DNA from: Blastobasis lacticolella
Taxonomy: Eukaryota; Arthropoda; Insecta; Lepidoptera; Blastobasidae
Direction: 5' to 3'
Length of the DNA: 64,000 bases
Assembly: GCA_905147135.1 (NCBI GenBank)
Contig: LR990055.1
Coordinates: 1,364,001 to 1,428,000 of the forward strand
Part shown: positions 1 to 64,000 of the stretch, piece after piece
Numbering within the stretch: the stretch's first letter is position 1
Layout: every line of letters begins with the position of its first letter
The notes under the pieces: generated by a model
What the model saw: only the letters and a program-made list of their open reading frames with translations
What the model was told of the DNA's origin: nothing
Databases searched by the model: none
Made by a program: the position numbers and the translations under genes

Positions 1-110
1 CTGGATAGACATGCATACACACACACACACACCCGCCGACACACACACACCCACCGACACACGCATTTACGCGCATTCGATCGTACACATCCATGATCAC
101 ACAAGGCACG
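1..110. repeat. CA-rich microsatellite
   Basis: The first hundred bases are dominated by (AC)n runs broken by CCGCCG and CCACCG. This is simple sequence in the intron upstream of the first visible dlg5 exon. No function is seen. Confidence 0.8.
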
Positions 111-379
111 TCCACATTCCTCCATCCACACCCACTCGAACACCTGGTAATCCAGTACTGCCGTCGTAGTCGCCGTGCGAGCGGCCTTAACGTCAGCTTA
201 GACTAAGACACTATACAAGGTACACTCAGTGTATACACCGAGTGACTCTGTCTGGACGCGAGTATCTCTAATTGCAAAATTTATTGTGTCACGATAATTA
301 GTATCGCATCAGCAGCTGTGTGAACACATGCCCAAATATCTAATGTACTTTAGCGCTCTAGTACTACAACTCTATATTA

Positions 380-782
380 GGGGTCATCCATAAATGACGT
401 CACACCTTAATAGGGAGGGAGGGTATTACTGAAATGTGACATAATGTGACAAGGGGCAGGGGGGGTCAAACATTTTGTGACATCACATGTTAAAAATTAA
501 TAATCAAACGCGACGTTTAGACGTGAATAAAAAATCTTAAAATTTAACGAACTTGATCCATATTTATTAATAATTTCGCATTCTCACTATGAAATTATCT
601 CACTATGAAAAATGACGATAGCTGTTTTCTTTCAATTATTCTAAAATACATGGATAAATTTAAGAAATGTGTGACGTCACATTAAGACGGGGGGATTATA
701 AAATTGTGACAACCTGTGACAAGGACGGGGGGAGGGGCTCAATAGTCCTAAAATTTGTGTGACGTAATTTATGGATGGCGCC
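380..782. mobile_element. MITE-like TIR element, TTA target duplication
   Basis: The left end GGGGTCATCCATAAATGACG and the right end, read inverted, GGCGCCATCCATAAATTACG form terminal inverted repeats of about 26 bp that continue into GTCACAC. TTA flanks both ends (377-379 and 783-785), which fits the 3-bp TWA duplication of PIF/Harbinger elements. The interior is AT-rich with two G-rich blocks and no coding capacity, so it is a non-autonomous copy. Two perfect TGACGTCA palindromes lie inside, at 395-402 and 672-679. Assignment to PIF/Harbinger rests only on the duplication and the G-rich ends. Confidence 0.65.
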
Positions 783-836
783 TTATGTAAAAAATATACC
801 AAATTCAATGTATCAACAATATTTTTTTGTGTACAG

Positions 837-916
837 GTATTTTCGTCAGCAAAATAGCTTGCGGCAGCGCGGCGGCTAAGGACGGCAACCTTTGCGTCGG
901 CGATCGCATTGCCAGC
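837..916 (+). CDS. dlg5: dlg5 visible exon 1: PDZ, first half
   Basis: The acceptor TGTGTACAG precedes this exon and the donor GTGAGT follows it. It opens with the last two bases of a Gly codon and encodes GIFVSKIACGSAAAKDG followed by VGDRI, the beta-strand and helix region of a PDZ domain. The carboxylate-binding loop must lie in an exon upstream of the window. It ends in phase 0. Confidence 0.9.
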
Positions 917-3900
917 GTGAGTGAATTTCTACTTTTGGTTATAGGCCTAAGGTTGATTTTTAAAGGCACTTGCTATTGTCAGCGCAAATACTGTTACTTC
1001 TAAAAGCTGATTAGGGAAGGTTCTCAAGGAGGTAGAGTGTTGTCCCGTGAAGGTATACATAAGATACGAGGAAACACATAATTATATATCTATTATACGT
1101 GGTACTTGGATAAAGAGAGCGCCTAACCACAGAGCTCGCTCTATGTAATTGCAACATAAAACACAGAACTAGCTCCCCTTTTGACAGGTCACCTATGTTT
1201 CTAGTCGAGTTCCTATAAGGGTTGAATTTCGGTTCCCTTAAAGCCTCTCCCAAACAGGTGCGACAATGCGTTCCTTTTTGCGATATCTATTAAATTTTTT
1301 GCCATATCTAACAAACCCCCCCTCCTCCCCCCCAGATCAACAACCGTTCGCTGGAGGGCGTGAAGAGCGTCTCCGAGGCGATGGCGTGCCTCAACGACTG
1401 CCAGTACGACGCCGCCACGCTCACCGTGCTGCGGCCGCTGTTCCCCTGCTGCGACCATCGGGACAGGTGGGTGTTTTTTCTACTACTCAGGGATATATAT
1501 TGGTCGAATAAATGATGACCTTTTCCATAGGGGGTAGGAGTGGTACCACCTATCTCCGATAGTATGCCGCCATTTTGAGTTCAAACTAACCGCAGCAAGT
1601 CAGCTCTGGTTCTGGCTTGCTGCGATGGTCCTAGCTCAATCCAAAATGGCGGCGTACTATCGGAGATCGGAGGTATGGCTGCAGGTCAGGAGTACCCTCA
1701 ACCGGCGTAAATGTAAGAGACGATGTATTTTTTATTTATAATACCTGCATATTGTTGTAAAGAAAAGCCGAGAAGAAATAAATTAATCATCATCACAGCC
1801 CACAACAGTCCACTGCAGGACCTTAGGGCCTCTCCTACGAAAGGGGAGGTTGTTGCCATGATCTCCACGCTTGGCAGGCGCGTTGGAGATAGCAGTTATG
1901 TGAATTTAACAATGGAAACGCTGCTGTCCATTTTTCAGCCGACGGAGATCGATTATTTGCCTCGAAAATATTAGTCGTCTTGTACGACACCCACGAGTGT
2001 AAGGGGTTGGTGTTATTCTACTCTGCTGGACATCACGCGGCCAACCGCATGCATGTGCTCGTGATAACGAATGCGAAATAAAGAAATTGAAATTGAAACA
2101 ACCAACAACTTTTATTATCTAGCACTCATAACACAAGCTTTGCTTACTTTGGGGCTAGATGGCGCTGTGTGAATTTGTCCACGATTATTTATTTATTTAT
2201 TTTTATTTATTATGGCACCAACTCTGAAATCGAAAATAATGAATCAACTATTTCATACATTTCGCATTTCACACGGCAGGTTTCGTTTTTAATGTTGTAT
2301 GAAACAGCTGGTGCCATAGTCAAAGTTGTTTGTTTTCACGAGCACAACGGTACCCTGCATACGTCTTTGCCTTTTCGCGTCGTTTGACCCCACAGCAATG
2401 TAAACACAAAACACTACAGACGCACCATTACTTGTTGACATTTTTGCGAATTACGCAACGTACAGCACAATGTAAGATGGGATAACGGATTTTGTAAACA
2501 CTTATCTCGAGTGCTCAATTCCGCTGCCTTATATCACAAGTCGTCCGAAGGTGTGACCGTTGAAGTGTTCTAGATGAATTGTTCATTAGACATTATCAGT
2601 GTTGGACATAATAGAATTTGAGATATTTGCACTTGAGATTTTTTGGAGGTCGATATCTTGATACAGATTTTATTGTTCTTTTTCTTGTGTTTTCTTTTGC
2701 GATAAGTTCAGTACGTGAACAGTTTCTGTAAAGCAATGGCGGGTATACAAAACAGGCATAGACGGACCGATGTATTAATAATGTTAGTGAGTGATAATGA
2801 TAGTGTACATAAAGAGACCGATGGTCCATCAAAATCATTCGCAATTCAGTTAAAAATTTGTCGTTATAAGATCAGCTGTTTTGATGCATGATGCTAATTT
2901 TCGATATTTTACAAACCGTACTCTTTCGGTGTTGCCAATGTGATTTAAATGTATAAAATTTTTCATGCTGAAAATCAAAATTCAAAACCGATCGAATCGA
3001 AGCGAGCGATTCAAAAATCGGGCCCCCGGTTGTGATCACGCGTATGAGGGCTCAGGGTCTGCCTTGACCAATTAGACCAAATAATTTTACTCATTCATAT
3101 ATTCATTCCATATCTGGCCGTGACCGGCAGACTAGAATAGCACCAACCCCTTACACTCGTAAGTGTCGTATAGGGCAACAAATGTTTTCGAGGCGAAAGA
3201 TCTCTAGAGTCTCCGTAGGCTGGAAATTGGGCAGCAGCGTTTTCCATCGTTATATTTACAAAACTGCGATCTCCAACCCGCCTGCCAAGCGTGGAGATGA
3301 TGACAATAACCTCCCCTTTCGTGGGAGAGGCCCTAAGTCCTGCAGTGGACTGTTACGGGCTGTGATGATGATGATGATTCCATGAATCCCCACAGCACGC
3401 GTTGCGCGGACTGCGAGTCGCGGTTGCGTCGCGGCCACAGCGGCTCGGGCTCCGGCTCGAGTTCGCGGCCGCGCGACTCCGCCGAGCCCGCCGACCACGA
3501 CGATGACCCGTGAGTACTTCATAGACTGTCTTCCTCGTCGAGTCAATTTTTCGAAAACCCTAGATCTGGCATGCTATAGTTGGCCGCGGCAACGGCATTA
3601 TCAGTCGCCAGGAACAATTCCTCCCTAGTGCAGGTAGCAGGACAAAGAGGACAAGAAAGCAGATGCTCCATGGTTTGGGATGGAGCTCCACAGTCGCATC
3701 GTTGCTGTGTCTGGTCGATGAAGCCCCACTTAGCCAGAGAGTCTTTGCAGCGGCCAACCTGCGTCCGTAAACGGTTAAGTGACTTCCAATTGTTAAGTGA
3801 CTTCATAGACTGTGATGGTGATGGAGGTTATCCTACATCATCTTCTGGAAAAGAAATCCACTTTGTAGCAACAGTAGACGCTGGAGACCAACAAAACGTT

Positions 3901-6900
3901 GGTCTGCCCGTGCACAACCAGGCACAAAAAATGATTTTAGTGACCGAAACTTCGACTTTTCTTAGCGATTGTACTTACAAATCAGCTTGGCAGTTTCGCT
4001 TTTCAGCCATAGTAAAGTTACTGTTGTTTTTGGTGACTATAAAGTGGTTTGTCTACCAATTAACATAAAAAAGAAATTGATCTTTGTTGTCCGATAAACG
4101 AAAAGAAATCTGCGATCGGCCGCTTTCCATCAGGAGAGTTGTCCGTCTATGTGCCACTCTATTCTATAAAATATTCCTTTTTGATCATATTAATTACAAT
4201 TGCCACGTTTGTCTCCCCGTAGGTCGCCGCAATTCGACAGGGAATGCTTCCAGGTCCCGTTCAACCACAAGGTGCTGCCGCGCGGACAGTACTACTCGCC
4301 GGCGCCGCCCCCAATCGAGGTGAGTGTGAGATGAGATGATGAGATGAGTGAGCAATAAATTGTTAAATAAACTCTGAAATCGCGAAAAAATAATCGTTTT
4401 AAATTGAAAACAAGTACTGTCAAACACTTGTTTGTTTTTCGCGATTTCAGAGTTGTTGCAATAGTTAAAGTTGTATGTTACCACGAGCATATGCGTATTC
4501 CGTGGTATCAAGAATTAATTTAAAGTCACACTGTGAACTCAGTTGCCGCTATATTGCGGAATTTTAAGGACGAAGTGTCAGATATGCTTACGCCGGCAAC
4601 AGCAAGTAACAGCAACATTAACTTACACTAGATACATGTATTCCTTATCAGGCTTTACTAAAGAGGCCGCAATATGAAGCGATATGCTAGATTGAGCTAT
4701 GTTACTGTGCTGCCATAAAGTTGCATATCGTGTACTTGTAAATGCGACTTACTACTTTGCTGTTGCCTATTTCATCATTTTGTGAATAACAGAGAATATA
4801 ATACGAGTTTCACAGCCTTACACCCGGTTTCTGAAACGCTTGTCAAATCATTGATTAGCTAACAGACTGTCACATTTAACAAGCTGTTAAATCACCGTGG
4901 GTTTCTGAAAGGCCAATCAATCTATTGTTAGCTAATCGACCATTAACAAGAGATCAATTTTTTCGTCTGGCTACCCCTGCTAAAATCAGTCACATTCATT
5001 CACTCATATATGTTTTGTTTCTGTCTAACGCATTGATTTGTCTCTGTCCCTAGCGGCCTTTTGATAGCGGCGGGATATTCAACTTTTAGATGAAACTGAT
5101 AGCGATTGTATAGTTTTCGTGTAAAAACGAATATTACGAAAAAAAAAAAATACAGAACGAGAAAAGAGAAATTATAACAATATTTATGTAATGTAAGATC
5201 AGTAATCCCATCATCATCATCTTTAGGCAGTTAGGTGGGTCCCGGTCCACTGCTGAATACAGGCCTCCCACGGCTTACACTCTGGTCGACTCTGTTATCT
5301 TGCATCCATCGGCTCCCTAGGACCTTAAAGAGGTCGTCCGTCCATCCAGAGATAGCCACTTAACAACAAACGCCCCATCGGCTATCGATTCTGTGAGTTT
5401 CTTCCAATAATCCCATTAGTTAAATCCTGGTTCAAGTCCTGGACACGGGCCGGTTCATGGTTCAGGTCTAGGTCCTGGCCCCGGATCAGGTCCTGGTTCA
5501 GGTCCAGGTCCTGGCTTCGGACCAGTTCGTGGTTCAGGTCCAGGTCCTGGCTTAGGACCAGGCCCTGGCCCCGCACCAGGTCCTGGATCAGGTTCAGGCC
5601 CTGGCCCCGGACCAGCTACTAGTTCAGGTCCAGGTCCTGGACCCTGACATGTCCGTGGTTCAGGTCCTGGTCCTGGTTCAGGTCAGAGTCCTGGCCCCGA
5701 ACCAGGTCCTGGTCCAGCTAATGTTTATGGTATTAGTGCTGGCACTGGTCTAGGTCCTGGTTCTGGTTAAAGCTCAAATTGTGATCAAGGTTGCAGTTTT
5801 GGTCATGATCCTGGACCAGAACCTGGACCCTAGACCTGGACTTTGCCTTGGGACCAAAACTAGGACCTGGACCAGGGCCAAGACCAAGACCTAGACCAAG
5901 AAAATCGGATATAATTTCTTTTGACAATCGTTTAATTGGTCGATTTTCGCCAATTAAAATAACAAGGCGATAACATACAGTTAACATGAAAAAAAGCTTT
6001 CCGGAAACCCAAAATTACATTAATCAGCCGTTAATTGGAGATTTGAAAATCCGTTGACAAGCTATAACAAACAGTCAGTTGGCCCTTTCAGAAACCCAAA
6101 CTGCATTTAATCAGTGTTTAACAAGCTGTTACGTAATTTTTGCGTTGACAAGCGTTTCAGAAACCGGGTGTTAGTGTCACACTTTAGTCTAAACTTAATT
6201 ATATTTTATACTTGAATCTAGAATAAGTTTGATCTAAGCAAACCGCTTACCATCAGCTGGGCTGTCTATTCGTTTGTCACTGCGTAGCAAAAATAAAATA
6301 GGTGGAATGTCGACAAATGGTTTTATGTAACTGATTTTGTTTTTATTTGTATAATTTCCTATTTCAGAAGTCCAACCATCCCGCTAACATGCATCCTGGT
6401 TACAAAGTGCAAAAACACGAGTACATCGATTTCTTAACGAACGCCGGCGGGGTTTGTGATTTTTTTGTTTTATTTTTTTCTTTATATTTATTTTAATATG
6501 ATGTCCATGAAATGTAGACCGCGTAATAGTTCCATTTCTTGTAAATATTTTATATTTTTTTATTGTATGTTTTTATTATTTTGGGCTTGATATTTTAAAA
6601 ATATTCTGGGTTTAAACTATCGCGGTTATTTTCACACATTTTAAAGGTATATTCCAGGTTACGCGGTAGGAAACCCGGCACATACCTTTTAAATGTGTTC
6701 TGGGGTTTTTTCACGTAGCGACTTCTGTGATATTATCATCATCATCATTATCAGTATACTTATCTATTTTTAGGGTTCTGTCCACGGAGGGTGAAAACTA
6801 GTCTGAGTGCGAATAGAATGAATATACCGCTCTGCTAAATATTTACACGAATTTTACCTAATTAGAAAAAAAAATGAATGTCTCGTCCATTTGTCCAGAA

Positions 6901-9900
6901 GCTGCCTATCGAGCCCCCGCTGATGTCTCCGTTCGACAACCGGTACGTGTATCACCTGGCCGCCAGCAGCCAGGGGAAGATCCACCAGGAGAGAGGTGAG
7001 ACGGGGTGGGATTCACCACCGGTAGCGTAGAAGGGTAGGGGCAGAATGGGCGTCATTGGTTTTCTGTTTTATATACCACTAAGGTGGCAAACAAGCTTAC
7101 AGCCTGCCTGATGGTAAGCAGTCACCGCAGCCTATGGACGTTTGCAATACCAGGGGCATCACCCACGCCCCTGTGTTTGATTTTGATAGAATACTGACTG
7201 ATGACTTATTCTGAATCTGTCATATGCATGAACAAAATGTTAAAATGACTTAAAGAGTATAACAAAAACTGACAACGATTTTAAAATCGGTTAAAATTTT
7301 AAAGATTATTGTAAAACCTCCTCGCAAAACAGAATTTACGTTTACGCGATATATACTCAACCGTGACGTCACGTTCCATATCTTCGCTCTGTCTAATTAA
7401 GATTTTCAAACGATATTTTTAAGATATTCGAAAACTAATTTGATTCTGGTTCTTTGTTAAGTAAAACCCTATCAAATAAAATAATAAAATAAATCAGTCA
7501 TCATGCCTATTGATAATTCAAGACTAATGACATTAGCTCAAATGGTTTAGCCACGCAACTTGGCGCGTGGCATAAATGTGAACTAACGTTTCCCACTGGA
7601 TACCATTGAGAGGAGTGTCTCCCGAGCGTGCTATATTCAGACGTACTTTGATCTTATTCTCAATAATACTCTATTAAAGCCAATGAAATTGTGGTGTAGA
7701 CGTGATTCAGAAATCTATGTCTATGGTTTGACAGATTTTCGTTAAAATATATCGTTTCAAAGTTGAAATCTTAAAACGCGTGTCACTTTGAAACACTTTG
7801 ACTATTTCCCCGATACTCTTTACAAACAAGCACTCAGAGAGGAAAACGCTCCCATCATACGTTTATAGATCTCTCGATCGTACCGTACGAGACGATAAGC
7901 TTATCTTTTTATCGATACGCTATCACAATTCGATAAGGCCATTGAGCTCTTCGCTCGCAGGCACCTGGGACATGATACGCGGGAAGATCGAGGCGGTCAC
8001 TGGACGCAGCAAATCGAAGGATAAACAGAATAAGGTCAGTGGCTTTTTTGTATATTAAGGTTTATGTTTTCAAAGGTTTTAGGCTTTCAGATTTATTCAG
8101 AACCAAAAACTGTTTTTAGATATAACAGTTTGAATCTAAAACAACTACATTAGTTAAAAACTGTGTCACAGTTGAAAATTTATTCATAAAATATATTATA
8201 CGTTTATAAAACCTGTTATATCTAAAATAGGTTTGGATTTATGTGTCATTAAAATTGTTGAACTTGAAAGTGACAAACCATATTTTAGCCGAAATAGGTT
8301 AAATAAACATCATATAACTTTTTATGAATAAGACGATAAGTATTCAAATGTAAAGTTACGCTTGTTAAAAGTCCGAAGTCTCTAGGAGTTTTTCAATGGA
8401 AACTTGTTGACATCAAAAGTTCACTTTCAATAAATTGATAAGTTATTGAAAGTGTAAGATTGTTTCCATTTTTAATTATTTTAAACTTATTATAATATCT
8501 TCTTCCTTTTTCGCGATGCGACGTTCAGAAATTGCCAATGCATGAGACAATCTATATGGGATTCATTGCGGTTTTATATTTATCATTTTCTATCATGCAA
8601 TATTGCAGTAAGTTTATTGTGTGGCATAGTGCGTGCTTTTCTACTTTACATGAAGTTTACCGTGAGTGACGCCGTGATTAGTTGCTATGTTCTGTGCTTT
8701 GTGTAGGTTTGATTCCGTCGGCCATTATCGCTGGCTTGTGTATACCGTTTACGTATTTCGCACGTAGTTCCCCGCACTCACTATTTGTTTCCGATAAACA
8801 AATAAATCAAATTCCATGCATAGATAATAGATACTGTTCGCATAATTATGCACTTTATCGCTGAATTATATTTTGATTCGGCTACTTACTTTAACAATGA
8901 GTAAGCTAAGCCGATGCGAAATGTGTCTGTTGTAATGGTTGTGAGAATATTTGTTAGTCCTCGCCGCAACGAGGTTGCCACTCGTTGGCGAAGCGAGGTT
9001 GGCCAAGGTCTTCCGCTGAGGATCTTGAGACTAGTTCAACAGTCTCGGGAGCTTCGTGACAATATGTTAGTATTATTGTTGGCGATATTTTCGTGGCTGA
9101 CTGTTGTTCAATTCATATAACAAAGGTTAAATTAAATAGTTTATATCTTAAAAATTAAATAAGCGTGTTAAACTGATGATTAAGTAAAAAAAACCTCTTT
9201 TTGCGTTAATGCCCCGGTTGTGTTCTTGCGCACGAAGGCCCAGAGTCCGCCTTGACCATGGTCCAGGATTTGGCACATTCGGAAATTATAGTGGAGCGAC
9301 TGTCTTCTGACCTCCGTGACCTTGCTACCAGGGAACCTGACCAGATTAGATTATGGTTACAAATTCAGTCGCCTAAATGTGCAGGCTTCATCACGATGTT
9401 TTGCTAACCGAAAAAGCATCAGTTAGAATTCAACTAATGTACATAACTCAGAAAAGAGACATTGGTACATGGTGGCAGAGGGATTCGAACACGGTGCCTC
9501 TCGCTTACGAGTCGGATACCTCAACCACTAGGGCACCGACGATCTAAACTGATGACTGAATATACGATGTTTTTTTTTTCATAGTCACAACCGCTGAAGA
9601 TAATTTTTGAGATATGAATTTCAATTTTACAGTTTATCTTTATCTCTGCTCGCATATTAAATATCCGGTCCGGAAAGACGATATCAGATAATTTTACACT
9701 TTATGTAGGTATTGTTAAGAGTATTGCGTAAAGGTAAAGTATTGCACTTTACTCGCTACTGAAAATTATTCGCTGGCATAGCTTGCTTGCTTGTAATATT
9801 GCAAAGCCACAAAATAAAAATACGCCTGTCATGTCACGAAAAAAATTATAAACAAGGTTATTAAGTATTTTTTTAGCAAGGTTTGGTATAAATTGCGAAA

Positions 9901-12900
9901 TAATGTAATATTCAGTTGGATTTTCCCACTTATAATCCAATTCTTTGACACAGTTCACCATCCTCACGTCGTAAGCCGTTGGCTCCCGCATTCGACTCGG
10001 TGATGCCAATCCTTCGCTTCCTGATCCTCTCGCGGGATGCATAGTCTTTGTGTAGTTGTCTTCGCTGGGCCAAGCAAAGCCAAATTTTCATCGGTAGTAT
10101 TTGCTTTTCTCGAAAATGCGCAGTCGGCCGGCGTTAAAATTTTGCACGCGGACGCTGCGCCGGACGCTCTGATTATTATATTTATTGCAATCAATAAAGA
10201 AATACAGAGATATAACATATATATAACTGACACAACCAGACACTACTTATTTCTAAAAGAAATTTCTACCGGCAGGCCTACAGAAAGGAAATGTTTAGCT
10301 AAGAAATGCAGACAAATGCACAATTAATGAATAATTATAAAATACATATGAATGTGACTAATTATTATGAATAATCTTTATTTCGGACCCGTGGTCCATA
10401 GGTACAATAGTACTTATGAGTAAGTTAAAAAACAATAAAATAATAAAATACAACAAATTGTACTGTAATTGTATTGTAATATTTAGTGTAAAAGTACAAT
10501 TCACGGCTTTAGTCGAAGAGAGCGGTAGCCAATCTTTTTCACCTACGATGGTCTTCCATGGATATTTGTATTGATATGTTTAAAAACAATCTTAACCCCG
10601 CAGGTGCCCGAGTCCGACGCGATCGCTGAGCTAGACTCTGTTATCGACAGCTATCATGGCAAAACAAGTGAGTCACACACCGCTATAACATTATCAAACG
10701 TATTATCTTTATTTTTGTTATGTTATTGTTTAGTATCTAGTAGTAGTAATTGGGCACGCCTGATTAGGATACCCCATTTACGGTTAAGTGTTCATAAAAA
10801 AAATCAATGTGTACTTAGTTAAAAAAATAACGCGTTCGAAAAAATGACGATTGAAATAAAAAATTAAATAAAGTACCGCTACTTAATCTGAAAGTTGTTG
10901 ATAAACAAATATTTATTTTCCAGTCAAAGAGACGAGTAGCGTCCTGAAACGGTCGCGGCGAAAGAACAAGGAGGCCCAGAATGATTCCAAGAACGGTGGG
11001 ACGTGGCCCAAAGCGCGCGCCAACTTCATCCTAGAAGAGAACTCCACGGGGACTATCGTTCAGCCGAGAGCGAGGAAAGAGCGGCCCCCACTCTCTATCC
11101 TGCTCAGTCCGCCGACGAAGCTCCCTCCCGAGCCTCAACGCTCGAACACCAATCGGAACTCCAACCCGATACCTTTAGGCCACGCCCCCCTAACGCAAGT
11201 CACCGCCCCCGCAAGGCATTCCGTCTACAAGTCCATAGAGACGCCAGCGATCGAACACTTTCCCAAACCGGCGCCCTTAGCCATCCACAACCCTTTCGCC
11301 TCACCGAGTAACTTCGACAAAATCCGGACGCTCGAGAAAGACAAGATGTCAATAAGTGACTATTCCGACCACGACATAACTCCGAACCGGCTCAGTCTCG
11401 TGCTGAACCCCTCGGACGATTCACTGGACTACCAGCCCGTCACACGCAACAGGAACAAGAGTCCGCATTCCCTGGACTTCATAGTCAACAAAGGCCCCAG
11501 CTCCCTCGACTTTGTCACCCGAAAGTCGCCCAGTTCGTTAGATCACTCGATAAAAAACCATCCCGGGAAGGATATACTGGAACAGTACTACTCGAAAAAG
11601 TCTACTTCGCCGAAAACGGTTAACAAGTATCCGTCGGACAGCGACAGTTTCGGGCCCGATAGCCTCACGAGCAACTTTCCGATGGCAGGGACCTTGCCCA
11701 CAGCGGCGAGGTTGCAGTACTACCGCGGGCCGTACGCCAACGCCAACCCCCACCCCCGCTACCCCGCCCCCCCCACCGACACCCCCCAGAGCCGGTCCGG
11801 GGAGAGCCTCGGCGGACCGTACGATATGCACTTTCCCACGCACGCCCACAACATGTCCGATCTCCAACCGGACCGCGCGCCCCACCACTCCTACGAGGGA
11901 GGAACGTTTCCAAGAAAAAAAGAGAACCAGCGCTTCCGCGTACCTTCCAACCCGAGTGTGACGTCGAAGAACTCCGCCGGAAAACTCAGCACGGGCTCGA
12001 TAGAGAGGGCCGACCGGGGCTCCCCGACTCCGACGTTTCACGTAGAAGTTTTGAGTCCAGGGCAGGCCGCCAAAGCGTTGAAGCCCCGCCCCCCCGTGGC
12101 CGCGGTCACGCCCACCGCGCCCGCCGCCCCGCCCCTCGGCCGGCCGCTGCCGGGCGAGCTGCGCCGCATACACATCGACAAGTCCCAGCAGCCGCTGGGC
12201 ATCCAGATCAACTGCCCGCCCAACAGCGGGGGCGTGTTCGTCTCGACCGTGTACGACAACTCCCTCGCGAGCAAGGTGGGGCTGCAGGTCGGCGATCAGC
12301 TGCTCGAGGTGTGCGGCATCAACATGCGGTCGGCGACCTACACCCTCGCCGCGTCGGTGCTGCGCCAGATCGGCAACTCCATAACGATGCTGGTGCAGTA
12401 TAGTCCGGAGAAGTACAGGGACGAATTAGTCGGCGGGGGCCCGTCGTCGTCCTCCAGCTCGGAGGACGGGGACGACGCGGCGTCGCTGTCCGGGTCGGCG
12501 ACGCCGCGGAACTCGCCGGGGCCGCAGCAGGGCCGCCTGGGGGCGCTGGGGGCGCCCATGGCGGGGGCCCCGCCGGCCGCCGGGCCGCGCTACCTGCTCA
12601 TCGAGGTGCGGAACTGTGCGGACCTGGGCATCAGCCTGGTGGGGGGCAACGCGGTGGGCATATTCGTGCACAGCGTGGGGAAGGACTCGCCCGCGCACAA
12701 GGCGGGGCTGCGGACGGGCGACCAGATACTGGAGTTCAACAACGCGGACCTGCGCCGCGCCACGGCCGAGCAGGCGGCGCTGGAGCTCGCCAAGCCGGCT
12801 GAGGCTAAGGTGCGTATTCAACACGGAGCCATAGTCGATGTTTTTATTTGTCTAGGATACGTCTATAGCGTATTATCATAGTTGAAACAAGAATAGTAGG

Positions 12901-15900
12901 GCAACTCGCTCGACAACATGCTCTATCATGAGTCTCAAACATGTCACAGTCATGACTTTGTGATTTGATACAAGCCGGGCGATGTACCTTGTTCGGAGTT
13001 ATTCTTCTACTTTTACTATTGCATTATTTTGTACAAAGCATTCGTCGGCCGATATCGCCCTCCCTTTCTATTCTAAGTTTAATTTGAAACGATAATATCT
13101 TGCTTGTTTTGAAAGTCATTCAAATATTTGTTGTTACGTTTGTTAATCATAAAGAAAAAAATACATAAACTGAAGCAGTAAACAAGTCCAATCAAGTCGC
13201 TCTATCCAAGTGTTGTTAAAAATAACCTGACCCCCACTCTGCAGATCAGCGTCCTAGTCCGCCACGACCTCCAACAATACCACGACATAAAGGACAAGCC
13301 CGGCGACGCGTTCTACATCCAGGCGGGGTTCGACCGCTCCGCGAAAATCACCTCTATCGGCATGGACGTCATTGACGAGTACTCGTTGTGGTTTCGCAAG
13401 GACGAAGTGTTGTACGTGGACAATACGCTCGCGAATGGGGTGCCGGGGCTGTGGCGCGCTTGGAAGTTGGACGACAAAGGCGCCAAGCGGCAGTGCGGCA
13501 CCATACCCAGCAAGTTCAAGTGAGTCACCTTTGCTGCTTTGGCTGGGCCGGGTTGCACTAACTGCGTAGGGGTGTCGAGATGTCGTGTAGTTTCTTTTGC
13601 AACTGTAGTCGCGAAGGTGGGGATGATAGTCGGGTGATTATAGGCTTCTAGTCGGTTTAAATTTAAGGTTTAGTTTCTGACAGTTAGATAAATGTTTTTT
13701 TTGTTAGATTTAGATGTATTTATTACTATTTTACAGTTTACATAATAATATTACATTGATCATCATATATCTATATAAGAAATCGTCAAAAGTTGTATTC
13801 GGAGAGAACAAGGACACATCACTTGGTGGTGGTGTGTCACACTTTTATACTTTTATTTTATTCCTTGACTTTCCATCAAAGCAAATTAATTGAAGCTTTG
13901 TAAATATGACGTTCTATACTATTTAGTGCCAATTTTTAAGAAACTTGAGGACTATTTCACCACCTGCTGATAAAGTTTCTGATAGGCTATCCAAAGGCTA
14001 TCTGTCATAGCTAACGGAGAATATCAGACACGTTTATCCGGGACATAGGTTATGTGTCAGATTGTTATCTGCTACTTTATCTGTGGTGGAACCGGACCAA
14101 AACATTTCCCAAAAGGGTTAACAATATTGATTGATTATTTAATTAGACTATTAAAAGTCTGGTTCGTAGATCCTGGGTTAATCGTAATCTTCATTACAAT
14201 TCTTCTATTTTGTAAATATTGATTTTAGTTTCAGTTAGTGCAACTCGCTAGCTAATAATTTGGTTGTGTTGCAATTTGTGGTCTGGATGCTTCTTATACT
14301 ATTTTCATTATTAACATTAACTGTAAGTAATTCATAACTAGATTCATAATTTTAGGGTTGGTTGGCTATATTTTGTCTCCTGAGTCATATAAAACTAATA
14401 CCGAACTATATTTCTTAACAGGGTAATTGTAAATAATTTTTATTTTATTTCAAACACCCTATAATCACCTTATTATGAAAACATACCGTGAGCGCACGAG
14501 TTCATGTCCATCGGGCACGAAGGTTTAAATCGAATAGCGTTAGCATTCAATTATTGAAGGCTCGATACAGCGCTATCTCACTCGGTTGCGGTTTGAGCGA
14601 GTGAGATGGCGGTATAATTTGTATAGTGGATGTATAATCCTTTCGAGTTAAACGGTCGGGCCAGATTTATTCATTTGCCAACAGATTTACACTTTTTGTT
14701 ACATTAAATATTACATGAAAAATCGTGAACACTTAAATGTAAATCCAATAACAGGCACACTTACGTTCACAATAGAATCGATCGCTCTTAATTAAAAAAT
14801 AAATCTTTATCTACCACCACTCAAATTTAACAACTAAATAATGACATTGTTAGTGTAAATGGCAAGAAGACGTATTTAGTATATTAAACAAATATTTTTT
14901 ATATTGTAATAAAGAACACAAGTTACATAGTTTGTTATGTTCCCTGCACAGTCTATAAACTATTTCATTACTACCTACATTCGTTCTGATACTTTTAAGT
15001 GCGAACGGTCTAAAATTAAGTAATCTAGCATTACGTCTGCATCTGCAGATGGACCTGGACTCGCGCCCGCATAGTAGGCATTCCCCAAATCTTTTAAGAG
15101 GCTTTAATACAAAATATTCTGGTCCAAAGTATTCTTGAATTTCTACTAGGACCATCAGCTTAAAATAAAAAAAATCTATATACCATTGAGACAATATATC
15201 GACAAACCCTTCAACATTCCACTAAGCCGCTTTGGTAATATGGGTAATACGGAAGCTTCAAAGTTCTATAGACAGCGCTGCTAATGTTTGGGGTCAATTT
15301 CATATGGAAGTAGTACTAATTTTTGTTTGGGTGGTCTTACAGTAAAATATGGGCGTTAGTATTCGTGTACGATTAAAAAAAGGATAGTACGGGCTGTTGA
15401 CTAACTTCACTCGAATAAGCATAGGAGATGGGTGATAAACAACTTCACGGTAATATCACTGACTTTTCACGAAGGAACTATGTTATGAATCACGTCAAAG
15501 CGTAATAAGGACTGAACGGAAGGGCCGTCAGTGTCGTTCGACAATAACGAATGCGGCGTAAAAAGGTACTAAAATGCCTCCGATACTAGTGACGTTAGTT
15601 ACCACCCATATCTAGTACTTACTCAAGTGAAGTATATCAAAGCCCTATTCTTATTTTAATCGTACGTAGCGAGATCTATCACTCCAAAAGCGAAGCTCAG
15701 CAAAACTCAATATTACGAGTACACGGGCACAAACTTGGCAACTTTCGCACATAGACGGCTCTGACCAAAGCCGACTTATAATTTCCAAGATTCTATACTA
15801 TCCTACATCACGCTATCGATGTATCCCAAATTCCGTGATAATGTACTACATCTGACAATCATCTGCCGGACCTTTGGCTACTGGGTAATCATCCTTTTCC

Positions 15901-18900
15901 ACCTCCACATCTTCGCTTGCTAATGTTAGAGGCTACCATATCCTAGTCCGCTAAAAGTATTCTATAATATCGGATTAGATATGTTGTTGATAGGGTTGCT
16001 TCTGTTACGGCTTCGCCATCGTGTCTTAACTTATAACATCGGATATTTAATGACCTAATACGTTAGCAGTGCCATCTATATCTCGCACAAACCACAAACA
16101 GCCAAGTCCATCCATCCACAAACCACCACACCTCACGTCCACGCATCACGCCCTCCCTTGCACCCTCCCGAGCATCTACAGTGAACATGAAGTGATGAAT
16201 GCAGGGTGGACGAGATCCTGCGAAGGTCCATGGGGTCCTTAGACAGCGAGGCCCAGAGGAGGGCAGTTACCACTGCCAGGCGGTCCTTCTTCAGACGCAA
16301 GAAGCACCGTGATAGCAAGGAGTTGGCCTCCTTCTCGAATACAGAGCTGGGGTGTTGGAGCGACTCAGGGACGCTGTCGGATGATGCCCCGATAGTGTCC
16401 TACCTGAGGGTAGAACGGTTGCATTGTGAGTATTGTATTGGTTGTTTATTCATACTTTGAATGGATAAGTGAATAAAGGAATTAAATATATTTATTTACA
16501 CATGCCCATAGAACAACACAACAAAATAATTGTTAAAGCATTTTGATGGAACTCTATGACAGGATCTATAGCAGCGACCACGCAGGGTTGATAATAAATA
16601 ATTAATAAATAAATACATTAAAATAAATCGTGGACAAATTCATACAGCGCCATCTAGCCCCAAACTAAGCAAAGCTTGTATTACTGGTTTTAGCTAACTG
16701 ATACGAGTATATGTTTTTTAAAATACATACTTGTTATACATAAAACACCCAGACCCGTAACAGAAATTAAAATTCATCATTTTTAATTTCTGCCCAGCCG
16801 GGTATCGAACCCGGGACTTCTTGCGTGGCTGACTGGCATGTTGTCCACTGAACCAGTCGGGTCGTCGTGACATTTAATTTGTATTCTAAAACTGTTTGAA
16901 TGAGGGTGTTTGTGATTCCAAAATACGAGATGACGCTGCTGAGGCGTAAGTCCTGCTGTGTGTAAAATGGAGTTATGTCATTTGCTAGAACGAATCTATC
17001 AGTTTACATCTGTCATGTCTATCCAATAGCACGACAACATTTTGACAGCAGACCTTACTATAGTTCATTCGCGATAAGAAAATAGCGAGTCATCGTTGTC
17101 CGCCGGGCCTAGCCTTGCCTCTCGACCAGCAACAAATTAGAAAGATAAGTTTACAGTAACCAGTTGACGGTTACTGTGAACTTATGTACGTAAAAGTGAA
17201 CATTTACGTAAAAATGAATACCTCGCCGGTTATATACTAGACTGGCTGCTAAGCAAAGGGATATCCTTGACTTTGTTTTTAACTTGAGCCAATTAAGTTG
17301 ATATTTATCCATTAATCAACTTCACTGCGAAAACACCATTAGTCACCATTTCCTTAACGCGAACGAACTATAGCCCTCATCATCGTTCTAAACTCACTTC
17401 ACTCCCGGTAACTCCGACCGCACTAACCTCCCCGTCCTCCCGACAGACGGTACCCACCGTCCCGTGGTGGTGATCGGCCCCCTCTGGGAGTGCGTGGTGG
17501 CGCGGCTGACCGCCGAATGGCCGCACGTGTTCGGGCGGGTTCGCGCCGAGCCTGTGGCCGTGGCGGGGGCGGCGCGGGCTTTACAAAAGGGGACCCATCT
17601 GGAGCCAAGGCCGAGAAGGGATTCGACCCATTTGGACTGGATACCGTTGCAGGCGATACGGGATATGGCGGATAAGGTAAGGGCTTTATTAACAGCTTCC
17701 CTGCCTACCCCACCTGTGGGACAGAGGCGTGAGCCTTGAGTATGTATGTAACTTTCGACGAAAAAGAGGGGTTATAAGTTTGTGTATTTGTGTATCTGTC
17801 TGGGGCATCGTAGCTTCTGAACGTATGGACCGATTTCAATGCTGTTTCTTTATTTGAGAGCCAGTTTAAACGAGATGATTCATAGCTTTGTTTCATTACA
17901 ATCGGGTCAGTAGTTAAGGAAATATTTTTGTAGGCATACAATTACGTTAGATTGAGACTAATGGTCGTCTTCAACGGTCATAAATTCGTTGCCGGACGTC
18001 GGAGTCATGCTACACAGCTTAGACTACGACAACCGCGCGTCGGCCAACGGCATTCGACGCTTACCTCTCCCCTCGCCGTAAATCAGCGGCAAGTGTTTAG
18101 AACAAAAACGTGCCTAATCGTTCAGCACTAGTTAAATGAGGGTACCGTTTTCGTGCTCACCAGTGGGCGCTACTGTCCAGTAAGACTGTCTTGTCGTCGT
18201 TCTATTGGCTTAAATAACTGTCAACTTTGAGTGTATGATTCTGGCCAATAACGCTACGTATTTTGACAACGGACCTTACTCGCCACTGTTGCTATCTGGC
18301 GGAATTTCAAAATCGCGATAGCCCTCATTGCTCCATAGTCATGATAAGCGTCCTACTATTGACATCACAGGCCTCATAATTCTGGCGTGAGTGAGACCTA
18401 AACCACAGCACCCTCTTCAATACCTCTTCATTTCCAGGGCATCCACTGCATACTAGACATCAGCGTGACTTCGATAGAGAAACTGCACAAACAGCTGATC
18501 TACCCGATCGTGCTGTTTATCAAATTCAAGTCCTTCAAGCAGATTAAGGAGGTGAAGGACACGCGGTACCCAGCGGACAAGGTGTCCGCCAAAGCCGCCA
18601 AGGAGATGTACGAACATGGACTGAAAATTGAGAACGAATATAGGAGTTACATATCGGGTAAGTATTTTTTTCAAAGGCTGAAATTATGACGATGATGTTG
18701 TTTTTCAATACTACTCAGTGACAAACGAGCAGACATCCCACTTGGTGCGCGGTAACTGTCGCCATTATCATCTACGAGTCATGCATTTAGGTTTCATAGA
18801 ACAAAATGCAGAACTATATAGTTGGAGATGAAATTAAAGATAAAAAATGTAAACACACAACTGTCAATGTCATAGAGACTATCCAGGGGTATAAAACCTT

Positions 18901-20132
18901 TGGTTTGCATAACCAAATGGCTATGCATCATGCTCACTTTTCAGTGTGCTTTACAATGGCTGGTAATCTTTCGAAAACGAAACAAATCGATTTACCCCCA
19001 TTTATGGAATTAATTTAAAGAAACTATTAGTCCAAGAACACTAGTTACAAAAGTCCAATATTAGAAAGAAGTGGCCGCCATTTTGAATCTTATATTATTT
19101 TATGTATTATTATTTGAGAAATTAGTTAAATATGTCTCGGCGTCGGTCAATCCCTTACTTTCCAAGCCTTTGAAATAATGTACTGTAACAACGAACCAAA
19201 GGTTTAGATTTTCTTACCATTACCAGCGTCATAAATGAAATCTACTCATATTTTATTGAAACAGCACAAATATGTAACAAAAAAAACATAGTTCCCTATT
19301 TAATTCAGTAAAATATTTTAAAATATTCATATGATTTTATTTCATTTTGAATTTAATAATTTTAATCAATATTTCAATGATTTTAAATAATCCACCACTT
19401 GGGTTTTTTTTTATAGTACCAACCCATTTGTTTACATTTTTGATCTTTAATTCGATCTCATACTATAGGTGCGTTGTCACTGCGAGGACTAAGATGAACT
19501 AAGAGGAACACAATAGTGGCAATATTGTTGCTTGGCAGCAGAAATAGATAGGCGTTGTTATTCACCTAGGTGGACACCAATTACGAAATGGTGAGCAGTT
19601 ACCGTACCTTTTGGACGCTTACAATACTAAACCCAACCCCTACAGGAAGCTCTTTCCCAATCTTAGTGTGCGTGACACAAGTTTCTCTCGGACCGCATAG
19701 TGTGCGACCAATTTGGTTCTAGTTTTCCTGCTCTTTCTTCTCGACTTTGTTCGGCTGTTAACTGTAAGCTCAGAACAAATAATAAATAGAAATGGCTGTC
19801 AATAGTGATGGCCGGTTTCGTAAACAAATGTGCCACGACGTAGCTTAGTTAGAAATAGTCCTAAGCCTAGTTTGGTTATTAATGTGTGCAATTTGTACTA
19901 TACCGTGTACGTACACACAGTATGGCGTAGTTTTGCGTGCGTCAGTATGTTGTTCGCAAGATTCTGTTTTTATTTCCTATTTGGTCTGAGGCTGTCATAT
20001 ATCAACACAACTCCCTCCCCCACAGCGGAGATCCCGGCCGGCGTGAACATCGCGTATATGTGCACGCAAGTGAAGGAGGCCGTCGAGGACGAGCAGAACA
20101 AGACCCTGTGGGTGCCCGCCGTGCAGGCCTGA
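837..20132 (+). CDS. dlg5: Discs large 5 (DLG5) MAGUK scaffold, C-terminal 1226 residues in 14 exons (5' part outside window)
   Basis: Joining 837-916, 1336-1466, 3396-3509, 4223-4319, 6368-6451, 6899-6995, 7961-8034, 10604-10667, 10924-12809, 13245-13519, 16205-16425, 17447-17676, 18438-18657 and 20026-20132 gives one uninterrupted frame of 1226 residues ending in TGA. The domain order is partial PDZ (residues 1-64), low-complexity linker, PDZ (660-741), PDZ (803-884), SH3 (about 896-968), basic hook (about 980-1000) and guanylate-kinase-like domain (about 1043-1192). This order, the ARRSFFRRK hook, the SH3 phrase VLYVDNTL and the C-terminal EQNKTLW are what I know of DLG5. DLG5 acts as a cortical scaffold at cell junctions, binding partners through its PDZ domains; its kinase-like domain is a pseudo-enzyme. 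Every junction is GT-AG with consistent phase. Introns hold many repeats. The frame stays open beyond the stop (see 20133-20945). Confidence 0.93.
917..1335 (+). other. intron with nothing recognised
   Basis: AT-rich sequence ending in a strong C-rich polypyrimidine tract (about 1314-1333) before the acceptor. No repeat or gene was recognised in it. Confidence 0.6.
1336..1466 (+). CDS. dlg5: dlg5 visible exon 2: PDZ, second half
   Basis: The exon starts after CCCCCAG and ends before GTGGGT, leaving two bases of an Arg/Ser codon. It encodes INNRSLEGVKSVSEAM and then TLTVLRPLF, the second helix and last strand of the PDZ begun in the previous exon, followed by a short Cys-containing tail. Confidence 0.9.
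1544..1675. mobile_element. Short hairpin MITE
   Basis: The two halves of this 132-bp stretch are inverted copies. The left half reads TACCACCTATCTCCGATAGT and continues with GCCGCCATTTTG; the right half carries CAAAATGGCGGCGTACTATC and ends GGAGATCGGAGGTA. The middle (GCAAG...CTTGC) also pairs. Non-coding, in a dlg5 intron. Confidence 0.6.
1786..2050 (-). repeat. Interspersed repeat C, inverted copy
   Basis: The copy starts with the inverted tail ATCATCATCACAGCCC, runs through CAGTCCACTGCAGGACC and the phrase GATCTCCACGCTTGGCAGG, and ends near GTAGAATA-type sequence about 260 bp on. The same unit recurs at 3120, 29022, 38352, 53937 and 57737. The tail of ATG/GAT triplets in the forward copies suggests a 3' end of the RTE-LINE type or a SINE mobilised by one. 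Open frames across it are by-products. Confidence 0.7.
2110..2215 (+). repeat. SINE B, 3' fragment
   Basis: Contains the phrases ACACAAGCTTTGCTTACTTT and GGGGCTAGATGGCGCTGTGT and ends in TTTATTTATTTA repeats. It matches the 3' half of the SINE B copies at 16583 and 54393. The tRNA-like head is missing. Confidence 0.65.
2216..3119 (+). other. intron stretch without recognised features
   Basis: AT-rich intronic DNA. Reading frames here are short and have no coding character. A short piece near 3025-3075 (TTGTGATCACGCGTATGAGG, then GGTCTGCCTTGACCA) resembles the end of SINE A but is too short to assign firmly. Confidence 0.5.
3120..3382 (+). repeat. Interspersed repeat C, forward copy
   Basis: Runs from the GACCGGCAGACTAGAATAGC head through GGGCAGCAGCGTTTTCC and CCTGCCAAGCGTGGAGATGA to the tail GGGCTGTGATGATGATGATG. 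It lies immediately upstream of the acceptor of the exon at 3396, so the tail forms much of the region just before that splice site. Confidence 0.75.
3396..3509 (+). CDS. dlg5: dlg5 visible exon 3: Ser/Gly linker
   Basis: The acceptor is CCCCACAG and the donor GTGAGT. It completes a Ser codon and encodes STRCADCESRLRRGHSG, a short Ser/Gly run and an acidic end (HDDDP). It leaves two bases of a Pro codon. CADC and the CC upstream are possible metal ligands, but no known finger is recognised. Confidence 0.88.
3543..3806 (-). pseudogene. LINE ORF2 C-terminal remnant, antisense in dlg5 intron
   Basis: Read on the minus strand this encodes 87 codons with LNRLRTQVGRCKDSLAKWGF, then RCDCGAPSQTMEHLLSCPLC. 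The pattern of a basic NRLRT segment, KWG, CxCG and TMEHLLxCPLC is typical of the Cys-rich tail that ends the reverse transcriptase ORF of jockey-like and related LINEs. No reverse transcriptase core is nearby, so it is a 3' fragment, inserted opposite to dlg5. Confidence 0.6.
4223..4319 (+). CDS. dlg5: dlg5 visible exon 4: linker
   Basis: The acceptor is CTCCCCGTAG and the donor GTGAGT. It encodes SPQFDRECFQVPFNHKVL, then RGQYYSPAPPPIE, a Pro/Tyr-rich linker between PDZ domains. It ends in phase 0. Confidence 0.85.
4821..6170. mobile_element. PIF/Harbinger-like MITE carrying a minisatellite
   Basis: The left end CACCCGGTTTCTGAAACGCT is matched exactly, inverted, by the right end AGCGTTTCAGAAACCGGGTG, and pairing continues into TGTCAA/TTGACA. 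TTA flanks both ends (4818-4820 and 6171-6173), the duplication of PIF/Harbinger elements. A second pair of inverted segments lies inside: GGGTTTCTGAAAGGCC near 4909 against GGCCCTTTCAGAAACCC near 6080. No transposase is encoded. The centre holds a GGTCCTGG-type minisatellite (5410-5900) and a scrap of another repeat (5208-5340). It lies wholly in one dlg5 intron. Confidence 0.7.
5410..5900. repeat. GGTCCAGGTCCTGG minisatellite
   Basis: About 80 degenerate repeats of a six-base unit (GGTCCT, GGTCCA, GGTTCA) with a looser 18-24 base period. From about 5815 the strand sense flips to ACCAGGACC-type units, so the array is partly inverted. Long apparent frames on the minus strand here (Asp/Leu/Gln-rich) come from the repeat and are not genes. 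Confidence 0.85.
6240..6300 (+). repeat. LINE 3' tail (family E) scrap
   Basis: Contains ACCGCTTACCATCAGCTGGG and TCGTTTGTCACTGCGTAGCA followed by A-rich sequence, matching the copies at 27880 and 59115. It lies just upstream of the acceptor for the exon at 6368. Confidence 0.5.
6368..6451 (+). CDS. dlg5: dlg5 visible exon 5: linker
   Basis: The acceptor is CCTATTTCAG. The donor GTTTGT is weak, but the phase match to the next exon supports it. It encodes 28 codons including NMHPGYKVQKHEYIDFLTNA. Confidence 0.82.
6899..6995 (+). CDS. dlg5: dlg5 visible exon 6: linker
   Basis: The acceptor is TTTGTCCAG and the donor GTGAGA. It encodes KLPIEPPLMSPFDNRYVYHL, then AASSQGKIHQER, and leaves one base of a Gly codon. 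Confidence 0.87.
7066..7172 (-). repeat. LINE 3' end (family D), inverted fragment
   Basis: Starts TATACCACTAAGGTGGCAAA, continues GCCTGCCTGATGGTAAGCAG and TATGGACGTTTGCAATACCA. This is the reverse complement of the last hundred bases of the longer copy at 61665-61902. Confidence 0.65.
7173..7960 (+). other. intron stretch without recognised features
   Basis: AT-rich intronic DNA. The reading frame that leads into the next exon (from about 7798) is only an open intron extension; the acceptor at 7959-7960 defines the exon. Confidence 0.5.
7961..8034 (+). CDS. dlg5: dlg5 visible exon 7: basic linker
   Basis: The acceptor is CTTCGCTCGCAG and the donor GTCAGT. It completes a Gly codon and encodes TWDMIRGKIEAVTGRSKSKD, then KQNK, a strongly basic stretch. 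It ends in phase 0. Confidence 0.87.
8035..9202 (+). other. intron stretch without recognised features
   Basis: AT-rich intron. I see no repeat or exon that I can support. Short frames near 8682 and 8914 lack coding character. Confidence 0.5.
9203..9545 (-). repeat. SINE A, inverted, near full length
   Basis: Read on the minus strand it has a tRNA-like head (GGTGCCCTAGTGGTTGAGGT, B-box-like GTGTTCGAATCC), then ACATAACTC-type and CATCGTGATGAAGCC body phrases, and ends in ACATTAACGC-like sequence. It is one of about fifteen copies in the window and lies antisense in a dlg5 intron. Confidence 0.8.
9955..10045 (-). repeat. Short interspersed repeat fragment
   Basis: CATCCTCACGTCGTAAGCCG followed by TTGGCT is shared with 48686-48735. 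Both copies give the antisense peptide PTAYDVRM. It is a repeat fragment of unknown class. Confidence 0.5.
10604..10667 (+). CDS. dlg5: dlg5 visible exon 8
   Basis: The acceptor is AACCCCGCAG and the donor GTGAGT. It encodes VPESDAIAELDSVIDSYHGK and T, an acidic helix-like segment, and leaves one base of an Ile codon. Confidence 0.87.
10924..12809 (+). CDS. dlg5: dlg5 visible exon 9: long linker, PDZ, most of next PDZ
   Basis: A very large exon of 1886 bases, from acceptor TTATTTTCCAG to donor GTGCGT. Residues 249-658 are a Ser/Pro-rich, probably disordered linker with recurring SLDF/SLDY/SLDH motifs (SPHSLDF, SSLDFVT, PSSLDHS) and Tyr-rich pieces. Residues 660-741 form a PDZ with the binding loop PLGI and GVFVSTVYDNSLASKVGLQV, then GDQLLEVCGI. 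A Ser/Gly/Asp-rich spacer follows. Residues 803 onward start the last PDZ with the loop LGIS, GIFVHSVGKDSPAHKAGL and GDQILEF, completed in the next exon. It is much more GC-rich than the flanking introns. Confidence 0.95.
12810..13244 (+). other. intron with nothing recognised
   Basis: AT-rich intron ending in ACCCCCACTCTGCAG. The frame open from the previous exon simply runs on to a stop at 12879-12881. Confidence 0.6.
13245..13519 (+). CDS. dlg5: dlg5 visible exon 10: end of PDZ and SH3
   Basis: The acceptor is CACTCTGCAG and the donor GTGAGT. It encodes the last PDZ strand (ISVLVRHD), then an SH3 from GDAFYIQAGFDRSAK through FRKDEVLYVDNTLANGVPG and LWRAWKL to IPSKF. The SH3 has an insert (SIGMDVIDEYSLW) where I recall a shorter loop in vertebrate DLG5. 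It leaves two bases of a Lys codon. Confidence 0.94.
13520..16204 (+). other. long intron, mostly unassigned
   Basis: About 2.7 kb, AT-rich. On the minus strand, 14850-15194 is open and gives a Cys-rich peptide with GECLLCGRESRS and VYRLCREHNKL. This resembles the C-terminal tails of LINE ORFs, but I cannot place it in a family. A small inverted repeat (CTATCTCACTCG near 14571, CGAGTGAGATGG near 14598) surrounds a short loop. Confidence 0.45.
16205..16425 (+). CDS. dlg5: dlg5 visible exon 11: SH3-GK hook
   Basis: The acceptor is GATGAATGCAG and the donor GTGAGT. It encodes VDEILRRSMGSLDSEAQRR, then TTARRSFFRRKKHRDSKELA and a Ser/Asp-rich piece ending SYLRVERLH. The ARRSFFRRK block matches the basic hook I remember between SH3 and kinase-like domains of DLG5. 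Confidence 0.93.
16583..16868 (-). repeat. SINE B, inverted, near full length
   Basis: Read on the minus strand it opens with a tRNA-like head: A-box-like TGGTTCAGTGGACAACATG and B-box-like GGGTTCGATACCCGG. It continues CTGTTACGGGTCTGGGTGTT, then AGCTTTGCTTAGTTTGGGGC and TAGATGGCGCTGTATGAATT, and ends in TTTATT repeats. It is the best reference copy of this family in the window. The head is not a functional tRNA: the acceptor stem does not pair. Confidence 0.75.
16869..17446 (+). other. intron stretch without recognised features
   Basis: Mixed-composition intron. The part near 17000-17110 (CCAATAGCACGACAACATTT, GACCTTACTATAG, CGCGATA) resembles 18200-18330, so an unnamed dispersed repeat may be present in both introns. 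Confidence 0.45.
17447..17676 (+). CDS. dlg5: dlg5 visible exon 12: guanylate-kinase-like domain, first part
   Basis: The acceptor is CCTCCCGACAG and the donor GTAAGG. It encodes YGTHRPVVVIGPLWECVVAR and on to LDWIPLQAIRDMADK. The position of the P-loop reads GPLWECV instead of GxxGxGKS/T, so nucleotide binding is not expected. This fits DLG5, where the domain is a protein-binding pseudo-kinase. Confidence 0.93.
17745..17935 (+). repeat. Dispersed repeat F
   Basis: The phrases TCTGTCTGGGGCATCGTAGC, GACCGATTTCAATG and GATTCATAGCTTTGTTTCAT recur, diverged, at 56045-56235. Non-coding; class unknown. Confidence 0.55.
18438..18657 (+). CDS. dlg5: dlg5 visible exon 13: guanylate-kinase-like domain, second part
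   Basis: The acceptor is CTTCATTTCCAG and the donor GTAAGT. It encodes GIHCILDISVTSIEKLHKQL, then IYPIVLFIKFKSFKQIKEV and a helical end to EYRSYIS. The phrases HCILDI and IYPIVLFI are the conserved core strands of the DLG5 domain as I recall them. It leaves one base of an Ala codon. Confidence 0.94.
18658..20025 (+). other. intron with repeat scraps
   Basis: An inverted fragment of LINE tail E lies at about 18715-18820 (CAGTGACAAACGAGCAGACA). The rest is AT-rich with no supported gene. Open frames running into the next exon from 19830 and 19937 are intron extensions. Confidence 0.5.
20026..20132 (+). CDS. dlg5: dlg5 last exon up to the conserved stop
   Basis: The acceptor is CCTCCCCCACAG. 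It encodes AEIPAGVNIAYMCTQVKEAV, then EDEQNKTLWVPAVQA and TGA (20130-20132). The EQNK-x-LW-x-PA ending agrees with the C-terminus I know for DLG5, so this stop is the ancestral one. The base after the stop is C, the leakiest context for UGA. Confidence 0.93.
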
Positions 20133-20945
20133 CCCCTGCCGCCGCCGCCGCGCCCGCGCCCCCGCCCCCCCCCACACAAGGCCGTGACGTTCTGCAGCTG
20201 CGACCGGGACCCCGCCTCCCCACGAGAGCGCCGAGACGCCCGATACTACTCCGACCCCGGACGAGACCCCCCTCGCAACAAACCGACAAGAACCCATCCC
20301 GACCCCGACCTCCAATACTACTCCGAACCGGACGCGAGAAACTACTTCGAAATCGACTACGAGTTCCTGAAGGAGCTGCGCAAGATTGCGCGCAATAATT
20401 GCCCGAAATGTCGCCGGAGACGATCGAGGAGAGGCGATAAGGAACGATCGAGAAAAACCGACTCGCGGGAGAAGTCGAGGAGGACGCGGCAGAGCGATGA
20501 GAGCTATGTCTTCTGCAACGGAAGGTACCACAGCGAGAAGGAGCACTGCCAGTTGTGTTGCAAGGTCTGCAATCGTTCCACCGACACTTTGGACTCGATC
20601 GACGACGAGTACTCTCTAGTGTCGAGGAGTTACAGCTCCAGTCGGGCCACGGTCAGCTCCAGGTCCAAAGATAGGGGCCAGGAGAAAAAAGCTCGCGAAA
20701 GGAAGAATTCAATACAGTCAAATAAGTCCGTTTCCTTCCTCGAGTCCAGTTGCGACGAATCTAAAGATGAGCCAAACTATACGGCTAAGAGCTTCACGAA
20801 CGATTTGAAGAGGTTCCTGCTTCGACCCGCTACGCCCAGACTCAGTTTCCGCGACAAATTCATGATAAGCTTCAAGCAGGAGATCGAGGCGACCAAGAGA
20901 TCGCCCAAACTAAAAGCCATCAAGGGACTTTGGAAGTCCTATTGA
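20133..20945 (+). CDS. In-frame 270-codon extension of dlg5 beyond UGA: candidate readthrough tail
   Basis: The frame of dlg5 continues without a stop from the codon after UGA to TGA at 20943-20945. The sequence is PLPPPPRPRPRPPPHKAV, then FCSCDRD, two YYSDP/YYSEP repeats, a helical EFLKELRKIARNN, CPKC plus a basic run (extension residues 90-93), Arg/Ser-rich sequence, a Cys/His cluster (C128, H133, H138, C139, C142, C143, C146), a Ser-rich segment and a basic C-terminal region ending LKAIKGLWKSY. Codons favour C/G at the third position, as in the exons, unlike the AT-rich flank. The only ATG in frame is at 20862, so independent initiation would give 27 residues. I found no phase-compatible splice site that would bypass the stop. 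I do not recognise the peptide. It is either a readthrough tail or part of an undetected isoform; chance openness is unlikely. Confidence 0.6.
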   Translation, partial: PLPPPPRPRPRPPPHKAVTFCSCDRDPASPRERRDARYYSDPGRDPPRNKPTRTHPDPDLQYYSEPDARNYFEIDYEFLKELRKIARNNCPKCRRRRSRRGDKERSRKTDSREKSRRTRQSDESYVFCNGRYHSEKEHCQLCCKVCNRSTDTLDSIDDEYSLVSRSYSSSRATVSSRSKDRGQEKKARERKNSIQSNKSVSFLESSCDESKDEPNYTAKSFTNDLKRFLLRPATPRLSFRDKFMISFKQEIEATKRSPKLKAIKGLWKSY

Positions 20946-21548
20946 CTTAAGATACTCGTTGCGGATGTCTTGTGTGTTTCCGTTTGGTAAATATGCGTAG
21001 AAATCGACGGTATGGTAAGTTTATTTGAAGGATTTCGTGTACTTTTCGCCCTCTATGGGTGAAGATAACACAAATGTTTTAATTTAGGTGACATTATTGT
21101 GATCGCTGATGGGTATTGTCGTCTAAGATATACCTCCTTAATGATTTCTAATTCTGGTGCTGCGTTCTTGGACTGAATTATGTGCGTATTTCTTCATTTT
21201 ATTTCGTAAAGCTTTACTAGTCACTCCGATCAACGACAATATTAGATACTTCGAAAAAAATACTACGATAAAAAAACGAGTCATTTGCAGAAATTGTTAC
21301 CTTATGTAGAATTAAATAAGGTTAAAAATGAATTGAAATTAAACTCTGCTGTCATTGATTTGTTAAGTAGATTGGATTCAACGGCAGGAGACGTATAGTT
21401 ACGTAAGTATTGTCTGATATTGTAGTTGATCAGAGTACAGTCAACGTAAGTGTTCAAAAATGGTCTAAAACGTGTAATTGAAGTCAAAGTTTCGGTGCTA
21501 ATTTTCAGCTGGCAATCGGCTGCTGCGTGTACCTAATTTATTAATAAA
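20946..21548 (+). other. Probable dlg5 3' UTR
   Basis: AT-rich sequence after the extended frame. The first AATAAA downstream is at 21543-21548, a plausible polyadenylation signal. No other feature is seen. Confidence 0.4.
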
Positions 21549-21855
21549 TATCGAGACCTCTTTGAAATAATATTGTAAATGATCAGCTGTCTACTTCATC
21601 GCATGATGAGGTATTCTGTTCTCTTTGTGACGGCAATGTTTTATAAGTAAGTGGAGCTTAGACTCGTCTAAACATGCAATAACATTTTATTAGACCGTCT
21701 TTAGGAACCTATGGACCGCCGTCTGTGGTATTTTCAAAGTTGTATAATGGAGGAAAGTAAATGAAATTCGTACATGGAATACATAGGGCCACTTTAAGCA
21801 ATTTGACTTTACATAATCATAGTATTTGTACAAAGTACTTGTAGCTAGTAGGGTA

Positions 21856-22320
21856 ACGTAATGCCAATCTTAAAACGATGTTGTTTGCCTAGTTTGAAAA
21901 TTACTAATAGGTAAAATACACAATGAAGTTAACTTTCCTGGTAGTTGTAGACCAATATTCCACTATTTACTACGTAATGCCAACCCTAAAACAATGTTGT
22001 TCACCTAATTAGAAAATTATTAATAGGTAAAATATACAGTGGAGTTTACTTTCTCGGTAGTTTAGACCAATATTCCACTATTTACTACGTAATGCCAACC
22101 CCCAAAACAATGTTGTTTACATAATTAGAAAATTACAAATAGGTAAAATATACAGTGGAGTTCACTTTATAGGACACTAATGTTCCACTATTTACTACGT
22201 AATGCCAACCTCAAAACAATGTTGCTTACCTACTTAGAAAATTAATAATGAGTAAAATATACTGTGAAGCTCACTATCCTCTGGTAGTTGTAGACCAATT
22301 AAATATTCCACTATTTACTA
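21856..22320. repeat. Tandem repeat, four units of 110-124 bp
   Basis: Units start with ACGTAATGCCAA at 21856, 21972, 22087 and 22197. Each carries AAACRATGTTG, TTAGAAAATTA, GGTAAAATAYAC and ends TTCCACTATTTACT. Units differ by point changes and small indels; the third has lost about ten bases near GGTAGTT and the fourth has gained a few. Non-coding. Confidence 0.85.
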
Positions 22321-23100
22321 TTGTGGAGCTTACCAATTATATTAATCAAAATTAAGTACATTATCATAATAGTGGTATAGATTATCTTAAGTCGATAACA
22401 TTACGATTCCAATAAAATAAAAAAGTTAGCTTTTCTCATATAAAACCTACACAAATAGTTAAAAATATAGGTAGCACACACCCCCTTAATAGTGACTCGT
22501 GATTGGTCAATTTCCTTAGATACTACATACTACATGTACTAGTTGAGTACCCCAGTTATAAACTAGATGGAACTAGGTGTGGGCCATTAAAATACATGTT
22601 TGCGAACGGAACAACGTTGTCTTGTCAAGGTATACGCGTGTATGATGCTTCAGTATTACACCGGTTGAACTAGTTCAACTTGTTTTAGTAGTTATTTGGC
22701 TTGGCCAAACTCTTACCGTCGTTCACATAACTTAGTACCGCCTCTTATACTTCGATTTATGGTAAATGACTAATCTGTGTCGAGTAATAAACTCTTTCTT
22801 TCTGAGAATAACTCATCGTAACTGACAGTTTAATTGACAGTTTACTAACGCAAATTATAAATCGCAGTATAGAACACACTATAATTGCTTCCGAGTACAA
22901 TCAGAGTTATGATTGTATTTAAAATAGTTATGATAGTGATAGGAAGAATGAAAAAACTTAGTGCCAACGTTTAGCGAATACAAGTCTAATACCTGTGTAA
23001 TACTATATTGTAGATTATTGCGTTCCCATTGAGGTACCACATTCGAATTTTGAGATTTTGAATACGTCAGCCTATAGTAAAAGTTGTCAAACATACTGTA
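22321..23100. other. AT-rich intergenic DNA, nothing recognised
   Basis: No coding frame, repeat family or clear inverted repeat was found on either strand. Confidence 0.5.
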
Positions 23101-23104
23101 CAGT

Positions 23105-23335
23105 CAGCATACATTGATGACAAAGGTGACACGGTACTGTAAGGTGACCATACTTGTTATTGCTACTGATTGTACTGTGAACAGGATTACCTGTTCACAG
23201 TTAGTACAGAGTTAGGACTTGTTAGAAGGTATTATTATTAAATAATACCTTCTAACAAGTCCTAACTCTATAACAAGGATGTCAGAAATGTACGCATCCG
23301 TGTCATCAAAATAACGAATATAATTTCAGTTTTTG
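23105..23335. repeat. Hairpin-rich element with a perfect 29-bp stem
   Basis: 23208-23236 and 23241-23269 are perfect inverted copies (29 bases each, starting AGAGTTAGGACTTG) around the four-base loop ATTA. A smaller stem, CTGTGAACAGG/CCTGTTCACAG, lies just left (about 23175-23200). The outer parts (GATGACAAAGGTGACACGG and CCGTGTCATCAAAAT) also pair loosely, so the whole may be a MITE. Confidence 0.6.
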
Positions 23336-23482
23336 CAGCTCCATAAAAGTGGTTTATGACTGATATATGCGTTACTTTTACTCATTATATTCTGCTTGAT
23401 AGTATCTAACGAAATTCGTGTCTATAGATTTAGTTGGAAATGAATAGTCTGATGAGTCTTAGCAAATATATTGTCTAAACTA

Positions 23483-23508
23483 AATAACTACAGAATTCTG
23501 TAGTTATT
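23483..23508. repeat. Perfect 26-bp palindrome
   Basis: AATAACTACAGAATTCTGTA followed by GTTATT is its own reverse complement, centred on an EcoRI-type GAATTC. No surrounding element is evident. Confidence 0.8.
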
Positions 23509-23810
23509 GAGAGAGTACCACTAACATATTTTTTCATGTTTGGTTTCTTTGGACACATGCGGAGTAAAACTCGCATAAAAAGGTTTATTGTGTGGGAATG
23601 ACGTGTTTTTTTTTCCAATAATGTTGCTGTAAAACGTTATGAAAGTCATCTTTAAGTAGAGGCGTAATTTCTTGTCGGTTTCCGTCTATACTTTCGACAT
23701 GTTTACTTTCGCAAAGTAATGATTTACAATTAACTCATTCTGTCTAATGAGTTGTGATATGGTGGGGGACGATTTTCGTTTTAATATATAACTTATTCGA
23801 AATAACAACC

Positions 23811-23964
23811 GTTGTCGAGATATAATTTGCTTCATTTGACAGCTGTCATTGTGTCCACGACAAAGTTAGGTCGCGCGTTTACGCGTAATGTAAAATGAAC
23901 TTTATGTCGTGGGCACAAGGAAATAATGACAGATGTCAAATGGGGCCTATTATATCTCGACAAC
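23811..23964. mobile_element. Hairpin MITE, 154 bp
   Basis: The left arm GTTGTCGAGATATAAT, CATTTGACAGCTGTCAT and GTCCACGACAAAGTT is answered on the right by AACTTTATGTCGTGGGCAC, AATGACAGATGTCAAATG and ATTATATCTCGACAAC. There is no coding capacity. Confidence 0.65.
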
Positions 23965-26800
23965 TGTAGTTTATCGGTGAAGAGTATGAAGTTAAGCTAG
24001 AGAGAAATAATATTAGTAGCCCGGTTAAGATCAGTTTTTAGTGCGAACATAGATATCTTGCGATATTATATTATAAGCTTATCAATTTTTTGTGTTCAAA
24101 TGTTATAATGACAGAACATCAGAATGCAGTAAATAAGCGATCTCATTGATAAATTGATATTGAACACGTGATGAGGCTTTTTGAAATGACCTTTTTATTT
24201 TTTCAAGCACAGTTTATTTATAGTTTTTAATTTTTAAGTATTTTGTACAGACTTGAGTTTACGTTATGTTTTACGCTGCCTTTATCACTGGCTTGGTTAG
24301 GTTAACGCTTTTTACGTGGATTACGTCTAATTACTTTAGTGGGTATAGTTTGAGATTCCGGTCCGACATGTCGGGATCTTTTTCTGTTTCAGAGACGATA
24401 TCTTATAACAAACAAACAAACCTATAAAACACAATGATTATTGCACTGGTATAAAAAAGCTTAGTTGCATTTGAGTCAGTGTTTCATGACAAACTCATAA
24501 TATGACATGAAACATGTCCAGTAATTGCAACTTTCGCCTTAGTTACTATCATAATAATTGAATAGTAAACATTTCTCTGCGTCGAGTGCTATTTTCATTG
24601 TATTTGGAATGCGCATTTTTGTTAAATTTCTCTGGATATTGTCTTGAAATATTAATGTATTTTTTTACTGGGTCACTTGCGTTAATGATTCTGTACAAAT
24701 AATGGTCTATAAGCGACGCCCTCTATCTACACAACGAGTATGAAATGCTTTTATAAATGATCATTAAATGACTCCCTAGTTAGAAAGATATACATCATTC
24801 ATTATTCTCAACCCGTGTCCCGACACGCAATTTATAATTTGACCTTTCACCGCTGAAAAATAAAATGTCCTAAATCCCGGGTTCTAATTTATGACCTTGA
24901 TAGAAACGGGGATTGCGTATGGAAATATTTTATGATTACTTTTTTATACAATCTGCTAGTAGATATTACGTTTTATTTGCTACATCGATCCGTTTTAATC
25001 TGGTACGGGAATAAGTTATATGTGAATCCTGCACTTGAATGTATGTTAGCCTTTAGTGGCTACTGGAATATAAATTTAGTTACTGATTCCGGTGGGCATT
25101 TATCTATTTCGATTGTTGTTGGTAGATATAGATTTGCAATATTTTCAAACGTGGTGGGTAGCTGTCGTAGGCACAGTATAGAAATACTCAGTCAGCTATT
25201 TCGGTCGAAAGCATGATGACTGAATTATTTTATTGTTTAATTTTACAGCGTTTGACTTAACGAGTAGAAAAATAATATTAAATTTTAAATATATTTAAAA
25301 ATAAACTATTGTAACTCCTAATTAAAGTGGGCGATATCAAACCGTGACCTCACGGAAGGAGACAAACAATATCTTTTAAGATCTTATAAGGACTATGTTT
25401 TTAACCGATTTTCGTATTCGATTCAGTTAGTAAGAGCATGGCCCACTACGTTTTCTCCATATTGCGTCGTAAGACAGTACATCTGTTCTTTCGTCTTAAA
25501 GTTGTAGGAACATACCTTTAAAATGTGAGCTACTTATTATTAGTTAATGACAGCCGTGAGTGATCCAGCGCCGAGGCATACAAATTGAGAGAGTGAATAG
25601 ATAGTTACCATTTTAATTTAACAAGCGCCTGCACAAACAATCAGTTCAACGTTAATTATACAAATCCCGAGATTAGTTTAGTTTGAGTTAATTTGATCTG
25701 ATATTAGTGTTAAGTTCAACTAATTATGAAGGTTGCTAATATTGTTTGTTTACTTATTATTTTTATTATTATGATTAATATACAATTATTGTAGTTATGT
25801 AATAATGTAATATAAAAATTATATATAATTAATTATTATGTATTTAGAGTCGTTATTTGAAAATTGACAATAATCAGTATTTAAATTATTGAAACTTTTA
25901 CAAGTTTACTTGTCTTTCTTGTTTTATTATTACTTTTTGGAAATATATTTGTCTGTTGATGTTTGACTACTCTTGTATTGTATCGGTATTATTTTTCTAT
26001 GTGGAATTGTTAACAGTAGTTGTACTCTATGGAATATTGTAGTTTCGGCCAAGTAGGTTCGCAATAACTTTCGAAGTACGTTCAACGAATTGTTTATACT
26101 ACTTATAGAATGAAGCAATAATAAATCAATATAAAATGAAATGATATAGATATTAACCAGTGTTTTATTTGTCTCGTCATATTCGTACTTCGTTTTTGAT
26201 GTGAGGTATCTTTATTAATTAAGCGATTATTTGCACAGTTACTTAAAAAACATTGCCTACTTATTCACATATGTTTTAGGCGCAAAAACTGTATTTTTTT
26301 TGGCTTGGAGTAAAGCTAAGCAAAAAAGAAACAACACGAGTCCGGTATAATAAAAGGTAAATACCTCACATCAGACAACGGTTGCATATGCAATGTGTAA
26401 TTGCGTTGATTGGGCCCATAACTGCCCAAACGACGATTATGAGTGACAATGTTATTGGCCATTTGATACCCGCTTTGTTTATATGACACCTACTCTACAT
26501 TTGCCTGAGGATTTATGAAGCAAAGTAGGTTGGTATTACCTTGTTACGGTGATAAAAGTTTCATTTCCCCATGCGGATAATGAAGCACCTGATAGGCATG
26601 TAATAGGCTTCGTGATTAAAGCGGCACGCATCCTGCACCGTACGCGAGAAGCCAAACTAATTAGAGAAAGTCACTCTATGCCACCTGACATTCCACAAAA
26701 GTAAGACTGGACGAGCGAAATAAGAGCAAACTCGAGCACGTCGGTAAAATCGCTTGCCTTTTAAAATAACTCAATTTGTTTTTTATTTTATTTTCTGCGG
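23965..26800. other. AT-rich intergenic DNA, nothing recognised
   Basis: About 2.8 kb with very few family repeats. The frame at 24932-25216 has an ATG and 94 codons but AT-driven composition, and I do not support it as a gene. The stretch 25730-25900 is extremely AT-rich. Confidence 0.45.
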
Positions 26801-26809
26801 CACAGATAA

Positions 26810-27001
26810 CGCGGCTCGAGTGGCCAGTGCCAATGTGCGCGCGAAACGTATCACTTGTCCGACCGGCGCGGGGCGCATGCGCCGACATGGCTGCGGACGA
26901 AATTACGCGCGAAATAAATTACGATTTTTTTCATTTGTGACAAAGTTTGTCTTTATAAAACAAATTCTAAACTAGTAATAACATAAAATGTTATTGTCAG
27001 T
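26810..27001 (+). promoter_or_regulatory. Candidate promoter: GC island, NRF-1-like palindrome, TCAGT initiator
   Basis: 26810-26915 is CpG-rich within AT-rich DNA and contains the 12-base palindrome GGCGCATGCGCC at 26872-26883, close to the NRF-1 consensus. TATAAAA lies at 26954-26960 and the arthropod initiator TCAGT at 26997-27001; the spacing between them is longer than usual. An exon with a signal peptide begins 97 bases downstream of the initiator. Confidence 0.4.
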
Positions 27002-27095
27002 TTTTGCAAACAATTTTTGTGAATAAATAGTGGATTTGCCAAAGATTAGATATTTGTTTATTTATTGCAATAATTATGAAACGGTTAAAGTTAAA

Positions 27096-27294
27096 ATGTA
27101 TACACAGCAGAATATGTTTATGAAGTGTCTAGTGATTGTAGTGGTGATACTAGTTCTCACACAAATTTGTTATTGTGGCACGAAAGTTAGGACGAAGTTC
27201 AAAAGAAAAGTTGGTGATGTGCACGCCGTTGCTAACAACTACGCGCCAGAGGAGAGCACAAATGTTACAAATAAGGATCAAGGGAGAGGATTTG
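27096..27294 (+). CDS. Candidate first coding exon of a small secreted protein
   Basis: ATG in the context TTAAAATG is the first in this frame. The peptide starts MYTQQNMFMKCLVIVVVILV and continues LTQICYCGTK, a convincing signal peptide with likely cleavage after CYC. A basic patch (VRTKFKRKVG) and a Thr/Asn-rich part ending KDQGRGF follow. The exon ends before a consensus donor GTAAGT at 27295, leaving one base. I do not recognise the protein. The partner exon proposed is 28149-28342. Support: signal peptide, donor, upstream promoter signals. Against: composition is only mildly exon-like and there is no homolog I can name. Confidence 0.45.
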
Positions 27295-27778
27295 GTAAGT
27301 AGTATGCTTAACACTTTTTCCTTATTGCTAAGATAAACTCGATGGCCCTCATCTTAATTTTGCGAAATTCTAAATCGCGCAGACCCAAAATATAATGACC
27401 CCCATCAGCCCCCATGAGATGTTAGATGTTACGGATCCATATTAGGCGATTACTGTTAACTCTCGCTAGTTTTTTACTTAAGTTTAGTTCTCTATGTATG
27501 AGGCACCTAACCTACTTGGATTGAGCGGACGTGACGAAGTATCCCATTAATATAGTATGCAAATTTGCGAAAACGTCTTCAACGACGAGATTAGAATTAT
27601 ACTATATTCAAATTAGAAATTACATCCCATCAATTACAATTTGTATCGGTTGTGCATTCGTGCGCGTCGGCCTGGGGTCCACGTTTACCGTGATCCAGGA
27701 TTTGACAGATCAGCGGCCTTAGCCAAGAGGTTTCGTTAATCTATAATCGTTTGTTGTAGAAAAATGTATGGGCTCAGT

Positions 27779-27827
27779 CAGATAACGTTAGCTTATGTAA
27801 AAATTTGACATAATCTAACGTTATCTG
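27779..27827. repeat. Hairpin with 20-bp stem
   Basis: CAGATAACGTTAGCTTATGT and ACATAATCTAACGTTATCTG pair with one mismatch around a nine-base loop. A further partial copy, ACATAAGCTAACGTTT, follows at 27828. It lies in the intron of the candidate small gene. Confidence 0.7.
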
Positions 27828-27879
27828 ACATAAGCTAACGTTTGTGGTAGAAATTCTTGGTTTATAGACAATTCACGTA

Positions 27880-28045
27880 CTTTCGGTGTACAAAGGAGCT
27901 TCATGTCACAGTGACAACGCAGCTTCGGTTCGTTTGTTGCCTGCAACCTAATTGCATGAATGACAATGTTATGGGCGACAGTTACCGCTTACCATCCGGT
28001 GGGCTGACTGCTCAATTGTCACTGTGTAGTATAAAAAATCTTTGA
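27880..28045 (+). repeat. LINE 3' tail (family E)
   Basis: Contains GACAGTTACCGCTTACCATC and GTGGGCTGACTGCTCAATTG, ending TAGTATAAAAAATC. It is shared with 59115-59295 and, inverted, 52975-53040. This is an insertion in the intron of the candidate small gene. Confidence 0.6.
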
Positions 28046-28148
28046 TGCATTGATTTTCACAGTCTCAAGACTCGTAAAAGGAAATCGAGAGGGCCAGTGT
28101 GGTAACTTTTGTGATCTTGGTTTCGTTAGAAATGTTTTTGCCTTCTAG

Positions 28149-28342
28149 TCTTTAAAGCTGGATCATGGACAGGTTCAGGACAAATCAGACTTGTCTATCC
28201 CGATGTGTCGACGAATTTCAGGTTCCCAGTGACCCCTACAGTTGATTACAGAACCGAGATAGTGGAATTGATCGAGATACTGGACCTAGTATCTATCAAA
28301 TTATTCGCTAGATTTTCTCATGTAAATAACCTCTTTTACTAA
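28149..28342 (+). CDS. Candidate second (terminal) exon of the small secreted protein
   Basis: The acceptor ATGTTTTTGCCTTCTAG is excellent. In the phase left by 27294 the sequence reads VFKAGSWTGSGQIRLVYPDV, then STNFRFPVTPTVDYRTEIVE and ends at TAA (28340-28342), 64 codons in all. AATAAA follows at 28599-28604. Joined to 27096-27294 this gives about 130 residues. The evidence is splice-site quality, phase and length of open frame; no family is recognised. A donor at 28322 (GTAAAT) could continue the gene instead. Confidence 0.35.
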
Positions 28343-28598
28343 GCTTTTGCTAAATGAATGTATCAATCTTCTTCAATTCATCATAACAAATTATAAGTCG
28401 CAATATATGAATACATATTGTGTATTGGCGATTAATACAGGTCGTAGCTATCATTTGTGTGGCGGTGAAGGAAAAGAGCACGCGATCAAGTAATTTTTCA
28501 TTTGCACCGCTTCTGTTGGTAATTTCAGTAGACTTGTATCCGAGCGGAATGCGCGTGCTAAAAGAGGTATATAGCTTTACTGTGAATCCATTAAATCG

Positions 28599-28604
28599 AA
28601 TAAA
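28599..28604 (+). terminator. AATAAA polyadenylation signal candidate
   Basis: A canonical hexamer 257 bases beyond the stop of the candidate small gene. Confidence 0.35.
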
Positions 28605-28689
28605 ACTATTATTGAATTGAATGTCTGACTAGATATGAAATTGAAAAATGATTTATATCCCGTCCCGGCTTCTTTTGCTCATCATCATA

Positions 28690-29012
28690 TTTGCGTTAAT
28701 GTTACGGCAAAGCTCTCGCGTCTGCCGTGACTATGATCCAGGACTTGGCAGATGTGGTAATTTTAGTGGAGCGACTGCCATCTGACCTCCGTGACCCTGT
28801 TAACGGGGGAACCTGATTAATTTTATCATGGTTATACATTCAGGCGAAGGCTCGCCTGAATGTATAGGTTTCATCTCGTTCGTTTCTCTCCCCGTAAGAG
28901 AATCGGTTAGTGTCCAACTAATGTATACCTATTACTCAGAAAATATCATTTTTACATAACGGCACTGGGGCCGTTATGTAAAAATGCACATCTTAACCAC
29001 AATGCCACCGAC
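28690..29012 (-). repeat. SINE A, inverted and rearranged by two perfect hairpins
   Basis: Body phrases GACCTCCGTGACCC, GATCCAGGACTTGGCAGAT and GAATCGGTTAGTG mark it as SINE A. Two perfect inverted repeats interrupt it: 28833-28847 with 28852-28866 (15-bp stems) and 28947-28963 with 28970-28986 (17-bp stems). The second replaces most of the tRNA-like head. Confidence 0.7.
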
Positions 29013-29021
29013 GCTCTTCAT

Positions 29022-29283
29022 CATCACATCACAGCCCGTAACAGTCCACTGCAGGATTTAGGGCCTCTTCCACGAAGGGGAGGTTATTGCCATAATCTCC
29101 ACGCTTAGCAGGCGGGTTGGAGATCGCAGTGTTTAAATATAACAATGGAAAATGCTGCTGCCCATTTTTCAGACTACGGAGGCTCTTGATCTTTTGTCTC
29201 GAAAACATTAGTCGCCTTGTACGACACCCATGAGTGTAAGAGGTTGGTGCTATTCTACTCTGCTGGACACCACACGGCCACCG
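29022..29283 (-). repeat. Interspersed repeat C, inverted copy
   Basis: ATCATCACATCACAGCCCGT, CAGTCCACTGCAGGATTTAG and GGCAGGCGGGTTGGAGATCG-like phrases run to CACCACACGGCCACCGACG. It directly adjoins the SINE A copy on its left. Confidence 0.75.
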
Positions 29284-29439
29284 ACGCTCTTAGTTCACGT
29301 TTAATTGAACGCGAGTGATAACGTAGTACTTATTCTGATAAACTTCTGTCGAATAACTGAATCTATTCTATTCAGCTCCAGTCAATGTTGGGTTTGAGTT
29401 TGAACTACAGTCTTCAGCGGTTCTGTAACTGGCCAAAGT

Positions 29440-29570
29440 TTTTATTGCCTGATGGAAAGTGGTCACGGTCGTCCGGGACATCAACATTAAGGGGAGCGGA
29501 TTCGATAAAGTAGTGTTGTAAGTTGGAAGATGTTGTGAACGGTAGTACGTAGTACAATGGACGTCATTGG
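29440..29570 (-). repeat. LINE 3' end fragment
   Basis: TGCCTGATGGAAAGTGGTCA and GTCCGGGACATCAACATTAA resemble the inverted LINE end at 45957-46217. Confidence 0.45.
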
Positions 29571-30000
29571 AATATAGGGCGTATCTGTCGTAAATCTGCT
29601 GCGCAGTTTGACAGAGTATTTAAAAATGTAATATGTATTACTGTCATGTTGGAAAAAAAAATACCGGCCTTAGAGCTACCTATAGGTGTAATAGAAATCG
29701 TACTCCTTTTATATTTTTATCAATACCATGACAATTATGACAAGGAAAATGAAATAATGAGAAAATCAATTCATTATTTAGGTATTTGTAAATGTGGAAG
29801 AGGTGAACAAGTGGAACATACGGGTAAAAAGCGTGATGTTCTGTTATTTGTTATTTAGTACTAGTAGACTTAAATACATGAATATTTCGACCTGGGTTAT
29901 GGCCTTGTGGGTGCCATGCATATAAAGACAAGCTAAACACTCTTGATCTAGCTCTAGATTATTCAGAGGGTGACCAACTAAGTTGACCTATTACCTCCGT
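29571..30000. other. Nothing recognised
   Basis: The frame at 29646-29858 is open for 70 codons but AT-driven, and I do not support it as a gene. Confidence 0.45.
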
Positions 30001-30130
30001 AGACTTGAAAATGGGCAGCAGCTTTACTGTAATCTCCGACCCGACTGCCTTGTTTGGAGATTATGGCAAATCCGTCCCGCAATGTGGAGGAGGCACAACT
30101 ACAATAGTTGAATAACTATTTGGGGAAGCT
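30000..30130 (+). repeat. Repeat C fragment, diverged
   Basis: AAATGGGCAGCAGCTTTACT and ATCTCCGACCCGACTGCC are the central part of repeat C; the tail is degraded. Confidence 0.5.
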
Positions 30131-30202
30131 GTGATGATTGTACCTAAGTATTTGTATTTCTGACACTCTTTACCCATAAATACTTACCCTTACCCACAAG
30201 GG

Positions 30203-30533
30203 TGTCGGTGGCCCAATGGTTAAGGGGTCCGTCTCGTTCCCTGAGGTGCCGGGTTCGAACCCCAGTGCTGCCATGTACCAATGACTCTTTTCTGAGTTAT
30301 GTACATTCGTTAAACACGATGCTCTTACGGTAATAGAAAACATCATGATGAAACCGGCACGCACATTTAGGCGACTGATTCAGTAACCACGATCCAATCT
30401 GGTCAGGTTCTGAGGTCACGGAGGCCAAATGGCAGTAGCTCCACTGTAATCCTGATTTGCCAAATCATGGCTCATGGTCAAGTCGGACCCCGGGCCCTGA
30501 CGCGCGAAACACCGGGACATTAACGCCAAGATG
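30203..30533 (+). repeat. SINE A, forward, full length
   Basis: The head is GTCGGTGGCCCAATGGTTAA with B-box GGTTCGAACCC, then CCATGTACCAATGACTCTTT. It ends ACATTAACGCCAAGATGACC. The body includes GAAAACATCATGATGAAACC. Confidence 0.85.
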
Positions 30534-30778
30534 ACCAGATGTACCCTTACACGAATGCATGAAACCTGAAAAGGGTCTTAGGTGAATACTACGCAGTAAA
30601 GATTGAGCTGAGTGCCATTTTACCACACTTACCTATACTACGAACGGCGTCTTTAACTGTGACATTACTTTTAACTGCCAGTCCGGTCTAGACGTAGTAC
30701 GTGATATGTCCAGGTTTGGTTTCACCACTGGGGTAGTAGACAGCGTACGTCCCGCCTGATGGCAAGTATTAATATATT

Positions 30779-31000
30779 TTAAAATAAAATAATAATATAT
30801 GCTTGGGCAATTCACACAGAGATATCTAACCCCAAAGCAAAGTGTGATGAGTGCCAGAAAACTGATAAATACTTGTATATTTTTAAATACTAATAGTAAT
30901 AGAAATTAACACTCATCATTTAAATTTCTGCCCGGCCGGGAATCGAATACGGACCTCTGCGTGGTGGACGGCATGTTAACCAACTGAACCACTTAAACGT
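30779..31000 (-). repeat. SINE B, inverted
   Basis: TTAAATTTCTGCCCGGCCGG, GAATCGAATACGG and CATGTTAACCAACTGAACCA are the inverted tRNA-like head. ATATCTAACCCCAAAGCAAA is the inverted 3' part. Confidence 0.7.
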
Positions 31001-32040
31001 CAAAGATATTCGTTTTAAAAAATGACGAATAAATTACTTAATTTAAATACTCACAAAAATAAAACATGTTGAAATCAGAGTGTTTAGTCTTTGCTCTTTT
31101 TATACAACACAGCAGCGCGTGTAAATAAAAAGAGACGATTAAAGCCGTCCGACATGAAACGAGATCGAAAGTATGGCGAGATAATGTAGGTATTCGCTAT
31201 AACATGGTGCGGCCAAAACCTGCGCAAGCGCCGAAAGAGGTCTCGTCGACGCTAAAGTCTGCAATTTTATGCCATTGCGACGCGCAAACCAGATGGCAAG
31301 TTGTAAAGTATTTCAACCGCCCACTACGCGTATAAACGGTACTTGAGTCATTTTTATTCAATCAGACGTGGTGTTACGGTTGATGGTAAATTGATATTGG
31401 GTACGATGGGTGGTGAACGTCTCTGTTTTTTACTTATGTGTGAGATTTGATGAGGCAGTGGAGATTATTTTAAAAGTCATGATAGTGCAGTTTAGTACGG
31501 TGTATTTTTATCCCGACTGCGGCGAAGCCCGAAAGGATTGGATAATCCAACACTTCACTTGACACTTACAAAGCCGGGACTTGAACTCGTGGAAAACCGG
31601 CATGTTAAATACGCTACTGTCATCGTCAAATTACATCAACCGCCCAATTTACAATTACGGAAATCAAAGTTATCATATCATCGGGAAAACAACACGATAA
31701 TCATTCACGGTCCATCTAGGCCCTCCCGCGGTTTTCGCCGGCTTCTACCAGGATCCGCATTCTTGCTCTTTCTTCTCCACTTGGCCCCTTCGTTGGCTTT
31801 CGCATCTGATGCCGCGACATCCCTCCTTGGGCCATTTGCGGGCGGGACCTCTTTCACCGTTTCAAACACCTATTTTAGCACGTATCCCAAGAGTTCAAGC
31901 AGCACAGCACGTGGTCAAACCAGCGCAAGCGAAGTTCTATAATCCTGCTCGTTAAGAAAGAACAACACCATAATTACCGACCGGAACGAAAGCTATTGAA
32001 TTAGTACCTATTCTGCCCATCTGGCAGTAATTTTTTTATT
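31001..32040. other. Unassigned stretch, partly repeat-like
   Basis: 31100-31330 is relatively CpG-rich and has no recognised repeat. The open frame at 31538-31942 (134 codons) contains a hydrophobic run but no donor, acceptor or family resemblance; its centre (CGGGCGGGACCTCTTTCACC) looks like part of an inverted repeat element. I do not support a gene. Confidence 0.4.
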
Positions 32041-32057
32041 GTAAAGTAAACATTCTG

Positions 32058-32386
32058 GTGCCCACAGCACAATTCCGCCATCGCACCACCCGCCGTGGAC
32101 TTGGTACTCATCCTCACTACGTAGACCCTCTGTTGGTCAAGACGCGAAGGTTCGAAAGAACGTTTCTCGCTCGTACGATTCGGATGTGGAATAAGCTCCC
32201 AGCCACAGTGTTTCCTTTAGACTATGACATGGGATTGTTCAAGAGGTATATTAGAGGTCTCTTCAGAGGCGGGCAACGCATTAGTGACTCCCCTGGTGTT
32301 GCTGATGTCCATAGGCGGCGGTTACCACTTTCCATCAGGTGGCCCTAATGCCTGTTTGTCTGCCGTATAACATAAAAAAAAAAACA
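32058..32386 (+). pseudogene. LINE ORF2 C-terminus with 3' UTR and poly-A
   Basis: The frame encodes QFRHRTTRRGLGTHPHYVDP, then TFLARTIRMWNKLPATVFPL and GLFKRYIRGLFRGGQ. The phrase R-T-x-R-x-WN-x-LP-x-x-VFP followed by FKR is the typical end of the ORF of non-LTR retrotransposons of the jockey/CR1 type in moths. The tail GGTGGCCCTAATGCCTGTTT and a poly-A run follow (32372-32381). It is 5'-truncated, as usual for LINE insertions. Confidence 0.7.
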
Positions 32387-32400
32387 GTAATCGGTTAAAA

Positions 32401-32735
32401 GCGTCGGTGGCATCCGACTCGTAAGCGAGAGGTACCGGATTCGAATCCCGCTGCGGCCATGTACCAATGACTCTTTACTGAGTTATGTACATTAGTTGAA
32501 TTGTAACCGATGCTTATACGGTGACGGAAACATCGTGATTAAAACCTGCACATTCAGGCGACTGAATATGTAACCATTATCCAATCTGGTTAGATTCACC
32601 TGGTAGCAAGGACACGGAGGTCAGATGGCAGTCGCTGCACTGTACCTGATCTGCAAAATCCTGGATCATGGTCAAGGCGTACTACGGACCCTTGCACGCG
32701 GCATCACAACCGGGACATTAACACCAATCTGATTA
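32401..32735 (+). repeat. SINE A, forward, near full length
   Basis: Starts GTCGGTGGCATCCGACTCGT with about 19 bases of the head deleted. It has B-box GGATTCGAATCCC and ends ACATTAACACCAATCTGATT plus ATT repeats. It sits immediately behind the LINE poly-A, as if inserted there. Confidence 0.8.
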
Positions 32736-32814
32736 TTATTATTATAAACAGTAATCGTTTTCTTTCCACCCAATATCCCATCCGTAGCGTAAATATCCAG
32801 TAACCTACTTATTT

Positions 32815-33030
32815 TATGAGCTGTCCTTGCCCGCGGCCTAGGCGTTTAGATTTGATCGCAGCCCCGCGTTGAGGCTCCCTAGAGCTCGCGGAGCACTCGA
32901 TATGTCTCGCGATGTCCCGCAATATTTTACGGAACGCGCAAATATCAGGGGACCGGTCCCGCGATATTGTCCCTTTTACGGGTCCGTCATAAACACGCAC
33001 GGATGCAAATGTGCGCGGCGGGGGCGCCTG
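32815..33030. other. CpG-rich island with octamer motif
   Basis: GC-rich, CpG-dense DNA in an AT-rich setting with no recognised repeat. ATGCAAAT (POU octamer) is at 33003-33010. The minus strand is open for 63 codons, but its ATG start and composition are not decisive. It could be a promoter or enhancer. Confidence 0.3.
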
Positions 33031-33089
33031 TAAAACAAGATGTAATGCGTGTCTAGCTGACTAGGGTGTGGACTTTATATGCCTGAATC

Positions 33090-33500
33090 GAGATTGGACT
33101 AGTTATTTTGCCTGCGACTTCGGCGGCGTTAAATTAGGTTGCTAGGTACGTTCTGGACCCGTTCCCGTGGGGATCACATTGAATTTAGGGAAAACTATCA
33201 TATGTAGCTTTCTATACTTAGGTAAAAGAATTGTTTAAATCGGTTTTTAAGTAGTTTTTGAGCTTACTTATCCATATAAAGCGTGGAGATTGTATGGCAA
33301 ACAAAATTCGATTCAATGGTGTGGAGGTTAAAGTTCTAGATTCTAGATTCGGATGCCAAAAAAACAACACAAAATTACTTATTAGACGGAGGAAAATGAA
33401 AAAAAATTTATAATTAACTAGCTTTTGCCCCTATCTTCGTCCGTGATTTTGGTTAAGCTTAGTTCCCTCGTGAACCACATTGAATATCGGGATAAATAGG
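33090..33500. repeat. Diverged dispersed repeat scraps
   Basis: CCCGTTCCCGTGGGGATCAC (about 33157) and CTTTTGCCCCTATCTTCGTC (about 33422) each belong to a widespread moth repeat with ATTGAATTT/ATTGAATAT phrases; compare 57010-57055. The element is fragmentary. Confidence 0.4.
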
Positions 33501-33699
33501 TATAATATATACCTAGCTTATTATATAATTACCTACCTAAATATAAAAATAAGTTCTGTCGTTTTTGTGTAGTTGAAAATATTGAATCAACGATGATAGT
33601 TTATGTTAAAATACCCATTACGCCTAATTAATATCACATTACAAAGCTACATAAACCACAACGAATAGCCAAGACCTCAGGCTATCGAGAGTTAGTCAT

Positions 33700-33900
33700 T
33701 TCATTTCTCGAAGGCCATTATCTCGTGAGGTCCACCGGCTGCGAACATCGGTTAGCGTGTAGCTAAGTGGCGCTGTAAGAATCTCGCAGGAAGGCTTACG
33801 CGACGAGTTTGCTTTATAAATGCAAATTCCTCGGCCATAAACTTGCAGCCGGGGAGCGCTTTTCGTATTTGGCGCACACATTGTGGCGAATGGGAAAGTG
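33700..33900. other. Second CpG-rich island with octamer and Hox-like sites
   Basis: Unique-looking, CpG-rich sequence with TTTATAAATGCAAAT (octamer ATGCAAAT at 33820-33827) and CCATAAACT nearby. Two overlapping minus-strand frames are open but short. A regulatory module is possible; nothing proves it. Confidence 0.3.
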
Positions 33901-34224
33901 GGTATATGTTGTTCTGACTAATCGTGTTTCGCATTTACGGAATGGTAAACAGAAAGAACTCACTGTTTAGGTCAAATACTTCAGCTTTTCCTTATTCTGT
34001 AGAGTCTGTAGAGAGAGTAGGAAGTGGATGGGTGACCATGTCTTACTTTGAGGCTAATTGACCTTCAGCATTTGACTGAGGAAGTACCCCCACCTTACAG
34101 AATATCGCAGCTAAATAATACTCTTTTAAATAGTATTGTGTTTCTGCCGGTGAGTAAGGTTTCCAGTGCTCCATGGGGTGGGGATTTGGGGAACCGTGGC
34201 TTTGGCAGTAGAGTGGCATTTGCC

Positions 34225-34362
34225 TTTTTGCTGCCAGTGTTATAGAGGTAGGCAACGCATTGGCGATACTCTTGGTGTTGCTAATGTCTATAGGCAATGG
34301 TGACCACTTTCCATCAGGTGGCCCGCTTGCCTGTTTGCCTACCGTATGACATAAAAAAAAAG
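34225..34362 (+). repeat. LINE 3' end with poly-A
   Basis: GGTAGGCAACGCATTGGCGA, GGTGACCACTTTCCATCAGG and TGGCCCGCTTGCCTGTTTGC match the end of the LINE at 32058-32386, including the A-run after ATGACAT. Confidence 0.65.
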
Positions 34363-34559
34363 CATCAGCACCGTAACAAGCTTGCCGTTCGTTAGGTGTG
34401 CCTCCTAATACCGTTGGCAAAACGAGGTGGACCAAGGTCTTGCGCTGGGTACCCTGAAACTAGTAGAAGTATCGGGAGCTGATTATCACGCCATGACGGT
34501 AGGTAGGGTTTCTTTATTCCATAATATTCTAGTTTAATGTGGATCTTTATACTTACCAT

Positions 34560-34730
34560 ATCATTATCAGTAGCCCATAACGTGCGGGCCAGTCAACAAA
34601 CTCTCCACCAAGCATGCCAAAGACCGAGCGAAGTGGACCAACAGGAGTAAGAAGGCGGACCCCAACCGGCGCGTACGCGGGAGGCGCAACCGGGATTCAA
34701 CGAGGCGGGCATGATGATGTGATGATTATT
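34560..34730 (-). repeat. Dispersed repeat, possible RTE LINE scrap
   Basis: GTGCGGGCCAGTCAACAAAC, AAGCGAGCGAAGTGG-like sequence and a GATGATGTGATGAT tail suggest the 3' end of an RTE-type element. Orientation is uncertain. Confidence 0.35.
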
Positions 34731-34935
34731 ATCAGTAGCCCGCAATAGGTCCATTGCTGCATTTAAGGTACAAGTGGCCTGTTAACCGTAATCTTCCCAA
34801 TCTAATCTAATGGTAGGCGGGTTGGAGATTACGCCGTTGATTAAAAAAACAAAACACGTTGAGCTTCTTTCCATGGAAGCCCTAGCTAGGTTATTTGCTT
34901 GTACGCCTTGCACGATACCCAAAGGAAACTGGGTA
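34730..34935 (-). repeat. Repeat C, diverged copy
   Basis: CAGTAGCCCGCAATAGGTCC, GGTAGGCGGGTTGGAGATTA and CTTGTACGCCTTGCACGATA follow the order of repeat C in inverted sense, with many changes. Confidence 0.45.
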
Positions 34936-35091
34936 GCGCTATTTTCACATTCAACGATCCGTCAATGGTAGAAATATATGAGGTGATCAGATTAACAGTT
35001 TTAGAAATGACTAAGCTATTAATATATGATAGGCTATCATTCTGTTGATTCGATATCGGTAAACGAATGACGAGTCAGTGGCCGGCCATCT

Positions 35092-35446
35092 TGGCGTTTA
35101 ATTATGTCCCGATGCTCTCGCGCGCTAGGGCCTAGATCAGCCTTGACCATGATCCAGGATTAGGCAGATCTGGTAATTACAGTGGAGCGACTGCCTTCTG
35201 ACCTTCGTAACCTTGTAATCAGGGGAACCTGACCAGATTGGATCATGGTTATACGTTCAGTCACCTACATGTGCAGTTTTCATCGCGATGTTTTCCATCA
35301 CCGTAAGAGCATTCGGTTAGTGTTCAACACACAGTGTGTACATAATCAGAAAAAAGTTATTTGTAGGTACATGGCAGCACAAGGATTCGAACCCGGTACC
35401 TCGCGGTACGAGTCGGACCCCTTAACCATTAGGTCACCGACGACGC
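35092..35446 (-). repeat. SINE A, inverted, full length
   Basis: Starts ATCTTGGCGTTTAATTATGT and ends with the inverted head: GGATTCGAACCCGG, GAGTCGGACCCCTTAACCAT and TAGGTCACCGACGACG. Confidence 0.8.
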
Positions 35447-35449
35447 CCT

Positions 35450-36050
35450 GACATGACTGCTCCGTAGAGCTCAGTATATTTGGTAGTATTGGAAGGAACG
35501 GTTAATTATCTAAACTGCCCGACACTCTTCTAATGCGATGACTCTCGTGACTTGACTTTCTTCTTACTTAACTGTTACTTAAATGTTGACCGTAATTGCA
35601 GCAATAATAATCAATAACTCCCAACACCCATCATCATCATGACAGCATGGGGACCACATAAAGGCTTTGCAGCTACCTCAGTACCGCGTTTTGAGTCATA
35701 ACGCTTTCTTCATAACTTATGACGGGTTTTTCCGCTACAACTTATAACGGAAGAACCCCTGCATCCAGCCAGTGTCACCCCCCATATAGCAAGGTCAAGG
35801 TCTGCAAGACCGTCTACAATAGACGAGGCCATGTGCTTGCCCCTCATAACTTACAGAGATATGTTACATAATTCAAGGTCACAATGACATTACCGTCTAA
35901 ACTGTAGGGAAATAGCCATAATTTATTGCGTAGGATTATGTCTAACGCTAACTTATTACACCGTTTTAAATGAAATTACGAACCCACATAAGGACAGAAA
36001 ACTGTCCGCCGGACCGCGATTACACTTTGATAGGGAAAATACAAGTATAA
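35450..36050. other. Nothing recognised
   Basis: No gene or clear family repeat; GCCTTGACC-like scraps near 35800 are too short to assign. Confidence 0.4.
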
Positions 36051-36053
36051 TTA

Positions 36054-36097
36054 GGCAGATAAACATATAAATGTTGACATTTATATGTTTATCTGCC
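36054..36097. repeat. Perfect hairpin, 21-bp stem, 2-nt loop
   Basis: 36054-36074 (GGCAGATAAACATATAAATG, then T) and 36077-36097 are exact inverted copies around TG. The loop is too small for a typical miRNA precursor, so it is more likely an inverted duplication or MITE core. Confidence 0.8.
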
Positions 36098-36302
36098 AAC
36101 AATTTGCCGTAGTAAAGTGGTCGTTAGTCCCGACGGCGGTATCACGTGCTTGATTAATTTAGTTCTTGCGGACATTATGAGACACTAATGTGCTATGCTA
36201 TAATGACCATTTGGGAGACAGGCGGATTGAATGTTCTACCAATGGTGTTGGAGACATATTGGAAAATAATCTGCAGCCGAAACTAAGTATTTGTAGGTCA
36301 TC

Positions 36303-36623
36303 TTTAATGTCCCGGTTGTGCTCTCGCGCACGAGGGTCCGAGGTCCGTCTTGATCGTGATCCAGGATTTGGCAGATCGGGTAATTACAGTGGAGCGACTA
36401 CCATCTGACCTCCGTGACCTTGCTACCGTGGGAACCTGACCAGATTGGAGCATGGTTACACATTCAGATTTCATCACGATGTTTTCACCGTAAGAGAATC
36501 GGTTAGTTTTTAACTAATGTACATAACTCAAAAAATAGTCATTGGTACATGGCCGCAGTGGAATTCGAACTCGGTACCTCTCGCTTCCGAGCCGAATACC
36601 GTAACCATTCGGTCACAGAAGCT
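36303..36623 (-). repeat. SINE A, inverted, near full length
   Basis: TTTAATGTCCCGGTTGTGCT, GATCCAGGATTTGGCAGATC and the head GAATTCGAACTCGG, ATTCGGTCACAGAAGCTCC mark the copy. A short part of the middle (GTCGCCTGAATGTGCAG type) is deleted. Confidence 0.8.
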
Positions 36624-36629
36624 CCGTAT

Positions 36630-37670
36630 TTGTAAGTTTATTCTATCGTTTTTCGTACGGGACGCTGTACCATAACGTCCTAAAAAATAAGTGCCTACCT
36701 AGAGGAGGAAAGTGACTCTCTATTGCAACGTCGACAAAATTTGTTATAAACAGTTTTGTGAATAACTGTTTGTAGCACACTGTCATGGTGAAAACGGTAC
36801 AAAAACGATAATTAACAGCAACTTAGTACTTACTTACCTCCTAATAATTAGAGAGTCAAAAGTAAAAAAGATACCTACCTAGCTCTAATACTACTTAGGT
36901 AGATACCTTGAAACAAAAACGTAGCTAATTACAAAAACAAAAAAGACACTTTCACCGTTAGGTGATACCAACTAAGGTGATTAAGCTTAGCTTCTTAGTT
37001 CACTTAAATACCTAATAGGTTTAGGTGTCTACAGTTTAAACTAAAACCTATAAAAACAGCATTGTATTCGTTTGCTACATGTGAGCCAACACATAGTTCT
37101 CTCAAGCGTCCGGTTCCAAGCGTTTTCGTGTTTACACGTAGAAAAACCCGAAACGAACTGTCGACGAAGCCTGCAGCAAAAACGTGCCTAATTACACGGA
37201 GTGAGGAGTTACGAGTCGTCGCTGGTAAAAACATCGGGTCTACAGGGTAAGGCTCTGTTCTAACTGGCTGTGGGATACTACAGACAAACTGGATGCCGGT
37301 AAAATTTTACACCCTATTTTCAAAATCTCGATAATAAATCGCAGATTGGTGGATGTCGAGGACAGACGTCTGTCATGATCATAGCAAGTTATGGTTATGG
37401 CCGTATACTTTTGTACCGTTCGAATGTCTTTCAAAATACTGAAATTATTTCGATGTGTTATTAGATTTTTTATGAATATTTGGATAATTTTAGGACTCTT
37501 TCAAGGCCATAGTGAATAATGTGATGCTTCCTGGCCGGACCACCATTTAGTATCTACCCAGAAACTTATACACTACATGAATGCTACCTAAAATCTATCT
37601 CTTCAATATGAATGACAATAGGCTCTTTCTATTTAAGCATGTTACATCCTCAGCCGCGTCCCACATGTAC
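36630..37670. other. Nothing firmly recognised
   Basis: AT-rich with many short CTACCTA/TAGGTAG motifs (36690-36910). 37040-37260 is open on both strands for 60-76 codons, with no splice signals or family resemblance. Confidence 0.4.
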
Positions 37671-37675
37671 AATTT

Positions 37676-38073
37676 AGTAGAGTAGAAATAGTTTTGGAGG
37701 TGGAACTAATTGCAACAGAAATTATTATTGCGACAAATACACTTCTAATCAACATAAAAATATATAATATACCTTTACCTTGTGAGAGGGTCCGAAAGGT
37801 CAAATTATTTGGTTTCTCGTAAATATCTCGATCAACGTGCAAATTTTAAAGTTCTTTATAACTTTTGCTTTACACGCTTCTTCTAATCTGAACTGTTTAC
37901 GAGCAAACACTCGATTGTGGCTGTAGACACAATACCCGTTTGTTAGGGAATTGTTTGAAAAATGTAGCACAAAATGTACATTTGCATTAATTAGAAGCGT
38001 ACTTACAATTATACGCAATAATAATTTCAGTTGCAATTAGTTCCACCTCAAGCCCCATCATTCTACTGCACTA
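37676..38073. mobile_element. TIR element, about 400 bp
   Basis: The left end AGTAGAGTAGAAATAG, GGAGGTGGAACTAATTGCAA and CAGAAATTATTATTGCG is answered at 38014-38073 by CGCAATAATAATTTCAGTTG, CAATTAGTTCCACCTC and CATTCTACTGCAC. Inner segments (CACTTCTAATCAAC against TTAATTAGAAGCG) also pair. There is no transposase. Confidence 0.65.
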
Positions 38074-38351
38074 ATAAGGTATGACGGCAGTCAAAACGCT
38101 ATCTTAGTTAGTAAAAAAAGTACCTTCAAAAGGATATAAATGTGAACAAGACCTAGCGCCTAGCAAACACAAGTTTCCACAGTCCCACCACTCTCTGCTA
38201 CGCGGTTTTTCGGGCGCAAAACTTTTGTTTTCGTCATGGCTCCGATTCCCGGTACAACGTTGAAGTTTGCCAAACTGTTTATTGTTTGGGTGGCAGGTTG
38301 ATCGATGCTCGCCTTTTATTGAATGAGGACTGTTGGTGTCTTTTCTGTGTT

Positions 38352-38593
38352 TGTTTACACTAACCCCATACACTTGTGGGTGTCGTACAAGGCGACTAAT
38401 GTTTTCGAGGCAAAAGATCTAGAGTCTCCGTATGCTGGAAAATGGGCAGCAGCGTTTTCCATTGTTATAATTATAACACTGCGAACTCCAAACCCTGCCA
38501 ACTGTGGAGATAATGGCAATAACCTCCCCTTTCTCCTCTCTTCCGTAGGAAAGGCTCTAAGTCTTGCAGTGGACTGTTATGGGCTGTGATGAT
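38352..38593 (+). repeat. Interspersed repeat C, forward copy
   Basis: ACTAACCCCATACACTTGTG, AAATGGGCAGCAGCGTTTTC and GCAGTGGACTGTTATGGGCT, then GTGATGATG. Confidence 0.75.
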
Positions 38594-39760
38594 GTAGTAG
38601 GATTTTATGATATAACTAGCTACCAACCGGCCCCGGGATCGCAACGGGTGATCTCAGTTCTCTATTATAATACGCATGTGTTAGATAGGGTGTATAGAGT
38701 GTACAGATCTCGCGTGTGAATGTAAGTATTTAGAAGATATTAATGATGGTGGTCTAGTATTTTATCGAAAACTAAGGGTGGAAAGCTTAATGAAATAAAA
38801 ACAGGGCACATTAGTTAAATATAAATAGCTATTTATTCCAGAAAGGAAAAGCATATTTAAACACACATATTGGATCAAATTAGATAAGTTATTATATTAT
38901 AGGATAGGCAATCATAGCAAACAAAGTTACTTGGGAAATATAACAATATATTCTGAACATAATAAAACATGGCAAAATACAAAATCCCTAAAAATGGGAC
39001 AATAGTATTACGTATGATTCAATCAATAACCGATTATATAGATGAATAAAACTAATACAAAATATAAAGCAACAATAAAACAATGCAAGTTTGTACTTAA
39101 CTCTGTGCCGGGTCTGGAGCAACAAGGCCCTCCCAGTCTCTCGACTGGGTTTATATAACCAACATTCAAACGGAAGTTAGAAGCCGTTACATTTCAACCA
39201 ATGACAGCACGTTATAATAATTCTAATTAACTATGAAATATTGTGCAAAGATAATAACCAAATTCATCGAAATAGTTCTTAAAACTATTTTAAATAATTA
39301 TAAGATACATTAAATGAATGTGCTCAAAGATTAAACATCGTTCAGGAGTTTCGTACATTCGTTCTGAAACGACTATAATTTTATTTGGCAATATTATTTA
39401 TTATTAATTACGATAGTTTTACTTTTAAATAACAATTAAAAATAGACTATAATACCATATAATATAACACATGCATTATACTTAAAGGCCTTTCGGAAGA
39501 AATTCTCTGAATTATAGTGCATCAAAATCCGTTGCGTGGTTTAGAAGGAGTTAGCTGGAATACAGACAGGCCGTACGCTTGTTTGCCACTTTATTGATAT
39601 ATAAAAAATATAGACAGACAGACGTGGTAAGCTTTACACAACACAAAATATTAAAAATAGTTTCTTTTATTTCTAAACACCTATAATATATTTTATTTAT
39701 TGCGACAAATAATTATTAAATTTAGGTTTATTCCATAGTATAAGCTTAATTATAAACTCA
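38594..39760. other. AT-rich DNA with repeat scraps
   Basis: No gene seen. GAATTCTCTGAATTATAGTG (39505) and GTTGCGTGGTTTAGAAGGAG resemble, inverted, the piece at 52555-52620, a dispersed moth repeat. The rest is unassigned. Confidence 0.4.
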
Positions 39761-39769
39761 TTTTATTAA

Positions 39770-40050
39770 TGTATTGCTTGACGGTGCAGTGTCGGTGGGA
39801 GATTACATGGCCCGCTGAAAACCAGCGTTGGGGTACACGCCAAGCGGCCACAATATTATGCTTAGGAGGGTCCACTTACTCCGGATGCCCGCGCACAATG
39901 CCAGTGGGAACCCAATAATTGTCTGTGTATTATATACCGATATTTTTGAATGTCGTTATTGTTATTATTGTGTTGCAAAATGATTGTGTGGTGGCGTCCA
40001 TGTGTAATAAATGTTTCTTTCTTTCTTTCTATCTTACTTTATTTAAATAT
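39770..40050 (+). repeat. LINE-like 3' end with TTTC microsatellite
   Basis: CTCCGGATGCCCGCGCACAA, ATGCCAGTGGGAACCCAATA and GGCGTCCATGTGTAATAAAT, then TTCTTTCTTTCTTTCT, are shared with 61540-61668. Confidence 0.55.
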
Positions 40051-40070
40051 AGGTACTTTATAAGGAAAGA

Positions 40071-40275
40071 ATACGGTGAGAGAAAACATCGTGATGAAAC
40101 CTGCACATTCAGGCGACTGAATGTGTAACCATGATCCAATCTGGTCAGGTTCCCCTTTTAACAGTCAGCGAGGTCAGATGACAGTCGCTCCACTGTAATT
40201 ACCTGATCTGCCAAGTCTTGGGTCATGGTCAAGGTGGACACCGGGCCCTCCATAAGCATAATTGGGATATTATAA
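40071..40275 (+). repeat. SINE A, forward, 5'-truncated
   Basis: Starts ACGGTGAGAGAAAACATCGT and runs to ATAATTGGGATATTATAATG. The tRNA-like head is missing. Confidence 0.8.
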
Positions 40276-40779
40276 TGTTTTAAACTATCGCGGTTATTAT
40301 CACACATTTTAAACTATACGTAAACAAACCCGGTAAAAAAGTATGTTACTTTAAAAACTGGGATATTAAAAAATAGGGAAAAATAGGATTAATAAAACTC
40401 TACATTTAGCATTTAACATTAATTAATTATTTTTTCCTTAAACATTTTACGTAGTAGGTACATCACCTCTTCCCAAACGTTGTCTTCCAGACATCTGAGC
40501 AAGGGAATACCTAGAACAAATTAAAATTCCGTACACTTGTCCACTGACACAGTGCAATCAAATTCTTCATCTTCCTTATAGCGCTATACTAGGACATGTT
40601 AGGAAAGCGGGTCTCATCACGCGAAGTGGACTACGGGGTGAGGAAGTGGAACCTGTTGGAAAAATAACGGGTCGGCAATGCCGCTCACCTCACACCCATA
40701 GTGCAGCGGTCCTGGTGGACCGACAGGGCTGCATTCGGGGAGGGAAAAATGTTAAGTAAACTTTGTTACCAACCAATTT

Positions 40780-40925
40780 TTTTTTACACCACAAGGGTGG
40801 CAAACAAGCTTACGGCCTACCTGATGGTAAGCAGTCACCGCAGCCTATGGACGTTTACAATACCAGCGGCATCACCCACGCGTTGCCGAGCCCGTAAAAA
40901 CCTTCGTAATTTTCCATCGATGTAA
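40780..40925 (-). repeat. LINE 3' end (family D), inverted
   Basis: TTTTTTTTACACCACAAGGG (inverted poly-A), TGGTAAGCAGTCACCGCAGC and CGTTGCCGAGCCCGTAAAAA match the copy at 61665-61902 on the opposite strand. Confidence 0.7.
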
Positions 40926-41084
40926 ACAAACCACTAATTGAACAAGAACTCGTCAGTCACTCAAAACAAAAGAACAGATGTAAATTCACACCATTGGTGA
41001 CCAGTTTTGCTTCAGTTTGTCTCATATCTACAAATCACCAATACCCAGTTATTTATTTAGAACATATATATTAATGTTTTGTGT

Positions 41085-41160
41085 TTATTTTTTGTCGTGT
41101 CATGGTGTCTTGTGGCAATAAATGTCTTTATTCTTATTCTTATTTTGGATTGTTTCTATT
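41085..41160 (+). repeat. Retroelement tail with CTTATT microsatellite
   Basis: GGCAATAAATGTCTTTATTC followed by TTATTCTTATTTTG is a typical retroposon tail; no body is recognised. Confidence 0.4.
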
Positions 41161-42380
41161 TTAAAATGGAATTCATCGATGAAAAATTTGTGAGATACAT
41201 ACTGTATACACATTATTATTGGATGTTTGTGAATTGTAGGCGTACCTACCAAATTTTTTTTTTCCTGATTAAACTAGCCAGGCATTTGACCGTCATCTCA
41301 TCTGGTGCTAAGTGGTATCTCACTTGCCAAATCGCGATCTCCGCTCAAGAACTCGTTTACTCAGCGGCTGTCTATACTTCGTCAGATATAAACGTTGCCA
41401 CTTCAGCTTATTTTTTATTGGTCACTAGCTTTGAATAAAAAAGTTAGTAATATTGTTTGTAGTTTGTAGTTTTTTGGTAGAAACACTGGGTCTTTCGGGA
41501 CCGGTAGCCCATCGCATATTTAAAGAATCAGCGCGTCTCGTCGAGACACGTTGTGACCAAAATGCTGGTCTTTATATGGCACAGTGTCAGAGCATTGCCA
41601 TTCAACGTGGCAACGGTGGCGTTTCACAATGGCAGCGGTTTATTAGATCGTTGTTTTTCAGTTTTAGTTATATAAGTTTTCAGTATTATTTAGTTTTTGT
41701 TGTGTTGTGTTGTAGTATAAAAAAAGAAATATATAGCATATAGAACAGCATAATCGTCATCATCATTAGACTCTCTTATAGGCATCAAATAAAAAAAATA
41801 TTATTTGTTTTAAGTTTTGGGTTACAGTGTTATATAGGTCTTGCTGTTAGTACTATTTTTGTCTCGCCAAAACTGGCTATTAACAACATACAAACGTAAT
41901 TGTCTCGGTACATAAATTACTACAAAAGTCAATGGAGTATAACATAAATTATTAATTAAATTACTACAAAATGTCAATCAACATAACATAAATTATCAAT
42001 TTAATCATTAAACTACCTACAATGAAATTAATTACAAATTAGTATGTCAATCTGGGCCATATATTAATAAATCCGTCTAATAAATGTTGGTGTCAAGGAA
42101 TTAATCCTTAATCCAGCACTACTCTGGCCTAGTGCCAGCTGGCGGATGACTCGTTACATGTCAATGCCAATGATAGTGAAAGTTCATACATCTTTATACC
42201 TACTCTCGTCTGCGTTACTCATTTGACAAGCTTTTCAAGACTGGCTTCCTAAAAACTCCAATATTTGTAGATAGCGCGCATCGGACGACACAAACATAAT
42301 CAGACAACACAAATAATGTTTTGACCGTATGGGGCATTATTGTTGTTGTTATACTGAACGTGCGACTGTGTTTTTTATAA
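41161..42380. other. AT-rich DNA, nothing firmly recognised
   Basis: 41276-41440 (GGCATTTGACCGTCATCTCA, GTATCTCACTTGCC) resembles 42395-42500 and 59930-59970 weakly and may be a dispersed repeat. No gene supported. Confidence 0.4.
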
Positions 42381-42394
42381 TTAGTCTAAGTATC

Positions 42395-42550
42395 CAGCCA
42401 TTTGACCTCACCATCCTGGTGGTAAGTGACGATGCGGCCGATGATGTAGCATGCCTGTCTAGGCACAGCCTATTCTTGATTATAATGATCAGGGAACACT
42501 CGAAGGTAACGCGTTCCATCCCTTGGCCGTACGCATTAGATCTTAATTGC
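42395..42550 (+). repeat. Dispersed repeat with GACGATGCGGCCGATGATG
   Basis: The phrases CCATTTGACCTCACCATCC, GTAAGTGACGATGCGGCCGA and AACACTCGAAGGTAACGCGT read as a degraded retroelement piece; the frames through it are not supported as genes. Confidence 0.4.
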
Positions 42551-42745
42551 CTCACCAGTTATTATTTGCTAATGCTAACCTAAATCTGAGAAAGCGTAGG
42601 TACTAACCAAAAATCGTTGAATTACTAATAGATCTAAAATAAGTTGCATCGAAATTAAGATAAATATCAATATCACAGTGTAACGTGAAATATGTGTTTA
42701 ATTTAGCAGTTTAATTTCGAAATTGAAAACAAGTTTTTGTTGTTA

Positions 42746-42949
42746 AAAGGCCTTGCCACATACAAAGCTCGGCGCGAGCGCGGCGTGAGCGCGGTGCGAT
42801 ATTTGCTAGGCAACCATCGCGCGGCGCGATAGTTGCTAGGCAACCATCGCGCGGCGCGTTATTTGCTAGGCAACCATCGCGCCGTGCGATGGTTGCCTAG
42901 CAAATAACGCGCCGCGCTCGCGCCGAGCTTTGTATGTGGCAAGGCCTTT
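42746..42949. mobile_element. GC-rich palindromic MITE with internal 30-bp repeats
   Basis: The ends AAAGGCCTTGCCACATACAA and TTGTATGTGGCAAGGCCTTT are exact inverted copies that continue through AGCTCGGCGCGAGCGCGGCG. The interior holds three direct copies and one inverted copy of a unit built on TTGCTAGGCAACCATCGCGC. It is very CpG-rich in AT-rich DNA. No coding capacity. Confidence 0.75.
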
Positions 42950-43169
42950 AGTGTGTTAATTTATTCAGTTTTTGTTCTTTGAGCGGAGAGACACCGTAAA
43001 TCATAGTGATAGTATCGTTTAACCAAGTTCGCACGAAAACATACTGAATGTATAATGACCCCCACGTTTGACCCAAACTCGCTTCCTCGTATGACTCACG
43101 CATGAGCCTACATACCTACACCTTTCTCAAAATGCCGATAACAACCGCGACTCCCCGGGTGTTTCGGAG

Positions 43170-43497
43170 CTTCGGTGGCCTAGTGGTTAAGGTGTCCGAC
43201 TCGTAAGTGAGAGGTACCCGGTTCGAATCCCACTGCCGTTATGTACCAATAACGTTTTCTGAGTTATGTACAATAGTTGATCACTAACCAATTCTCTTAC
43301 GATGAGGGAAAACATCGTGATGAACCTGCACATTCAGACGACTGAATGTGTAATCATTATCCAATCTAGACAGGTTCCGCTGTTAACTGGGTCACGGAGG
43401 TCAGATGGCAGTCGGTCCACTGTAATTACCTGATCTGAATTCTGGTTAAAGGCCAAATTCTAGATCATATTCAAGGCGGGCCCCGGGCCATCACGTA
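43170..43497 (+). repeat. SINE A, forward, full length (best head)
   Basis: The head is TCGGTGGCCTAGTGGTTAAG, GTGTCCGACTCGTAAGTGAG, then B-box GGTTCGAATCCC. The body AACATCGTGATGAACCTGCA and the end GGGCCCCGGGCCATCACG follow. The A-box-like TGGCCTAGTGG and B-box show a tRNA origin. Confidence 0.85.
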
Positions 43498-43857
43498 GGT
43501 AAACAGGCAAGCGGGCCACCTGATGGAAAGTGGTCACCACTGTCTATAATTATTTTTATATAAGCGGTGATGATCACTTACCATCAGGGAACCTGCTTGT
43601 TTGTCAGTTTTTCTGCTTGTGGTAGGCATAACCTAATCGACATATCTCGGAATATATTCCACAAAGTCTACATGAATCTATCCATACTTTCCCTAATTTA
43701 TAATCCGATTCTAGAAAACAAGATCAGAAACCACATCGATTGAATGGTTTACTATGCGAATAATCATGCTATGCTATAGCCATGTGAAGCAATAAATATA
43801 TCTAATCTAATTTAAAAAACAACCGATTCAATATCTGTCCATCCCTCTGGGGCTACG

Positions 43858-44584
43858 ATGCCACAGACAGACGCACAGCCACGCATGCTAAACTTACAAC
43901 ATCTCTATTTATGCGCCAGTGGTCAAAATCGCAGTCCCATCACACCGCATCTGCCAATATACTCTCCATTTTTATTAGCACCTAGTGACCGACTCCTTGC
44001 GTGTGATATCATTGACTTTCTAATTGACAACGAGGAACGGGAAGGCTTATCTTGCCAACCAGAGGTATCCCAGCTTTTAAAACCACTCTATATAATTGCG
44101 GACTCAGGAGCATGGAATCAGATAGAGATTTGTACAGAAGGCGGCACCTCAAGGTGCTGTTTAGACTTTGCACCGATTCCGATTTATACGTCCATACATA
44201 ATGATGCCAGGTCGTTTAATACTGGTGGTGGGTACGTTGATGTGCTGCTTTATGTACGTCGTTAAACTTTGCGACGGGTTGGACGTTGGACGCGCTAGAT
44301 TGGTGATCGTCTGGATAATGCTTGATGTAAATGTTGTTGAGTGTAATTTTAATTTATGTAGTTTGTGTTGTAGAGTTGTTCATGCGGCCGTGGGACCTGT
44401 AAATGAATTGATGAATGTTGCATTTCAGATGGGGTGCTTTGTTATACTTACCTACGTTTGTTACCTGATGCACGATCTTAATGCAGTTAGACGAGTTATA
44501 TTTATACACCCAGGTTTTATAATTCTTGGCTACCTATTTTTTTTTATATACTTATTTTCTGAAACACTCATGAATGTGATCTGA
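43858..44584 (+). other. Two overlapping open frames, coding status doubtful
   Basis: ATG at 43858 opens 135 codons (to 44265). A second frame with ATG at 44201 opens 127 codons (to 44584) and has three hydrophobic segments with LCSLCCRVVHAAVGPVNELM, faintly like the helix-loop pattern of insect gustatory receptors. There are no consensus splice sites to link them, and the overlap argues that at least one is chance. Neither is supported as a gene; a decayed receptor pseudogene is conceivable. Confidence 0.2.
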
Positions 44585-44624
44585 CGTAAGTATGGAATTG
44601 TTGTTGTTAGACTTTCCATATCAG

Positions 44625-44870
44625 CCGAAAGGCCTGCTGGCTATAAGCTTCCCCACAGGTATCTCCACAAAGGTCGGTCCTGTATCTTCCGCACCCACCT
44701 AGTACCTGCGATCTTAACCAGGTTGCCGGCCCACCTTGTCGAAGGCCAATTTCCACGGTGCGTCATCCGGCACGTGGTCACCACGGCAATTTGTTCTGCG
44801 AGGTATGTTCCCTGCTCACTGCAACTTAATGGCAATCCTTGGGGCTATGCCGGTGACCTTGATTCGCTTA
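44625..44870 (-). pseudogene. RTE-type LINE, C-terminal ORF remnant
   Basis: The minus strand encodes MTHRGNWPSTRWAGNLVKIA, then GTRWVRKIQDRPLWRYLW. The pattern TRW-x-x-(N/D)LVK-x-AGTRW-x-R-x-x-QDRPLWR is the end of the RTE endonuclease-reverse transcriptase ORF. The rest is missing. Confidence 0.65.
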
Positions 44871-44974
44871 CGGATCTTTAACATTTCGTAAAAAATCATA
44901 CAAAAGCCTATCGTAGAGATTTACAGGTTTCTATAGAAAATGTTAGGAAAAATTTGTAACATACGTTTATTATT

Positions 44975-45150
44975 TATATCAGCCTGAAACATCCCACTGC
45001 TGGGCAAAGGCCTCCTCCCCTATTCTTCCATATTTCACGATCGTTTGCTATGGTTTGCCACTCCCTGTCGAACGCCAACAACTCATCTGTCTATCGTTTT
45101 TTGGGGTCTGCCGGGACGTCGTTTCAGGGTATTGGGTGCCTAATCTGTAG
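44975..45150 (-). repeat. LINE-associated repeat, inverted
   Basis: CAGCCTGAAACATCCCACTG, CTGGGCAAAGGCCTCC and TGCCGGGACGTCGTTTCAGG form a block common at RTE-type 3' ends in moths. Confidence 0.5.
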
Positions 45151-45944
45151 CGGTTTTGGTCGTAAAGTACAATAAATTAAAAATTAATATAAATTGGTTT
45201 CAAGACTTTCAAGTCTTTACTTTCAGAATTTTTTATTCGATTGTCGCGGGCCGGCTTTCAAGCATTTACGGGGCGGAGATAGCTTGTGGGGTTTTCCCCG
45301 AGTATTAAGGGCACGCTCACACCAGGTAAACTGGTTAATGAAAAAATTGGCAACGCTTCCGTCGCTCTGCCATCATAGCATATGCTAATCAGGTTCAAAT
45401 TTGGCCACGTTACCGCAATTAGAGCATCTCGAACTCGTTACGCCGCTTTTTGACACGCTCTATGTACCCAAGAACTCACTTTAGAAAGTTAATCGCCACT
45501 ATTAATTTCGTCTGTGTGTACGTAGTGGTTGCTCATGATAAGACAGGTCCCAACCTGTCAACTACGATAAGTGATAGGTGATAGGTGTGTCGTTTTCCGG
45601 ATAGGTGATAGATTTGTCAACTTTGTAAATGGTTGGAATGTGGTCGGTGTAATAGTTGGATAGTGGGCGGAAAATTTCTTCTAAAGTTATCTATGTGAAA
45701 GTGTAGAGTATATTATTTGTACTCCGAGGGCAATAGCAATAGGTATGCATGACCTATACATACACATAAACGTAACGTCTCTGCCTGTTAGAATCATTAC
45801 AAGCGTAAGGCGTACTACCTACTCACCCCGCAACCTTTCACACAATTTAACTTTGCGCCACCTGCTATACATCGCTCCCCACGTCGTTCCCTGTACGCAG
45901 AGCAAATACTTATTTGCCTACTTCCTGCTATCTTTCTTCTTCAT
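45151..45944. other. Nothing recognised
   Basis: No supported gene. GATAGGTGATAGG-type short repeats occur at 45570-45615. Confidence 0.4.
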
Positions 45945-45956
45945 ATGATCATTAAG

Positions 45957-46217
45957 TTAACTTGGGAGGCACACGGACGGACGCTCCACCTGATGGAAAG
46001 CGGCCACCGTCGTCCAGGACATCTGCAACCTAAGGGGAGCGGATGCGGTGCCGCCTTTGAGGTACCTGTGGACATGCCTTTTGAAGAACCCTATGTTATA
46101 GTGCAAAAGAAAGACTTCGGGAGGGAGCTCACATGTGCGCGGTAAAAACGCTCGCAATGCCCGTACGTTAGGCAGTTTGCTCAAGGAAACGTGTTGTAGG
46201 AGATCCACAGAAAACAA
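45957..46217 (-). pseudogene. LINE ORF C-terminal remnant, inverted
   Basis: The minus frame includes RTCELPPEVFLLHYNIGFFK and RHVHRYLKGG, the LP-x-x-VFP-like and FK-x-x-V-x-x-LKG end of a LINE ORF, followed by the degraded 3' phrase CACCTGATGGAAAGCGGCCA on the plus strand. Truncated. Confidence 0.55.
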
Positions 46218-46700
46218 ATAAATTTAATAAGGTAATATTGTTTTTTACATTCAAGTATCCTAACGATCCGTCGAAAATGGCGAACAAGTGTAGCACAGAT
46301 AAAAACAATACACGTACAACCTTCAGTAAGGATGATATTACGCGAAGGAATATTTAAATAAATATCCACGCAACCGCCGCCGCGCCGGCGCAAAGTATCT
46401 ATGCCTTCATTTTATCATGCAAATCAAAACCTTAAACCCGCAGCTATCACGCAATTTTATTAAAGAGATAGCCATCTATAAGTTCATTCATTTAATTTTC
46501 GCTCCAGAGCTTTGGTTTTATGCGTCGTAATAAACGTAACGGACAAATGGGAGATACAGAATTTACATAAAAGCACGCAGGTAGGCTTTAGGTCGGTGTT
46601 TTGCGATACGGGATAATGTCATTTTTATTTGTTTTGAAAAACAAGTAAAATAGTACATTCAAATGTACGAGGTTGAGCTCCTAAACATCGTTGTAGTGTG
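46218..46700. other. Nothing recognised
   Basis: AT-rich except for a short GC block at 46370-46390 (CAACCGCCGCCGCGCCGGCG). No gene or repeat family seen. Confidence 0.4.
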
Positions 46701-46705
46701 TTCTG

Positions 46706-47035
46706 CTGATAGTGGGTACGCTGAAGTACTGCGTTCGAACACCAGTGTCGCCATGTGGGTCATCCGCCACCAACGGCAACGGCTCTTTTTTGAGTTAAGT
46801 ACATTAATTGAACACTAATCGATGCTCTTACAGTAACGAAAAAACATACACGTTCAGGCGACTGAATATGTAACCGTGGACCAATCTGATCAGGTTTCCC
46901 TGTAACAGTGGCACGGAGGTCAGGTGGCAGTCGCTCTACTGTAATTATCCTATCTGCCAAATCCTGGTCTTGGCTAAGGAGGACCCCGGGCCGTCGTATG
47001 CGAGAGAACAACAGGGATATTAACGCCAAGATAAC
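46706..47035 (+). repeat. SINE A, forward, diverged head
   Basis: GCGTTCGAACACCAGTGTCG is the B-box area. The body ACATACACGTTCAGGCGACT and end GGATATTAACGCCAAGATAA follow. A short insert lies after CCATGTGGG. Confidence 0.75.
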
Positions 47036-47297
47036 TGCAAGAAGTAGCCAACTCTGTCTAATAGTTACTTACATTATATCGCACACCACCATGAGTCATG
47101 CACAGAATACTCTAAACTACCTATCTCGTTACTCTACCACGCGTCACGGAACTGAATCGAGAGCGCGCCTTACCAACTACTGAATTTCACTATCTATCGT
47201 TACAACTGTTCCCGTTATCAACGAAAGTTAACTTAACATTAGTGAATGAGGCGCCATAGGTACATAATTTAATATTAATTAATCTAGATGGGTTGTG

Positions 47298-47655
47298 GAG
47301 CGTTGTTGGCCGAGCGGTTAATGTATCCGACTATTAAGCGAGAGGTAACGGGTACGAATTCCGCTACGGCCATCTACCAATGATTCTTTTCTAAGTTATG
47401 TACGTTAGTTGAATTCTAACCGATTCTCTTACGGCGAGGGAAAACCTGCACATTCAGATGACTAAATGTGTGACTGACCATGATTCAATCTGGTTAGGTT
47501 CCACTGGTCTGCTACCAGACCAGTCACGGAGGTCTGATGGCAGTCGCCCCACTAAAATTACCTGATCTGCCAAATTCTGGATCACGGTCAAGGCGGACCC
47601 CGGGCCCTTGTGCAAGAAAGCACAACCGGGACATTGACATTAACGACAATAGATT
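47298..47655 (+). repeat. SINE A, forward, full length
   Basis: The head is GTTGTTGGCCGAGCGGTTAA with GGGTACGAATTCCGC. The body continues to ACATTGACATTAACGACAAT. CTACCAGACCAGTCACGG shows a small local duplication of the usual TTACCAGG region. Confidence 0.8.
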
Positions 47656-47802
47656 ATTTTAATCTAGATGAGTTAAGTATAAGGTTAAAACTAACTGTTA
47701 TGGCCTTCTACTTACAACTAGTTACTATGAGCTAAGTGAAAGTTGTTTAAAAACAACTTGTTTGGATTATTGGTTTTCTAGACTTTAATCAGGTAGCTTG
47801 AG

Positions 47803-48075
47803 CTATCTCCGGCCCCCAATATACATAAAAAAATTATTAATGTAGTTGGTCGCATAACCCGCAATGGGATTTCTTCTAGCTAACCTTTGACACCAACATG
47901 CTATTCCGCTGAACGGGCTTGCTCTCAGTTTCTGTATAAACATGTCCATTTTGATAGTTCGCTGTCCAGAGATTGCGTGGAAGAAATCGTTTAAGCGATA
48001 AGGCCGCCTGTTGTTTTCTCTGTTGCTACCGATATGTACCGACTGTATCCTGTATTTATGCAATGAAGTGTTCAT
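47803..48075 (-). repeat. Dispersed repeat or LINE scrap, inverted
   Basis: CCCGCAATGGGATTTCTTCT followed by AGCTAACC is shared with 53135-53165 and 63010-63050. The minus frame (SGQRTIKMDMFIQKLRASPF) is open but comes from this repeat. Confidence 0.4.
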
Positions 48076-48124
48076 TCATTTATTTCATTCGGAATTCATC
48101 TTATAGGTATAAAACAAAACGTAC

Positions 48125-48339
48125 TAAGCGTCACTGAACTTCCTAGCATTAACATATTGTCTTCGAAGGCTGAATATACATCGTTGCCTTGGAACATTCC
48201 CAAAACGAATACGGGCTCCGAGTCCCGCCATAATCCCGGGATTCCGTCCGATCCCGGCGTCGTTACGGCCGGGTCTAAAACTTCGTAATCGGCTAACGAT
48301 CTGTAATCGATGCCTTCCTTATGTTTGTGAAGAAAACTT
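48125..48339 (-). CDS. Candidate orphan exon, product unknown
   Basis: The minus strand reads KHKEGIDYRSLADYEVLDPA, VTTPGSDGIPGLWRDSEPVF and VLGMFQGNDVYSAFEDNMLM, then LGSSVTL, in codons rich in G/C third positions, unlike the AT-rich flanks. A GTACGT donor follows at 48124 reading leftward. A possible acceptor is the AG after TTTTCTTCACAAACATAAG. The peptide has the mixed composition of a folded extracellular or enzyme domain, but I do not recognise it. No partner exon was found in the window. It could also be a fragment of an old mobile element or virus-like insertion. Confidence 0.35.
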
Positions 48340-48559
48340 TTAGATTTTTCTTCCAAGGGTGGGTGTACAATATAAAGCTCTTACTGACAGACTGGCGTTG
48401 ATTTTCCGGGTACTAACAAACAACAGTAAAGTACCACAAAATTATCTGCCTCGGTGGCCTAACCCGGAACTAAGTAAGTACTTACTTTAGCGGGTTTGAC
48501 CACTAGTAACTTGATAGGTACAAGTCCGAACTAAGTATCAACAACAGCGACGCCGTTAC

Positions 48560-48740
48560 CTCCAGATAAGTTTATGGCATCATGCCACCACCACCATCGT
48601 CGTCATCATCATCGGAGCAGGTAGTCCCGGCTTCTCCCAGGGTCCGCTTTCCTAATCTTCCTTCTTCGCTTTGCCCGATCTTCGGCATCCTCACGTCGTA
48701 AGCCGTTGGCTTCCGCGTCCGACATACCACGGTGGCACCA
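48560..48740 (-). repeat. Dispersed repeat fragment with CATCATC run
   Basis: CACCACCACCATCGTCGTCA, then TCTCCCAGGGTCCGCTTTCC and CATCCTCACGTCGTAAGCCG; the last phrase is shared with 9955-10045. Confidence 0.5.
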
Positions 48741-48816
48741 TACCAACATTTCGTTCTATCCATCCATCTATTACAGATATTTTACTCGAAAATGAGTTAT
48801 AAGAATGATACCCCAC

Positions 48817-48885
48817 TTATTGCAAACGTCTGCTTACCATCTGGCAAGCCGCAAACTTGTTTACTACTTTAGTGGTATAAAAAAT
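48817..48885 (-). repeat. LINE 3' end (family D) scrap
   Basis: CTGCTTACCATCTGGCAAGC and TACTTTAGTGGTATAAAAAA are the terminal part of family D; by its A-run it reads forward, but it is very short. Confidence 0.4.
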
Positions 48886-49082
48886 GTCGTTCCTCTTGAG
48901 AAGATAAGAAGTTGAGCACCTAATTGATCTGGTTACCTTGCCCTTCAAACCGGAACTACAAAACGAGCTAACATTCTTTGACGAAGATTGTGACACACGT
49001 GATAATTTGTCACTATTAAAAAAAGCGAGTGAAAGACCACTTTTCCCTATCTTGTCCATAAATTATATATCTATGTATTTAC

Positions 49083-49300
49083 TAGCTGACCCGGCAAACG
49101 TTGTTTTGCCATATAAATAATAAAAAAATTTAGGGGTGGACTACCCCTAACATTTAGGGGGATGAAAAATAGATGTTGGCCGATTCTCATAGATACCGGA
49201 TAAGCACAAAAAATTTCATCAAAATCGGTCAAGCCGTTTCGGAGGAGTATGGCAACGAAAACTGTGACACGAGAATTTTATATATTAGATATTGTTATGT
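49083..49300 (+). repeat. Dispersed repeat G
   Basis: AGCTGACCCGGCAAACGTTG, ATTTCATCAAAATCGGTCAA and GCCGTTTCGGAGGAGTATGG form a block I know as very common in moth and butterfly genomes. Class uncertain. Non-coding here. Confidence 0.6.
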
Positions 49301-49384
49301 AGTAATATGAAAGTGTAAATCTATGTATTTATATTGTTATGTAGTAATATGAAAGTGTAAAAGTATGTATGTATTTATTGATAT

Positions 49385-49530
49385 AATATACAAACATTAA
49401 CCGACGACCTCGTAAAGATCGCAGGTACCAGCTGGATGCGGAAAGCACAGGACCAGCCTTGGTGGAGAGCTCTGGGGGAGGCCTATGCCTAGCAGTGGGC
49501 GTCTTCTGGCTGATATGATGATAAACAATA
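49385..49530 (+). repeat. RTE-type LINE 3' end
   Basis: CGACGACCTCGTAAAGATCG, GCAGGTACCAGCTGGATGCG and AGGCCTATGCCTAGCAGTGG, then CTTCTGGCTGATATGATGAT. The last phrases are typical of the RTE 3' end with its ATGATG tail; the ORF is frameshifted. Confidence 0.6.
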
Positions 49531-49751
49531 AACATGTTCCTATGTATTTTATAATTATTCATTAATTGTGCACGTCGTATCTGCTTTCTTAGTTAAACCT
49601 CTCCCTTCTGTAGGCCTGCTGGAAGAAATTTCCTTTAGAAATTAGTGCCTGTTGTGTCAGTTATATCTATGTTAATATCTCTGTATTTCTTTATCGTGTG
49701 CAATAAATAGTTAAATAAATAAGATTAAGACAAGGTATCATTGCATTGGTC

Positions 49752-49972
49752 AACCAATGACTCTTCTGAGTTATGTACATTAGTTGAATTTGTAACCATG
49801 ATCCAATCTGGTCAGGTTCCCCTCGTAGCAGGGTCACGGAGGTCAGATGGTAGTCGCTTCATTGTAATTACCTGATCGCCAAATCCTGGATCATGGTCAA
49901 GGCGGACCCCGGGCCTTCGTCCTCAAGAGCACAACCGGGACATTAACGTTAAGATGATTATTTTATCATTGC
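49752..49972 (+). repeat. SINE A, forward, head and part of body deleted
   Basis: Starts CAATGACTCTTCTGAGTTAT, jumps to TTTGTAACCATGATCCAATC (the CATCGTGATGAAACC part is missing) and ends ACATTAACGTTAAGATGATT. Confidence 0.8.
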
Positions 49973-50163
49973 ATTGGTGAGCATTCCAGCCCATTCAGTT
50001 GAACGCCACTCAAGCTTCAGGGGTGCAAGCGTATCTAGTCTCACACGACTGCGCGCGGAAAAGTTTTTACTTTGAGACTATTGTGTTAGTAAGTTTATGT
50101 TGTGGTACGTTATAGAATATGGCATGAATGGCACCACTTGTTTGTGTCAGAATTGTTTGTGTA

Positions 50164-50480
50164 GCTTGGCCAAAATTATTATTTACGAAGTAAGTAGAGC
50201 TCGTCTAATCTAAAATGACGCGCCCCACTATCGCATTAACGCACACAAGCAAGTTTAAAATATGGACGCAATACATATACAAATGCCATTGTAATTGGTC
50301 ATTCAGTTGCCGGTGAGATTCAAACGTAGGAGCACGCGTCGTTCATTGGCTCCCACACAGATGAAGTGTCGTTATCAATATTTGCACTCACACATCGAAA
50401 TCAACTAACTAAGTAGTGGGGCGCGTCATTTTAGACTAGACGAACTCTACTTACTTCGTAAATAACAATTTGGGCCAAGC
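50164..50480. mobile_element. MITE with about 67-bp TIRs and TA flanks
   Basis: The left end GCTTGGCCAAAATTATTATT, TACGAAGTAAGTAGAGCTCG and AAATGACGCGCCCCACTA is matched, inverted, by TAGTGGGGCGCGTCATTTTA, ACGAACTCTACTTACTTCGT and AATTTGGGCCAAGC. TA lies on both sides (50162-50163, 50481-50482), as after Tc1/mariner insertion. The interior has no ORF. Confidence 0.75.
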
Positions 50481-50482
50481 TA

Positions 50483-51270
50483 AGCCTTGTGGTGACTGCT
50501 TGGAAGGAAAACTCATCATTTTTTCCAAAGATAAACGGAGCCGAACAAAAAATGGCTTGCCTTGTCAGCGGGGGTTGTGCGCATTCCTATGGGTCCATGG
50601 AACCTGCTGGAATGGTGATGGAAATAGATTTTCTGCATCTATGACATTGGCGTTAATGTCTCGGACGTGCTCGCACGAGACAGCCCGGGGAAATCGGTAC
50701 ACCCCTTCGTGAGCTACGATGCTAGACAGATACACACATCCACACATACATACATCCCTCTGTTTTCGTCGACGGTTAAAAACAGAAGCCACAAACCGCC
50801 GATGTACACCGATCTTTAGGCCAGGGCATCGGATTACTTGGAATAAGTTTATTTCCATTGAAATGGCCCAGAGCGTTAGCTTTATCTTGCTTTTTGATTG
50901 GATAAACAGGGTTCGATCAGTTTCCAGCTTTTTTCCTTCAAATTCGGTAAATGATTACGTAGGGATAGTACCGTAACAATATCCGGACGGGCGGAAAAAA
51001 TAATTGGGAAGGCAGCTAACTTTTAAATCTTTTTGGGAATACTTTAGAGGTATTCCTGATATCCACACGCAGTAGCGACCATTCACCATCATGAGGCCCG
51101 CTTGACTGTTTGTTTATCGATTGCCATACAAACAATGACATTGTGAAACTTAAAGTAATGTTTGGGGAAACGGGTGTAGAATTCCGGGATATTTTATGGA
51201 TTTCATATTGAGCACCTACTTAGAGTAGTAGGTAAAAAGGTTAAAAATATAGGTATCAACAGTATGGAGG
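50483..51270. other. Unassigned stretch
   Basis: CATTGGCGTTAATGTCTCGG (about 50645) resembles the SINE A end, but the rest does not follow. CACCATCATGAGGCCCGCTT (51086) is a LINE-end scrap. The overlapping frames at 50470-50976 are not supported as genes. Confidence 0.4.
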
Positions 51271-51279
51271 CATCTATTA

Positions 51280-51520
51280 ATTACGTGAGCTCGTAATAGG
51301 AGGGGGGGGAGGTCCAACAAAATCTCATCAAATATCATTTGAAGGGAGTGGGTCAATGAAAATCTCACGTCAACTAAAAACATCATTTTACAGAAAAATG
51401 TAGTATACATATAGATTACGTAACCATTAATAATCCTTACAGTTATTTTAAAGCGATCCCATCACATCTCCCCAAATCTATACAAGGGGGAAGTGGACAA
51501 CTAATGGACGGCCTCTATAT
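51280..51520. mobile_element. Decayed relative of the 380-782 TIR element
   Basis: AATTACGTGAGCTCGTAATA, then a G-run and ATCTCACGTCA in the middle, a CCCCAAATC/GGGGGAAG block and TAATGGACGGCCTCT at the right follow the layout of the element at 380-782 with many changes. Confidence 0.4.
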
Positions 51521-51870
51521 TAATGCAAAGCCTCCGTTCCAAGCGGATTAAAACAGCAAGCATATAGTATAAGTAGTTGCAAAAAATATGCAGAGATAAC
51601 CAACTAGGGTCAAAGGACGAATATGCAAAAGTGCATGCAATCGACGTATATCGTGCTTTAATGGTATCCGTTTAATAAAGTTTGCAATCAAATGTTAACA
51701 AGATAGGGGACACAAGAGACAAGCCAACGGTACTGAGTACTAGTTAGAACCAAGTTAGATGTGGCTAGGCTGGCGAGATTGCGGCAAGCTGCAACTCTAG
51801 CAAGACGCCACGTATTTTCTTGCATTTTACAGATAATAAGACGACCTGAGTGGTGAACATGCCTGCCACT
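51521..51870. other. Nothing recognised
   Basis: No coding frame or family repeat could be supported. Confidence 0.4.
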
Positions 51871-51872
51871 GG

Positions 51873-52030
51873 TCGGAGCTGAAATTGAAATGACGAATTT
51901 TAATTTCTGTTACGGGTCTGGGTGTAGTATGTACGAAAAAAAAAGAGTATTTGAGTAGTTTATCCGTTATGTAACACCCATAATACAAGCTTTGCTTACT
52001 TTGGGGCTGGATGGCGTACGTCTAAACGTC
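51873..52030 (+). repeat. SINE B, forward, body and 3' part
   Basis: AATTTTAATTTCTGTTACGG, GTCTGGGTGTAGTATG and TACAAGCTTTGCTTACTTTG, then GGGCTGGATGGCG. The head is lost and the end truncated. Confidence 0.65.
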
Positions 52031-52039
52031 CTTAAACTG

Positions 52040-52105
52040 CGCTAGCTACTTACATCAGGCAGCTCGTAAGCTTGTTTACCACATTAGTGGTATAAAAATA
52101 CCTTC
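52040..52105 (+). repeat. LINE 3' end (family D) scrap
   Basis: CATCAGGCAGCTCGTAAGCT followed by TACCACATTAGTGGTATAAA. Confidence 0.5.
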
Positions 52106-52970
52106 CTTCCATGAAAAAAAGAAACAGCTACGTACCTATCAAAAATCAATTTAATTAAGTCTGTAATTAGTTTCCGTTAGCCTTTAATTTAACCTATTAA
52201 TTGTTACATCAAATCGTGTCGTTTTCTACAAGTCTAGATCAGATGGGGAGATAGGATCTAAAGTTTTACGACAAATGAGAGTACTTTATAGTAGTGTTCT
52301 GGCATTTACTCTAAAACATTTGGAGTAAGATCCAACTATCGAATCTTTAGAGGGAGACGAACGAGTGATTACTCGTGATTAATCGGGTTATTGCATAGAA
52401 TGCTACCACCGCCTGCCCAGTACCTATATTGACGCCGCTCTTTAAAAATCTTTTGCCGTAAAAAGCAGACATTTATGCATATGTCCTTACATAGTATTAA
52501 ATAAAGTCTCTTTCCGCGTCTCTCTGACTGTACATCCACCTACTCCTAAACCACACAATGGATTTTGATGCGGATTTTCACTATCATTTAGAGAATTTCT
52601 TTCGGACGATTTACATGTATAATACATGCTTAGTACCTATAGTAGACAAAACCCGAGAATCTAGGTGCCGGAGCGGGCCGCCGGTTTATTTATACGAGTC
52701 GTAAGCCTTTGTTATACCTGAGAAGTCCGTCTACACGACGAACACTACCTTAAACACCCATTGATGCCGGCTATGCATACATATCGAGGTAACATTCCAT
52801 ATCCAGAAATGGGTAGTATTACAGAGAAAGGGCTTACAGTCTCTCCCAAACAGGTGCGATGCACTCCGCGTCCGTTCCACACTGCTGCGGTATTATCTAC
52901 CTTTGTTACACAATTTAAAGCACACAATACAAATGGAGTGAAAACAAATAAGCGTTTTACTTGAATATTT
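52106..52970. other. AT-rich DNA with a repeat scrap
   Basis: 52545-52625 (CACAATGGATTTTGATGCGG, TTTAGAGAATTTCTTTCGGA) is the inverted counterpart of the piece at 39495-39560. The rest is unassigned. Confidence 0.4.
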
Positions 52971-52974
52971 TTTA

Positions 52975-53165
52975 TTCTACACAGGGGCAAATAAGCTGAC
53001 CACCCACCTAATGGTAAAAGGTAGCTATCGCCCATAACATCTACAATGTATGTACGTAAACTCTTTATTGCATCAAATACCTTAGAACTATATAACAAAA
53101 GTGATATAAAATATATTGCAAAGGCGGGCTTATCCCACAATGAGATTTCTTACAGCTAACCTTAG
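52975..53165 (-). repeat. LINE tail E, inverted, plus adjoining repeat
   Basis: CTACACAGGGGCAAATAAGC and ACCTAATGGTAAAAGGTAGC are the inverted tail E. GCTTATCCCACAATGAGATT at 53129 onward is the repeat shared with 47860 and 63010. Confidence 0.5.
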
Positions 53166-53936
53166 ATAAGCTGAAAGGAGCTTTAACGAGCGGTGGAGGC
53201 AACAATGAGTACCTATACAATAAACGTACTAAGTAAATTAACTTAACCTAAATAAATATATTTAAACCTTTAAAAATACACATATATAAATAACGATGCC
53301 TACAATATACAATAATAAATACTATAATTATATATTTATTATATGACAAATAATGCTCTATTCATAGCCAAGGAGGTGTTTTTTCACAAGTTCCTTGAAG
53401 GAACATAACGTGCGAGCATTCTGAACGTCTTCCGGTAGTGCGTACAATCATGCATTTAGGTTGCCGACAACAAAAATGCAGAACCTCAGGTGCGTTGTCA
53501 CTGTAAGCAATAAGATGAAATGCCTCATGCTTGTAAATGCGCTGGCTATCTTATCCTTAAAACCGGAACACAACAATCCAAGTATTGTTGCATGCCGACG
53601 ATTTTATTTCTGCTCTATTATCGCTGCGGTGCGTCCTAAAAATTTACACTGAATTTGGGGGTTGGTCATCGCACCTGTTTGAAAGATGCTTTACACATAA
53701 ACTTGTAACAAGCACACCGATTTGGCTAAAGCCGACCAATCGTCAGTTGCAGTCGATAATAATCCTTACGATGTACAAATTAAAGTAGTTTTTGCCTCAA
53801 TTCGGATACGCAGTTACCGCAGTGGCCATGCTAGCCAGGCCAAGGGGCACGCAGTAAATCTCGGGATCGGCAAACCTGAATGCAATTACATGCTCGCATC
53901 AGCATCTCCGTGTGCCGTTGGTGCTTCCATTAGCCG
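53166..53936. other. Unassigned; repeat scrap at 53460-53640
   Basis: AATGCAGAACCTCAGGTGCG, TTGTCACTGTAAGCAATAAG and ATGCCTCATGCTTGTAAATG belong to the block that precedes LINE tail E elsewhere (compare 59110-59170 inverted). Frames here are not genes. Confidence 0.4.
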
Positions 53937-54188
53937 TGTGGTGTCCGGCAGAGTAGAATAGCACCAACCCCTTACACTCGTAGGTGTCGTACAAGGCGAC
54001 TAATGTTTTCGAGGTAAAAGATCTAGAGTCTTTATAGATTGGAAAATGGGCAGCAGCGTTTTCCATTGTTATATTTATAATACTGCGATCTCCAATCCGC
54101 CTGCTGAGCGTGGAGATATAGCAATAACTTTCCTTTTTGTGGGGGAGACCCTAAGTTCTGCAGTGGACTAATATGGGCTGTGATGATG
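53937..54188 (+). repeat. Interspersed repeat C, forward copy, full
   Basis: GTGTGGTGTCCGGCAGAGTA, CACCAACCCCTTACACTCGT, AAATGGGCAGCAGCGTTTTC and ATATGGGCTGTGATGATGAT. Confidence 0.8.
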
Positions 54189-54392
54189 ATCTGCATCTCC
54201 ACGGATAGGAGACGATTCACGAGACGAGTTCCGTAAATACACGGTTTTGTTACATGCATTTTGTCGCAGTTTTTGCTGGGGCCTTGTTTTTGAACCGCTC
54301 GCCTTGAGTCTAGCGGCTTTAAATTTTAATATTTGGATTTAAATTATCAATATTTGAATGACGACATGAGTTAACAAATACAGTTACAATAG

Positions 54393-54637
54393 TTACAATG
54401 GTCTGCCACGCAGAGGTTCCAGGTTCGATTCCCGGCTGAGCAGAAATTTGAAATGATGAATTTAAATTTATGTTACGTGTCTTGGTAAGATACTTCATCA
54501 TTAATAATCTATGTATCAATTAAAAACTTAACGTATTTAAGTAGTTTATCAGTTATTTGACACCCATAACACAAGCTTTGCTTACCTTGGGGCTGAATGG
54601 CGCTGGGTGAATTTGTTCAAGTATAATTTTTATTAAT
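54393..54637 (+). repeat. SINE B, forward
   Basis: GTCTGCCACGCAGAGGTTCC, GGTTCGATTCCCGGCTGAGC, then TTATGTTACGTGTCTTGGTA and AAGCTTTGCTTACCTTGGGG. The A-box part is missing. Confidence 0.7.
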
Positions 54638-55420
54638 TTAATGCATGACGCTGATTGTCCCTATTTTTGACCCGTTTGCTTTCGGAAATTAAAATTGAAA
54701 TTTTCTCCACTCGAGGCGGGCCGTTCAAAATAGAGCCCCTCGAGGATTGCCTGTTGGAATGTGAAAACTAGTATGATACTGTCCATCTTTCAATTATAAC
54801 TATCGCCTGTAAATATTACTGGTAATACCACTAAGTACACTTGCGAGGCAATTTAGAAGGCTGACAAGTCGAAACAGCGATTTTATATTCTGAAGAGGAA
54901 AAGTCAGGTAATATCACACCGATTTCTAATAAAAGTTTTTGAGGTAGCTAAGATAAATCTTAGCTTTTCACTGGCCATGCAAATGATTCCAAATATTACG
55001 ACTCATAACTCCACCAATAAAATGAATAAGCAATAATAAGGCACTATAATAAATACCGTCCAATATCGAAGAGCTTAACTTCAAGACGTTATATTGCTTT
55101 TCCACGAATGGAGATATCTGGCGCATAATATGGGGAGACGTATATCTTCGTTTCGGATCTACGGAACGCCTCGCTGCATCCCACTTTGCAAATAAATGGG
55201 GTGCAGAATGCACTAGATTTATGACGTTATGTCTGAAGAAGGTTTCTCGTCCCATTTTCTTGGAGATGTGGATCAAAACAAACCTTCTGATATTTAGAGA
55301 TTATCTATCATAGATAGAGATTTATGTTCTTTCCACGCGACTGCGGCGCAGTGGAATAGGAGGGTTTTTATGTGTTCTGTTTATATCGATAGATATTACA
55401 TCTGATGATGATGTAAAGAG
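54638..55420. other. Unassigned stretch
   Basis: The minus frame 54968-55276 is open for 102 codons and the plus strand of 55090-55270 is also open (RLAASHFANKWGAECTRFM). Neither has splice signals or a family I know. An old mobile-element fragment is possible. Confidence 0.35.
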
Positions 55421-55424
55421 TATC

Positions 55425-55853
55425 GGTGGCCTAATTGTCAAGGGGTTTGCTCGTACCCCGAGGTACCGGTTTCGAACGCCAATCCGCCATATACTAATGA
55501 CACTTTTCTGAGTTATATATTAGTTAATCACTAACCGATGCTCTTACGGTGGGGGAAAACATCGTGATAAAATTCAGGCGAGCAAAGTGGCGGTCCATTG
55601 TTTATGCCTACCCCACCTGTGAGACACAGGCGTGAGCTTTATGTATATATGTACATTAAGGCGACTGAATGTGTAACCATGACCCCATTTGGTCAGGTTC
55701 CTCTGTTAACAGGGCCACGGAGATCAGATGACAGTTGCTCCACTGTAATTACCTTATCTGTCAAATCCTGAATTATGGTCATGGCGGACCCCGGGCCGTT
55801 GCGCGCGAGAGTATAACCGGGACATTAACACCAAGATGACCATTATATTAGCA
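55425..55853 (+). repeat. SINE A, forward, with internal insertion
   Basis: The head is ATCGGTGGCCTAATTGTCAA with GGTTTCGAACGCC. The body breaks after ATAAAATTCAGGCGA, is interrupted by about 75 bases (TGCCTACCCCACCTGTGAGA, also seen at 17702-17735) and resumes ATTAAGGCGACTGAATGTGT. It ends ACATTAACACCAAGATGACC. Confidence 0.8.
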
Positions 55854-56040
55854 TCATCATCTCCCCACGCCAACTACAATGATCGGCGCTATGCCTCTTA
55901 CATCCTTGCGTACCCTCCCTACGACCATTAAATGTTGTTCGTTCAGGTTCGTCCGATTTCGTCCTTGTTTCCATAGGACCTAATGTTGTTTTCACCCAAT
56001 TTTAAAAGGGCTAAAGCTCGTTTGATCTGAAATTTACTTG
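55854..56040. other. Nothing recognised
   Basis: Short unassigned stretch between repeats. Confidence 0.4.
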
Positions 56041-56044
56041 TTAG

Positions 56045-56235
56045 CCCAAAAGAGTACGTATAAATTGACGTGAGTATCTGTGGCTCTGTGTGTCTGTCTA
56101 TCTGTGGCATTGTAGCTCTCGAAAGAATAGAATTTGAATGCGGTTTTCCCTATTTGATAGTTAGTTTAATCAAGATGGTTCATAGCTTTGTTCCATTAAA
56201 ATCGGTGTAGTAGTTTTGAAAATGTTTAATTTTAA
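56045..56235 (+). repeat. Dispersed repeat F
   Basis: GTCTGTCTATCTGTGGCATT, GTAGCTCTCGAAAG and GTTCATAGCTTTGTTCCATT match, with changes, 17745-17935. Confidence 0.55.
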
Positions 56236-56870
56236 CTTGGTGGGGTCTATCCGACTTTTTCTGTCAGCTAAGTTACTATATTGACATTGAAAACACTTTA
56301 TCTCCAGCATGAGAGAAATATTCAGAGTACGTACTCGTATTTCCAGTTTGATAAATCATAACTGGGCGTCGTCAGGTGTAGTGTACCAACTTGTAGTTTA
56401 AAAGTAACATCTAATTTATCATCTAGACAGCTGTTGTCTTGTCGTAGACCAGAAAAAAGACGCCAGTGTTATCTGTCGATACACTTTGTTATATCGCGAT
56501 TACGTTAGTTTTTTTTATAAGTACCTCTCAGTGATAAACGAGCAGACAGCCACTTCGGCCCAACTCTAGACATATGGGTATTCTGCAAAAACTTGTAGGT
56601 AAACGCAATTGAGTTGTAACCGGATCGACTCTCAATCGATGCTCTCCTTGGCGTTGCCTTCTAAAATCTACCTACCAAGAGACTGAACAAATGAACGTAA
56701 AAGCACGATTGATTTGCTATTAATTTTCCATTTTTTAAATTTTACTTTAATTAAATTAAAGTGTAAAACTGCCATTGAGAGCTGCGGTTGTGATCCAATA
56801 CAATTCAATCTATCATATGTAAATTAGCAGACTGGAGGCCCTGGTGGAAACTGTCGCCCGTAACATCGTA
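56236..56870. other. Unassigned, with one LINE tail E scrap
   Basis: CAGTGATAAACGAGCAGACA at 56529 is the inverted start of tail E. No gene seen. Confidence 0.4.
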
Positions 56871-56875
56871 TCCTA

Positions 56876-57058
56876 CTAATGTTATAAATGCGAAAGTTTG
56901 TAAGGATGATTGGATGTTAGTTACTTCTTACACAAAAACGATCTATTGAACGGTTTTTTTGAAATTCGGCAGCAATATAGCCCAGTATAGCATATGCGCT
57001 ATAATTTTTTTCCCGAAATTCAATGTGATTCTCGCGGGAACGGGTCTGGAACGTTTTA
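56876..57058. repeat. Dispersed repeat with ATAAATGCGAAAGTTTG
   Basis: CTACTAATGTTATAAATGCG, AAAGTTTGTAAGGATG, then CCCGAAATTCAATGTGATTC and CGCGGGAACGGG. This block is widespread in moths; class uncertain. Confidence 0.55.
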
Positions 57059-57289
57059 ACGGAATTTTATTTTACTGACTGACAGTCTTGGAAGACACAC
57101 TAACCAAAGAGCCAGAAACACAGCTGCAAGACTGTACAGAACGACGCCCCACGGACACCAACATAAAGCAACATCAGCTACGTCTGATACTTTGTTGCCT
57201 TTAATGAAGATGACAAAAGACTGATGTCCGGTACATTGTCGCAGATGCGACAAATTGTAATACTGAATAGTAGGTATTTTACAAATACA

Positions 57290-57395
57290 CCGTGTTTTTC
57301 CCTGGAAAGTACACTCTCCAAAATGCAACCTGTAGGAAACCGACAAACGCGCAACCATACGCCGATGCTCGAGGCTCTGCAGCTTAGCCTCAATT
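57290..57395 (-). pseudogene. LINE ORF remnant (YR-x-HFGEC motif), inverted
   Basis: The minus strand reads EAKLQSLEHRRMVARLSVSY followed by RLHFGECTFQ. LEHRR-x-VA-x-LSV-x-YR-x-xFGEC is a phrase from the C-terminal part of moth jockey-like LINE ORFs. The open frame beyond it is not supported. Confidence 0.55.
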
Positions 57396-57439
57396 AACTG
57401 CGGATCACAAATTAATCTCTTTGCTTAATTAATTAATTA

Positions 57440-57592
57440 AGCTCTTCAAGAAAGGGGAGAAAAGGTTTTTACGGGGTCGGCAACGCGTTGGTGATGCCTC
57501 TGGCATGTCAAACGTCCATAGGCTGCGGTGACTGCCTACCATCAGGCTGGCTGTAAGCTTGTTTTCCAACTTAGTAGTATTAAAAAGGTGAG
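57440..57592 (+). repeat. LINE 3' end (family D)
   Basis: GCTCTTCAAGAAAGGGGAGA, GGTTTTTACGGGGTCGGCAA and GGCTGCGGTGACTGCCTACC, ending AACTTAGTAGTATTAAAAAG. Confidence 0.7.
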
Positions 57593-57736
57593 TTTCGCAA
57601 CTAGTAGCCAAAAACTCAAGACATTCAACCAGTTGCCAGAGACGATAGTCTATTCTACATATAGATAGGTACACACTAGTTGCCAACCATGCTCAGTTCA
57701 ATACTATTTATCTGTGAACAATGTGGTCTCTGGTCT

Positions 57737-58050
57737 TGGCCGTGTGGTGTCCGACAGAGTAGAATAATATCAACCCCTTACTCTCTTGGGTATCGTACTA
57801 GGCGACTAATGTTTTCGAGGCAAAAGATTTAGTCTCCAACTTAGTCGGACTTAGTAGACTTAGTTAGAAGATAAATCTTCTACGAAGACTAAAGTCCCAA
57901 CAGCCTGAAAAATGGGCAGCAGCGTTTTCCATTGTTATATTTATAGCATTGCGATCTTCAACCCGCTTGCCAAGCGTGGAGATTATGCCAATATCCTCCC
58001 ATTACGCAGGAGAGGCCTTAAGTCCTGCAGTGGACTGTTATGGGCTGTGA
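57737..58050 (+). repeat. Interspersed repeat C, forward, expanded
   Basis: GGCCGTGTGGTGTCCGACAG to TTATGGGCTGTGATGATGAT. About 60 extra bases near 57835-57900, built of TTAGTCGGACTTAGTAGACT and TAGAAGATAAATCTTCTACG, interrupt the usual AGTCTCCG step. Confidence 0.75.
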
Positions 58051-58064
58051 TGATGATAATAGGC

Positions 58065-58138
58065 GGCGTGCTTGCTGAATGCTTACCATAAGGCAGGCCG
58101 TAAGCTTGTTTGCTACCTTAGTGGTATAAAAAAACGGA
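58065..58138 (+). repeat. LINE 3' end (family D) scrap
   Basis: GAATGCTTACCATAAGGCAG and TACCTTAGTGGTATAAAAAA; it abuts the tail of repeat C. Confidence 0.6.
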
Positions 58139-59108
58139 GTTTCGCAACAAGTTGCCAAGGACCTGTATTCCTGATACAGTTAAGTACCAACTAATAATTT
58201 GTCTAAAAGTTCTCATTCTCAGTTAAATATTCAATATGGTCTCTGTACCCCTTCAATGTTAAATTGACGCTAACAAATTTCAAAACGCATTGTGAAGCAA
58301 AGCGGTAGCAATACATACTCCTAGCCGTATTGCAGGTAATCCGTTAGATTGTTCAAATTACCTACAACAGGTACATATTCAATCGAAATCGTGAATTACA
58401 AATGCACTCTCACTCCACTCACTCCAGTTGATTCTACATTGGCTCAGCGTACGAGTACGCTTTCATCAATCAATGTACGGCACAGCGGCACGTTTTAATG
58501 CCTCCTGCATGCGAATTAAGCTTGTACAGTCGGCTGCGTAAACGTGGGTGAGGCAAAATGGTTTTGCCATCAATTTTTTGTGTTAGGAATTCACTGGCGG
58601 GTAACATTTTGGTATTATGTCTAAACTTAGACGACGAAGTTGGCGCTTAAATTATTTAGATAAGTCCTAACAAGTATAAGTACCTATTGCACCTACACAT
58701 TGGCGTAACTAGGGCTATTTTCCAGGGGGGGGCCTGGCCCCTGAGGTCGCCGATGAAGCCAAGTCAATTCATAATGTACAGTCAGTGAATACGATCAGCC
58801 TGATTAATACGGTACATCCTGGGGTGGGCACCAGACCATTCTGGGGTGGGCACGGCCCACCCGGCCCCCCCTCTTCCTATACCTATGCACCTACACCAAC
58901 CAATGACAAACTAAACTCGCTAGTTACTCTTAACTTTATGAGAGTAAAACAAAGGAATATCTTAAGGCGTCAACTAAAACGTTGCATGAGTTAAGTGTAA
59001 TGCCTTTTCTGCTATGTGTGTTTTTCCATCCGGACTATGAATATGTAGTAGGACTCTGTCAAGGCTGAGAAAGCCGCTAAGGTCAGTACCCGCTATCTAT
59101 TTTTGCCG
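58139..59108. other. Unassigned stretch
   Basis: 58690-58880 has GGGGGGGGCCTGGCCCC-like runs and GGGGTGGGCACGGCCCACC, C/G homopolymer-rich sequence of a degraded repeat. No gene supported. Confidence 0.4.
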
Positions 59109-59109
59109 C

Positions 59110-59295
59110 CAAACAATAATGTTTGAAGGCATGAGGCATTTCATCTTTGTCCTCACAGTGACAACGCACCTGCGATTCTGCATTTTTGTTGCATGAAACC
59201 TAAATTCGTAGATGTTATGGACGACAGTTATCGTTTAACATCAGGTGGGCTGTCTGTTCGTTTGTCACTTATTAGGTACAATAAAAATAACGCCT
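59110..59295 (+). repeat. LINE tail E, forward
   Basis: GGCATGAGGCATTTCATCTT, GTTATGGACGACAGTTATCG and TGGGCTGTCTGTTCGTTTGT, then AATAAAAATAA. It is the longest tail E copy here. Confidence 0.6.
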
Positions 59296-60680
59296 ACTGT
59301 TGGGTGACAGCTAACATTTCCGTTCAGTCTGCGCTGCCCAATGGTAATCACGCGTCAGACTTGTTTTTAATTTATGTCAAATTGTCATGACGAGACATGA
59401 GGCATAAAAACGACAAAAGTTAACTGGAACGTTATTTAATTTAATTTATTCTCTCTCAAGTTTATCTCTGAAATATAACAAACACATCCACTACACATAT
59501 CACTGGTTTGTCGATATTATTGATCTCTGAATTATAACATTTCTTCGTTGGCGACTGTACCATAGATTTGCATGTTTACTGTTGGCAATATTACAAGCTG
59601 AAGCCATAAGTTATCGCTCTAAATACTCTGGTCATCGCACAGAGAACCGAATAAGTTTGATGGATTATATTTATTTTGGACGTAAGCAATTTATGTGGGC
59701 GATAACCGACGGAGTAATGATCATCTTAACGAGGTCGATGATAGTTTGAAAAAAAAAGACTTAAAAAATCGAATGAACATATAACATTAACAGCTCATAT
59801 CAATCTACTGGAGGAATTGAGACTTCTCCACTTTAGAAGGGAGTTTTGCCATGATCTCCACGCTAGGCAAGCCTGTTGGAAATTACTTGCTTGTGTTGAA
59901 AATACTTATGATTTTTTTATATTAGACTAGACAGGAATTTGACCGCCTGACGCCAGACGGCGGGAAGCGCCTTTGTATTTATACTATTTAAACATAAAGC
60001 AGATTGTTAACACGAAAGAAACCTTCCCACATTATTTACAAACATATTTATAAGAAACAAAACAAGAGACCAAGAAATGCAACCACGTACCTACTGCACA
60101 ACAAAAGATGTATACACAACCATAAATTAAAGATTATTTCTTCGAAAGACTATCGCTTCATTCGAGGGAAAGTCTGAAATATCGTACACGCTTTAATATA
60201 AATATGTATTTTATGCGCTATCTTATAAGCCGTGTAACAATAACCTACAACCGAAAGGGGGCCAAGAAGATGCACCTCGACTTTATCAACTTACCTTAAA
60301 AGGCGATGTCTGCACAAAATATTGGTGGTCAGATGTAGTTATTAATTTTTTTGTGTCACTGCAACTGCAGTGACCCAAAGCTCGGGTATGCACTTTCTTT
60401 AATAATGGGCGGTCCATTGTGCATCTTCTTTTCCTTAAACTTGTGCTTGTATTCTTGGTATTTTATTGCGAATACCTACAGATGGCTCGTTACGTCCCAT
60501 GTTTTTTTGAATATTAATTGGTCAATTGAAATTCCACAATGTAAAGACTTTTGCCACGCATTGACGAGAATGGTGATATAAAATATGTCGTTTCGATGTC
60601 AAGTTGTCGAGTATACGTACTCGTAATAGGAAAAAATGTTTACAGGGAATTTACGACCAGTGGAGGTCAAATCTACAATT
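59296..60680. other. AT-rich DNA, one repeat C scrap
   Basis: TTTTGCCATGATCTCCACGC at 59844 is an inverted fragment of repeat C (about 59805-59890). Otherwise nothing is recognised. Confidence 0.4.
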
Positions 60681-60682
60681 CT

Positions 60683-60775
60683 CAAAAATCAGGTAATTGT
60701 AGTGGAACGACTGCCATCTAACCTCCGTGACCCTCTACTAAATGTGCATATTTTTCTTCACTGTAAGAGCATCAT
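60683..60775 (-). repeat. SINE A fragment, inverted
   Basis: AATCAGGTAATTGTAGTGGA, ACTGCCATCTAACCTCCGTG and CACTGTAAGAGCATC are the SINE A body with the middle deleted. Confidence 0.65.
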
Positions 60776-61535
60776 AGCAATAAAAGTCGTCCCCACCGAA
60801 AAACACATATTCTATAATTTATCTCGAAATACAATATGGTTTTCGCGAGAACGGGCATGGAAATGGAACTTTGGATTTCCAAAATTTGACCGACTGCCTC
60901 TCTGTTCGCAGCATTTCTTTATGAAATAAGCTGTATCTCTTGTTTCGTTTTTCTTTACGACAGTATTATTTACCTCTTTTCATTTTGTGCAAGCACAATA
61001 AAGAATAAATAACGGTATAATAGTCATACACATACTATTAAAATCTTGTCCAATAAAAATGACAAACAACACTTTCATACTTTAAACCGAGACACTTATC
61101 TGAGACACATTGCCCACTCGTAGTAGATGTAATAATGGTATAACATAAAAAGGCTGGAAATTAAAGCAAGTGTAGCAGTGAAAGTGAGATGATAGTCGTT
61201 GTCTGGGTCGACCTCAAAACTGGCTAGAGAAAAGAAAAATAAAACCTCAAAGGCGTGACTCGATAAACAGCCAAGGTTCTCTACATTAAAGTAATAAGAA
61301 GTACCTAAGTGATCCCTTCTCCGAACTCTTGATGGAATAAGTTACAAAAGAAAAAAAACTTTTTAATAACAGGTACCTCCGTTACCGAATCCACATGAAC
61401 CGAATGAACATAAACTCAAAAAGTAGGTGGATTTTGATACGATCTCACCAGTGGATAGATGATAAACGATGAGAGTTAATAGTAGATTTGTGTATTATTA
61501 GGTATCTAATAGTTTGAAACTTCACCACTACCGCT
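60776..61535. other. AT-rich DNA, nothing recognised
   Basis: CTCGAAATACAATATGGTTT with TCGCGAGAACGGGCATGG (60825-60860) resembles the end of the repeat at 56876-57058. No gene. Confidence 0.4.
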
Positions 61536-61539
61536 TACG

Positions 61540-61668
61540 CTGGATGCCCACGAATAATGCCACTGGGATCCTAATAATTGTCTTAGTGTTTACGTACGGA
61601 TTTTTTATAAATGTTATTTTAATTATAGGCGTCCATGTGCAACAAGTAATTTCTTTCTTTCTTTCAAT
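61540..61668 (+). repeat. LINE-like 3' end with TTTC microsatellite
   Basis: GCTGGATGCCCACGAATAAT, GCCACTGGGATCCTAATAAT and GGCGTCCATGTGCAACAAGT, then TTTCTTTCTTTCTTTC; same family as 39770-40050. Confidence 0.55.
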
Positions 61669-61902
61669 GCCGTCATGGTGTGAAGCAAAGAAGTGCACTA
61701 AGGTTGTGGAATGAATTACCGGGAGAGGTTTTCCCTGGAGAGTACAACATGGAGTTCTTCAAGAAAGGGGTTAAAAGGTTTTTACGGGGTCGGCAACGCG
61801 TGGGTGATGCCCCTGGTATTGCAAACGTCCATAGGCTGCGGTGACTGCTTACCATCAGGCAGGCCGCAAGCTTGTCTGCCACATTAGTGGTAAAAAAAAA
61901 GT
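61665..61902 (+). pseudogene. LINE (family D) ORF C-terminus, 3' UTR and poly-A
   Basis: The plus frame reads LWNELPGEVFPGEYNMEFFK, then KGVKRFLRGRQRVGDAPGIA, the LWN-x-LP-x-x-VFP and FKKGV-x-x-FL end of a LINE ORF, followed by the family D 3' UTR and a nine-base A-run. It is the most complete family D copy in the window and is 5'-truncated. Confidence 0.7.
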
Positions 61903-62605
61903 GCCGTTTTCTAGTTTGATGTTTGTCGCGACCTTGATGAATATTGATCTCTCTTATAATTCTTATTATGGCTATTTGTGTATCTAAATTAAAGAGTATG
62001 TCCTTATTAAATCGTGCAAACTTAGTAAGATACAATTTTGAATATATGTTTTATTTCAGTGATAGATCGAAATCTTCATTTCATGCCATTATATTTTCGT
62101 TACATTTTCATTAGGTAGGTACTGTACTTTTAACACCGCACAGCGTATTTTCGCTAGCAAGAGAGCTGTTTAATTCGAGGCAGCGTCTAGTTTTTGCACA
62201 TTTAAAACTGTATTCTCAGTAACACCACAGTCCGTAGTAGGTACTTAAGGAACGTCATCAAAAGTGATAGTTGCCTGCAGTTTTGGGTTACATTGTTAGG
62301 ATTTCAAAGAAATGTAAAGAGAATGTAGTGAGTCGTAAGATTTTCATTCAAAGTAACTATTTTGAAGAAACAAAATTGTATTACTCACTCACTACTGACC
62401 TGCTTACCTCGAATAAAAACTTGACAGCTCTTGTCATGAACGTAGTATAAAACCATATAGAAAAAATGTTATGGAGTATAAAAGTCGAAAAGTGGTTGTC
62501 AGTAATTGGATGCGCAAAATTGTAGACAGGTCTAAGTGGTGTGGACTCCAATTGGTTGATTGTTTTTTGTAATATCTTTATTGCATTAAACATTATACTT
62601 AATAA
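61903..62605. other. Nothing recognised
   Basis: AT-rich, no supported gene or repeat. Confidence 0.4.
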
Positions 62606-62609
62606 TAAT

Positions 62610-62945
62610 AATCATCTTGGCGTTAATGTCTTGGTTGTGCTCTCGATAACGAGGGCCCGGGGTCCGCCTTGATCCTGATCCAGTATTTGGCGATCAGGTA
62701 ATTACAGTGGAGCGACTACCATCTGACCTCCGTGACCCTGCTACCAGGGGAACCTGACCAGATTGGATCATGTTTACAAATTCAGTTGCCTGGATTTGCA
62801 GGTTTCATCACGATGTTTTCCCTCACCGTAAGAGCATCGGTTAGTATACAACTAATGTACATAACTCAGAAAAGAGTCATTGGCACATGGCCGCAGCGGG
62901 ATTCGATCCCGGTAACTCTCGCTTACGAGTTGGATGCTCATTATA
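62610..62945 (-). repeat. SINE A, inverted, near full length
   Basis: ATCATCTTGGCGTTAATGTC, TGGCACATGGCCGCAGCGGG, ATTCGATCCCGG and CTCGCTTACGAGTTGGATG; the outermost part of the head is missing. Confidence 0.8.
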
Positions 62946-63645
62946 CTAAATACACAAAAAAAAAACAAAGAAACGAGTTGCCCTATAGTTTATAATGTGA
63001 AGGCGAGCTCATCCCACAACGGGATTTCATTCAGCTAACCTTTGATAAGCCGAGAGGTCCTTTGGAATTTAAATAACTTAATAATAGCTTAAAATACTAT
63101 AAGGATGAAATGCAAATAGGTAATAGGTAGCCTTTCAAAATTAATATCATTTAGGCTGACGATGATGATGGTGACACTGCGCAGATTACGGCCCATCTAG
63201 AAACAAGACTCCAGCATGTCGTCTATTTAACCGTGGTCTCCAATAGAGACAAATTAATGAGAAACAGGTTCCTATAGATCAGAACAAATATAAAAGAAAT
63301 ATAAAACACATGAACAGATTTTTCGTATACGAAACCGGCGTCATGTGCAATATCAAATATAGTTCGAAGTTACCGACACGAGCCTCCTCAAATACAGACC
63401 TCGATACGAGTTCCTTTATAAGAATATTTGCAATGCATATTTGCCGTACCAGCATATCTGGGAGCCTGTAAAAGTCAGAGCGTAGCGTCGACAGGAAAAT
63501 TCAGTCGCAATACTCTCGAATCTCGCCACCACTCAGACGGGGCCGACGCATGCACCGCCGTCGGCGCCACTAGTTTGCATATGACTACGTTTTCCACGAT
63601 ATGCCGTACCCTGGAAGAGAAATGAAGGAAGGAGGTAGTTTTTTA
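62946..63645. other. Unassigned, one repeat scrap
   Basis: CGAGCTCATCCCACAACGGG (63004) is the repeat also at 47860 and 53130. The frame at 63428-63625 is not supported. Confidence 0.4.
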
Positions 63646-63648
63646 AAT

Positions 63649-64000
63649 AAGGTTACCGATGTTCTTATAGTGAGGGAAAACATTGCGATGAAACCTGCAC
63701 AATACTGCATATTCAGCCGACTGAATGTAACCATGATCCAATCTGGTCAGGTTCCTGGGTTAAGCGGATCAGATAGCAGTGGTTCCAATGTGATAATTAC
63801 CTGAGGGCCTATCGGCTATCTCAGTGGACAACTGAATTTGACATAAAAAAATCTGACACTACTCTAATTTGGTAGACGCTATTGCCAGTTTCTAACGTAG
63901 ATGACGTGGTGTAGAATTATCTAGTGTCGAATACAGTTGTCAACTGAGTTAGCCAATAGCCCCGCTGATCTGCCAAATCCTGAAGCATGGTTAAGGTGGA
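63649..64000 (+). repeat. SINE A, forward, split by a nested MITE (runs off window)
   Basis: GTTACCGATGTTCTTATAGT to GATAATTACCTGA, then, after the insertion, CTGATCTGCCAAATCCTGAA onward. The two halves join exactly at the SINE phrase ATTACCTGATCTGCC. Confidence 0.8.
63805..63964. mobile_element. 160-bp MITE nested in SINE A, CTGA target duplication
   Basis: The left end GGGCCTATCGGCTATCTCAG, TGGACAACTG and the right end CAGTTGTCAACTGAGTTAGC, CAATAGCCCCG are inverted repeats. CTGA is present on both sides (63801-63804, 63965-63968) but only once in intact SINE copies, so it is the duplication made on insertion. Confidence 0.8.

Follow-up and report, generated by a model that had tools for sequence, protein, structure and literature searches.

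In the lepidopteran Blastobasis lacticolella, the last coding exon of dlg5 ends at a UGA followed by C, and the reading frame stays open beyond this stop for 270 codons. Judged by its likeness to related proteins, this tail is real coding sequence, an in-frame second ORF under protein-coding constraint, and stop-codon readthrough of the dlg5 UGA-C is its probable explanation. According to this model, most DLG5 would be made with the C-terminus ...LWVPAVQA, and some ribosomes would decode the UGA-C (20130–20132) with a near-cognate tRNA and continue through 270 codons as far as the second UGA, which would give a DLG5 with a mostly disordered tail. What the sequences show is a conserved protein tail that begins directly behind the stop in the dlg5 frame; the decoding of the UGA, the amino acid inserted, and the decoding frequency are inferred. 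All positions refer to the window, i.e., the whole 64,000-nt stretch of contig LR990055.1 that was analyzed.

The penultimate dlg5 exon (18438–18657, + strand; start inferred from CAG/GGC) encodes part of a guanylate-kinase-like domain (Pfam, E = 4.6e−07), a match that fits the identity of the gene as dlg5. The last coding exon (20026–20132, +), with the C-terminus ...NKTLWVPAVQA, joins in phase to the donor of the penultimate exon (GTAAGT at 18658). Each of these two exons has one matching place in the 577-Mb assembly of 45 contigs, and the tail likewise matches a single place. The first-pass annotation had described a 270-codon frame directly after the UGA, and we recovered it as a stop-to-stop ORF of 270 aa (20133–20945, +), made up of the tail coding sequence (20133–20942, +) and a second UGA, again followed by C, after ...IKGLWKSY (20943–20945, +). 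The related claims also held. The tail frame is that of dlg5, being continuous with a last exon that is itself in phase with the preceding one; the context of the candidate readthrough stop (20130–20132, +) is UGA-C, with TGA CCC in the sequence; there is no early ATG in the tail, the first in-frame Met being residue 244; and an open frame of this kind is improbable by chance, the probability of 270 open codons being about 8e−5 with the tail's own base composition. The decisive evidence for a coding tail is homology, which ranks above this chance calculation. No AATAAA or ATTAAA was found between the two stops; downstream of the second stop, ATTAAA occurs at 21311 and 21338, and the first AATAAA 3' of the tail lies at 21543–21548 (+).

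Several repeats were observed in the window. A 116-bp unit occurs in 3.9 tandem copies (21856–22299; 82% match) about 0.9 kb 3' of the second stop, in the dlg5 3' UTR or close to it. Upstream of the large dlg5 exon, overlapping 18-, 36-, and 90-bp tandem arrays (5429–5717; 65–77% match) contain open frames of Gly-Pro or Arg-Ser repeats, and a GC-rich 30/60-bp tandem array (GCGCGGCGCGATA...; 84–90% match) is located at 42789–42917. A reverse-strand ORF at 3543–3827 (−), containing ...CDCGAPSQTMEHLLSCPLC..., is presumably similar to the ends of reverse transcriptase ORFs in LINEs.

The earlier claim that the tail has exon-like codon choice found weak support. With a codon-usage model trained on 974 dlg5 codons and an intron background, the tail frame scored 0.62 bits/codon, as against 0.03 and 0.12 for the other forward frames and 0.37 for a reverse frame. 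On a composition-matched background, the tail frame (0.07) again exceeded both remaining forward frames (−0.54, −0.46), but the same reverse frame was higher (0.17). Codon usage is weak support at best for a coding tail. One reverse frame across the tail is also positive for dlg5-like codon usage, and open frames of 216 and 206 codons lie antisense to the dlg5 end and the tail (20002–20652, −); these antisense frames are probably a by-product of composition.

A search with the tail returned 33 protein relatives among 1604 candidates (E ≤ 1; best E = 1.3e−103), namely 22 Logan proteins, 10 proteins from named Lepidoptera, and 1 from a caddisfly (Arctopsyche, E = 4e−24). Among 23 aligned sequences, the tail of the window shared 65–74% identity with 21 others and 40% with the caddisfly tail, and the invariant blocks included YYSEPD, YFEIDY, HC..CC..C, SVSFL, NYT, SFTNDLK, and GLWKS. 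Thus, with respect to two objections foreseen in the first-pass annotation, the tail is conserved at the protein level (65–74% identity to the 21 aligned tails), and no frame-breaking indels were found at that level among the sequences showing the stretch that links the stop to the tail proper. Eight of the 11 named models carry the label "uncharacterized protein, partial", and their first residues are like those that follow the stop in the tail: PLP in four, LPP in three, and PPPP in one; the caddisfly model begins with its own Met. A search for lepidopteran DNA in viral contigs gave 41 pattern matches and no relatives. Seven further DLG5 matches were without the tail, three from named non-Lepidoptera (Bactrocera, Halocaridina, and Timema) and four carrying no organism label. 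Six of these end no more than five residues from LWVP (QWVT in P0050), like the window protein at its UGA, so that the canonical DLG5 end looks ancestral; the Timema model diverges.

Eight of the 22 Logan proteins ran unbroken from the last DLG5 exon into the tail (...NKTLWVPSVQA-W-PLPP...-VTFC..., with the variants QSKTLW in P0028 and SAQA in P0010), and all eight had W at the second stop also. The simplest reading of W at both places is a gene caller using a code in which TGA means Trp, so that both stops would be TGA in these relatives. Their stop context is read from protein sequences, the UGA from W in the eight proteins and the C from the Pro that follows. Beyond the second stop, nothing common could be seen by eye in seven of the eight proteins, which have at least 6 residues each there, and the eighth has 2. 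Likeness thus extends over the first stop and is lost at the second, as expected of a translated extension. In P0002, P0006, and P0009, unrelated residues stand ahead of AEIPAG, which would be typical of genomic and not of spliced sequence. A control search of Logan for spliced or unspliced DLG5 transcripts yielded none that were recognizable among 18 matches (5112 candidates) and so favors neither readthrough nor splicing.

The linker, that is, the 16 codons PLPPPPRPRPRPPPHK between the UGA and a putative acceptor (20133–20180, +), bears most directly on how the tail is reached. In the window it contains no AG before its last codon (none before 20179), so no AG acceptor can place the linker in an mRNA from which the UGA is absent; as far as the window sequence goes, translation through the UGA is the only ordinary route to linker codons 20133–20177. 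This argument resembles the logic set out by Jungreis et al. 2016 (PMC5100048), who ascribe a coding second ORF to splicing if the sequence separating the stop from a predicted splice site has a non-coding score. We compared 20 visible linkers (19 of the 33 relatives plus the window); a frame break could be hidden in the other 14 relatives and in 15 database models that fuse the tail to DLG5, none of which shows the linker in full. Counted to the residue before VTF, with one residue added where the sequence began with L or M, the linker was 9 to 25 residues long, in frame in all 20 sequences, and its PLPP-like start was kept. On the tree, its length changed at least 10 times over the 20 sequences. 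Among the nine sequences not picked for frame (eight partial models and the window), at least five changes occurred, all multiples of three, with a chance of about 0.004 if each indel were free; these tree-based figures are approximate, as only 5 of the 17 inner branches were well supported. This test of nine was kept apart from the eight Logan proteins, which had been found because they were in frame, and from P0005, P0019, and P0021, whose linkers open with a Met supplied by the gene caller. Next to the putative acceptor, two residues before VTF, Lys was present in 19 of 20 sequences and Arg in one (P0011). These data lend moderate support to the proposition that constraint begins right after the stop, ahead of any 3' splice site or ATG; the support is moderate because the linker is short and rich in C and because its sequences were in part selected for frame. 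Within the 150 nt at 20136–20285, RNA structure did not exceed chance (z = −0.38), which weighs against readthrough.

The tail could also be reached if an in-frame 69-nt mini-intron (exitron; 20112–20180, +; TGG/GTGCCC ... CACACAAG/GCC) were sometimes removed, so that VPAVQA, the stop, and the linker would be deleted and ...NKTLW joined to AVTFC..., the retained form ending at the UGA. We consider this unlikely. It draws on database models in which the tail is fused to DLG5: a tail-only search with candidates of whole-DLG5 length gave 13 matches among 2265 candidates, all from named Lepidoptera and all fused, and a third protein search (18 matches among 5112 candidates) contributed two more, P0047 and P0048. 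In 6 of these 15 models (P0035, P0037, P0039, P0041, P0042, and P0047, from Manduca, Amyelois, Cydia strobilella, Danaus chrysippus, Epargyreus, and Heliothis virescens), NKTLW is joined to [SA]VTFC, as removal of the mini-intron would have it. The stretch has GT and AG at its ends, is in phase 0, and is divisible by three in length; the C-rich linker could serve as a polypyrimidine tract, and the Lys before [SAC]VTF in 19 of 20 sequences is compatible with an AAG acceptor. However, the donor TGG/GTGCCC agrees with the consensus (CAGGTAAGT) at 3 of 9 positions, compared with 8 of 9 for the true donor of the guanylate-kinase exon, and 86.6% of the GT sites in the window match the consensus at least as well. 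The acceptor would be AAG at best and never CAG. In P0011, moreover, the acceptor position holds Arg, no codon of which ends in AG, and the junction of TLW to [SA]VTFC is therefore impossible there; this protein retains the motif as R-H-V-T-F despite the Arg, and it could be spliced by a shifted acceptor with another donor. The frame and start of the linker are also kept across relatives, although removal of the mini-intron would mean that the linker is never translated.

The fused models themselves disagree, and 9 of the 15 use other junctions. P0038, P0040, P0044, and P0045 leave the last exon after its LW or TL and are joined to different sites, the last exon is missing from four models (P0043 and, all from Choristoneura, P0034, P0036, and P0048), and the junction of P0046 lies further upstream. 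Conflicts occur within species (P0014 versus P0038 in Spodoptera frugiperda; P0015 versus P0040 in Pararge aegeria) and between congeners (P0007 versus P0037 in two Cydia species). The varied junctions look like the work of gene finders each escaping an in-frame stop. Like exitrons, the 69-nt stretch is bounded by GT and AG, in frame, and inside a coding exon, with a junction as in the six models; it differs from them in lacking usable, conserved splice sites, the donor being very weak (3/9) and the P0011 junction impossible, and in that the stretch looks translated. Among the matches listed from one open library, titles and abstract starts on insect exitrons contained nothing on the dlg5 tail. 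In the window, 8 donors and 13 acceptors combine into 42 further in-frame GT-AG pairs with a length of 40 nt or more. An alternative intron at 20108–20197, with the better-looking acceptor TTCTGCAG, was rejected: VTFC would have to be followed by a Ser codon for this AG to exist, and Thr, Ala, or Asn stands there in 13 of the 20 sequences with a visible linker. Skipping of the last exon from the 18658 donor was likewise rejected; it is in frame at the AGs at 20226, 20235, and 20265, but the end of the guanylate-kinase region would be lost.

A start of its own would make the tail a separate gene or cistron, reached through an upstream exon spliced in, internal initiation, or a non-AUG start. 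Separate partial loci are indeed annotated in eight named Lepidoptera, and the caddisfly tail model starts with Met; however, the eight loci are partial and without a start, the tail frame is tied to the dlg5 stop, and no AG acceptor can lead into the window linker. Furthermore, 10 of 20 tails, the window counted, lack Met altogether from the linker to the SFTNDLK block, the stretch in which a start would have to lie, and the other 10 have Met at varying places, a few of them common to two or three sequences, indicating that an AUG start belonging to the tail is not conserved. A separate start is very unlikely, in line with the earlier view that the missing ATG excludes independent translation unless a spliced leader exon exists. 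Readthrough as the interpretation of the tail, also proposed at first pass, draws support from the conservation at the protein level, the start right after the stop, and the retention of the dlg5 frame.

Recoding of the stop by other means, namely A-to-I editing of UGA to UGG or insertion of selenocysteine, is the least probable of the readings considered. Editing would yield an identical fusion protein and is consistent with the conservation data; however, the A of the UGA follows a G, a poor context for ADAR. As for selenocysteine, neither of the two marks of a selenoprotein, a SECIS element and tRNA-Sec, was found. At E ≤ 5, none of the 12 Rfam matches in 19900–24000 was a SECIS element; they lay near 23164–23277 and 23845–23922, all below gathering scores. 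In the assembly, no tRNA-Sec exceeded the Rfam cut-off; there were 27 weaker matches (best 46.5 versus 47 bits), and the three examined were all tRNA-Ser. The loss of selenoproteins in the silkworm (PMC2500217) also counts against selenocysteine at the dlg5 stop. Separately, a hairpin-like stretch at 23199–23277, which several microRNA families match weakly and below threshold on either strand, is probably an inverted repeat.

The readthrough model thus places dlg5 beside genes already described. Conserved readthrough genes of flies and mosquitoes were reported by Jungreis et al. 2016 (PMC5100048), and the criteria given there include a long in-frame second ORF that is conserved, a C next to the stop, indels that preserve the frame, and likeness lost past the second stop. 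By these criteria, the dlg5 tail resembles the dipteran cases in its long, conserved in-frame ORF, the C that follows the UGA in the window, its in-frame indels, and the loss of likeness past the second stop; it differs in belonging to another order, Lepidoptera rather than Diptera. The main texts of PMC5100048 and PMC3840789, as distinct from their supplementary candidate lists, contain no occurrence of dlg5. Among the matches listed from one open library, titles and abstract starts on readthrough in Lepidoptera, in the silkworm, in dlg5/CG6509, and on abundant readthrough did not report readthrough of dlg5.

The tail itself is predicted to be mostly disordered: the AlphaFold model had a mean pLDDT of 57.5 and a pTM of 0.20, and values of about 78–83 were reached only in residue blocks 81–90 (a helix), 121–140 (a Cys/His element), and 241–250 (a helix). 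The Cys/His-rich element with the invariant HC..CC..C spans 20505–20585 (+), with a pLDDT of 78–83 in 121–140 and 59 in 141–150. No Pfam family matched the tail at E ≤ 1, and a PDB search gave one match (E = 0.19).

Docking to protein phosphatase 1 (PP1) can follow a shorter core in which H is allowed, [HKR][ACHKMNQRSTV]V[CHKNQRST][FW], and the tail contains two RVxF-like motifs, KAVTF (20178–20192, +) and KSVSF (20724–20738, +), the latter in the caddisfly too. A first motif of the K[SAC]VTF kind, with the RVxF core, was present in all 20 sequences with a visible linker, and 48 of the 49 sequences that bear the tail, some of them from one species, had the second (the exception was P0044). Shuffling of the window tail produced two or more RVxF-core motifs in 3 of 20,000 trials, a post hoc figure, the motif having been sought after the sequence was seen. 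The PP1 docking pattern described in PMC4794898, from which the consensus family was taken, has two leading K/R residues; the window motifs (HKAVTF and NKSVSF) are without the first basic residue and do not match this extended consensus. Thus, the two conserved KxV[ST]F motifs are like those of PP1-interacting RVxF proteins in the core and unlike the pattern in PMC4794898 in missing the extra leading basic residue. The same source puts the random occurrence of a looser pattern, [RK]x(0-1)[VI]{P}[FW], at about 25% of proteins. We hypothesize that the two motifs could dock PP1 on the DLG5 scaffold, and go no further because the extended consensus is not matched and such motifs are common by chance. 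Splicing of the mini-intron would delete the Lys of the first motif, so that the first docking motif would exist only in the readthrough form. A doubtful but conceivable extension is an old lepidopteran switch, in which basal DLG5 would be a plain polarity scaffold, readthrough would append a PP1-docking tail with two KxV[ST]F motifs, the first of them readthrough-only, and the readthrough rate would set the phosphatase dosage. Literature on DLG5 together with protein phosphatase 1 contained nothing on the tail in the titles and abstract starts of the matches listed from one open library.

Taken together, the dlg5 tail is a strong comparative candidate for stop-codon readthrough and would join the known readthrough genes. 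If this is true, a signaling scaffold outside Diptera would carry a readthrough extension that is both long (270 aa) and conserved, and that annotation has hidden, either by cutting the tail off as an orphan partial locus or by placing introns around the stop. dlg5 would then be a clean test case for lepidopteran readthrough, as deep RNA-seq and proteomes exist for the silkworm and pest moths. The case also suggests that start-less "uncharacterized protein, partial" loci lying just 3' of a UGA-C may quite generally mark readthrough that has been missed.
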